38,701 bases of DNA from Acidobacteriota bacterium (GTDB lineage: Bacteria; Acidobacteriota; Terriglobia; Versatilivoradales; Versatilivoraceae): contig JAJECY010000034.1 of the NCBI GenBank assembly GCA_022821775.1, forward strand, positions 1 through 38,701. The letters run 5' to 3'. A program made the translations under genes and the position numbers. Numbering within the stretch: the first letter of the stretch is position 1; the number at the start of each line of letters is the position of its first letter. The notes beneath the pieces were generated by a model, which was not told the DNA's origin, ran no database searches, and saw nothing but the letters and a program-made list of their open reading frames with translations. This document shows positions 1-38,701 of this stretch, one piece after another.

Positions 1-2987
1 CCGTCGGGGACGGCGGTGGTGGTTCGGGTCACCACGCTGACCTCGGAAGAACCTGAGACCGCCACTCGCAGGGTCCCGATGCGGTTTCCGGAGGGAGGAA
101 TGGGGATGCCGAGGCCGGTGAGGTAGTCGATGGCGTCCGGTTTGATGGTCTGGCGCCCCGGGGCCAGTGTGTCGGTGGCGGCTCCGCTGCCTCCCCCCGC
201 ATCGGCCGTGTAGGTGTAGTGGAGGGTGGCCTCTTCGGTTCCGCGGTTGGTCAGGGTCAGCTCCGAGGTGAAGAAGGCATTGTTGCGCCCGGCCGAGGTC
301 AGCAGGACGGGAACAAACAGACGGTTGCCGTTGCCTCCCTCCGTCACGGTGAAGGAGTCGCTGCTCACGGCGGTTCCCCCCGGAGTGACCACGCTGATCG
401 GTCCGCTGGTAGCTCCCGGCGGCACAACGGTACGAATACTGGTCGTGGAGAGGACTTCGAACTCGAGGGAACTCACTCCGTTGAATCGCACGTCGGTGGC
501 GCCGAGGAAGTGGGTTCCGATGAGCGTGACCCGGGTCCCGACCGGACCGCTCGACGGGTTGAACCGGGTCAGGGTCGGTGGAAGCGCAGGCGAGGTGGTG
601 GCCATGGCCTCGTTCGAGTAGGCGGAAGAGGTGGTTTGGTTGAAGGCCTGCACGCGGAAGTGATAGACGGTGGCCGGCAGTAACTCCCCGTCCGAAAACG
701 TAGTGACGTTGGCGGTGGTCGTCCCCGCTTCCACCCACTTGCCCGGACCCTCCTGACGGCGCTGGACCTTGAACCCTGTCTCATTGGCGCTGTTGTCCTG
801 CCAGATCAGGTCGATCCGGGATGGCGAAACCGCTGTTGCCGTCAGGCCGGTGGGGGATTGTAGCGTGATGGATTGAGTTGGGCTGACCTTGCGAATGCGA
901 CGATTGCCGGAATCGGCGACGTAGAGGTTTCCGGCAGCGTCCAGCGCTATGCCAATGGGATCAAATAACTGGGCCTCGGCTGCCGATCCACCGTCCCCGC
1001 TGTAGCCTGTTTCCGCGGTTCCCGCGATGGTAGTGATGATTCCTGTGGCATCCACGCGGCGAATGCGGTGGTTGATGGTGTCGCTGATGTAGAGGTTGCC
1101 GGAGCCGTCCACCGCCACGTCTTTGGGACCGAATAGCTGCGCCTCGACTGCCGGTCCGCCGTCTCCGCTGTAGCCTGACTTTCCGGTCGCCGCGACGGTG
1201 GTGATGATCCCTGTGGCATCCACGCGGCGAATGCGGTGGTTGACGGTATCGGCGATGTATAGGTTGCCGGAGCCGTCCACCGCCACGCCTTCGGGCCAGG
1301 AAAGAGGGGCCTCGACTGCTGGGCCGCCGTCTCCGAGGAAGAGGAGGCCTCTCTCCCCGGTCCCCGCGATGGTGGTGATGATCCCTGTGGCATCCACCCG
1401 GCGAATGCGGTGATTGTCTCTATCGGCGATGTACAGGTTACCGGCGCCGTCTACGGCCATGCCGTAGGGAGAACGCAACTGCGCCTCAATTGCCGGGCCG
1501 CCATCCCCGCTGTAGCCTGCCCTTCCGGTTCCCGCGATGGTAGTAATGGTCCCTGCGGAATCCACGCGGCGAATGCGGTGGTAAAAGGAATCGGCGATGT
1601 AGAGGTTTCCGGACGCATCCACCGCCACGCCTTTAGGAAGGGAAAGCTGGGCGTCGACTGCCGGGCCGCCGTCCCCGCTGTAGCCTGCCCTTCCGGTTCC
1701 CGCGACGGTAGTAATGGTCCCTGCGGAATCCACGCGGCGAATGCGGTGACTGCTTCTATCGGCGATGTAGAGATTACCGGCTTCGTCCACCGCCACGTCT
1801 TCGGGCTGAACCAACTGTGCCTCGACACCCAGGCCGCCGTCTCCGATGTAACCTACCTCTCCAGTTCCCGCCACGGTATTAATGGTCCTCGTACCATCCA
1901 CGCGGCGCACACGGTGGTTTCCTGAATCTGCAATGTAAAGGTTACCGGCGCTGTCCAACGTCAAACCTTCGGGCCAGGAAAGATCGGCCTCGACTGCTGG
2001 GCCGCCTTCCCCGCTGTAGCCCCTCCTTCCAGTTCCCGCGATGGTGGCGATCACCCCCATGGCATCCACGCGGCGAATGCGGTGGTTGGCGGTATCAGCG
2101 ATGTAGAGGTTTCCGGAGTTGTCCGACGCTACCGCTCGAGGCCGAGAAAACTCGGCTTCGATTGCCGGGCCGCCGTCTCCGCTGTAGCCCATAAACCCGG
2201 TTCCCGCGATGGTGGTGATAGTCCCGTTGGCATCCACGCGGCGAATGCGGCGGTTGGCCGTATCGGCGATGTAGAGGTTTCCGGCGCCGTCCACCGTCAC
2301 GTCTGCAGGCCAGGAAAGCTGCGCCTCGATTGCCGGGCCGCTGTCCCCGCTGTAGCCTCCTCCGTCGAAAGCCACCCCCCCGCTCCCCGCCATGGTGGTG
2401 ATGGTTCCCTTGGAATCCACGCGCCGAATTCGGTGGTTGACGGTATCGGCGATGTAGAGGTTTCCGGCGCCGTCCAACGCCACCCCTTCGGGCCTGAATA
2501 ACTGTGCCTTGATTGCCGGGCCGCCGTCCCCACCGTAGCCGTACACTCCGGTTCCTGCGAGGGTGATCATGGTCCCGTTGGCATCCACGCGGCGCACACG
2601 ATGGTTTCTTGAATCTGCAATGTAAAGGTTACCGGCGTCGTCCAGCGCCATGCCTCCAGGCTCAAATAGCTGTGCTTCGACTGCCGGGCCGCCGTCTCCG
2701 CTGAAGCCTGCATCCCCGGTTCCCGCGAAGGTGGTAATGGTCCCGTCGACATCCACGCGGCGAATTCGGTGGTTGGCGGTATCGGCGATGTAGAGGTTTC
2801 CGGCGCTGTCCAACGCCACCCCTTCGGGCCTGAATAACTGTGCCTTGATTGCCGGGCCGCCGTCCCTCACCGAGCCTCCACCCGCGATGGTGTCAATGGT
2901 CCACTCGGCCCCGGTTTGCGCCCAGGCCACCGCTAGCAGCGTACTGCTAATGCTGAGACCGGCCAGAAAGGAAAGGGACTCTCTCAT
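1..2987 (-). CDS. Secreted NHL-repeat protein with FnIII and IPT/TIG domains (C-terminus cut by window edge)
   Basis: The reading frame opens at ATG 2985-2987, with an AAGGA Shine-Dalgarno a few bases upstream, and stays open off the left edge: 995 codons without a stop. A hydrophobic leader (residues 1 to about 23, ending AVAWA) suggests secretion. Residues about 40-700 hold twelve NHL repeats of about 56 residues, each with a core like GNLYIADTANHRIRRV, which should form one or two beta-propellers. An FnIII domain (about 711-795) and an IPT/TIG domain (about 800-880) follow. The visible tail contains LFVPVLLTSAGRNN, a type of C-terminal beta domain I associate with secreted acidobacterial proteins. 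Likely role is an extracellular or surface binding protein; no catalytic residues are apparent. The gene is divergent from the GH42-like gene. The fold is secure; function and true C-terminus are unknown. Confidence 0.9.
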   Translation of the reverse strand, partial: MRESLSFLAGLSISSTLLAVAWAQTGAEWTIDTIAGGGSVRDGGPAIKAQLFRPEGVALDSAGNLYIADTANHRIRRVDVDGTITTFAGTGDAGFSGDGGPAVEAQLFEPGGMALDDAGNLYIADSRNHRVRRVDANGTMITLAGTGVYGYGGDGGPAIKAQLFRPEGVALDGAGNLYIADTVNHRIRRVDSKGTITTMAGSGGVAFDGGGYSGDSGPAIEAQLSWPADVTVDGAGNLYIADTANRRIRRVDANGTITTIAGTGFMGYSGDGGPAIEAEFSRPRAVASDNSGNLYIADTANHRIRRVDAMGVIATIAGTGRRGYSGEGGPAVEADLSWPEGLTLDSAGNLYIADSGNHRVRRVDGTRTINTVAGTGEVGYIGDGGLGVEAQLVQPEDVAVDEAGNLYIADRSSHRIRRVDSAGTITTVAGTGRAGYSGDGGPAVDAQLSLPKGVAVDASGNLYIADSFYHRIRRVDSAGTITTIAGTGRAGYSGDGGPAIEAQLRSPYGMAVDGAGNLYIADRDNHRIRRVDATGIITTIAGTGERGLLFLGDGGPAVEAPLSWPEGVAVDGSGNLYIADTVNHRIRRVDATGIITTVAATGKSGYSGDGGPAVEAQLFGPKDVAVDGSGNLYISDTINHRIRRVDATGIITTIAGTAETGYSGDGGSAAEAQLFDPIGIALDAAGNLYVADSGNRRIRKVSPTQSITLQSPTGLTATAVSPSRIDLIWQDNSANETGFKVQRRQEGPGKWVEAGTTTANVTTFSDGELLPATVYHFRVQAFNQTTSSAYSNEAMATTSPALPPTLTRFNPSSGPVGTRVTLIGTHFLGATDVRFNGVSSLEFEVLSTTSIRTVVPPGATSGPISVVTPGGTAVSSDSFTVTEGGNGNRLFVPVLLTSAGRNNAFFTSELTLTNRGTEEATLHYTYTADAGGGSGAATDTLAPGRQTIKPDAIDYLTGLGIPIPPSGNRIGTLRVAVSGSSEVSVVTRTTTAVPD
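893..2870 (-). repeat. 168-bp tandem coding repeat (12 NHL units)
   Basis: DNA-level tandem array with a period of 168 bp (56 codons) inside the NHL gene. Units starting near 1492 and 1660 differ at about 2 of 87 bases. Segments starting at 2451 and 2787, exactly two periods apart, differ at 1 of about 80. Recent unit exchange is therefore likely. Confidence 0.85.
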
Positions 2988-3440
2988 CGTTCCTTGTCCT
3001 ACTGCCATTATGGCGAGGGTGGTGTGCAGGTGTGAATCCCATCTTACCGAGCCCGGAGGTGAAGACGAAGCCAAAAAGGCATCGCAACCCTATTGGCAAA
3101 GGATTGAGCGAGCGAACGGCCCTGCCGCTCTTTTGACTGTCTTGAGTAAAGTGCAGGCCTCGCTGAGGGATGCTTGGGCATCGCTTCCCGGCCCTCTTGG
3201 ATGCTGACCGTGCCCGCGGCTTCCTCACTGGACGTTGCCCGATGGGACCGTGTCTTTCCGCTACGTTCCTGGACGGATTTCATAGCCTTCAACCACCCAA
3301 AGGGGGGTGTGAGGTGATTGCCGATGCCCCAAAGTTCCCTCTCCGGCAGCCCTCCGGCGAAGGATTGACATTCCCTGGAAGGAAACATAGGATGGGTGCC
3401 CCGCAAGGCACCTGTTCTTCAAGACTCCAGGAGATTCCCA
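2988..3440. other. 453-bp divergent intergenic region, no gene supported
   Basis: This region separates the leftward NHL gene from the rightward GH42-like gene, so it should carry promoters for both, but I see no convincing -35/-10 pair. Open frames here have no recognisable product and no ribosome binding site. A short palindromic C/G run lies near 3294-3312. Nothing else is supportable. Confidence 0.5.
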
Positions 3441-5666
3441 GTGAACCGTCGAGAGTTTTTGGAGGTCTCCGGGGCCGTGACCGCCTCCGGCGGGTTGGCC
3501 TGGGCTTCGCAGGCAGCCGTCGCCCCCCTGAAATCGGGCCAGGACTCCAAGTACCATGTGGGCGTGGAGTACTACCGCGCCCCCATGCCGCCCATGGAGA
3601 TGTGGGACGAAGATTTCGCCACTATCAAGAGGGCCGGCTTCGACTCGGTTCGAACCTTCACCTCCTGGAACTGGATGGCTCCGGAGCCGGGCAAGATCGA
3701 ATTCGGCGACTTCGACCGCATGTTCGAGCTGGCGGCCAAGCACGGCTTGAAGGTCATCTTCGACTTCACGCTGTCGACCCACATGGCCTGTCCCGACTGG
3801 ATGATGCGCAAGCACCCCGACATGCGGGTGGTCTACCACACCGGGGAGGTGGCCGAGCCGTTCGCCAATTCCGCCGGCGTGCAGGGAGGCAATCGACACT
3901 GCTTCGACCATCCCATGTGGAAGGTCTACGCCGAAGAGGTGCTGCGGGCGGTGGTCAACCGCTACAAGGATTCGCCGGCCATGGGCATGTGGGTGGTCTG
4001 GGACGGTCCCGGGCTTCAGGGGATGGGCAGCGACGTGAACCGGCCCGGCTGGAGTTGCTACTGCGGCCACACCCGAGCCAAGTATCAGCAGTGGCTGAAA
4101 GAGCGCTTCACCCTGGAGCAGTTGAGCGAGCGCCTGGGGATGCGATACCGCACCTGGGAGGATGTGGCGGCTCCGCAGTCCAAGAACCTGCTCATGGCCA
4201 TGCTGCTGTTCCGGCAGTTCCTCTATGAGAACGTGGCCCAGGTCCTGAAATGGCAGGTGGAGATCGTGCGCAGCCTGGATCCCGAGCATGAGCTTCACAG
4301 CCACGGTTTCCGCTACAACAACCCCCTGGACGAGAGATGCGCCCAGGAGTGCGACAGTTGGGGCTTTGCGTCCCACAGCACCAACCTGTTCGCCAGCGAG
4401 GATCCCTATCAGTACAGCAATATCGCCTATGCCAGCCAGTGGTCTCGGGCGGTGGGGAAGAACCACCAGTGGTGGTACACCGAGATCTATTCGGGGTTCT
4501 ACCACGGCGGTATGACCTATCGGAAGCAGACACTGCCCGAGGACCTGGCCATGTGCCTGTGGATGGGTCTGATCTATGGCGCCAAGGGAGCCATCTTCTG
4601 GCAGTACCGTCCCGAATATGGAACCCACGAGGCGCCGGGTCTCAACCTGGTGACCATGAGCGGCAAGCCCCTGCCGCAGCTCAAGGCCATCGAAAAGGCC
4701 ATCGGGTCCATTCGATCCATCGAGTCCCACCTGCCGCTGAAGATCCCGCGGGCCGAGGTAGCCATTGCCTACGACAGCGACAACGCCATCATCATGGAGA
4801 TGGAGAATGCCAAGGGACAGCAGTTGCGCTTCATCCGCGGCATTCACCGCAGCCTGTGGGAGAACAACATTCCGGTGGACCTGGTGACCACCCGGATGGA
4901 CTGGTCCGGCTACAAGCTGGTGTTTCTGCCCAGCCTGATGTTGCTGACCGAGTCGACGATCGACAAGATCCGCCGGGTTCGGCGGGACCACCCGGAGATC
5001 CACCTGTTTGCCGACGGGATTCTGGGCACCAATGCGCCCACCGGAAGGTTCAGCTACGATCCTCCCGAAGGGCTGACCCAATTGCTGGGGGTCCAGGTGC
5101 TGGACTACTCCCGCATCGACGCCCTGGACCTGCATGAGGGGCGGAACCGGATTCGCACCGATTTCGGGGAATTCACCGTCAAGCAGGCTTGCAATTACGC
5201 CAGCCTGGAGCCTCAGGGCAACACCCGCGCCATTGCCACCTTCGGCGAGGAAGTGGTGGGGGTGCAGACCGCCGACGGGGGATTTACCTATCTGACGGTT
5301 CCCATCGGAGCCGCCTTCGGGGGGCTTCCCGAAGCCGTTCTCACGGACCTGCCTGCCGGGCATGCCCTGGACGGCGTTGCCCCCATGGCCTTGCTGGAGC
5401 CGTTGCTGGAGGCGGCCGGTGTGGGCCGGCCCCTGTCGACCCAGGGGAGCAAGGTGATTGCCCTGACCCGGGAGTCACCGGCCGGCGGCAGCCTGGTGTT
5501 CGTCCTCAACCTGGAGAATTCGGTAGCCGATGTGCGCTTGGCCCTGGCCGAGAAGCCGGGCCGGGCCCGGGACCTGATCCAAGAGAGCCGAATGAATGTG
5601 GCCGACGGCGCTTTCTCGCTTCAGATCCCGCCGCGCAGCTTGAAGGTGGTGCATTGCCAGGCTTGA
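3441..5666 (+). CDS. Tat-exported GH42 (beta-galactosidase-like) family protein, acid/base Glu replaced
   Basis: A GTG start at 3441 preceded by GGAG gives 741 residues. An upstream in-frame ATG would place the NRREFLEVSG Tat motif internally, so I reject it. The leader runs to about residue 30. The mature protein follows GH42: a TIM barrel from about 40, the HPDMRV segment (125-130), CYCGHTRAKYQQWLKERF (206-223), and GAKGAIFWQYRPEYG (380-394), with a C-terminal trimer-type and beta domain. E348 in WWYTEIYSG fits the catalytic nucleophile. The acid/base position, normally Asn-Glu after the WHV-like strand, reads W187-D188-G189, so the usual Glu is missing. It may be an inactive or retooled glycosidase acting outside the cytoplasm. 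The gene stands alone, followed by repeats. Family certain; activity doubtful. Confidence 0.88.
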   Translation: MNRREFLEVSGAVTASGGLAWASQAAVAPLKSGQDSKYHVGVEYYRAPMPPMEMWDEDFATIKRAGFDSVRTFTSWNWMAPEPGKIEFGDFDRMFELAAKHGLKVIFDFTLSTHMACPDWMMRKHPDMRVVYHTGEVAEPFANSAGVQGGNRHCFDHPMWKVYAEEVLRAVVNRYKDSPAMGMWVVWDGPGLQGMGSDVNRPGWSCYCGHTRAKYQQWLKERFTLEQLSERLGMRYRTWEDVAAPQSKNLLMAMLLFRQFLYENVAQVLKWQVEIVRSLDPEHELHSHGFRYNNPLDERCAQECDSWGFASHSTNLFASEDPYQYSNIAYASQWSRAVGKNHQWWYTEIYSGFYHGGMTYRKQTLPEDLAMCLWMGLIYGAKGAIFWQYRPEYGTHEAPGLNLVTMSGKPLPQLKAIEKAIGSIRSIESHLPLKIPRAEVAIAYDSDNAIIMEMENAKGQQLRFIRGIHRSLWENNIPVDLVTTRMDWSGYKLVFLPSLMLLTESTIDKIRRVRRDHPEIHLFADGILGTNAPTGRFSYDPPEGLTQLLGVQVLDYSRIDALDLHEGRNRIRTDFGEFTVKQACNYASLEPQGNTRAIATFGEEVVGVQTADGGFTYLTVPIGAAFGGLPEAVLTDLPAGHALDGVAPMALLEPLLEAAGVGRPLSTQGSKVIALTRESPAGGSLVFVLNLENSVADVRLALAEKPGRARDLIQESRMNVADGAFSLQIPPRSLKVVHCQA

Positions 5667-5692
5667 CCCGGCCGGCGGTCCCCATCGTTCTG

Positions 5693-5760
5693 ACTGAAAC
5701 AACAAAAAAAGAGTTATCCACGAAGACACACGAAGGACTACGAAGACACACGAAGAAAGA
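5693..5760 (+). repeat. Intergenic repeat, 'ATCCACGAAGACACACGAAG' type
   Basis: A dispersed repeat: an ACTGAAACAACA-like lead, an A tract, then GAGTTATCCACGAAGACACA and a second CGAAGACACACGAAG block. The same order recurs at 8449-8512, inverted at 31551-31616, and truncated near 6945-6970. It lies directly after the GH42-like stop codon. Confidence 0.8.
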
Positions 5761-5794
5761 CCATGTTCTTGACCCACTCAAAGGGAACGCCCCT

Positions 5795-5990
5795 TGGGTT
5801 CGGGTGAGGGGAAACGTAGCGAGTCAGCTTCCCGTGCCACAGCCTCTCGTCTTGTTAATCCTGTGCATCCTGCGCATCGATGTTCAATAGGTAGCACACC
5901 GGTTTAACGGAACAGGCTCCTTGTTCCCGATGGCCATGAAGCTCCGTTGTTTCACTTTTGAATGATCCGCCCCGTTGTGGGGGGCGGGGG
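5795..5990 (-). repeat. Composite palindromic intergenic repeat (copy IV, one arm)
   Basis: Read on the minus strand it starts with a GC hairpin (5967-5989, stem CCGCCCC/GGGGCGG), then ATCATTC, a GTGAAACAAC block, a GGGAACAAGGA..CTGTTCCGTTA block, and a GAACATCGATG..CAGGATGCACAGGATT block (5852-5886). The same block order occurs at 18184 and 31139. The second inverted ATCGATG arm found in the other copies is not seen here. It fills most of the gap between the GH42-like gene and the gene at 6027. Confidence 0.75.
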
Positions 5991-6026
5991 CTCGGCTTGT
6001 CAGAAATCCATCAGGAGGATTCATCC

Positions 6027-6512
6027 ATGTTCAAGGTAGAGTTCGGAGTTGTGCACCGCGGGTGCCTGGTGAACCAGTTGTCCCGGGCGATTCCCAGCGT
6101 GCGATTCATCTGCCCGGGCGGCTTCATTCTGGGGCCCACCTCGGCCGAAGAGATCCTGGTTCTGGACAATCCCAGCGACCAGGAGCTCGAGGCCGTGATG
6201 GACCACCTGGAGCAGGCTTCCGGTATCGCCGAGAGCAGTCTGCTGGAACGATCGGGAGACAAGGCCTTTGTTCGCATCCTGACTTCGGCCAGCCCGGGAG
6301 AGGGATATTGCTCGGAGGTGGTCGCCAGGAACAACGGATTCCGCATCGGCATGGAAATCCAGCAGGGCGGCCTCGAAAAATGGAAGGTCGGCTGCTTCGA
6401 GCGCGCCAACGCCGAACAGTTGCTGAAGGATCTGGCCAGGCTGGGCGAGATCAAGTCGCAATCCATCAGTGAAGTGAGCTGGCAGGAGCTGCTCGGGCAG
6501 GGTCCGGCATGA
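6027..6512 (+). CDS. Hypothetical 161-residue protein, distantly like HTH-10 regulator sensor domains
   Basis: ATG 6027 has a strong AGGAGG at about 6012-6018; an earlier in-frame start is unsupported. There is no signal peptide or membrane segment, so it is probably cytoplasmic. N-terminal FGVVHRGCLVNQLSRAIPSV and the later NAEQLLKDLARLGEIKSQ resemble, by eye, the sensory region of bacterio-opsin-activator-type (HTH-10) regulators. Those carry a C-terminal HTH, whereas this protein ends before any such domain. Its TGA overlaps the next start (ATGA), so the two are translationally coupled and the cupin may be its partner. The family resemblance is tentative; no function is assigned. Confidence 0.75.
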   Translation: MFKVEFGVVHRGCLVNQLSRAIPSVRFICPGGFILGPTSAEEILVLDNPSDQELEAVMDHLEQASGIAESSLLERSGDKAFVRILTSASPGEGYCSEVVARNNGFRIGMEIQQGGLEKWKVGCFERANAEQLLKDLARLGEIKSQSISEVSWQELLGQGPA

Positions 6513-6862
6513 GAATCGTCTACTCCAAGGAAGAACCCGTCGATCGCAGCGACCCCGGACTGGAGGCCCTGAGGCTGGTCAACAGCGGGAAGGGGGCGAG
6601 GCACATGACCGCCGGAGTTGCCACCTTCTCTCCCGGCTCGGCGGTTTTTCTGCATACCCACCCCTGCGAGGAGACGGTCATCATTCTGGAGGGCCGGGCA
6701 ACGGCCGTGGTCGACGGCAAGATCTTTCAGCTCGGCAAGTACGACGCCACCATCGTGCCGCCGCTGGTGCCCCACTGCTTCCGCAACGAGAGCCGGGAGC
6801 CCATGGTGATCGCCTACTTCTATCCCGACGTGGACGTGAGCCGGGATCCGGTGGAAGAGTGA
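6509..6862 (+). CDS. Small single-domain cupin protein
   Basis: 117 residues, the usual size of a single-domain cupin. Cupin motif 1 is visible as FLHTHPCEETVIILEG (two His and a Glu as metal ligands), and motif 2 as PPLVPHCFRNE with the third His. A cytoplasmic small beta-barrel, possibly a metal-dependent sugar or keto-acid modifying enzyme or a ligand sensor. It starts inside the stop of the preceding hypothetical gene (ATGA overlap), implying one transcript. The last codons (GTG GAA GAG TGA) lie within the GAGTGAA repeat, so repeat DNA supplies the present stop codon. Substrate unknown. Confidence 0.85.
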   Translation: MRIVYSKEEPVDRSDPGLEALRLVNSGKGARHMTAGVATFSPGSAVFLHTHPCEETVIILEGRATAVVDGKIFQLGKYDATIVPPLVPHCFRNESREPMVIAYFYPDVDVSRDPVEE

Positions 6863-7028
6863 AGAGTGAAGAGTGGAGAGTGGAGAGTGGAGAGTGATTG
6901 AATCGATGCGTGAAGCGTCTTGTCGGTTTCGGCCCGGGTTACCTGAAACAACAGAAAAATAGAGTTGTCCCCCAATATCGGGAACCCTCCGGTGAAAACT
7001 CTTCACTCTCCACTCTTCACTCTCCACT
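6853..7028. repeat. Inverted pair of GAGTG(A/G)A simple repeats
   Basis: The left arm (6853-6896) is a run of GAAGAGTGAAGAGTGGAGAG type. The right arm (6998-7028) is its inverse (CTCTTCACTCTCCACTCTTC). About 100 bp lie between, including a truncated CTGAAACAACAGAAAAATAG block related to the repeats at 5693 and 8449. Transcribed, the arms could pair into a long stem between the cupin and sialidase-like genes. Confidence 0.8.
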
Positions 7029-7043
7029 AAACCAAGGTGTCGC

Positions 7044-8429
7044 ATGAATCGAAGACAGCTTCTGCAAAGCCTTACCGTGGCCTCGGGGTTGACGGCCGGC
7101 GCAGCGGCCTGCCGAGACCGGTCGGGAGGGCCGGCGGGATCGGCGGACCGGTCCGGTACCGATGAACCGGTCTGTTACACCTCCGACTGGAAGCGCACCC
7201 GTCCCGACCTGGTGCTCTACCTGCCCAAGGAGCCCCCCTACGCGTCCGAGGCCAGCGACCACGTGCTGGTCGAGGTCACTCCCGGAGGAGACCTGCTGGC
7301 CATCTGGACCCTGGCCACCAAGGAAGGGGCCCACGACTACAGGGTGGTGTACGCGCGCAGCAAGGACAACGGGGCGAGCTGGACCCCGCCCCAGACCATC
7401 GCGGCCCCCGAGAGACTGGGGACCTACTGCAACTTCGGCTGGCCGGTGGTCAGCAAGTCGGGCCGCATCTACGTTTTCTACAACTTCGCCCCGGGGATCG
7501 GCGAGGGGTTCATCAACGCCCTCATGCGCTGCAAGTTTTCCGACGACGACGGCTATACCTGGCAGGATGCCGGGATCGACATGCCCTACAAGAGGAACCC
7601 GAAGTACGATCACCCCGGTCCGGATGTGCTGAGCCGCTGCATCGTCTGGCAGAAGCCCATCCGGGATGCCAAGGACCGCCCGGTGGTTCCCCTGACCCGG
7701 TCCACGGCGGCCTACGTCAAACCGTTCTCCAAGGACAAGAACCTGGGCGAATGCCGCTGTGAGTTCATCCGCTACGAGAACATTGACGAGGGGCCCCATC
7801 CCAGGGATCTCAAGCTGACCTATCTCCCCGAAGACGAGGATCTGATCTGGGTCCCCTGCACCTTCGAGCCGGAAAAGTCCCAGGGATATACCTTCTGTCA
7901 GGAACCCGGGACCGTGCTCCTGCCGGACGGACGCCTGTTCGGGGCCATGCGAACCGCCAACGGGCAGATCTGGTATACGGTGTCGGACGACGCCGAGGCC
8001 CGGACCTGGCGAAAGGCCGAGATGTTGAGATACCGGGACGGCGGCAAACCGGTGGAGAACCCGGTGTCGCCCACCCCCATGTTCCGGCTTTCCGACGGGC
8101 GTTTTCTTCTCCTCATGCAGAACCACGACGGCACCGGTTACGGAGGCAAGGGGCCGCTGGACCTCAATGCCCGTCGCCCCCAGTTTTTCGTGGTGGGTGA
8201 GTATCGTCCCCAGGCCCATCAGCCCGTCTGGTTCAGCCAACCGAAGTTGATCTTCGACACCCACGCCACGGGCGTGTTTCCCAAGTACTGGAAGTGGTTG
8301 TCCATGTACGCCAGCTTGACCGAGCACCGGGGCAAGCGCATCCTCTGGTACGCCGACCGAAAGATATTCGTGCTGGGGCGCACCATCACCGACGAGATGC
8401 TGGCCGACATGACCGTCCCCAGGGCGTAG
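7044..8429 (+). CDS. Exported sialidase-like (BNR/Asp-box) protein
   Basis: 461 residues from ATG 7044. The leader MNRRQLLQSLTVASG has a twin-arginine and ends in a possible lipobox (GAAAC, Cys23), so export and perhaps lipidation are likely. Two clear Asp boxes, SKDNGASW (107-113) and SDDDGYTW (166-173), plus a degenerate third (VSDDAEARTW) indicate a six-bladed sialidase/neuraminidase fold. EPGTVLLPDGRLFGAMRT resembles the sialidase Glu/Arg region. The full Arg triad and Tyr nucleophile cannot be confirmed by eye, so the substrate may be another sugar. It precedes a DapA/NanA-superfamily gene and an esterase-like gene on the same strand, consistent with a glycan-degradation locus. Confidence 0.85.
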   Translation: MNRRQLLQSLTVASGLTAGAAACRDRSGGPAGSADRSGTDEPVCYTSDWKRTRPDLVLYLPKEPPYASEASDHVLVEVTPGGDLLAIWTLATKEGAHDYRVVYARSKDNGASWTPPQTIAAPERLGTYCNFGWPVVSKSGRIYVFYNFAPGIGEGFINALMRCKFSDDDGYTWQDAGIDMPYKRNPKYDHPGPDVLSRCIVWQKPIRDAKDRPVVPLTRSTAAYVKPFSKDKNLGECRCEFIRYENIDEGPHPRDLKLTYLPEDEDLIWVPCTFEPEKSQGYTFCQEPGTVLLPDGRLFGAMRTANGQIWYTVSDDAEARTWRKAEMLRYRDGGKPVENPVSPTPMFRLSDGRFLLLMQNHDGTGYGGKGPLDLNARRPQFFVVGEYRPQAHQPVWFSQPKLIFDTHATGVFPKYWKWLSMYASLTEHRGKRILWYADRKIFVLGRTITDEMLADMTVPRA

Positions 8430-8448
8430 CCAGGCTGTGCCTGAGGAC

Positions 8449-8512
8449 GACAAGCAGTAAAAAGAGTTATCCACGAAGACACACGAAGAACCACGAAGAC
8501 ACACGAAGAAAC
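8449..8512 (+). repeat. Intergenic repeat, 'ATCCACGAAGACACACGAAG' type (second copy)
   Basis: Same block order and orientation as 5693-5760: A tract, GAGTTATCCACGAAGACACA, then a second CGAAGACACACGAAG block. It follows the sialidase-like stop and precedes the small ORF at 8530. Confidence 0.8.
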
Positions 8513-8529
8513 TGATTTTGGCGAAACGG

Positions 8530-8742
8530 ATGAGCTGTGCCGACGCAATAGAACTCCGCATTCAAGTCGCACTCTCTTCCATTGCTCAAGACCTGGACCG
8601 ACTCTCTGATCTTGAGTCTACCGAGAAAGTCAATAGAGTTCTGGAATCTCTTGGCTCAACACTGGGCTGTGAGGTGAGGGGCGGGATTTCTGGATCAGCG
8701 AATCCTCACTGTGAGTTGGACTTGGAGGAATTTTTTCGATGA
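8530..8742 (+). CDS. Possible small hypothetical ORF upstream of DapA-like gene
   Basis: 70 residues from ATG 8530 (a TTG at 8518 would add four). No family is recognised. It is acidic with an amphipathic N-terminal half (IELRIQVALSSIAQDLDRL) and has no signal peptide. The start lacks a clear ribosome binding site. Its stop overlaps the next start by four bases (ATGA), and the next gene's GGAGGAA lies inside it, so it could act as a leader ORF coupling translation or be chance. It begins just after a repeat block and its codon use is less GC-biased than its neighbours. Confidence 0.35.
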   Translation: MSCADAIELRIQVALSSIAQDLDRLSDLESTEKVNRVLESLGSTLGCEVRGGISGSANPHCELDLEEFFR

Positions 8743-9770
8743 CAACAACAGGAGCATCAACAGCATTTCCCACCACGGGCCTGAGCCGGCGCGGTTTTTT
8801 GGCCGGGCCGCTGGCGGCCACGGTGCTGGCGCTTCAGGGGCGGAGCCGGGCAGCGGCCGGCCCGGTTCTCCCGGGACCCGACTCCGAGACCGCCGCCGAG
8901 CGGATCTACCGCAGGCTCCGGGGCCCGGTGGTGCCCATCAACATTCCCCTGGCCAAGGACTACTCGGTGGACTACGGCAATCTCAGGGCCTACGTGGACT
9001 TCCTCTGCGAGAACCAGGCGCCGGTCATCTTCTTCACTCATGGCAGCAGCGAATTCAAGAGCATGAGCGAGCCTGAGATCGAGAAGCTGTGCCGGAACGC
9101 GGCCGAGCAGGCTCGCGGTCGGGCCCTGGTGATCGGGGGGACCGGAAAGTGGTGGACCGGCCAGAGCATCGACTTCATCCGGCGCCTGGAGGATTCAGGA
9201 GTGGACGGCGTCAACCTGCATCTCTTCACCAACAAGCCGGAGGAGGTCTACGCCGCCTTCGCCGAGGTCGCCGGCCGGACCCGGCTGCCCCTGCTGGGTT
9301 ATGACGAGAATTATTCGGCGGACCTGGTGGCCCGCCTGTCCACCATTCCCGGGGTGTGTGGACTGAAGAGCCACGACGCCCTCTACCGCTACCACGACTT
9401 CATCCGGGCGGTGGAGGGCAAGAATTTCGTGATCGTCGGCGGGGGGCAGATGCGCAACTTCCTCTATGGATACCTGATCGGCTCCCAGGGCTATCTCTGC
9501 GCCTATGCTCCCTTTGCCCCGGCAATCGCCTTCCGCTTCTACGGCGCTCTGGAACGCAACGACCTGGATGAAGCCCGCCGGGTCATGTTCGAATATGAGG
9601 ACCCGCTCATGAAAGTTGCCGGGGGCCTGGGCTGGGGCCAATCCATCAAGAGCATTCTGCAGATCAAGGGGCTCTTCCGCACCAATCTGTGGCGGCCGCC
9701 CGTTCCCTCCCACGGACCCGAGCCCAAGAAACAGTTGCGGAAGTTCCTGGCCGACAAGGGCCTCCTGTAG
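8739..9770 (+). CDS. Tat-exported dihydrodipicolinate synthase/N-acetylneuraminate lyase superfamily protein (I)
   Basis: 343 residues; ATG 8739 with GGAGGAA upstream. The leader TGLSRRGFLAGPLAATVLAL is a classic Tat signal, unusual for this normally cytoplasmic class I aldolase fold. The Schiff-base lysine is K210 (GVCGLKSHD), the active-site Tyr is probably Y188 (LLGYDENY), and HGSSEF (101-106) takes the place of the GTTGE carboxylate-binding loop. The expected reaction is a pyruvate- or 2-keto-acid-type aldol cleavage or dehydration, but the substrate cannot be read from sequence. It sits between the sialidase-like gene and an exported alpha/beta hydrolase, compatible with handling a sialic-acid-like or 2-keto-3-deoxy sugar. 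A paralogue lies at 19566-20588. Confidence 0.87.
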   Translation: MTTTGASTAFPTTGLSRRGFLAGPLAATVLALQGRSRAAAGPVLPGPDSETAAERIYRRLRGPVVPINIPLAKDYSVDYGNLRAYVDFLCENQAPVIFFTHGSSEFKSMSEPEIEKLCRNAAEQARGRALVIGGTGKWWTGQSIDFIRRLEDSGVDGVNLHLFTNKPEEVYAAFAEVAGRTRLPLLGYDENYSADLVARLSTIPGVCGLKSHDALYRYHDFIRAVEGKNFVIVGGGQMRNFLYGYLIGSQGYLCAYAPFAPAIAFRFYGALERNDLDEARRVMFEYEDPLMKVAGGLGWGQSIKSILQIKGLFRTNLWRPPVPSHGPEPKKQLRKFLADKGLL

Positions 9771-9864
9771 CAGCGCCCCTCCGTTGCGTCCGGCCGGCCA
9801 TCGAGTTTATGATTGAAGCGCGGCCGGTATCGTCCGCCAGATCCCGAAAACACCGGCGCCAGTC

Positions 9865-10911
9865 ATGACACTGCCGACCGATCGCCGTGCCTTCCTGAAA
9901 TCCTCGGCCCTGATTGCAGGAGCTTCGGCGGTGACTTCTCGCCCCATGGCCATGTCCCTGGAATCCCGTGCCCAGCCAGCCGCCGCAGCCGAACTGAGAG
10001 CCAGGTTGATGGAATGCCTGGGTGGAGACTGGCCCGAGCCCTGCGAACTCGAACCCGGGGTCATGCGGGAAGACCAACGCGAGGGGTATCGCTTGCTCTG
10101 GGTCGATTACGCGGTGGAGCCCGGAGATCGGGTTCCGGCCATCCTGATGATTCCCGATGGAGTCACTCCCGCCTCGCCGGCGGCCGGGGTGGCCCTCTGG
10201 CACCAGCATGCGGGAAAGTGGCACCTGGGCAAGACCGAGCCCGCCGGGCTGGCCGGCGACCGGATGCACCACACCGGAGTGGCCCTGGCAAGACTGGGAT
10301 ACGTGGTGCTCTGTCCCGACGCTCTTTGCTTCGAGGAGCGCCGGGACCCGGAGGGCAGGTTGAAGGGCGGCGACTATGAACGGTACGAGTTCCTGCGCCG
10401 GGTCGTGCAGGGGCGCTGCATGGCCTGGAAGAACATTCTGGATATGCGGCGGGCCGTCGACTACCTGAGCACCCGGCCGGAGGTCGACCCCGGGCGCCTG
10501 GGATGTTACGGCCACTCCATGGGGTCGACCCACACCTGGCTGGTCGGGCCCTGGGAGCCGCGCTTGAAATGCCTGGTGGGGAACTGTTGCCTGCCCACCT
10601 ACCGGGCGATTCACCGCCACAAGCTGCTCCACTGCTTCCCCAACTTCATCCCGGGTTTTCACCGATACGGGGACACGCCCGATATCGCCGGCCTGATAGC
10701 TCCCAGGGCGCTGCATCTGAACTTCGGCGAAAAGGACGCCAGTTCGCCCATTGGGGAGGTCCGGCGCGGAATGGAGCGCATCGGCCAGGCTTACGCCCGG
10801 GCCGGAGCCGCCGGCCGGTTCACCTGGTTCGTCGAGTCCGGAGTCGGCCACGTGTTGTCGGAGAAGATGTGGGAGAGGGTCCGGGAGACGTTCAGGAAGT
10901 ACTTGTCTTAG
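9865..10911 (+). CDS. Tat-exported alpha/beta hydrolase (esterase/dienelactone-hydrolase-like)
   Basis: 348 residues with leader TDRRAFLKSSALIAGA (Tat). The catalytic triad is visible: Ser218 in GHSMG, Asp291 in FGEKDASSP, His329 in GVGHV. The WHQHAGKWHLGK segment and overall layout fit the acetyl-xylan-esterase/dienelactone-hydrolase-like group, which cleaves ester bonds of sugars or small molecules. No strong Shine-Dalgarno precedes ATG 9865, and the 94-bp gap from the DapA-like gene contains no feature. It is the third exported enzyme in a row, so de-esterification of a glycan or its breakdown product is plausible. The exact substrate is unknown. Confidence 0.88.
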   Translation: MTLPTDRRAFLKSSALIAGASAVTSRPMAMSLESRAQPAAAAELRARLMECLGGDWPEPCELEPGVMREDQREGYRLLWVDYAVEPGDRVPAILMIPDGVTPASPAAGVALWHQHAGKWHLGKTEPAGLAGDRMHHTGVALARLGYVVLCPDALCFEERRDPEGRLKGGDYERYEFLRRVVQGRCMAWKNILDMRRAVDYLSTRPEVDPGRLGCYGHSMGSTHTWLVGPWEPRLKCLVGNCCLPTYRAIHRHKLLHCFPNFIPGFHRYGDTPDIAGLIAPRALHLNFGEKDASSPIGEVRRGMERIGQAYARAGAAGRFTWFVESGVGHVLSEKMWERVRETFRKYLS

Positions 10912-11017
10912 ATTTCCCGGCGCGAGAACGTTCGGGTTTTGCGGATACCCGGGTCCGGCGGGATGCGTCATATCAGGGGAAACTACGGGAATTCGATTGG
11001 TCAGGCAGGTTTCTTTC

Positions 11018-12796
11018 ATGTGGCTGAGGTGGTTGATAAGCGGGTGTTTGGCGGGCTGTTTGACGGCCGGATGGTTGTCTGCGGAGACCGTTTTCCAGCG
11101 GTTCCAGCCGCAGCCCCTGGAGATACGCAACCATCTCCTGGTCATCGAGAACAACTCCGACCGTCCCTATCGGTTTGTGCTTTCCGTCCTGGGAGCGCAT
11201 CGAGCCGAGTTCATACCCCTGTTGGCCGTCGTTCTGGATCCTGAGGATTCCACGCCTCATCAGTGGATTGCGGTCTGGAATCTGGGCAGCAGCTCTCCCG
11301 GGTTTATCCAGCGAGTGAAGGCAGCGCTGCCCTTCCCCTGGTGGTCGCCTCGGGGCGGCGCGGGCAGGGCCTCGGGGCCCAACCGACGATTGCCCAAGCC
11401 GGTCTTGACGGCCCGCGGCCGCAAGTCGGGCGCCAAGGGGCGCTTCGCCTGGGCGGCCGCCAGGACGGTGTCGGACTTCGCCAGTATTATCAGGCCGGGC
11501 CGGCTGGTGCTGGAGACCTACCGGGACCATCGCAACGATCTGGACGAACGGCAATTCCATCAACTCTACGCTCTCCTGTTGCTCTATGAAGAGGCGGCGT
11601 CCCTACAGCCCTCCGACCTCAACCTGGGGTTGCGTGCCATCATGGACCTGAAATATACGGCCCTGATCAACCGAGAGGCTCTGGGCATCGTGGTCAGCGG
11701 TCGTTCCGAATACTGGGTGGTAGACAACTTCGAGGCCCGCATGCGGGAGAAAATGGGCAAGGCGGCCGCCTATCTGCACAGCCGGGCCAGCCTCCACGAC
11801 TTGCGTTTCCAGGAGGTTCGCTTTGGACTGGATGGTCGTTGGCCGCTCTATCGGACGGCGGTTCTGTCGATCTGCAAGGCGGACCTGCCTGAGCAGCCGC
11901 GGCCCTGGCCGAATAAGAATCCCTTCGACCTGGGCTACGATCCCTTTGAGCACCCGCGAGTACGGGAGCGCATGGACGAAAATCCCGATGAAGAGATCCC
12001 GCTGGCCTACTACGTGCTCATCAGCGATTTCAAGTTGCGCCCGGTGATCGTGCTCAACTTCTTCAAACCCGGCAACCCCGGCCGCAGGCAGGATACGGCC
12101 GTGCTCCGCAATACGGCTGAGAATCTGCTTTCGGTCTACGGCCTGCCACTCCACCTGCAAGCACTTCGCTACCTCGGCAGTTGGAGTCTCAACAGGAAGG
12201 ACGTGACCTACTTCAGCACACGGTCGGTCTCCTCGGGCATCGAGCCGGCCAAGCTCTTCGCTCGAATGGGCTGGCATTTCGACGCGGATACCAATCGGCT
12301 TCTGCTCCGGATGCTGGATCGGCGCACCTCCAATCCTCTGGCCGATTCCTTCGCCCGCCAGGTCGAGAACGCCAGGTCCCGGCACGATGCGATCACCCGA
12401 ATCGCCTCCAAACGGCTTCGCCTCTTCGTTCGACGGATCTACGAGAACGGGATCCGGGAGAGGCTCGACCTGGGGCGGCGGTCGATCGCCAGCGAGGACA
12501 TCGCCCGCTACCGGCAAGAGCGCACGCTGGACAGGGCCCTGGAGGTGATTCGCGAGTTCAATCGGCAGACCCACTTGAACGGGGTTACCTGGCCCCGCCT
12601 GTTCCAGGCCTGGGACCGGCTTTCCGCCACCGACCCGCAGCGCGCTCGGCCCGAGTCCCGGCGCTTCCTGCGGAATCTCAAACGGCTTTACCCGCGCTCT
12701 GTGCCGGAAGGATACCGGAGCCAGGTGGCGGGCTGGATTTTCCCCTCCGGCCCCGCCTCTCAGTCCTCGGCCATTCCCGCCAAATCGACACCTTGA
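11018..12796 (+). CDS. Secreted protein of unknown function, coupled to phosphodiesterase-like gene
   Basis: 592 residues from ATG 11018. An upstream in-frame start at 10751 would overlap the esterase gene with low-complexity Arg/Ser sequence and is rejected. The leader MWLRWLISGCLAGCLTAGWLSA is a signal peptide. No domain is recognised. The mature part opens with a beta-rich stretch (PLEIRNHLLVIENNSDRPYRF), then a basic linker (about residues 110-160), then a long mixed alpha/beta region with VVDNFEARMREKMGKAAAYL and charged helices near the C-terminus. Its TGA overlaps the TTG start of the next gene, so the two are probably co-translated and may form an exported pair. Possible roles include an accessory or substrate-recognition protein. 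Confidence 0.8.
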   Translation: MWLRWLISGCLAGCLTAGWLSAETVFQRFQPQPLEIRNHLLVIENNSDRPYRFVLSVLGAHRAEFIPLLAVVLDPEDSTPHQWIAVWNLGSSSPGFIQRVKAALPFPWWSPRGGAGRASGPNRRLPKPVLTARGRKSGAKGRFAWAAARTVSDFASIIRPGRLVLETYRDHRNDLDERQFHQLYALLLLYEEAASLQPSDLNLGLRAIMDLKYTALINREALGIVVSGRSEYWVVDNFEARMREKMGKAAAYLHSRASLHDLRFQEVRFGLDGRWPLYRTAVLSICKADLPEQPRPWPNKNPFDLGYDPFEHPRVRERMDENPDEEIPLAYYVLISDFKLRPVIVLNFFKPGNPGRRQDTAVLRNTAENLLSVYGLPLHLQALRYLGSWSLNRKDVTYFSTRSVSSGIEPAKLFARMGWHFDADTNRLLLRMLDRRTSNPLADSFARQVENARSRHDAITRIASKRLRLFVRRIYENGIRERLDLGRRSIASEDIARYRQERTLDRALEVIREFNRQTHLNGVTWPRLFQAWDRLSATDPQRARPESRRFLRNLKRLYPRSVPEGYRSQVAGWIFPSGPASQSSAIPAKSTP

Positions 12797-15381
12797 CCAG
12801 CCAATCGTTTTCAATCTCGGGAATTCCGAGGGTTTCCGCCCTGCGAGGCATTGCCTCTCTTCTGGCCGCCGTTGCCCTGGGCATCTGCTCCGGTTCCGAC
12901 CGGGCGGCGGCAGAGCCTGCTTCCCGAGAACAGCGCGCCAGAATCATTCTGCTCAAGGTCGACGGGCTGCCGGGACTTCTGATCGAGGCGGCTCTGGCCC
13001 CGCAATCGGACGCCGTCTTGCGGCTGCCCTATCCGGGGCGCTTCCGCGAGGAATACCGGGCCACGCAAACTCTGGTGGGCCGGGAAGAACTGCTCCCCAA
13101 CATGAAGGCCTATTTTGTCCGCCAAGGAGTACGGGCCGAAACCATCTTCACCGGCACGTTGCCGCTCTCGGCTCCGGTTTGGGCCCAGATCGATTCGGGC
13201 CAGCCCAGCATCGTCAAGCGCAATTATTACTTCAACCGCGCCAGCGGGGCCTCCGGGGTTTTCCTGAACGGCCTGTTCGATTCGGCGGGCAAGCTGATCA
13301 AGGGCAGCGGACGCACCCACGCTCTCTGGGAGCTGGATCTGCTGGGAATCCCCATTCTGCCGGACGCGTTTCCGCCCGAAAGGGTCTGGAGCTCGTTGCA
13401 GATCTTGAGCCGAAAGCGCTCGGCCATACAACTGGGGGCCATGGGGAAGTTCCTGGTTCGGGCCGGCGAGAGGGAGTTCAGGCCGGGGGCGGTGATCCAC
13501 CAGCATTTCTCCCACCTGGTGGCCTATCCCGACCACGTGGAACGCCTGGACCAAAGCTTGTCCCAAACCCTGGCAAAGTGGCTCAAGTGGCGGGCAGAGG
13601 GCGACCCCGCCGAGACTCTCGACTTTATCACCGCGCTGTTCGTGTCGCTCGACCACCGCTTGCACCTGGACAGCTCCTACCGGTCGGTCCTGCACCTGCT
13701 GGTGAAGCTGGATGACTGGTTTGGAGAGGTCATGGGGGCGGTGGAGCAGACGGCTCGCCGGGACCGGACCCTGGTCGCCATGGTGTCCGACCATGGAATG
13801 AACCTCTATCCGGTTCAGATCAACTACGGATTTCCCATCAATCCCTGGCTGCGCCGGCCGGAGTTTGGCGGCCACACCATCTTGACTCCGGAAGTGGAGG
13901 ATTCCGATCACGCCTTGACTCGACCCATTCCCGGGGTGGACTTCGCCAGGGTCTACGAAAGTCCGGCATCGTCCTACGGCGAGGCCGTTCCCTTCGGGTC
14001 CAAGGGGTATTTCACCGCCTTCGCCGCCAACATGGGAAATCCGAGATTCGATCTGTTTCTGCGCCATTCCGATCTGAACCGACTCCACCTGCTCTTGCTG
14101 GAGTCGCTGCGCCTGCAGGACGACTTGGAGAAGCTGGATCGCGTGTTGGAGACCTTCCAGACGGTTCACCAGAGGGCTCGGCCCTGGCTCGAAGCGGACG
14201 CCTACTCCCTGCGGCAGGCCGCGGATGTGTTTGAGGCGTGGTCGGAGCGACATCTTGCGGCCGAAATGCCCTCGGCCAGAGACGCGGGTTCGCGACTGGC
14301 TTCGGAGTCGCGACTCTATCGAGGCCAGGCCGTCACCCTGCGGCGATTGCTGGCCTTGCCCTTGGAAGGAGAGGAGTGGCGCCATTTCATCCGGTCGGGT
14401 TTTGAGATCGATGAGGTGATCCCCAAGGGATATTTCGGTCCGCCCAACAGCATGGAACAACTCGGCCGCTATCCCGTCGGCTGGGCCAGGCCGGCTGCCG
14501 ATCGCTGGTTACAGCCGGACCAAGGGCCCTTTCGCACCCTCAACTATCCCGAGTTGATCGCCGGCTATCGAGCGCTCAATCCGGATGCCTACGGGAACCG
14601 CTACCCCTTTGACTATTTTGTCGCAGGGATTCCTCCGGAGGATCTGACAAGCTGGAACGGCCCTCCACTCCGGCAGGCGCTCTGGCTGCTGGCCTCGGAA
14701 GATCGCGGTCAGGCAGTCGTTCTGGAAGCGGAAGATGGAACCCTCTGGTATGCGCCCCTCGAGAATCGCGGGAAGCTGGCAACGCTCGATGAAGCAGGAA
14801 CAGTCGGGGTTAGAGATCCTATCGGATACCCTTCGCGGTTGTGGGCGCGCTGGCTCAATCCGCGCCGTTGGGTCTCGGAGACGGCCAGGCTGGAAACCAC
14901 CCTGGTCCCGGTGATCCTGGCCGACCTGTTTCGGCCGAATTTTCAGGACTTTTTGAGCGTCGAGAACCGTGCCGGGGCGTTGATGCCGCTGGACGGGCCC
15001 GGACGGAGGAAGGACCTGGTGGAAGCACTCCGGTTCCGCTTCGAACAGGGCACCCCCGACTTCCGCGTCTGGATGCGGCACGGTTGGAACGTCAACACCA
15101 TGGGCCAGCAGCCGGGCGGCAGCCACGGCGGGTTCCTGCCCTTGGAGACTCAGACCACCTTCATGGCCTGGGGAGGCGACGAAATGGGCCTTAAGCGGGG
15201 CCGCAAGATTTCCGGTGCCTTTCTCACCCTGGACATCGCTCCTACCCTGATGGACGCTGTCGGGAGGCTCGACCCCGTCAGCCGGCGGATCGTTCCCGAT
15301 GCGGACCACCCGTCGGCGCCCGAGTTTCTCCCCTTTCCCGGTCGGATCATACCCATTCGACAGCAGGCCGCCGATCCCTGA
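12793..15381 (+). CDS. Very large secreted type I phosphodiesterase/alkaline-phosphatase-superfamily protein
   Basis: I place the start at TTG 12793, which overlaps the upstream stop as TTGA and gives 862 residues beginning with a signal peptide (ALRGIASLLAAVALGI). The frame is open further left, but that part is antisense-like shadow inside the previous gene. Superfamily landmarks: metal Asp57 (LLKVDGLPG), nucleophile candidate Ser126 (TLPLSAPVW), SDHGMN at about 332-337, GGSHGGF at about 776-781 and DIAPTLMDA. About 440 residues separate the SDHGM and SHGG metal motifs, far more than in ordinary nucleotide pyrophosphatases, and include long helices. It probably hydrolyses a phosphate mono- or diester or transfers a phospho group outside the cytoplasm; substrate unknown. 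Confidence 0.85.
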   Translation: MTSQSFSISGIPRVSALRGIASLLAAVALGICSGSDRAAAEPASREQRARIILLKVDGLPGLLIEAALAPQSDAVLRLPYPGRFREEYRATQTLVGREELLPNMKAYFVRQGVRAETIFTGTLPLSAPVWAQIDSGQPSIVKRNYYFNRASGASGVFLNGLFDSAGKLIKGSGRTHALWELDLLGIPILPDAFPPERVWSSLQILSRKRSAIQLGAMGKFLVRAGEREFRPGAVIHQHFSHLVAYPDHVERLDQSLSQTLAKWLKWRAEGDPAETLDFITALFVSLDHRLHLDSSYRSVLHLLVKLDDWFGEVMGAVEQTARRDRTLVAMVSDHGMNLYPVQINYGFPINPWLRRPEFGGHTILTPEVEDSDHALTRPIPGVDFARVYESPASSYGEAVPFGSKGYFTAFAANMGNPRFDLFLRHSDLNRLHLLLLESLRLQDDLEKLDRVLETFQTVHQRARPWLEADAYSLRQAADVFEAWSERHLAAEMPSARDAGSRLASESRLYRGQAVTLRRLLALPLEGEEWRHFIRSGFEIDEVIPKGYFGPPNSMEQLGRYPVGWARPAADRWLQPDQGPFRTLNYPELIAGYRALNPDAYGNRYPFDYFVAGIPPEDLTSWNGPPLRQALWLLASEDRGQAVVLEAEDGTLWYAPLENRGKLATLDEAGTVGVRDPIGYPSRLWARWLNPRRWVSETARLETTLVPVILADLFRPNFQDFLSVENRAGALMPLDGPGRRKDLVEALRFRFEQGTPDFRVWMRHGWNVNTMGQQPGGSHGGFLPLETQTTFMAWGGDEMGLKRGRKISGAFLTLDIAPTLMDAVGRLDPVSRRIVPDADHPSAPEFLPFPGRIIPIRQQAADP

Positions 15382-15396
15382 GAAATGCGGGTGCGG

Positions 15397-16239
15397 TTAC
15401 CCCTCGGGCACCACCTGCACCCAGAGGGCGCGGTGATCGGAGAACCCGACCGCTTGGACTCGCCGGTTCTGCGCCCGCAGCTTCCTGAGGAAGATCCAGT
15501 CCAGTTTCAGCGGAGCCCAGGCATGGGTGCGTCCGGTCCGGGTGAAGGGTGTCGAGTATCCGGAAGCCTTCAGCCTGTCCACCACGGGTCGGACCTGCCG
15601 GTGCAAAAAGGGCAGGGGAAGCAGGTTCTCCACCCAGAGGAAGTTCTGCGTATTGAAGTCGCCGGCGATCAGGGATGTCTCAGGGAGTTTTGAGGCAGCC
15701 TCGAGAACGGGCTGCAGTTGCCGAGAGCGCTGCCTGAGGTTGATGCGGGTATCCAGATGGAGGTTGACCAGGCCGACGGCTCCCAGCGGTGTGGCGGCGA
15801 CGGCAATCAAGGCGATGCGGCAGCGGTTGTTGACCTTGAGGACAAACCGGGGCAGGCGGACGACCTTGGGGGCCTGCAGCGGGTAGCGGCTCAGAATCGC
15901 CAGCCCCTGAGCACCATTTTTGCCGACTTGTTGGGCCGGGGCAAAAAGATAGTCGTAGCCGAGATGCTCGGCCAGTCGGGCGATCACCCCGGAACCCTGG
16001 TCCGGATAGTGCTCCACTTCCTGGAAGAAGAACAGGTCGGACTGAAGAAGTCGGACCCGTTCCAGGTCCCGCAGAATTCTCCGGAAGGAAGTCTCGGTAG
16101 CCAGGTTCAGGGTGGTAGCCGTCAGACTGGCGGACGGGGAGCGGACCGGCTGGTGGAGCCGGCCGAAGCGCGGAGCGACTTCCAGGCACACCGGCCGCGA
16201 CCCGCCGTCGGCGACCAGGGTCAGCGCCGGAATGGTCAC
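15397..16239 (-). CDS. Endonuclease/exonuclease/phosphatase (EEP) family protein
   Basis: 280 residues with the full EEP signature: Asn in TTLNLATE, Glu in FFFQEVEHY, His/Asp in VNLHLDTR, Asp/Asn in AGDFNT, Asp in KLDWIFLR, and the final SDHRALW. The family cleaves phosphodiesters in nucleic acids, lipids or inositol phosphates with Mg2+. The GTG at 16239 is the only usual start candidate: no ATG occurs before the upstream in-frame TGA, yet that stretch encodes hydrophobic LLSIVVTIPALTLVA, hinting at a signal or anchor and an atypical start. It converges with the phosphodiesterase-like gene across 15 bp. Confidence 0.87.
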   Translation of the reverse strand: MTIPALTLVADGGSRPVCLEVAPRFGRLHQPVRSPSASLTATTLNLATETSFRRILRDLERVRLLQSDLFFFQEVEHYPDQGSGVIARLAEHLGYDYLFAPAQQVGKNGAQGLAILSRYPLQAPKVVRLPRFVLKVNNRCRIALIAVAATPLGAVGLVNLHLDTRINLRQRSRQLQPVLEAASKLPETSLIAGDFNTQNFLWVENLLPLPFLHRQVRPVVDRLKASGYSTPFTRTGRTHAWAPLKLDWIFLRKLRAQNRRVQAVGFSDHRALWVQVVPEG

Positions 16240-16298
16240 GACGATTGACAGCAGGACTTTGCAGGTAGTTTGGGGATAGATGACAACTCAGGAGACGG

Positions 16299-16712
16299 TT
16301 ACACGATTATATTACATTCGCGCTCGGCAGGCTCTTTTACCAACCAATCGGAATCTATTTCTCCGTTCCTGACACGGATCACTGCGTCTTGCCAGTCCTT
16401 TTCCGTTGCTTCACAGGTGCTCCGATAGAAAATCTCAACTTGGTTCTTGAACACATCGAAGTCGACGCTTTCCTCTGCCAAGTCGATTAGCACGGTGCGA
16501 TAGGACGCACGAAATTCTTCAGCCGCCACTTTTTGACTGGAGCCCTTGGCTGCAAGCCCGCCCGGATTCACCCCATAGATCCAAACATCTTCATCTATTC
16601 CCTTGTCCTCTATCAGGAATCGCCCACTGGCCTCAACGTGGGCCACATATCCAGCTCCAATGACCACGTCACGATAGGTGAATAAGATGGGGTATTGGGT
16701 TGTCGTCAACAT
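16299..16712 (-). CDS. Hypothetical 137-residue protein, HicB-like features possible
   Basis: ATG at 16710-16712 is preceded by GGAAG and a run of ten G residues. A TTG at 16748 would add twelve residues (MIRIFVRGGGRA) encoded through the G run. No signal peptide. The order AHVEASGRFL, GVNPGGLAAKGSS, then EEFRASYRTVLIDLAEE recalls the strand-strand-helix arrangement of HicB-like domains, but this is by eye only. The protein is acidic and ends in VKEPAERECNIIV. It may be coupled to a short upstream ORF (16745-16933). The G run makes slippage-dependent expression possible. Function unknown. Confidence 0.7.
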   Translation of the reverse strand: MLTTTQYPILFTYRDVVIGAGYVAHVEASGRFLIEDKGIDEDVWIYGVNPGGLAAKGSSQKVAAEEFRASYRTVLIDLAEESVDFDVFKNQVEIFYRSTCEATEKDWQDAVIRVRNGEIDSDWLVKEPAERECNIIV

Positions 16713-16744
16713 CGCTCTTCCCCCCCCCCTTACGAAAATTCGGA

Positions 16745-16933
16745 TCAAGACTCCGGGAATTTGTATCTATTGCCAATACAGGTTCCCATTGGGACAGAGT
16801 GGCCGAATAACTGCAATTCAGTTGCCATTTGGCAGATAGGGAGACAACCTGCCCTCTTTTGTTCCTCCAGCATTCTCAGGCAAGCAAGATCTGTCTTGAA
16901 TTCCAGCGGTGAGCTTCTTGAAGGTTCACCCAC
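16745..16933 (-). CDS. Possible small hypothetical ORF
   Basis: 62 residues from GTG 16933; ATG near 16876 is an alternative start. No family recognised and no Shine-Dalgarno well spaced from the GTG. Composition (EFKTDLACLRMLEEQKRAG, then CQMATELQLFGHSVP) looks protein-like rather than shadow-like. Its end overlaps the alternative TTG start of the next ORF. It could be a real small gene or the remnant of a longer one. Confidence 0.35.
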   Translation of the reverse strand: MGEPSRSSPLEFKTDLACLRMLEEQKRAGCLPICQMATELQLFGHSVPMGTCIGNRYKFPES

Positions 16934-17119
16934 ACCGAAGTTTCCGCTTCTTCCTCAATGATAGCGTTAGCTCACCTCAGCAGCAACACTGACCCTCCAC
17001 CTCTACCTGGGGCGATTCCCGAGCCGTTTTTCCCGTTAGGACCTTGAAGTAGATCGATCAGGCGTTTAAGACAGAGGGTCTTTGCAGGATGTGTCCAGTG
17101 GCCCGGTTAGACATGCTGT

Positions 17120-18139
17120 CTACGGCCAGGGGCGTCCGGCATCGGTGGCCTGGATCATCCGCTGCAGCCGGTCCACGATGTAGTTGGTACCCATGGCGAT
17201 CAGCCTCTCCCCCTTTTCCGGGGTCGCCAGCAGCGCCTGCTCCTGGCGGGCGCGGTCTCTGGGGTTTTCCGGGTTGGTGGTCCGCTGGGCATCGAAGGGC
17301 TCCATGTACTCCCACACCTTGGGCGGCATGTCCGATTCGTAGTTCAGGCCGGCCCGGTCGTACTCCTCCAGGGTGACGAAACGCACCCGGTCCGGATAGG
17401 CGGCCATGAGGATCGAGGTCTCGTTTTCGGAGGCGTGGCTGTGGGCCGTCCGGCGGGCCAGCGTGTCCAGCTTTCCCTCCAGCTTCTGCCGGTAGGAGGT
17501 CAGGAAGGTGGCCAGTTCCTCCTCCTTGTATCCCTCCCCGTAGGAGACGGCGTCCAGGCTGATGCCCAGTTTTCGTCGCCACTCTGGGAGCGCCCCTTTC
17601 AGCAGGCCATGGTTTCCCCCATGGCCGTTGACCACCAGGACGGTGCCGAACCCGTGAGCGGTGAGGCTTTCAATCACGTCGAAGACGTAAGCCAGAAAGG
17701 TTTCCTTGCGCAAGGTGAGGGTTCCCTTGCGGGCCATGTGATAAGGGGCGTAACCCACCGGGCAGGGCGTAGAGACCGTCACCCGAGGGTAGAGCCGGAG
17801 GGCGGCCTGTTGAGCGAACAAGGTGGCGGTGGCGGCGTCTGTGATCAGCGCCAGGTGCTCGTTGTGTTGCTCGGTGGACCCGGTGGGCACGATGGCCGCC
17901 TTGAGGTCTCCGCTCTGGAGGGCTTCCCGGACTTCCTTGCGGGTTCGCTCCCACAGCAGGACCTTCTGAGGATGGACGAAGCCCGAGGACGAGCCGGCCA
18001 TGGAGGAGGTGATCAGGGGGGCGGAGCGGGAATCGTAGGCCGCGGCCGGCGATGAGGCGGCGGTCCCCGGCATGGATCCGACAGCCCCGGCAGCGCCCAG
18101 GGATTTCAGGAAGCGTCGGCGAGAAAACCCGGCTTGCAT
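17120..18139 (-). CDS. Tat-exported creatininase-family amidohydrolase
   Basis: ATG at 18137-18139 preceded by AAAGGAGA gives 339 residues; a longer in-frame start would run into the repeat at 18184 and is rejected. The leader GFSRRRFLKSLGAAGAVG is a Tat signal. Creatininase metal ligands are visible: Glu90 and His92 (TGSTEQHNEH), Asp101 (ITDA), His173 (NGHGGN), and Glu240 in ASENETS. Family members hydrolyse cyclic or linear amides such as creatinine or formamido compounds; here the substrate is unknown. The family is normally cytoplasmic, so export is notable. It lies downstream of the amidohydrolase and DapA-like genes on the same strand, separated from them by 430 bp of repeats. Confidence 0.9.
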   Translation of the reverse strand: MQAGFSRRRFLKSLGAAGAVGSMPGTAASSPAAAYDSRSAPLITSSMAGSSSGFVHPQKVLLWERTRKEVREALQSGDLKAAIVPTGSTEQHNEHLALITDAATATLFAQQAALRLYPRVTVSTPCPVGYAPYHMARKGTLTLRKETFLAYVFDVIESLTAHGFGTVLVVNGHGGNHGLLKGALPEWRRKLGISLDAVSYGEGYKEEELATFLTSYRQKLEGKLDTLARRTAHSHASENETSILMAAYPDRVRFVTLEEYDRAGLNYESDMPPKVWEYMEPFDAQRTTNPENPRDRARQEQALLATPEKGERLIAMGTNYIVDRLQRMIQATDAGRPWP

Positions 18140-18183
18140 CGACAATCTCCTTTCGCTTTTCAATCCTTCAGGCAAGTCCCGCA

Positions 18184-18545
18184 CCCGCCCCCACGACGGG
18201 CGAATCATTCGTGGGTGAAACAACAAATCTTCATGGCCTGTCGGGAACAAGGACTCTGTTCCGTTAGCACGGTTGTCTGCCTAATGAACATCGATGCACA
18301 GGATGCACAGGATTAACAGGACGAGAGCTTCCTGCACGAGAAGCCGGCTCAGGCGATGATACGGTGCGGTTTTGCGGATTCCCGGCATTGGAAGCTAGTG
18401 TCCTGTCCCGTTAATTCGGCGCATTATTCAAGACGTTAACTCATTGAATTCATTTAAACTTCTGGCCGAAATACTGTAAATGCACTTCTGGGACAGGCCA
18501 CTAGCCGTTTGCTGAAAAAATCCTGTGCATCCTGTGCATCGATGT
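18184..18545 (+). repeat. Composite palindromic intergenic repeat (copy I, interrupted by a MITE-like insertion)
   Basis: Blocks in order: GC hairpin (18184-18202), ATCATTC, GTGAAACAAC, GGGAACAAGGA..CTGTTCCGTTA, the GAACATCGATGCACAGGATG arm (about 18287-18318), a variable middle, the 102-bp insertion (18399-18500), then the inverted arm TCCTGTGCATCCTGTGCATC (18521-18545). The two ATCGATG arms are inverted copies, so the unit could fold into a long stem. It separates the amidohydrolase stop from the creatininase start. Confidence 0.8.
18399..18500. mobile_element. 102-bp MITE-like insertion with CTAG target duplication
   Basis: The ends TGTCCTGTCCC (18399-18409) and its inverse GGGACAGGCCA (18490-18500) match at 10 of 11 positions. 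CTAG flanks both sides (18395-18398 and 18501-18504). The interior is AT-rich compared with the window and too short to code for a transposase. The related repeat at 29383-29538 lacks the insert and reads CCAG at the join, giving an empty-site comparison. CTAG duplications are known for IS5-type elements, so a non-autonomous IS5-like element is an inference. Confidence 0.7.
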
Positions 18546-18568
18546 TTTTTCTGTGGTTTCAGACACGC

Positions 18569-19552
18569 CTACCGCTTGAAAAAGAAGTCCTCGGCGGTCT
18601 TGATCAGGATCTGCTCCTTGTCCGCCGGGCTGAGAAAGTCGGCATGGTCCCGGATGAGGGCCACGGCCGGCTCGATCCCGTGCGGCGGGTCGGGCAAGGG
18701 ATGCCTGGAGGGGCGGTCGGGTGGGAAGGGCGCATCGCTCTCCCACATGCATCGTTCCGGACCGAAGGCCGCCACCACTCGCTTGATCAAGGGCAGCAGG
18801 CTGGTGTAGGGAGGGGTTCTTCCTCTGCTGTAGAAGGCCCCCACTTTCAGCATGACCCGCTTGTGTTCGGACATGCGCAACAGGGCGGTGATTTCGTCCT
18901 CGGAGGAGCCCTCGTAAACCCCGGCGAAGTGGTCCAGGATGACGGGAGTTTCCGGGTAGCGGCCGCACATGCGGTCGACTTCGGGTAAATCCCGGGGGCC
19001 CATCAGGAAGCTCAGCGCCAGGTTGTGGTCGGCTCCCGCCTTGAACATCTTGTCGAATCCGGGGTGGTCCATCCACTGCGGGCCCCCGCCCAGTGGAGGA
19101 CGGGTGCTGCCGCCACGAACACGAAAGGCATGGACTCCCTGCCTGGAAAGGGCCACCATGGTCCGGTCGGGACTGGCCAGGGAGACGTCGGTGACGGCCG
19201 GAATGATGCCGGTGCCCACGAAGTGCTCGGGGTCGTTGGCAATGACGTCCAGGATGTAGGAGTGGTCGAGGCCGTACCAGGTCATCTGGATCAGGTTGAT
19301 TTTGCCAACCCCCGACCGATGAGCCTCCTCAAGGAGCCTTTCCGCCGAAAAGCTCGGCACCCAGAGGTCTTCCGGCGTGAAACCGTCGGCCAGCGGAAAG
19401 CGCCTGGTGTCGGAAGTCCAGATGTGAACGTGGGCGTCCACGATGCGGTGCTCGGCAGCCTTGGGCTTGTCGGGGCTCTTGCTGCTGCAGGCCGTCGCCA
19501 GCCCGGCCGCCCCGGCGGCAAGCAGCCACTCACGTCGACTCATGTTGTCCAT
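18569..19552 (-). CDS. Exported amidohydrolase_2-family metal-dependent hydrolase
   Basis: 327 residues; ATG 19550-19552 sits six bases after AGGAGG. The leader MDNMSRREWLLAAGAAG has a twin-arginine motif and ends in ATACSS, a plausible lipobox (Cys22). DAHVHIW (39-45) carries the HxH metal motif, ILDHFAG the downstream His, and MWESDAPF the late metal Asp, matching the TIM-barrel amidohydrolase_2 group (lactonases, decarboxylases). It begins 13 bp after the DapA-like stop, so the two share a transcript. A lactone or amide step before or after the DapA-like aldolase is possible; substrate unknown. Confidence 0.88.
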   Translation of the reverse strand: MDNMSRREWLLAAGAAGLATACSSKSPDKPKAAEHRIVDAHVHIWTSDTRRFPLADGFTPEDLWVPSFSAERLLEEAHRSGVGKINLIQMTWYGLDHSYILDVIANDPEHFVGTGIIPAVTDVSLASPDRTMVALSRQGVHAFRVRGGSTRPPLGGGPQWMDHPGFDKMFKAGADHNLALSFLMGPRDLPEVDRMCGRYPETPVILDHFAGVYEGSSEDEITALLRMSEHKRVMLKVGAFYSRGRTPPYTSLLPLIKRVVAAFGPERCMWESDAPFPPDRPSRHPLPDPPHGIEPAVALIRDHADFLSPADKEQILIKTAEDFFFKR

Positions 19553-19565
19553 GACTGACCTCCTG

Positions 19566-20588
19566 CTAGCTCTCCCGCCTCACCTCTGAAAGGGAACGGG
19601 CAATTTCAGCGATGACCGCCTTGTCCTTCTCGGCCACCTGGGTCCCGGGAGGCCTGACCGGCCCGCCGGCCCGACCCAGCGATTCCAGGGCCACCTTAAT
19701 GGCGCTGATGCCATACCCGGGCTGGACCCCGCGCAGCTTGACCACCGGTTCGATCTTTTCCTTGAGAACCCGGTTCATTTGTTCCTTCTCTCCCGCCACG
19801 CCGTGCTTCCAGAAAGCGTGGCTGGCCCGGGGAACGAAGGTGGCCACCGCGGTGGTGTAGGCGCGGCCGCCCACCGGCAGGGCCTTGGCTGCGTGGCCCT
19901 CGCCTTCAGCCACCCAGAGGAAGTCGTCCGGAACCAGGTTGCCCAGGGCCAGACCCACCTCGGTGCCCCCGCTGGGGTCCTTGAATCCGACGATGTTCTC
20001 GATCCCGGACAGTCTTTTCAACAGGCGGGGCCAGTACTCCTCGGACCGGGGATAGATCAACACTCCGATGTCGACCGACTTGGCCACGTCCAGGCAGCAA
20101 CGATAGGTGCCTTCCTCCTGTCCCCAGCGGGAGCCCGGCGGAAAGATCAGCACGGCATCGGCCCCCGACTTTTCCGCGTTGCGGGCCATGGTCATTGCGT
20201 TCCGGTAGCCACCGCCTACCCCGGCCACCACGGGCATCTTGCCGTCGGCGCCCGCCACCGCCGCCGTCACCAGAGCGCGGTGCTCTTCGATGTCCAGGCT
20301 GTAGAGCTCGCCCAGGCCCCCGGCAACAACGATGGTCATGTTCTGGTGGAAACCGCGGGCGTGATCGGCCACGTTGCGGCGGAGGCCCTCCGAATCCAGC
20401 TCGAAGTCGGAGTGAAAGGTGGTGACCATGAAGTTGTGCACGCCCTGCAATGCCTGAATCAGGTCCCTGCGATTTCGAGCCGTTCCCGGCCTTGGGGAGG
20501 CCTGGCAGGCGGCCATGGGAGCCACCGCCAGGGTTCCGGCGGCCAGCGCCAGGTCCTGTACGAATCCTCTTCTGCTGCGTTTTCTCAT
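19566..20588 (-). CDS. Tat-exported dihydrodipicolinate synthase superfamily protein (II)
   Basis: 340 residues; ATG 20588 with GGAGA upstream. The leader KRSRRGFVQDLALAAGTLAVAP is Tat-like and a possible lipobox (MAAC, Cys28) follows. Schiff-base Lys203 (IVGFKDPSGG) and Tyr179 (GVLIYPRSE) are present. The usual GTTGE loop reads GGLGE (90-94), so the two hydroxyl side chains are absent, which suggests a substrate other than that of lysine biosynthesis. It is a paralogue of the gene at 8739, which keeps Ser residues in that loop. First gene of a leftward pair with the amidohydrolase, and divergent from the amidohydrolase gene at 20798 across 209 bp. Confidence 0.88.
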   Translation of the reverse strand: MRKRSRRGFVQDLALAAGTLAVAPMAACQASPRPGTARNRRDLIQALQGVHNFMVTTFHSDFELDSEGLRRNVADHARGFHQNMTIVVAGGLGELYSLDIEEHRALVTAAVAGADGKMPVVAGVGGGYRNAMTMARNAEKSGADAVLIFPPGSRWGQEEGTYRCCLDVAKSVDIGVLIYPRSEEYWPRLLKRLSGIENIVGFKDPSGGTEVGLALGNLVPDDFLWVAEGEGHAAKALPVGGRAYTTAVATFVPRASHAFWKHGVAGEKEQMNRVLKEKIEPVVKLRGVQPGYGISAIKVALESLGRAGGPVRPPGTQVAEKDKAVIAEIARSLSEVRRES

Positions 20589-20734
20589 GGGGCGTCTCCG
20601 GTCTCTTGCGACTCCAGCTTCCGGTCAGGCCTGGCCGACTCCGATTCAACCCCCAGCCTGGGCGCCATCATACTTGGTTGGCCGACGGCCAGCAACCCCG
20701 ATCTGGTCGCCCGATCCGGCCGCCCTCGACCCCA

Positions 20735-20762
20735 TTGACAAGGCGCTTCGGGTCTGGATAGT
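20735..20762 (+). promoter_or_regulatory. Candidate sigma70 promoter for the amidohydrolase-Rieske-symporter run
   Basis: TTGACA at 20735-20740, a 16-bp spacer, then GATAGT at 20757-20762. Transcription would begin about 30 bases before the GTG at 20798. The leader contains CTCTCTCG (20763-20770) and CGAGAG (20786-20791), which could pair and partly cover the GAGAGG ribosome binding site. Confidence 0.45.
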
Positions 20763-20797
20763 CTCTCTCGGACGCGAGACAGTTTCGAGAGGGCAGA

Positions 20798-21883
20798 GTG
20801 GTTCGGGAATCCGGAAATGAGGCGCAACGACCCTTCTGGTCGGGGCGCCCGGTCATTGACTGCGACCTGCACAACGAAGTTCCCTCGCTGGAGGTGCTGA
20901 GGCCCTACCTGGCCGACCACTGGTGCGACTATATCGAGGAGTCGGCCTTTAGGGGGCCGGATGCGGACGACTATCCCAAGGGAGCGCCGACCACCATTCG
21001 GCCGGGACTGGAATGGGAGGGAGAGGTGGAGGGGCAGCTTGCGCTCATGCGGCGGCAGGTGCTCGACCCTCTGCAGGTCGAATTTGGCGTTCTGGACTGC
21101 GCCTACCGGGTTCAGGGCGTGCACGATCCGGAGCTGGCCGGGGCCCTGGCCTCGGCCATCAACCGCTGGCAAGCCGAGCACTGGTTGGACCGCGACCCCA
21201 GGCTGCGAGCCTCCATTGTGGCTCCCACCCAGAGCCCGGTGCTCGCCGCAAGGGAAATCGACCGCTGGGGCGCCGACGCCCGTTTCGTCCAGGCGGTCAT
21301 GCCGGTCCGGTCGCTGATCCCCTACGGAAACCGGATTTACGACCCCATCTATGAAGCGGCCGCCCGCCACGACCTGGTGGTGGGGATTCAGTTCGGGGGA
21401 TCTCCCGGCCATCCCCCGACTCCCAGCGGCTGGCTCTCCACCTACCTGGAGGAGTACGCCGCCATGGCCCAGGTCTTTCAGTCCCAGGTGACCAGCTTGA
21501 TCGTGGAAGGCGTGTTCGACCGCTTTCCCGACCTGCGAGTGTCCCTGATCGAGGCGGGCTGCACCTGGATGCCTTCGCTGATGTGGCGGCTCGACAAGGA
21601 GTGGCGGGGCCTGCGGCGAGACATCCCCTGGGTCAAGCGTCCCCCTTCCGACTACATTCGACGGCATATCCGGCTCACGCTGCAGCCGGTGGATGCTCCT
21701 CCCTCCGGCAAGCAGCTCCTGGAGGTCATCGGCCAACTGGATTCCGACGAGATGCTGATGTTCGCCACCGACCATCCCCACTGGCATTTCGATCGGCTGG
21801 AAGAGGCCTTTCCCGCGGGCTTGTCCGACTCCCTGGCCCGCCGGGTGCTGGCCGACAACGCCCGCTCCTTTTATCGGCTCTAG
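20798..21883 (+). CDS. Amidohydrolase_2-family protein (paralogue 1)
   Basis: 361 residues from GTG 20798, preceded by GAGAGGG. There is no signal peptide, unlike the leftward amidohydrolase, so it should be cytoplasmic. VIDCDLHNEVP (19-29) carries the metal DxH, and MFATDHPHWHFD is the late metal-Asp region typical of TIM-barrel amidohydrolase_2 enzymes such as ACMSD-like decarboxylases and related hydrolases. The following gene is a clear paralogue with the same layout (ALARATNDW versus ASAINRW, RLRASI in both). With the Rieske gene and symporter downstream it suggests uptake and ring opening or decarboxylation of an aromatic or cyclic compound. Exact reaction unknown. Confidence 0.87.
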   Translation: MVRESGNEAQRPFWSGRPVIDCDLHNEVPSLEVLRPYLADHWCDYIEESAFRGPDADDYPKGAPTTIRPGLEWEGEVEGQLALMRRQVLDPLQVEFGVLDCAYRVQGVHDPELAGALASAINRWQAEHWLDRDPRLRASIVAPTQSPVLAAREIDRWGADARFVQAVMPVRSLIPYGNRIYDPIYEAAARHDLVVGIQFGGSPGHPPTPSGWLSTYLEEYAAMAQVFQSQVTSLIVEGVFDRFPDLRVSLIEAGCTWMPSLMWRLDKEWRGLRRDIPWVKRPPSDYIRRHIRLTLQPVDAPPSGKQLLEVIGQLDSDEMLMFATDHPHWHFDRLEEAFPAGLSDSLARRVLADNARSFYRL

Positions 21884-21962
21884 AAAAAGAAATCTCCGGC
21901 CCCCGTGTTAAGATGGGAACGCCTGGAAGTAAGCCGATGCGGGCCGAGGAGAACTCACGGAG

Positions 21963-23063
21963 ATGGCGACAGCGGCAACCACAAGGCAAGCTTCGACCGG
22001 CGGCAAGAAGTCGCGGTTGGAGGTCATCGACTGCGACATCCACAACATCATCCCATCCAATGAGACCCTCTACAAGTACCTGCCGGAGCGGTGGCGCAGG
22101 CACCATCAACAGTTCGGGCTGCGCGGCCATCTGGGAGGATACTATCCGCGGGCGCTCATGAATGCCGCCCGGCACGATGCCTGGCCGCCTTCGGGGTTGC
22201 CGGCGGGCTCGGACCTGGAGTTCATGCGGGAGCAGTTGCTGGACGCCTACGATATCCGATACGGCATCCTCAACTGCCTTTACGGGGCCGGCGGACAGCT
22301 CAACCTCGAGTACGGAGCCGCGCTGGCCCGGGCCACCAACGACTGGCAGATCGCCGAATGGCTGGAACCGGAACCCAGGTTGCGGGCCTCCATTATCGTC
22401 CCCTACGAGGATGGGGACCTGGCGGCGGAGGAGATCGATCGGGTGGGAGACCATCCCGGGTTCGTTCAGGTTCTCCTGCTGGTTCGGACCAACGAGCCCC
22501 TGGGCCGGCCCAAGTACCGTAAGATCTACCGGGCCGCGTTGCGCCACAACCTGCCGGTGGGCATCCATTTCGGTGGCGCCGGAGCGGGGCCCATTACCGG
22601 GGCCGGCTGGCCTTCCCACTACATCGAAGACCATGGGGGCATGCCCCAGGCCTTTCAGGCCCAGGTCATCAGCCTCGTTTGCGAAGGCGTCTTCGAGCAG
22701 CTTCCCTCATTGAAGGTGGCCCTGATCGAGGGCGGGTTCGCCTGGATGGCTCCGCTGATGTGGCGGTTGGACCACGGTTGGCGCAAGCTGTCCGAGGAGA
22801 TCCCCGCGCTCCGACTCCCTCCTTCGACCACCATTCGCAAACATTTCTGGTTCACCACCCAGCCCATGGAAGAGCCTCCCCAGCCGCGCTACTTCCGGCA
22901 GTTGCTGGAGCAGCTCGACGCCGATGACCGGATGATGTTCGCCACCGACTATCCGCACTGGGACTTCGATTCCCCGGAGAGCGCCGTGCCGTCCGGTCTC
23001 TCCCGCGAGTTGAGGAAGAAAATCATGTCGGAGAATGCGCGCAGCCTCTATGGTCTCGATTAG
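21963..23063 (+). CDS. Amidohydrolase_2-family protein (paralogue 2)
   Basis: 366 residues; ATG 21963 follows a GAGGAG..CGGAG stretch. Cytoplasmic, no leader. The metal motif is VIDCDIHNIIP (21-31) and the late Asp is in MFATDYPHWDFD. Shared blocks with the preceding gene (RLRASI, VGI.FGG, SL..EGVF, PSLMWRLD/APLMWRLD) show an old tandem duplication that has diverged well beyond recent copying. The pair may act on successive or related substrates, or form a hetero-oligomer. It lies 79 bp after paralogue 1, in the same direction as the Rieske and symporter genes. Confidence 0.87.
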   Translation: MATAATTRQASTGGKKSRLEVIDCDIHNIIPSNETLYKYLPERWRRHHQQFGLRGHLGGYYPRALMNAARHDAWPPSGLPAGSDLEFMREQLLDAYDIRYGILNCLYGAGGQLNLEYGAALARATNDWQIAEWLEPEPRLRASIIVPYEDGDLAAEEIDRVGDHPGFVQVLLLVRTNEPLGRPKYRKIYRAALRHNLPVGIHFGGAGAGPITGAGWPSHYIEDHGGMPQAFQAQVISLVCEGVFEQLPSLKVALIEGGFAWMAPLMWRLDHGWRKLSEEIPALRLPPSTTIRKHFWFTTQPMEEPPQPRYFRQLLEQLDADDRMMFATDYPHWDFDSPESAVPSGLSRELRKKIMSENARSLYGLD

Positions 23064-23128
23064 CTCCGCCACTCGGCCCGCCCGCTGCAGTCAGGCCCGG
23101 AATTCCCGGGGCGCCCCCCTGAAACCGG

Positions 23129-23584
23129 ATGAACCCAATGGCTGAACACGTGGTGGCCACCCTTGGCGAGATACCGCCCGGCGGCCGGAAAATTGCCGAG
23201 GTGGAAGGCCGGTCCATCGGCGTCTTCAACCTGGATGGCCAATTCTTTGCCGTGCTGAATCGGTGCCCCCACCAGGGCGGTCCTCTCTGCCTGGGCCAGC
23301 AGTCCGGCTTGCTGCAGGCCCGCGTCCCCGGCGAGTACAGCTATACACGCGTCGGAGAGATCGTGCGCTGCCCCTGGCACGGCTGGGAGTTCGATCTCAA
23401 GACGGGACGGTCCTGGTTCGATCCGGTTCGGACCCGGGTTCGCAGCTATCGGGTGCGGGTGGAGATGCGGGAATCCGAAGGCGGCGGGTGCGGCGAGGAA
23501 GCCGGACACCGGCCCGGACCCTACCGGGCGGAGACCTTTCCGGTATCGGTCCGGCAGCAATACGTTGTGGTCGAGATTCCCTGA
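23129..23584 (+). CDS. Small Rieske [2Fe-2S] ferredoxin-type protein
   Basis: 151 residues from ATG 23129; ATG 23138 (MAEHVV) is equally plausible, as neither has a clear ribosome binding site. Cluster ligands: Cys46 and His48 in CPHQGGPL, Cys81 and His84 in CPWHGWEFD. No leader or membrane anchor and no oxygenase catalytic domain, so it is a soluble electron carrier or a stand-alone ferredoxin of a ring-hydroxylating system. No oxygenase or reductase gene lies in the window, so its partner must be elsewhere. It sits between the amidohydrolase pair and the symporter, supporting an oxidative catabolic role for that cluster. Confidence 0.9.
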   Translation: MNPMAEHVVATLGEIPPGGRKIAEVEGRSIGVFNLDGQFFAVLNRCPHQGGPLCLGQQSGLLQARVPGEYSYTRVGEIVRCPWHGWEFDLKTGRSWFDPVRTRVRSYRVRVEMRESEGGGCGEEAGHRPGPYRAETFPVSVRQQYVVVEIP

Positions 23585-23677
23585 GCGGGAGGCATCGCGG
23601 CGAGTGCGAAATCGCCCTTGCGGCTCTCATTCGCGCGACCGGAGTCATCGGCCAAAACCGACTGGAGGTGGATCTTT

Positions 23678-25216
23678 ATGTGGCGAGGACCGGACCTGGC
23701 GGTGATCGGGCTGAATCTGGCGGTGATGGTCTGGATCGGCGTCTATTGCGCTCGCAAGAGCAAGTCCTCGGACGCCTATTTCCTGGCCGGGCGCAACATG
23801 GCCGGATGGGTGGTGGGGATGTCGATGATGGCCACCATCGTCAGCTCCATGACCTTCCTGGCCACGCCGGGGTTTACCTATTCCGAGAACTGGCGCTACA
23901 TGCCGGCCAACTTCACCTACCTGCTGGCCGCCATCCCCGGGCTCCTGCTGTTCATGCCGCTCTTCAGGCGGGGTGGGTTCCGGTCCGCCTACGAATACCT
24001 GGAAAGGCGTTTCGGCACCTGGGCGCGGCTCTATGCCGGAGGGGCCTTCATCCTGTTCCAGATGTTTCGGCTGGGGGTGATTCTCTACGCGGTCTGTCTG
24101 CCCATCAAGGCCATGACGGGGTTTTCGCTGCCCTGGGTGATCGTGATCTTCGGGGTCCTGGTGGCTGCCTACACCATTGCCGGTGGCCTGGAGGCGGTCA
24201 TCTGGACCGACTTGATCCAGGGGTTTGCCTTGATCCTGGGCGGACTCATCTGCCTGCCCATCATCTTCGGGATGGTGCCGGGCGGCTTCGGCCAGGTGAT
24301 GGGAGTGGCGCTGGCCGACGGCAAGCTCTCGGTGGGCAGCACCGCCTTGAACTTTTCCGAAAAGACCGTTTGGGTGACGGCGCTCATGCACCTGTTCCAC
24401 TTTACCCAGTACATGTGCGTCAACCAGATGACCATTCAGCGCTACCAGGCCATGAAGAGCACCGGCGAGGCTCGCAAGGGAATCGTTCTGAGCGCGGTCG
24501 CCACCGTGGCCGTCTGGGTGTTCTTCAGCTTTATCGGGACGGCGCTCTACGTCCTCTACAAGTACAATCCGGCTCCGGAAGTGGGGACGCTGCTGCCGGA
24601 GGAGGTCTATCCCTTCTTCATTCTCAGCCACGTTCCGGCCGGCGTGGCCGGTTTCGTGATCTCGGGACTGCTGGCGGCGGCCATGTCCACCCTCGATTCC
24701 AGCATCAATGCCTCGGCGGCCACGGTCACCACCGACTTCTATCGACGGTTGCTGGCCCCCGACCGGCTGGAGCGCCATTACGTCACCTTCGGAAGATGGA
24801 TCTCGGGTTTTTTCGGAGTGGTCATGATCGCCATCGCCCTGATCATCCACTTCACCCGCACCGAGACTCTGCAGGACCTTCAAGCCACCCTGATCTCCAT
24901 CATGAGCGGGGGGCTGTTGGGGCTGTTCCTGCTGGGCCAGTTGACTCGACGGGTGGATGGCCGCTCCGCCTTCCAGGCCACCATGGTCACCCTGGCCGGG
25001 GTCAGCCTGTGGCTGTTCATCGACAGCCGCTTGGGTTCCGAGCTGTTTCCGACTCTTGCCGCCCTGCTTCCCGACAAGTTCTGGATCATCGTGCTGGGCA
25101 ACACCTTCCTGTTTGTTCTGGGAGTCCTGCTGAGCCGCGGATCCCGGCGCAAGCCGGACCGGGACCTGACCGATCTGACCGTCTGGACCGGAAAAACCGG
25201 CGAGGCGCAGGCTTGA
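23678..25216 (+). CDS. Sodium:solute symporter (SSS/SLC5 family)
   Basis: I choose ATG 23678 (GGAGGTG eight bases upstream) for 512 residues; a longer start would add a charged segment before the first helix. About thirteen hydrophobic segments fit the SSS family. Characteristic pieces are KSKSSDAYFLAGRNMAGW after helix 1, GGLEAVIWTDLIQGFALI, and QMTIQRYQAMKSTGEARKG. It should import an organic solute with Na+ across the inner membrane. The position at the end of the amidohydrolase/Rieske run suggests that solute feeds those enzymes. It converges with the M81 gene across 7 bp. Confidence 0.92.
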   Translation: MWRGPDLAVIGLNLAVMVWIGVYCARKSKSSDAYFLAGRNMAGWVVGMSMMATIVSSMTFLATPGFTYSENWRYMPANFTYLLAAIPGLLLFMPLFRRGGFRSAYEYLERRFGTWARLYAGGAFILFQMFRLGVILYAVCLPIKAMTGFSLPWVIVIFGVLVAAYTIAGGLEAVIWTDLIQGFALILGGLICLPIIFGMVPGGFGQVMGVALADGKLSVGSTALNFSEKTVWVTALMHLFHFTQYMCVNQMTIQRYQAMKSTGEARKGIVLSAVATVAVWVFFSFIGTALYVLYKYNPAPEVGTLLPEEVYPFFILSHVPAGVAGFVISGLLAAAMSTLDSSINASAATVTTDFYRRLLAPDRLERHYVTFGRWISGFFGVVMIAIALIIHFTRTETLQDLQATLISIMSGGLLGLFLLGQLTRRVDGRSAFQATMVTLAGVSLWLFIDSRLGSELFPTLAALLPDKFWIIVLGNTFLFVLGVLLSRGSRRKPDRDLTDLTVWTGKTGEAQA

Positions 25217-25223
25217 CTGGATC

Positions 25224-26711
25224 CTACCCCGGATAGGCCAGGTTCTCCTGCAGGGGGTACAGGGAACGCCGCACGTTTCGGTAGGTGAAGTGGGCGGGGT
25301 TGGCGCTGGTGGACCCGGGCGTGTCCACCAGGATGGTGTGGTGGGCGATGGGTTCGTAGGCTGCCCGGGGGGCAACCACGCCCTTGACCACCAGGATCTT
25401 CTTCTTTTCGGGTCTGAGCCCCAGGGACCAGAGCTGTTCCAGGCTTCGGGGGGCCATGCGTATGCTGGTCAGCACCAAGGTGTTTTGGCGCGGCGTTTCC
25501 AGCACCGCCGTCACTCCCTGATCGAAAACCCCCTGGCCGCCGTGGCGCGGGCGGCTTTCGGTGGAACGCCCGTCGGCGATGGAGCGGATGCAGCCTTCGA
25601 CCCGCAGGGGACGGCCGTGGAGGGCGTCGCTCCTGGCGCCCACCGTCAACTCGATCGACTGCCGAACCCCTCTTCGCACGCAGGCGGACACGGCCTCGGG
25701 ATCGTAAAGGGTAACCAGGGCCTCCGAGGCCTGCTGGCGCAGGATTTCCTCCAGCAGGATGGTGGAGTCGCCCGGGCTGCCTCCTCCCACGTTGTCCCCC
25801 ACATCCAGAAGCACAACCGGTCGGCCGGTTTCCCGGGCGGCACGGCGCACGGCTTCGGCCGGACCGGGAAGGTCGCTGAGAAATTCCCTCCGCCGCCGCC
25901 AGGCCCTTGTCGCCAGCCAGCGGGCCGCCTTGCGAGCCAGTTCTTCGTCTCCATCGGCGATAGCCAGAAAGGAAGCTCCCATCTCTTCCACGTCGGAATA
26001 GTAGAAGCCCATGGCCGTGCTGGCCGAGAGAATTCCCGGCCACTCCAGCACCGACTCGACGTCCCGGTAGAGGTCCCTGGCCGGGGCCTCCTCCGTGTAC
26101 TGCCGGGTGATATTGAGCAGCAGGGGAGGGCGCTCCAGGGCCTGGACCGGGTTGATGTCACCCCGCAGGGTCTGCGCCATCAAGCCGGCCGCCTCCAGTC
26201 CGCGCTCCCTCTGGTCCAGGTGGGGGTTGGACCGGTAGACCACGATGCCGCTGGTGTTGCGGGCCATCTTGTCGGAGACGTTGGCATGGAGGTCGATCAC
26301 GGCCAGGATGGGAATGCGGGGCCCCAGGACCTGGCGGAAGCGTGCGGCAAGCTCTCCATCGGCGTCGGGGTAGCTCTCGGCCACGGCCGCCCCGTGCAGG
26401 GCCACCAGCAGCCCGTCCAGGGGCAGGGCCGCGCGCAGGGCCCCGGTCAGATCGGCAGCCAGCTCTTCGAAGGAGTCGCCGGGAATGGGAGCCGAAGGGA
26501 CGCCGTAGGTGGCCAGCAGCGGCACCGGCTCGAACCGGTATTCCCGGGCTCCTTCGAGGAACCCGCCGAGCTGGTGGTGGGTGCCCTCCCAGCGTTCCAG
26601 TAACGCATCCGCTCGAGTAAAGTTGGTGTCCTTGAAGTGCTGGTAGGGCGTGGGGATCGGAGAGAAGCTGTTGGATTCGTGCAGGAATCCGGCGATGCCG
26701 ACGCGTTTCAT
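25224..26711 (-). CDS. M81 family (MlrC-like) metallohydrolase
   Basis: 495 residues from ATG 26711, the usual length for the family. Markers: LHESNSFSP (10-18), AVIDLHANVSDKM (137-149) with zinc-site His142, RSNPHLDQRERG, and the domain-2 glycine motif DNVGGGSPGDST. MlrC-like proteins are cytoplasmic zinc hydrolases acting on small peptides or modified amino acids; the name comes from microcystin breakdown, but most family members act on other compounds. It starts 35 bp downstream of the amidohydrolase-aminotransferase fusion, so the two probably form one operon for an amino- or peptide-like compound. Confidence 0.92.
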   Translation of the reverse strand: MKRVGIAGFLHESNSFSPIPTPYQHFKDTNFTRADALLERWEGTHHQLGGFLEGAREYRFEPVPLLATYGVPSAPIPGDSFEELAADLTGALRAALPLDGLLVALHGAAVAESYPDADGELAARFRQVLGPRIPILAVIDLHANVSDKMARNTSGIVVYRSNPHLDQRERGLEAAGLMAQTLRGDINPVQALERPPLLLNITRQYTEEAPARDLYRDVESVLEWPGILSASTAMGFYYSDVEEMGASFLAIADGDEELARKAARWLATRAWRRRREFLSDLPGPAEAVRRAARETGRPVVLLDVGDNVGGGSPGDSTILLEEILRQQASEALVTLYDPEAVSACVRRGVRQSIELTVGARSDALHGRPLRVEGCIRSIADGRSTESRPRHGGQGVFDQGVTAVLETPRQNTLVLTSIRMAPRSLEQLWSLGLRPEKKKILVVKGVVAPRAAYEPIAHHTILVDTPGSTSANPAHFTYRNVRRSLYPLQENLAYPG

Positions 26712-26746
26712 GGAATCTCCTGGCAGGGACCCGCGAGACTGGCGGG

Positions 26747-29104
26747 TCAGGTGAGGCGCTGAAATCCGGTCTGCTTGACGGGTCCTCCGATTCGCTGCTC
26801 GATGTCTCCTTTCTCAATGGCCTCGGCCAACTCCTCGAACACCGGCTCCACGGCGGCGGCGTAGGCCTCCACGTGGTGGGGCTGGTGGGCCAGGGTCAAC
26901 TGGACTCGCGGCGCCGCCATAAAGCCGGCCTTCAGCATGCGCACCGTGAACAGCGTCTCCAGGGCCAGCACCCGGGGATGGTCCAGGACGAATCCGGCGT
27001 TCACGTTGTGGCCGCTGACGGAAAGCGGCAAGGCATATTTTGCGCCCAGCGACAGCCAGACCTGCTTGATCTGCTCGCCGATTCGGTCCACGTGGCCGAC
27101 CACGTCAACGCGCATCATCTTGCGAATGGCCGCCAGCGCGGCCGCCGGCCCCACCCCCTCTGTCCAGAAGGAACTGGAGATGAAGGACCCCTGGGCCGCC
27201 TGCATGGTGGCCTCGGTGCCGATCACCGCTCCCATGGGGTGCCCGTTGGCCGTCGACTTGGCGAATACCGCCATGTCGGGATCGACGCCATACAAGAGGT
27301 GGGCTCCTCCCAGGGCGTGCTTCCATCCGCTGGAGACCTCGTCGAATATCAGCTTGGCGCCGTGTTGGCTGCAGAGATCCCTAACCCCCTGCAGGAAGCC
27401 GGGAGGAGGATGGTCGCCTCGGGTGGCTTCCATGACCACGGCCGCCAGGGGTTCGCCGGTGGTTTCGAAGATCCGCTCCAGTTGATCCAGCCGGCCGAAT
27501 TGGAAGGGAAGGGTGGTGCCGCCCAGATTGAAGGGGACGCCGGCCGCATCCAGGCCCTTGAGCAGGTGGTCTCCCAGCCGGTCCTGGTCGGTGCCCACGT
27601 TGGTGGCCATGTACCAGTCGTGCCAGCCATGGTAGCCGCAAATGGCAACCCTCTGGCGCTGGGTAGCCGCTCGGGCGATGCGCACGGCCACTGTCAGGGA
27701 CTCTCCTCCGGCCCGAGTGAAGCGGGCGTTTTGGGCCCAGGGGTGCAGTTGCAGCATCAGGCGGGCCACCTCCACCTCCTCGGGAACGTTCAGGGTGCAC
27801 ATGGACCCGAGCTGGACCCTGCGCAGCACGGCCTCGGTGACGTCGGGGTCGGCGTAGCCCAGCAGGCAGGAGCCGATGCCGTTGAAGCTCATGTCGGTGA
27901 GGTGGCGTCCATCCATGTCGACGATGGTGCAGCCGCGGGCTTCCTTGTAGTAGGCCGGCCACTGTTCGGGCGCGAACAATTCCGGGCGCTTGCTCAGAAG
28001 GTTGGTTCCTCCGGGAATCAGCTTCTTGGCCACCTGGTAGAGCTCCTGGCCGCGGCCGACCTTCTGCTCTCCGATTCCGAAGAGCTGGTGGGCGTTGCGG
28101 TAGAAGATCCGCTCGATGTCGGCGTCGGTCATGTGCCTGTTGCGGCAACCCTGCTTGAGGGCCAGCAGGCTCTCCAGCCCCAGCACCGTGTGGGACCCGA
28201 AGGCGGTCGTCGACCAGTCCAGGTTGGCCGTGCCCATCCAGACAAAGCCGTCGCCGATGCTCACCGCCCGACCCCTCAGCTCGGAGACGGGGAAGTCGGT
28301 TCCGAAAAGGAGGCGGCCGGGTCCGAAGAGCCTCAGGATCTCTTCCACCGGCTGCGGCTCGCAGATGGCCGAGTTGTCGAAGTAGACGTTGTCGAGTCCG
28401 TGCAGCGATTCCAGGCCTTCCAGTCCATGCCCGGCGTTGAAGCTGCGGGCGCAGTGGGCCAGGATGAGATTGGCGCCCGGATAGCGCCGGCAGTGGCGTC
28501 GAATGTAGTTCTGATTGGCGGGATCGGCCATGGCCCGCGGTTTGACCAGGTGCAGCATGATGGCCATGCCCCGCCTGTGGGCGATTTCCCAGGCCCACTC
28601 CGGCAGGAACTCCTCGATCTCGGCGTTGTAGGGATCCTCCCTGTCGGCATAGACCAGGTAGACCTTCATGCCCACGAACCCCTCCGAGGCGATCTGTTCC
28701 TCCACCCGGTCCGGGTCGTCCTGGGGATGGACGAGCATCAGGGCCTTCAGCCGCTCCTCGCGGCTGGTCTCCGCCGCCAGGAATCGGTTGGCGCCGGCCA
28801 TGTCCACGTCCCGGCGGGGCATGCCGAAAAACAGGCCGCCCTTGGCCGTCCGATCCCCCATCCATTTCGAGATCTGGCTCCGGTAGGCGGCCCAGCCGCC
28901 GGGGTCGGGGGCATCCTTGAGATAGCTGGCGGCATAGGTCGGCCCGATGTGGGATCGCTCGTAGAAGTGGGCATGAGCGTCAAAGGCCTCCGGCGGAACG
29001 AAGCTCCTGAGGTGCCTTTGGAACAACTCGGTGTCTTCCGGGAGAACCTCGAAGTCGCTCGCGGAGAAGATGGTGACGGCAGCGGAAGATGAATCCTTTC
29101 CCAT
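26747..29104 (-). CDS. Fusion of amidohydrolase_2 domain and class III (glutamate-1-semialdehyde-aminomutase-like) aminotransferase
   Basis: ATG at 29102-29104 with AGGAG eight bases upstream gives 785 residues; the open frame further upstream enters repeat DNA and is rejected. Residues about 38-345 form a metal-dependent TIM barrel: FDAHAHF (His44, His46), IMLHLV (His185), LILAHC (His217), FGTDFP (Asp270). Residues about 347-785 form a PLP fold-type I domain: CGYHGWHDWYM (489-499), IFDEVSSG (Asp588), VFAKSTANG (Lys616). Both active sites look intact, with RAGGES (464-469) where SGTEA is common. No leader, so cytoplasmic. It may release and then transaminate or rearrange an amino-aldehyde or keto compound, passing the intermediate between domains. 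First gene of an operon with the M81 gene. Confidence 0.9.
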   Translation of the reverse strand: MGKDSSSAAVTIFSASDFEVLPEDTELFQRHLRSFVPPEAFDAHAHFYERSHIGPTYAASYLKDAPDPGGWAAYRSQISKWMGDRTAKGGLFFGMPRRDVDMAGANRFLAAETSREERLKALMLVHPQDDPDRVEEQIASEGFVGMKVYLVYADREDPYNAEIEEFLPEWAWEIAHRRGMAIMLHLVKPRAMADPANQNYIRRHCRRYPGANLILAHCARSFNAGHGLEGLESLHGLDNVYFDNSAICEPQPVEEILRLFGPGRLLFGTDFPVSELRGRAVSIGDGFVWMGTANLDWSTTAFGSHTVLGLESLLALKQGCRNRHMTDADIERIFYRNAHQLFGIGEQKVGRGQELYQVAKKLIPGGTNLLSKRPELFAPEQWPAYYKEARGCTIVDMDGRHLTDMSFNGIGSCLLGYADPDVTEAVLRRVQLGSMCTLNVPEEVEVARLMLQLHPWAQNARFTRAGGESLTVAVRIARAATQRQRVAICGYHGWHDWYMATNVGTDQDRLGDHLLKGLDAAGVPFNLGGTTLPFQFGRLDQLERIFETTGEPLAAVVMEATRGDHPPPGFLQGVRDLCSQHGAKLIFDEVSSGWKHALGGAHLLYGVDPDMAVFAKSTANGHPMGAVIGTEATMQAAQGSFISSSFWTEGVGPAAALAAIRKMMRVDVVGHVDRIGEQIKQVWLSLGAKYALPLSVSGHNVNAGFVLDHPRVLALETLFTVRMLKAGFMAAPRVQLTLAHQPHHVEAYAAAVEPVFEELAEAIEKGDIEQRIGGPVKQTGFQRLT

Positions 29105-29945
29105 GTCGATTACTCCTGGAGAAATGGCAACGATACCCTGGACTTCAGACCCGTGGATTCCGCCTCGGTTCGAATACGAGGGCCATGGAGGTGGGTTCAG
29201 CCGAACCAGGGGACTCCATACTACTGGATTGCGCAGCCGACGCCAACCGGGATGGGCCCGGGGCCATTTTTTGTTCATGTCCATCGACTGCCCTCTCACA
29301 CTCCCTCTCCCGATCCCTAAAACCCTTGCCGGCGGTATCTTGCAAAAGGCTCCATGTTTATTGACTCTCACCCTTGATTCACATCGATGCACAGGATGCA
29401 CAGGATTTTTTCAGGAAACGACTGGCCTCTATTCCTGGGCATCCGCCATCCCGAACCGGATTATCGCTGGAGTCAGCTCCCCGAGCAGAAGCGTCCCGTC
29501 CCGGTTATCCTGTGCATCCTGTGCATCGATGTTCAATGGTTGGTTCTTCTCGATTGATCTGCCCCATCTCGTAGGCCCACTATGGCCAACACTCCGTTTC
29601 GTGTCCTTCGTTACCCAATCCTCGATTTCGGTTGTCACACCCCCAAATCAACATTTCATCCATCCGCTCATTGGTGTTCATTTGTGGTTCGTCGTTTTCC
29701 TTTGCAGTTTCCTCCTGTCGGTCCTTCAACCCATGCCTGAGGGGCCTCGCCCCTTTCCTGGCCTTCCAGGCCCAAACTAGAGAATGGACCTGGGGATTGA
29801 CGGGTTTAGCCCCCCGGAGGGGGCCGGGCTGTGATAGATTCTGCACAGACTGCGGGAGGGGCGCTCGGCAGCATCCGGCTGGCGGTGGCGGCCCGGTTGT
29901 GGTCACTGGAATCAGCGAGGAAGCGATCATGGAGGAGCGTTGCAG
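29105..29945. other. 841-bp divergent intergenic region rich in repeat fragments
   Basis: Separates the leftward fusion gene from the rightward RidA-type gene. It holds repeat copy II (29383-29538) and, on the minus strand, fragments of other dispersed repeats (TTCGTGTCCTTCGT near 29594; GTGTTCATTTGTGGTTC near 29671). A perfect hairpin GCCCCC-CGGA-GGGGGC lies at about 29808-29823. No reading frame here has a recognisable product. Promoters for both flanking genes must be here but none is clear. Confidence 0.6.
29383..29538 (-). repeat. Composite palindromic intergenic repeat (copy II, without MITE)
   Basis: Inverted arms ACATCGATGCACAGGATGCA (from 29381) and its reverse complement (about 29508-29533) enclose a middle that, read on the minus strand, aligns block by block with copy I (CAGGATAACCGGGACGGGAC, GCGGATGCCC, then TCGTTTCCTGAAAAAA). 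Where copy I has CTAG, the 102-bp insert and CTAG, this copy has only CCAG. Confidence 0.78.
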
Positions 29946-31133
29946 ATGACCAAGAGAGATTTGCTCGGGCTGACGGTTTTGTGTGCTTTCGGCGTCCTGT
30001 GCCTGGCCGCCTGTCGACAGGCGCCGGTGGAAGAGCCGGCCCCGGCGGGGCCGCCCTTCAGCTCCGCCATCGAAGTGGATGACACTCTCTATCTGTCCGG
30101 GCAGGTGGGACTGGACCCGGAGACCCGGGAGATGGCCTCGGGAATCGAGGCCGAGACCAAGGTGACCATGGAGAACCTGAAGCGGGAGCTGGAGGCCAAG
30201 GGATACGGCTTCTCCGACGTGGTCGCCACCCACGTCTGGCTGACCGATATGAAGGAGATCGGTCCGATGAGCGGGGTCTATCGCGCCTTCTTCGAGCAGG
30301 ACAAGCTGCCCAGCCGCACCACCGTCGCCGTCTCGGAACTGGCGCTGGGAGCCAGAGTGGAAATCGCCATGGTCGCCGTGCGGGGAGAGAAGACCTACGT
30401 TTTTCCTGAAGGAACCGAGCCCGGCAAGGCTCCTTACAGTCCCGGCGTGCTGGCGGGAGATCGCCTCTTCGTGTCGGGCCAGGCCGGGGTCATTCCGGGT
30501 TCGGCGCCACCCAAGCTGGTCGAGGGCGAAATCAAGGCGCATGTCACCCAGACCCTCAAGAACATCGAGACCGTGCTGAAGGCTGCCGACATGGATTTCT
30601 CCAACGTGGTCTCGACCGAGGTCTTCATGACCAGCGGCGAGTATTTCGGACCCATGAGCGAGGTCTACGTTTCCATGGTCCCCGATCCCAAGCCGGCCCG
30701 GGTGCCCATTCTGGTCTCGGCCATTCCCCTCGGTTCTCCGGTCGAAATCACCATGATCGCCAGCCGGGAGGAAAAGACGCCGGTGCTGCCGGAAGGCATG
30801 GGGGCCAGCGGCGCTTACAGCCGCGGCCTCAAGGTGGGCAACACCATGTACATCGCCGGCGTATTCAGCGCCAAGGAGACGGTGGAAGAGCGGGTGAAGG
30901 ATTGCCTGGATCGGGTGAAGCAGATCTACGAGGCCGGCGGATTCAGCATGAGCGACGTGGTCGAGGCCCGGGTCTATCTCAAGGATTGGGAGGACTATGG
31001 CGGAATGAACGCCGCCTATCGGAAGTATTTCCCTGAAAATCCGCCCACCCGCGCCACCATGGAGGTTCCCGATTCACCCGGGACCACCAAGATCGGGATG
31101 GCCTTCGTGGCCGCCCGGTCCGCGGCTGAATAG
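29946..31133 (+). CDS. Lipoprotein with three RidA (YjgF/UK114) domains
   Basis: 395 residues; ATG 29946 with GGAGGAG eight bases upstream. Residues 1-23 are a lipoprotein signal (VLCLAAC, Cys23), so the protein should be anchored outside the cytoplasm. Three RidA domains follow: about 38-147, 162-275 and 285-392. RidA enzymes hydrolyse reactive enamine/imine intermediates released by PLP enzymes, using an Arg paired with a Glu fifteen residues later. Domains 1 and 2 keep the pair (Arg124/Glu139, Arg252/Glu267). Domain 3 keeps Arg369, but position 384 is Gly. RidA normally is a trimer of single domains; here one chain could form a pseudo-trimer. Divergent from the PLP-domain fusion gene, although predicted compartments differ. 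Confidence 0.9.
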   Translation: MTKRDLLGLTVLCAFGVLCLAACRQAPVEEPAPAGPPFSSAIEVDDTLYLSGQVGLDPETREMASGIEAETKVTMENLKRELEAKGYGFSDVVATHVWLTDMKEIGPMSGVYRAFFEQDKLPSRTTVAVSELALGARVEIAMVAVRGEKTYVFPEGTEPGKAPYSPGVLAGDRLFVSGQAGVIPGSAPPKLVEGEIKAHVTQTLKNIETVLKAADMDFSNVVSTEVFMTSGEYFGPMSEVYVSMVPDPKPARVPILVSAIPLGSPVEITMIASREEKTPVLPEGMGASGAYSRGLKVGNTMYIAGVFSAKETVEERVKDCLDRVKQIYEAGGFSMSDVVEARVYLKDWEDYGGMNAAYRKYFPENPPTRATMEVPDSPGTTKIGMAFVAARSAAE

Positions 31134-31138
31134 CCGCG

Positions 31139-31462
31139 CCCCGCCCCCCACGACGGGGCGGATCATTCGAGAGTGAAACAAGTAGGCGTTAAGAAAGACG
31201 AACCACGAATGAACACGAATGGACACGAATACGAATGGATCTCTTTCCGCTTTTCTTGGTGGCCTATCGGCAACAATGACCCTGTCCCGTTGATCCGGCA
31301 ATCTACCTAATTGAACATCGATGCACAGGATGCACAGGATTGACAGGAGGAGGCGCTGGCGCAGGGATAGCAGACTCGCGTGAAACGAGACACAGGATAC
31401 CCGCAATGGGGGCAAGGCGGTTGAGGACCACAATCCTGTAAATCCTGTGCATCGATGTTAAT
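31139..31462 (+). repeat. Composite palindromic intergenic repeat (copy III, with a nested repeat insertion)
   Basis: It starts six bases after the RidA-type stop with the GC hairpin (31139-31161, stem CCGCCCC/GGGGCGG, possibly a terminator though no T run follows). Then come ATCATTC, GTGAAACAA, an extra block of about 70 bp with CACGAATGAACACGAATGG (31202-31220), the GGCAACAATGA..CTGTCCCGTT block, the GAACATCGATG arm (31314-31342) and a shorter inverted arm near 31436-31459. The extra block is absent from copies I and IV at the same point. Confidence 0.78.
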
Positions 31463-31550
31463 GGATCTTTTTGCACTCGCGGCCGAGACCAAACGATGGA
31501 ACCTGAAGGGCGTCAATTCGTGTCCTTGGTGGATTTCTTTTCCCCTTCCT

Positions 31551-31616
31551 GTTTTCTTCGTGGCCCTTCGTCGTCCTTCGTGTGTCTTCGTGGATAGCTC
31601 TTTTTCTGTTGTTCCA
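31551..31616 (-). repeat. Intergenic repeat, 'ATCCACGAAGACACACGAAG' type (inverted copy)
   Basis: On the minus strand: GGAACAACAGAAAAAGAGC, TATCCACGAAGACACACGAA, then GGACGACGAAGG. Same block order as 5693-5760 and 8449-8512 but inverted relative to the window. It lies 30 bp beyond the toxin stop codon. Confidence 0.75.
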
Positions 31617-31645
31617 GGCAAGCTTGATGGCGAGGATGCCTTTAT

Positions 31646-32044
31646 CTACAGGTGCTGGACGGCGGGCAGGGTAGCCATCTGTCTATCGAGCGTCAGAACC
31701 TGCAGGCCGACGCGAGAGTACTCGTCAGCGATGAGGCGGTCAAAAAGGCCGGCGCCGCCGGATGCTTCCAGGGATACGATGACCGAACGCCCATTCAGCG
31801 GTGCGACCAGCCCGCTGGTAAGGATGCTCAGTAGACCCAATCGAGCGTCAGCGCCGTTAAGTCCATAGTGGTGCTGAACGGCCACAAATGCCTCCCCGAT
31901 CACCTGGTTCGAAGCGAAAACCTCGGCGCCATCCTGTTCTACCAAGGCAATCAACTCTCGTTCGCAGCGCTCGTATTCGCTCGCCGGTAAACCTGTCAAC
32001 AGCCGCACCAGCACGGACGTATCAATCCCGTAACGACGGGTCAT
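31646..32044 (-). CDS. PIN-domain toxin (VapC-type)
   Basis: 132 residues from ATG 32044; a longer frame start is inside the antitoxin gene and is rejected. PIN acidic residues are visible: Asp8 (YGIDTSVLVRLL), Glu51 (VIGEAF), Asp102 (FDRLIA), Asp120 (LTLDRQM). VapC toxins are Mg2+-dependent ribonucleases that cut tRNA or rRNA. The start overlaps the antitoxin's 3' end by 23 bp, the usual arrangement for a translationally coupled toxin-antitoxin pair. The operon sits between repeat-rich DNA and the cytochrome-type gene. Confidence 0.9.
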   Translation of the reverse strand: MTRRYGIDTSVLVRLLTGLPASEYERCERELIALVEQDGAEVFASNQVIGEAFVAVQHHYGLNGADARLGLLSILTSGLVAPLNGRSVIVSLEASGGAGLFDRLIADEYSRVGLQVLTLDRQMATLPAVQHL

Positions 32045-32264
32045 AGGGCTCACTTCTGAATTTCCGAATGTCGAACGGGGGGTATCCGGGCGGAATTTTG
32101 TCTCTGAGCGGGGCCAGTCTCGCATAGTCGATCCGCTGCGGCCGCAGCAGGAAGCCCTCGGGGCTCTCCTGCAGTTCGAGCCGGTCACCAGGGCCCACGC
32201 CCAGCGCAGCCAGCACCCAAGCCGGGAAGGTGACCTGTCGCTTGGATGTAATCTTGACGATCAT
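32022..32264 (-). CDS. AbrB/SpoVT-type antitoxin (VapB-like)
   Basis: 80 residues; ATG 32264 with AAGGAG upstream. The N-terminal half, MIVKITSKRQVTFPAWVLAALGV and GPGDRLELQE, is a swapped-hairpin AbrB DNA-binding domain. The C-terminal half (DYARLAPLRDKI, then RSEPYDPSLRD) is the acidic/aromatic tail that usually wraps around a PIN toxin. It should neutralise the adjacent toxin and repress its own promoter; a candidate operator lies just upstream (32274-32300). Confidence 0.9.
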   Translation of the reverse strand: MIVKITSKRQVTFPAWVLAALGVGPGDRLELQESPEGFLLRPQRIDYARLAPLRDKIPPGYPPFDIRKFRSEPYDPSLRD

Positions 32265-32273
32265 GGAGGCTCT

Positions 32274-32300
32274 CCTTACAAAAATCTTATCTCAGTAAGG
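32274..32300. promoter_or_regulatory. Candidate operator upstream of the antitoxin gene
   Basis: Inverted repeat CCTTAC (32274-32279) and GTAAGG (32295-32300), 21 bp apart centre to centre (two helical turns). The first arm overlaps the antitoxin's AAGGAG ribosome binding site. The spacing fits binding of a dimeric AbrB-type protein and autoregulation, but this is inferred from symmetry only. Confidence 0.4.
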
Positions 32301-32395
32301 CGTGGAATTCAAGTATGGAGCGCGCGACCCCGGGGCAATTCGAAAAAATTCACAATGATGCATAAATACCGACGAAATTCGGGAACAAAGTTTGA

Positions 32396-32420
32396 TTGTT
32401 GACGCCAACAAGTATAAAAT
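32396..32420 (+). promoter_or_regulatory. Candidate regulatory palindrome and -10 box before the cytochrome-type gene
   Basis: TTGTTG-ACGC-CAACAA (32396-32411) is a perfect 6-bp inverted repeat immediately before TATAAAAT (32413-32420), in the AT-rich 226-bp gap between the toxin-antitoxin operon and the gene at 32491. The palindrome would cover the -35/spacer zone, as an operator would. No matching regulator is identified. Confidence 0.35.
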
Positions 32421-32490
32421 TCAAAAGCGTTTAAGAGCAAATTCAGAAGGGTTGCCGAACACTTGCCGCGGCAAGCGGTTTGGGGGTCGC

Positions 32491-35334
32491 ATGAGCTATC
32501 TGGTGTTTCTTGTTGCTATTGCCGCTCACCTGTTGGCTGTCTCGCTCCATGGGGAGGAACAGCGGCCCAGCTTCGAAGCGGACATTCAGCCAATTATCGA
32601 GGCCCACTGCATCGCCTGCCACCAGGGCGCATCCGCCCAGAGCGGGCTGGTCATGGAGACGGTGGAGGCGCTTCTCGAGGGCGGCGAAAAGGACGGTCCG
32701 TCGATCATTCCGGGCAAGAGCGCCGAGAGTTCTCTTCTCCTCTATTTGAGGGGCGAGCGCCAGCCCCAGATGCCCATCGGCGGCGATCCGCTGCCGGCGG
32801 AGCAGATCGACCTGATCGCCCGTTGGGTCGACCAGCTTTCTGCCGGGTCCGATCATTCGAGCCAGGCGGCGACTGACACGGCCGCCGCCGACGCCTCCGC
32901 TCATCAGTTCGAAACAGCCGTCAAGCCGCTCCTGGAGCAGCACTGCTTTACCTGCCATTCCATCCAGAACCACCAGAGCGGACTGGTGCTGGAAACCATG
33001 GCCTCCCTGCTGAAGGGAGGATCCCTGGGCGGTCCGGGAGTCATTCCGGGGAAGAGCGCTTCCAGCCCGCTCATCCAGCGGCTGCGCGGCGAGAAGGCGC
33101 CCCAGATGCCCCTGAACGGGGAGCCCCTGTCGGAAGAGCAGGTCGCGGTGATTGCCCGGTGGATCGACGAGTTGGAGGTGGCGCCCGTTCAGCAAACGGC
33201 AGAGGCTGAAAAGCCCGGCTGGCCCTGGGTCCCGTTGGAAAAGCCGGCCGTTCCGGAGGTCCGGCAAGAGAGTTGGGTCAAAAATCCCATCGATGCCTTT
33301 GTGTTGGCCAAGATGGAAGAGAAGGGCATGGAGCCGGCCCCTCCCATCGCCAGGCGCCAGTTGCTGCGAAGGCTCTATTTCGATCTGATCGGATTGCCTC
33401 CGAAACCGGAAGAGATGGAGGCCTTTCTCCAGGATGACTCGCCTGAAGCCTACGGGAATGCCGTGGAAAGACTGCTGGCCGACTCCCGCTACGGCGAGCG
33501 CTGGGCCCGGCACTGGATGGACGTGGTGCGCTACGGCGATTCGGTGGGAGGCGGGCTGGACTATCCCTTGCCTCACATGTGGCGCTACCGGGACTACATC
33601 ATCCGGGCCTTCAACCAGGACAAGCCTTACGACCGCTTCGTCAAGGAACAGATTGCAGGGGACGCCTTCAGGTTTTACGGGGAGGAGGGGAGGATCGCCA
33701 CCGCCTTCCTGAATCTGCAGGTGCAGGTGGAAGGCTCGGGCGATCAGCGCCGCGACTTCCTGACGGATGTGGTGAACACCACCGGGTCGGTGTTTCTGGG
33801 CGTTACCCTGGGATGCGCCCGCTGCCACGACCACAAGTACGACCCCATCACTCACCAGGACTACTACCGCATCGAGGCCTTTTACGCCCCCATGCCCAAG
33901 CCGCAGCCCCAGTCGGTGGCGTTCACCCAGTATGAACTCCCCAGGCAGAATCCCGAGATCTGGGAGCGCAAGGCCAAGGAATGGGAGGATCGGCTCAAGA
34001 AACGCAAGGAGTGGGCCGCCGGACTGCGCAAACAGGTCAAAGAAATTACCGATCCGCATCGGATTCTCATGTCGCCGCTGGACCTCAAGGACTGGGTGGT
34101 GGCCGATTTGAGGCGGGTGCCCTTTTCCACCAGCGAGCTGGTGCCCAAGGAGATCAGCAAGCAGTTCTCCCTGATCGGACGGCAGAACGCCCGCTTTGCC
34201 AACCCCAACGATCCCGACCGCTACAAGCCCATGGCCTATGTTCCCAGCGAGCCGTTGGGAAGCGTCGGGTATGCGCCAACCACCTTCCTGCTCAAGGGAG
34301 GCGACCCCGAGCTCAAGCAGGAAGTGGTGGAGCCCGGCTTTGTGGTGGCGGCCAGCGGGGATCCCGAGCCGGTGGATCTGAAGGGCTGGAGCGGCAGCCG
34401 GCGCAAGAAGCTGGCCACTTGGCTGGCCAGCCCGGAGAATCCTCTGACTCCTCGCGTCATGGTCAATCGGATCTGGCAACACCACTTTGGAAAAGGGTTG
34501 GTGAAGACTCCCAGCGACTTCGGCAAGAACGGCGCTGGGACGGTCCATCCGGAGCTGATCGACTGGCTGGCGGCCGAGTTCATCCAAAAGAGCTGGAGCA
34601 TCAAGGACATGCACCGCCTGATGGTGCATTCCAACCTCTACCGCCAATCCCTGAACAATCCTCGCGCCAAGGAGTACGAATCCATCGACAGCGCCAACCG
34701 CTATCTGTGGCGGATGCCGCCCCTCCGCCTGGAGGCAGAGGTCATTCGCGACAGCATCCTGGCGGTGAGTGGCGACCTGAACCTGCTGGCCGGCGGCCCC
34801 AGCTTCTTCCCCGATCTGGAAGACGACATGATGAAGCGCGCCCGGACCTGGTGGGAACCCGATTCCGAGGAGGAGCGCAACCGCAGAAGCGTCTACATGC
34901 TGCAACAGCGGGTACTGGTGTCTCCCTTGATCTCGGTTTTCGACGGGCCCAACATCAGCGAGAGCTGCGATGTCCGGGAGGTGACCACCGTAACGCCTCA
35001 GGTGTTTGCCCTGTTCAACAGCAAGTTTGCCCACGAGAAGAGCCACGCCATGGCGGAACGGATTCTGCAGGAAGTGGGAACGGACCCGGGCCGGCAGGTG
35101 GAGCGCGCCTTCCAGTTGGCCTTGCAGCGGCAGCCGACCGAAGAGGAAAAGATCCGGGGCCTGCAGTTCCTGGGAGTTCAAACGGATGTGCCGGGGACCG
35201 AACTGAGTCTCACGCAGGCGGCCTATTCCCCGGAGAGCGCCGAGATCTCGGCGTCCAAGGGCAAGACCGGCAGGTCTCTGTCCGACTTTTGCCTGGCCAT
35301 GTTTAATCTCAACGAGTTTATTTTCTTGCAGTAG
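32491..35334 (+). CDS. Secreted PSCyt1/DUF1549/DUF1553 protein with two tandem cytochrome-type domains
   Basis: 947 residues from ATG 32491; upstream in-frame starts lack a leader, while this one gives signal peptide MSYLVFLVAIAAHLLAVSLHG. Two PSCyt1 domains occur in tandem: heme motifs CIACH (40-44) and CFTCH (152-156), each followed by SGLV.ET, IPGKSA and PQMP. DUF1549 spans about 260-450 and ends in GCARCHDHKYDP. DUF1553 runs from about 636 (RKKLATWLASPENPLTPRVM) to 900. Such proteins, abundant in Planctomycetota, Verrucomicrobiota and Acidobacteriota, are thought to act in periplasmic redox-linked polymer or glycan metabolism, but the reaction is not established. A DUF1501 gene follows 42 bp downstream, the classic partner. 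Confidence 0.93.
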   Translation: MSYLVFLVAIAAHLLAVSLHGEEQRPSFEADIQPIIEAHCIACHQGASAQSGLVMETVEALLEGGEKDGPSIIPGKSAESSLLLYLRGERQPQMPIGGDPLPAEQIDLIARWVDQLSAGSDHSSQAATDTAAADASAHQFETAVKPLLEQHCFTCHSIQNHQSGLVLETMASLLKGGSLGGPGVIPGKSASSPLIQRLRGEKAPQMPLNGEPLSEEQVAVIARWIDELEVAPVQQTAEAEKPGWPWVPLEKPAVPEVRQESWVKNPIDAFVLAKMEEKGMEPAPPIARRQLLRRLYFDLIGLPPKPEEMEAFLQDDSPEAYGNAVERLLADSRYGERWARHWMDVVRYGDSVGGGLDYPLPHMWRYRDYIIRAFNQDKPYDRFVKEQIAGDAFRFYGEEGRIATAFLNLQVQVEGSGDQRRDFLTDVVNTTGSVFLGVTLGCARCHDHKYDPITHQDYYRIEAFYAPMPKPQPQSVAFTQYELPRQNPEIWERKAKEWEDRLKKRKEWAAGLRKQVKEITDPHRILMSPLDLKDWVVADLRRVPFSTSELVPKEISKQFSLIGRQNARFANPNDPDRYKPMAYVPSEPLGSVGYAPTTFLLKGGDPELKQEVVEPGFVVAASGDPEPVDLKGWSGSRRKKLATWLASPENPLTPRVMVNRIWQHHFGKGLVKTPSDFGKNGAGTVHPELIDWLAAEFIQKSWSIKDMHRLMVHSNLYRQSLNNPRAKEYESIDSANRYLWRMPPLRLEAEVIRDSILAVSGDLNLLAGGPSFFPDLEDDMMKRARTWWEPDSEEERNRRSVYMLQQRVLVSPLISVFDGPNISESCDVREVTTVTPQVFALFNSKFAHEKSHAMAERILQEVGTDPGRQVERAFQLALQRQPTEEEKIRGLQFLGVQTDVPGTELSLTQAAYSPESAEISASKGKTGRSLSDFCLAMFNLNEFIFLQ

Positions 35335-35376
35335 GCGAAGGAGTTCGCTCGCAGCCTGCGAAGGAGTGGGGCACTG

Positions 35377-36831
35377 ATGCTGATCAAACCGCAATTCGAT
35401 CAATGTGGGAACGTCGAGGTGCAGGATCCCGGGTCGGGGGAACTGGGGCGCAGGGACTTCCTGTTCCGTATGGGCCGGGGCATCGGGGGTACGGCCCTGT
35501 CCTACATGCTGGCCCGTGACGGCCTGCTGGCCAAGGGGAACGGGGCCGGAAACCCACTGGCCCCCAAGGCTCCCCATTTCGCTCCCAAGGCCAAGGCCTG
35601 CATCTTCCTCTTTATGGGCGGTGCCCCCAGCCAGATGGACACCTTCGACCCCAAGCCGATTCTGGCCAAGTACCACGGCAAACCCATCACCCGCATTTAT
35701 GGGAGCCTGGAGAAGCGAATCTACGTGGGCAGCCCCTTCAAGTTCGCCAAGCACGGCCAGTGCGGGATGGAAGTCTCGGAGATCTTCCCTCACCTTTCCA
35801 CCTGTGTAGATGACATTGCCGTGGTGCGTTCCCTGCACACCAACTCCAACAGCCATCCCACCGGGTTTATCCTGATGAACACCGGGGTGCAGGAGCCCGG
35901 CGCCGCTCCTTCCATGGGGTCCTGGCTGGTTTACGGCCTCGGAACCGAGAACCAGAACATGCCCGGTTTCGTGGTCCTTCCCGACGGGGGAATCCAGGGC
36001 GGGATCGCCAACTACTCCAACTCCTATCTGCCCACGGCTTATCAGGGCACGCTGATCAACCCCCAGGGCGTTCCCATCGTGGATCTGAAGCCCCCCGGCG
36101 GGGTGACCGTGAAGCAGCAGAGCGAAACGCTCGGGTTGATCAACGACTACAACCGAAACTATATCGACTCGGATCCCGGCAACGGCGCTCTGCTGGGCCG
36201 GATGAAGAGCTACGAACTGGCATTCCGCATGCAAATGGCCGTCCCTGAAGCCCTGGACGTCGACCGGGAACCCGAGAAGATCAAGGAGCTATACGGGTTG
36301 AACGACAAGATCGCCGAGCCCATGGCCCGCCGCTGCCTGATGGCGCGGCGCATGGTGGAGCGAGGGGTACGGTTCGTGCAGGTCTATTGCGGGGGCTGGG
36401 ACTCCCACTCCGATATCGACGGCGGGCACCGGCGCTGCGGCCTTCGGAGCGACCAACCGGTTGCCGGACTGTTGAAGGACCTGAAGCAGAGGGGCCTGCT
36501 GGATGAGACCCTGGTGGTTTGGGGCGGAGAGTTCGGGCGGACCGCCGACAACCACATGTCCTTCTTCCGGGCCCATCCCGGGCGCGACCACAACGAGAAG
36601 GCCATGGTGACCTGGTTTGCCGGCGCCGGGATCAAGGGCGGAACGGTGGTGGGCAACACCGACGAAATGGGGATCGAGGCTGCCGAAAACGTCTACCACC
36701 TGCATGACCTCCATGCCACCATCCTGCACCTGATGGGGTTGGACGACATGCGGCTCACCTACTACCACGCGGGCCGTTTCAAGCGCCTCACCGACCTGGG
36801 CGGCCGGGTCATGAAGGAGATCGTGGCCTAG
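35377..36831 (+). CDS. Tat-exported DUF1501 family protein
   Basis: 484 residues; ATG 35377 with AAGGAG upstream. ELGRRDFLFRMGRGIGG (22-38) is a Tat motif set in from the N-terminus, as usual in this family. DUF1501 proteins share the alkaline-phosphatase/sulfatase fold: MGGAPSQMDTFDPKP, GGWDSHSDID, WGGEFGRT and HPGRDHN mark the putative metal site. It is the regular partner of DUF1549/DUF1553 proteins and probably acts with the product of the preceding gene in the periplasm, as a hydrolase of unknown substrate. It converges with the TPR gene across 14 bp. Confidence 0.93.
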   Translation: MLIKPQFDQCGNVEVQDPGSGELGRRDFLFRMGRGIGGTALSYMLARDGLLAKGNGAGNPLAPKAPHFAPKAKACIFLFMGGAPSQMDTFDPKPILAKYHGKPITRIYGSLEKRIYVGSPFKFAKHGQCGMEVSEIFPHLSTCVDDIAVVRSLHTNSNSHPTGFILMNTGVQEPGAAPSMGSWLVYGLGTENQNMPGFVVLPDGGIQGGIANYSNSYLPTAYQGTLINPQGVPIVDLKPPGGVTVKQQSETLGLINDYNRNYIDSDPGNGALLGRMKSYELAFRMQMAVPEALDVDREPEKIKELYGLNDKIAEPMARRCLMARRMVERGVRFVQVYCGGWDSHSDIDGGHRRCGLRSDQPVAGLLKDLKQRGLLDETLVVWGGEFGRTADNHMSFFRAHPGRDHNEKAMVTWFAGAGIKGGTVVGNTDEMGIEAAENVYHLHDLHATILHLMGLDDMRLTYYHAGRFKRLTDLGGRVMKEIVA

Positions 36832-36845
36832 CCTTTCACTCCAGG

Positions 36846-38333
36846 TTATTGAGTCGATCCTGCCGCAGGCCGCACCACCTGCTGGGTCTGGGTTCCCTTG
36901 GGAGTCTCCTTCTCGGCCTTGTTCAGTTGCTGAAAGATGCGGACCTGCTCCCTGGCCTCCTCGATTTTCCCCATCCTCCTCAACACCTTGGCCAGTTGGA
37001 TATAGGCCTGTTTTCTCTTGGGCTCCCGTGCCACTACTTGCCTGAGCAGCGTCGCGGCCTTCTCGAATTCTCCGGCTTTCATATAGATATCGCTTAAGTC
37101 CGCCAAGGCGGGCACCCCACCCTGATTGAGGCGGATCGCCTCTTCGAACAGGGCGGTCGCCTCCACGGTCTTCTGCTGATGGGCCAGAACCCTTGCCAGC
37201 CCCAGCCTGGCTCCGGCCATCAGTTCCGGGTCGCCTTCGATCATGGGGAGGAGCTTCCTGAGATGGTTCTCGGCTTCCTGGAACCGGCCCATGATCTCCA
37301 GGTCCAGGCCGCCGTTGTAGAGGACCAGCGGATAGTCGGGAAACCGTTCCAGCAGTTGAAGCGAGGTTTCGAACGCCTTCTGATAGTTCTCGTCTTTGCG
37401 ATAGGCGCTCAGCAGCAGCAGATGCACGTCGGGATCGTCCGGGAATCGGTCAATCAATCTCTTGAGGCTCCGGATGGCCTCCGCGTACTCTTCCCCGTCA
37501 ATCATCACCTTGCTCAACAGGAAGACGGCCTTGGGCTCCTCCGGTCGGAGTTCCAAGACCTTGCCGAGGGACCGTTTGGCTTCGGTGAGTTGCTTCGCCT
37601 CCAACAGGCCCATGGCCTGAAGCAGCAGGGCCGGCACGAAATTCGGCTGAAGCTGAAGAGCCTTGTCCAGCAGTGGGCCCGTGCGGTCGATCCGATCGGT
37701 TCGGGACAGGGCCAGGGCGAGCAGATAGTGGGCTTCGGCCGATCGGGGAAGGCGTTCTACGCTCCGGGTCAACAGGGGGAGCGCCTCCCGATGGAGATTC
37801 CTCTCGGTCAGCAGCCGGCAAATCGACAACAAGGCTTCCGGGTCGGCCCGGGCCGCTCGCTCCATCTTGGCGGCGATCTGCAGGGCCCGGGAGACTTGGC
37901 CGGTTTGGAGCAGGGCCTGGCACAGGTAGAAGAGGGCCTCCGGAATGGCATCGATCCCTGGTTGGAGAGGCTGTAGCGAATCGACGCATTGAGTGTATTT
38001 CTCGCCTTTGCAGTAAACGATGCCCAGCCTGATCCTGGAGAATTCGAGCCCCGGACTGAGCTTGAGTGACTCTCGATAGGCCTGCTCGGCCTGATCCAGC
38101 TTGCCCTGGTTTTCACAGATGAAACCCAGCAGACGATAGCCGTCGGGGGAGGGCTGATCGGACAGCAGGGACCGGACCGACGCTTCCGCCTCGGCCAGCC
38201 TGCCGGCCTGGGCCTGCTCCACCGCCTGGCGGAAGCGCGGGTCCATGCCTTGAGCGGCTTGGGAGGTCTGGACTAGCAGGAATCCATTCAGGCAAAGGAG
38301 TCCGATGGCAATTTTTGCGCGGAGGGAATTCAC
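36846..38333 (-). CDS. Secreted TPR-repeat protein
   Basis: 495 residues from GTG 38333 (no strong ribosome binding site). MNSLRAKIAIGLLCLNGFLL then SQAAQG is a signal peptide, so the protein is periplasmic. About a dozen TPR units fill residues 32-470, for example GYRLLGFICENQGKLDQAEQ and ALADLSDIYMKAGEFEKA. The tail (KAEKETPKGTQTQQVV) is polar and disordered. TPR superhelices bind partner proteins; no enzymatic domain is present. It may scaffold a periplasmic complex, but neighbours do not reveal the partner. Confidence 0.9.
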   Translation of the reverse strand: MNSLRAKIAIGLLCLNGFLLVQTSQAAQGMDPRFRQAVEQAQAGRLAEAEASVRSLLSDQPSPDGYRLLGFICENQGKLDQAEQAYRESLKLSPGLEFSRIRLGIVYCKGEKYTQCVDSLQPLQPGIDAIPEALFYLCQALLQTGQVSRALQIAAKMERAARADPEALLSICRLLTERNLHREALPLLTRSVERLPRSAEAHYLLALALSRTDRIDRTGPLLDKALQLQPNFVPALLLQAMGLLEAKQLTEAKRSLGKVLELRPEEPKAVFLLSKVMIDGEEYAEAIRSLKRLIDRFPDDPDVHLLLLSAYRKDENYQKAFETSLQLLERFPDYPLVLYNGGLDLEIMGRFQEAENHLRKLLPMIEGDPELMAGARLGLARVLAHQQKTVEATALFEEAIRLNQGGVPALADLSDIYMKAGEFEKAATLLRQVVAREPKRKQAYIQLAKVLRRMGKIEEAREQVRIFQQLNKAEKETPKGTQTQQVVRPAAGSTQ

Positions 38334-38550
38334 GGGCGTCAGGTTAAAGGTTGAGGTGTGAATTCAAGTGATTGCCCTCAAATTTTAACATGGGCTTGGG
38401 CCTCGAGCGACAGGGGACGTTGCATGCGTGGCGTGATGCAGCCTTAGGGTTGGTTCCCCAAGGGCGTATGGAACCCGCGCTGTAGCACTTGACCGACCAC
38501 GCGTTGGCCCCCCACCGCATCAGCCTTCGCCATTCGGCTCGCCTTCTGCG

Positions 38551-38694
38551 ACTCCCCCTCAAGGGGGGAGTGATACTTGAGTCCTGCAAACAGCTCCTTG
38601 CTGGATCGGGCGGCAGGGTGGCTGCCTGCCGGCAACGTCGCGCTGACGCTCCGCGACCTCCAGCCAGGAATAAGGATGCGGGCGGGACGCCCGC
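38551..38694. repeat. Cluster of four perfect hairpins (REP-like DNA)
   Basis: ACTCCCCC-TCAAG-GGGGGAGT (38551-38571), CGGCAGG-7 nt-CCTGCCG (38611-38631), GTCGCG-9 nt-CGCGAC (38637-38657) and GCGGGC-GGGAC-GCCCGC (38678-38694). These fill the 368-bp stretch upstream of the TPR gene to the window edge; no gene is supported there. Confidence 0.7.
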
Positions 38695-38701
38695 GTTCCC
38701 G

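Follow-up and report, generated by a model that had tools for sequence, protein, structure and literature searches.

A conserved fusion of an amidohydrolase and a class III aminotransferase in Acidobacteriota and Planctomycetota

Results

The fusion gene and its surroundings

The window analysed here, a 38,701-nucleotide stretch of DNA from an Acidobacteriota bacterium (contig JAJECY010000034.1), carries on its minus strand a single gene in which two enzyme domains are joined. The open reading frame runs from an ATG at 29104 to a stop at 26749-26747 and has no internal stops. The gene, its parts and its relevant neighbours are as follows.

26747..29104, minus strand: fusion gene (785 aa) coding for an Amidohydro_2 domain and, after it, a class III PLP aminotransferase domain; stop codon included in the coordinates
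28073..28981, minus strand: Amidohydro_2 domain, residues 42-344 (Pfam, AF2 model, invariant residues)
28055..28072, minus strand: interdomain linker, residues about 345-350 (alignment and low pLDDT)
26750..28054, minus strand: class III aminotransferase domain, residues 351-785 (Pfam, PDB and fold matches, invariant residues)
29113..29117, minus strand: AGGAG ribosome-binding site, 8 nt 5' of the ATG, kept in congeners
25224..26711, minus strand: M81/MlrC-family metallopeptidase gene, 35 nt downstream of the fusion (Pfam, synteny)
23618..25216, plus strand: SSF-family sodium/solute symporter gene near the fusion (Pfam)
29940..31133, plus strand: gene encoding three RidA domains on a lipoprotein-like chain, divergent from the fusion, kept in the genus and in genome G008

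On the fusion chain Amidohydro_2 (PF04909) scores 72.5 bits against a Pfam gathering cut-off of 26.4, and Aminotran_3 (PF00202) scores 133 bits over residues 382-696 against a cut-off of 30.5. The AlphaFold model of the hydrolase domain alone is a TIM barrel (pLDDT 83, pTM 0.87), and that of the full-length chain (pLDDT 83, pTM 0.61) combines the TIM barrel with a class III aminotransferase fold; linker residues 346-349 fall below a pLDDT of 50 in this model and the placement of one domain relative to the other is unreliable. In the alignment the linker varies in sequence among fusions and is longer in a few of them.

The M81 gene is probably transcribed together with the fusion. The initial annotation had read this co-transcription as a pathway link; the two genes do adjoin in the window's genus and in G008, but an M81 gene does not accompany the fusion in G007 or at any Planctomycetota fusion locus, and we reject it as a conserved pathway partner. 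The SSF symporter gene is also found near the fusion in G008 and at locus L042 of a genome labelled Omnitrophota. In the product of the divergent gene (29940-31133, plus strand) a lipoprotein-like signal (LAACRQ) precedes three RidA (L-PSP) domains in tandem. Most RidA proteins have one domain and form trimers in the cytosol, and this protein may be a trimer made of one chain and exported. Elsewhere in the window, a 980-residue PSCyt1/PSCyt2/PSD1 protein (32392-35334, plus strand) is of a planctomycete cytochrome type, here in an Acidobacteriota genome, and creatininase-family, Amidohydro_2 and DHDPS-family genes form a run (17120-21787, minus strand) whose products have N-termini resembling Tat or lipoprotein export signals, which is unusual for such enzymes.

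Two predicted active sites in one chain

We find that H44, H46, H185, H217, D270, D588 and K616 are invariant in 23 of 23 non-redundant fused proteins. In the predicted barrel the HxH pair (H44, H46) lies at beta1, H185 at beta5, H217 at beta6 and D270 after beta8, and these five metal-site residues are kept in unfused amidohydrolase partners as well. The aminotransferase domain has a GGTNLLSKRPE motif, D588 and the PLP lysine K616. The initial annotation had named exactly these seven residues and all are present; its list of metal-site residues was correct as far as it went and left out K147, which is likewise invariant in the 23 proteins. K147 stands at the end of predicted strand beta4, at the position that we take to be occupied by the bridging lysine of binuclear (subtype I) hydrolytic amidohydrolases; given this position, a two-metal site is possible in the predicted hydrolase domain. 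Together, the alignments show one chain with two predicted active sites, both intact and both conserved.

Is the fusion authentic? The window's genome is a sponge-type 4.4-Mb Acidobacteriota draft in 312 contigs, and in a draft so divided an assembly or frameshift artefact might have joined two neighbouring genes. We regard this as excluded for practical purposes, because the same architecture is found in many independent assemblies, single-contig chromosomes among them, and because the in-frame junction is kept in other species. The relatives compared include 'Candidatus Versatilivorator' and further Acidobacteria MAGs. Five congeners besides the window's genome carry the fusion intact, one of them on a single-contig 5.1-Mb chromosome (OX638355.1); in a sixth (G002) contig ends interrupt the gene at residues 466/480, inside the aminotransferase part and not at the domain junction. 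Across residues 331-370 substitutions among congeners are few and mostly synonymous, and on both sides of the junction most substitutions fall on third codon positions, indicating purifying selection along the whole chain. A two-gene form with a stop near residue 346, which the annotation had offered as grounds for doubt, does not occur in close relatives: every genome of the genus and family that carries the gene has it fused. The reading of the gene as a true fusion with both sites intact is thereby borne out.

Distribution and history of the fusion

Within the family, two other members carry the intact fusion at 71-73% identity and three further genomes have no close match to it. Among 396 genomes sampled evenly across the phylum Acidobacteriota, our search yielded no additional fusion. 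The same domain order, for which the annotation had proposed a search in other genomes, recurs in 18 of 392 sampled Planctomycetota, a count that includes one genome reached first through a contig scan, and several of these fusions lie on single contigs of 6-9 Mb. It recurs as well in one genome labelled Omnitrophota, at 46% identity. Sequence comparison thus shows a fusion conserved across phyla, one that is authentic and of old origin.

The aminotransferase tree places the fused rows in one group (SH-aLRT 91), within which three unfused rows nest, and the AU test does not reject a single fused clade (p 0.34). Some aminotransferases nested in the fused clade (L152, L155 and L176) have no detectable amidohydrolase nearby; in one of them (G827/L155) a relic of the amidohydrolase was sought behind an in-frame stop and none was found. 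The Acidobacteriota fusions nest among those of Planctomycetota in this tree, which suggests that the fusion was passed between phyla. In the amidohydrolase tree the fused rows again group (SH-aLRT 95), with the exception of L156 (G757:C209, 8028-10469, minus strand), which combines an aminotransferase of the fused clade with an amidohydrolase domain from another clade; placing that domain with the other fused ones is rejected by the AU test (p 0.0009). L156 therefore looks like a swap of the hydrolase module in which the covalent linkage was retained. Even without L156 the remaining fused amidohydrolase rows are rejected as a strict clade (p 0.0003), as an unfused Hydrogenedentota amidohydrolase (L084) nests among them.

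Unfused partners occur as neighbouring genes

We labelled 70 non-redundant aminotransferase rows by gene context: 19 are fused, 15 lie within 6 kb of an amidohydrolase homologue, 18 adjoin NeuB and/or SpsF-type cytidylyltransferase genes and 18 show none of these. An amidohydrolase homologue thus lies within 6 kb at 15 of 51 non-redundant non-fused loci, whereas about 2% would be expected by our own estimate, which follows from there being only 4-9 Amidohydro_2 genes per genome of 5-7 Mb (six genomes counted). Related genomes do not count as independent cases, but the unfused pairs come from no fewer than three distinct regions of the aminotransferase tree. In Devosia and other Alphaproteobacteria the pair consists of neighbouring, often divergent genes; in Planctomycetota (L080, L153, L154, L169 and L171) the two are neighbours on the same strand. 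A class-level relative, G043/L017, has a separate aminotransferase gene with an amidohydrolase gene directly upstream and in frame. This gene encodes a different, lactonase-type amidohydrolase, L-fucono-1,5-lactonase-like (NCBIfam 241 bits, below the cut-off of 400; PDB 4dlf, E 3.7e-49). The adjacent separate genes in other lineages, together with the domain swap in the fused clade, agree with the functional link between the two activities that the annotation had proposed, and on comparative grounds this link is well supported.

Tandem amidohydrolase homologues, about 38% identical to the window's domain, lie beside a beta-propeller-like gene at locus L173 (G000:C30, 7787-10039, minus strand); both genes are retained across the genus and in G008.

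The aminotransferase is not HemL

Glutamate-1-semialdehyde 2,1-aminomutase (HemL) is the best sequence match to the PLP domain among solved structures (PDB 5i92, 2gsa), sharing its fold and PLP machinery at about 25% identity over the domain. The fusion departs from HemL in having GGTNLLSKR for NSPVR and an extra hydrolase domain, and it scores 163 bits against the TIGR00713 equivalog cut-off of 527.3. The NSPVR substrate motif of HemL after PGG is present in none of the 70 family rows, which have GGTxLLSKR instead, with SKR at the NSPVR place in 56 of 70. The true HemL of the window's genome is encoded elsewhere (contig C46, 599 bits), and a housekeeping heme enzyme is thus ruled out. The PRK06209 'GSA aminomutase' subfamily (NF004856) was likewise rejected, at 199.4 bits against an equivalog cut-off of 486. 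The AGGES loop had been taken as a sign of unusual chemistry; that argument falls away, since throughout this aminotransferase family fused and unfused members alike ordinarily have a GGEA or GGES loop.

Among the matches listed, the best target-normalised TM-score to the PLP domain (0.87-0.89) belongs to FumI (PDB 6hbs, 6hbv), which is 22% identical and has a different substrate. FumI is the aminopentol aminotransferase of fumonisin breakdown, its substrate is what the hydrolase FumD produces, and an engineered FumD-FumI fusion (FUMDI) acts consecutively (PMC9025740). The likeness lies in acting after a hydrolase; natural FumD is a carboxylesterase on a separate chain and not an amidohydrolase, and fumonisin breakdown is a direct parallel to the logic of the fusion, not to its family. 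PigE of prodigiosin biosynthesis (NF053554) is another class III aminotransferase joined to a further domain in one chain. The N-terminal part of PigE is not known to be an amidohydrolase, and the PigE model reaches 84 bits on the fusion chain against a cut-off of 850.

No characterised relative of the amidohydrolase domain in a PDB sequence search

A PDB sequence search with the amidohydrolase domain returned no characterised relative: its two matches are uncharacterised hydrolases from structural genomics. By sequence profile an uncharacterised metal-dependent hydrolase, 2f6k, ranks first. In fold searches decarboxylases, hydratases, lactonases and C-C hydrolases score alike (TM about 0.5-0.7), and lactonase-type COG3618 structures reach target TM-scores of 0.68 (4do7) and 0.70 (4i6k). 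Among the 25 NCBIfam matches listed for the window protein there is no L-fucono-1,5-lactonase. With the Amidohydro_2 lactonases (COG3618, 4dlf/4do7) and ACMSD-like COG2159 proteins the domain has in common a TIM barrel with HxH, His, His and Asp; it differs from both in its N-terminal extension, invariant K147 and fused PLP domain, and is less than 20% identical to them by structure alignment.

Recurrent neighbours of fused and paired forms

Around the window's fusion the neighbours (M81, RidA, Rieske, SSF) are not those of the Planctomycetota fusions. Recurrent beside fused or paired forms are HpaI/GarL-like HpcH aldolases, a NanA-like lyase of the DHDPS family (268 bits against a cut-off of 281), inositol-dehydrogenase-like Gfo/Idh and gluconate-5-dehydrogenase-like SDR proteins, PhyH-family oxygenases, a GntR-FCD regulator, a class IV aminotransferase, a ureidoglycolate-lyase-like protein, and SSF or oligopeptide-type ABC transporters. 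Each of five Planctomycetota genomes has 4-6 HpcH genes in all, and in every one of the five the fusion or pair has such a gene at a distance of about 5 kb or less; as these genomes were chosen for having such a neighbour, the count shows rarity and is not an unbiased rate. At fused loci L140, L149, L150 and L041 none of the listed sugar-acid genes lies within 6 kb. None of the loci examined had a gene context that names the substrate.

At locus L164 (G554:C130, 2954-5020, plus strand), which contains NeuB, an aminotransferase of the same family is fused behind an SpsF-type cytidylyltransferase domain. The NeuB/SpsF clusters in which the aminotransferase family occurs are consistent with a sugar-derived substrate.

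Discussion

The architecture described here is a genuine and conserved bifunctional one, built from two known families. What does it do? We propose that the protein is a bifunctional catabolic enzyme, in which hydrolysis is followed by amino transfer on an amino-sugar-derived compound, and we put the probability of this statement as a whole at about 0.4. A substrate imported by an SSF or ABC transporter would have its lactone or amide hydrolysed at the N-terminal metal site; the C-terminal PLP site would then remove the amino group by transfer or, running the other way, add one to a carbonyl. SDR or Gfo/Idh dehydrogenases would oxidise the product, and the oxidised product would pass to a separate aldolase of the 2-keto-3-deoxy-acid type (HpcH/HpaI or NanA-like). 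That the two domains perform two consecutive steps of one pathway is the part in which we have high confidence. That the pathway is catabolic and sugar-acid-like has about even odds: on the one hand, the recurrent neighbours and the lactonase-like gene of G043 together resemble an oxidative sugar-acid pathway (dehydrogenase, lactonase, aldolase) with an amino-group step added; on the other hand, with many aminotransferase homologues lying in NeuB/SpsF biosynthetic clusters, the chemistry need not be catabolic. Counting against the proposal as a whole are also the differing neighbours of the window's fusion, the fused loci without the listed sugar-acid genes, and the nested aminotransferases with no amidohydrolase nearby.

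Since the fold matches do not discriminate between decarboxylases, hydratases and lactonases, the N-terminal domain could instead be a decarboxylase of the ACMSD/dihydroxybenzoate type or a hydratase, whose amine or aldehyde product the PLP domain would then convert. The top fold matches do include 2,6- and 2,3-dihydroxybenzoate decarboxylases, isoorotate decarboxylase and the 4-oxalomesaconate hydratase LigJ, and the uncharacterised 2f6k leads the sequence profiles. Yet by target TM-score lactonase-type COG3618 structures match at least as well, G043 has a fuconolactonase-like unfused partner, and K147 sits at the presumed bridging-lysine place of hydrolytic subtype I enzymes. We therefore lean towards hydrolase chemistry at the predicted N-terminal site and consider decarboxylation or hydration unlikely. 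A biosynthetic enzyme, making or tailoring an amino-modified (nonulosonate-like) sugar for a surface glycan, would accord with the 18 of 70 aminotransferase homologues beside NeuB and/or SpsF-type genes and with the SpsF-type fusion of L164. However, the fused clade stands apart from the clades linked to NeuB/SpsF, neither NeuB nor SpsF occurs within 6 kb of any fused locus, and the window's genome has a single weak NeuB-family match on another contig (48.5 bits), while the transporters, aldolases and GntR-FCD regulator next to fused genes speak for uptake and breakdown; a biosynthetic role accordingly appears even less likely than decarboxylation.

Returning to the proposed catabolic enzyme, the covalent linkage most likely keeps two consecutive enzymes in stoichiometry and proximity. 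Channelling between the sites, as suggested in the annotation, is at most a possibility, given the unreliable placement of the domains in the full-length model. It is also conceivable, though improbable, that the fusion merely fixes the co-expression of two enzymes of one pathway, with sites that are not consecutive and no channelling between them. The short, variable and poorly predicted linker would fit such an arrangement, as would the fact that the pair also works as separate genes, sometimes divergently transcribed. Against it stand the domain swap in L156, in which the linkage was kept, and conservation of the fusion over wide divergence, which suggest that the linkage itself is under selection.

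A literature search for a described amidohydrolase-aminotransferase fusion found nothing relevant, within a coverage of the literature that is incomplete. It is tempting, if speculative, to go further and see here an undescribed bifunctional family serving an unrecognised catabolism of amino-modified (nonulosonate-like) sugar acids, a family that has spread between Planctomycetota and sponge-associated Acidobacteriota and whose linkage was selected despite exchange of the hydrolase; we think this full picture rather doubtful. Regardless, many genes annotated as 'aminotransferase class III', 'glutamate-1-semialdehyde aminomutase' or 'amidohydrolase 2' have no assigned substrate, and the pairing suggests which of them to study together. 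By marking two enzymes as partners the fusion offers a handle on a whole uncharacterised pathway, and given that complete planctomycete genomes carry it, its function is accessible to deletion and in vitro assay. If the sugar-acid reading is true, the fusion would be part of a route by which sponge symbionts and planctomycetes use amino-sugar derivatives of host or algal glycans.
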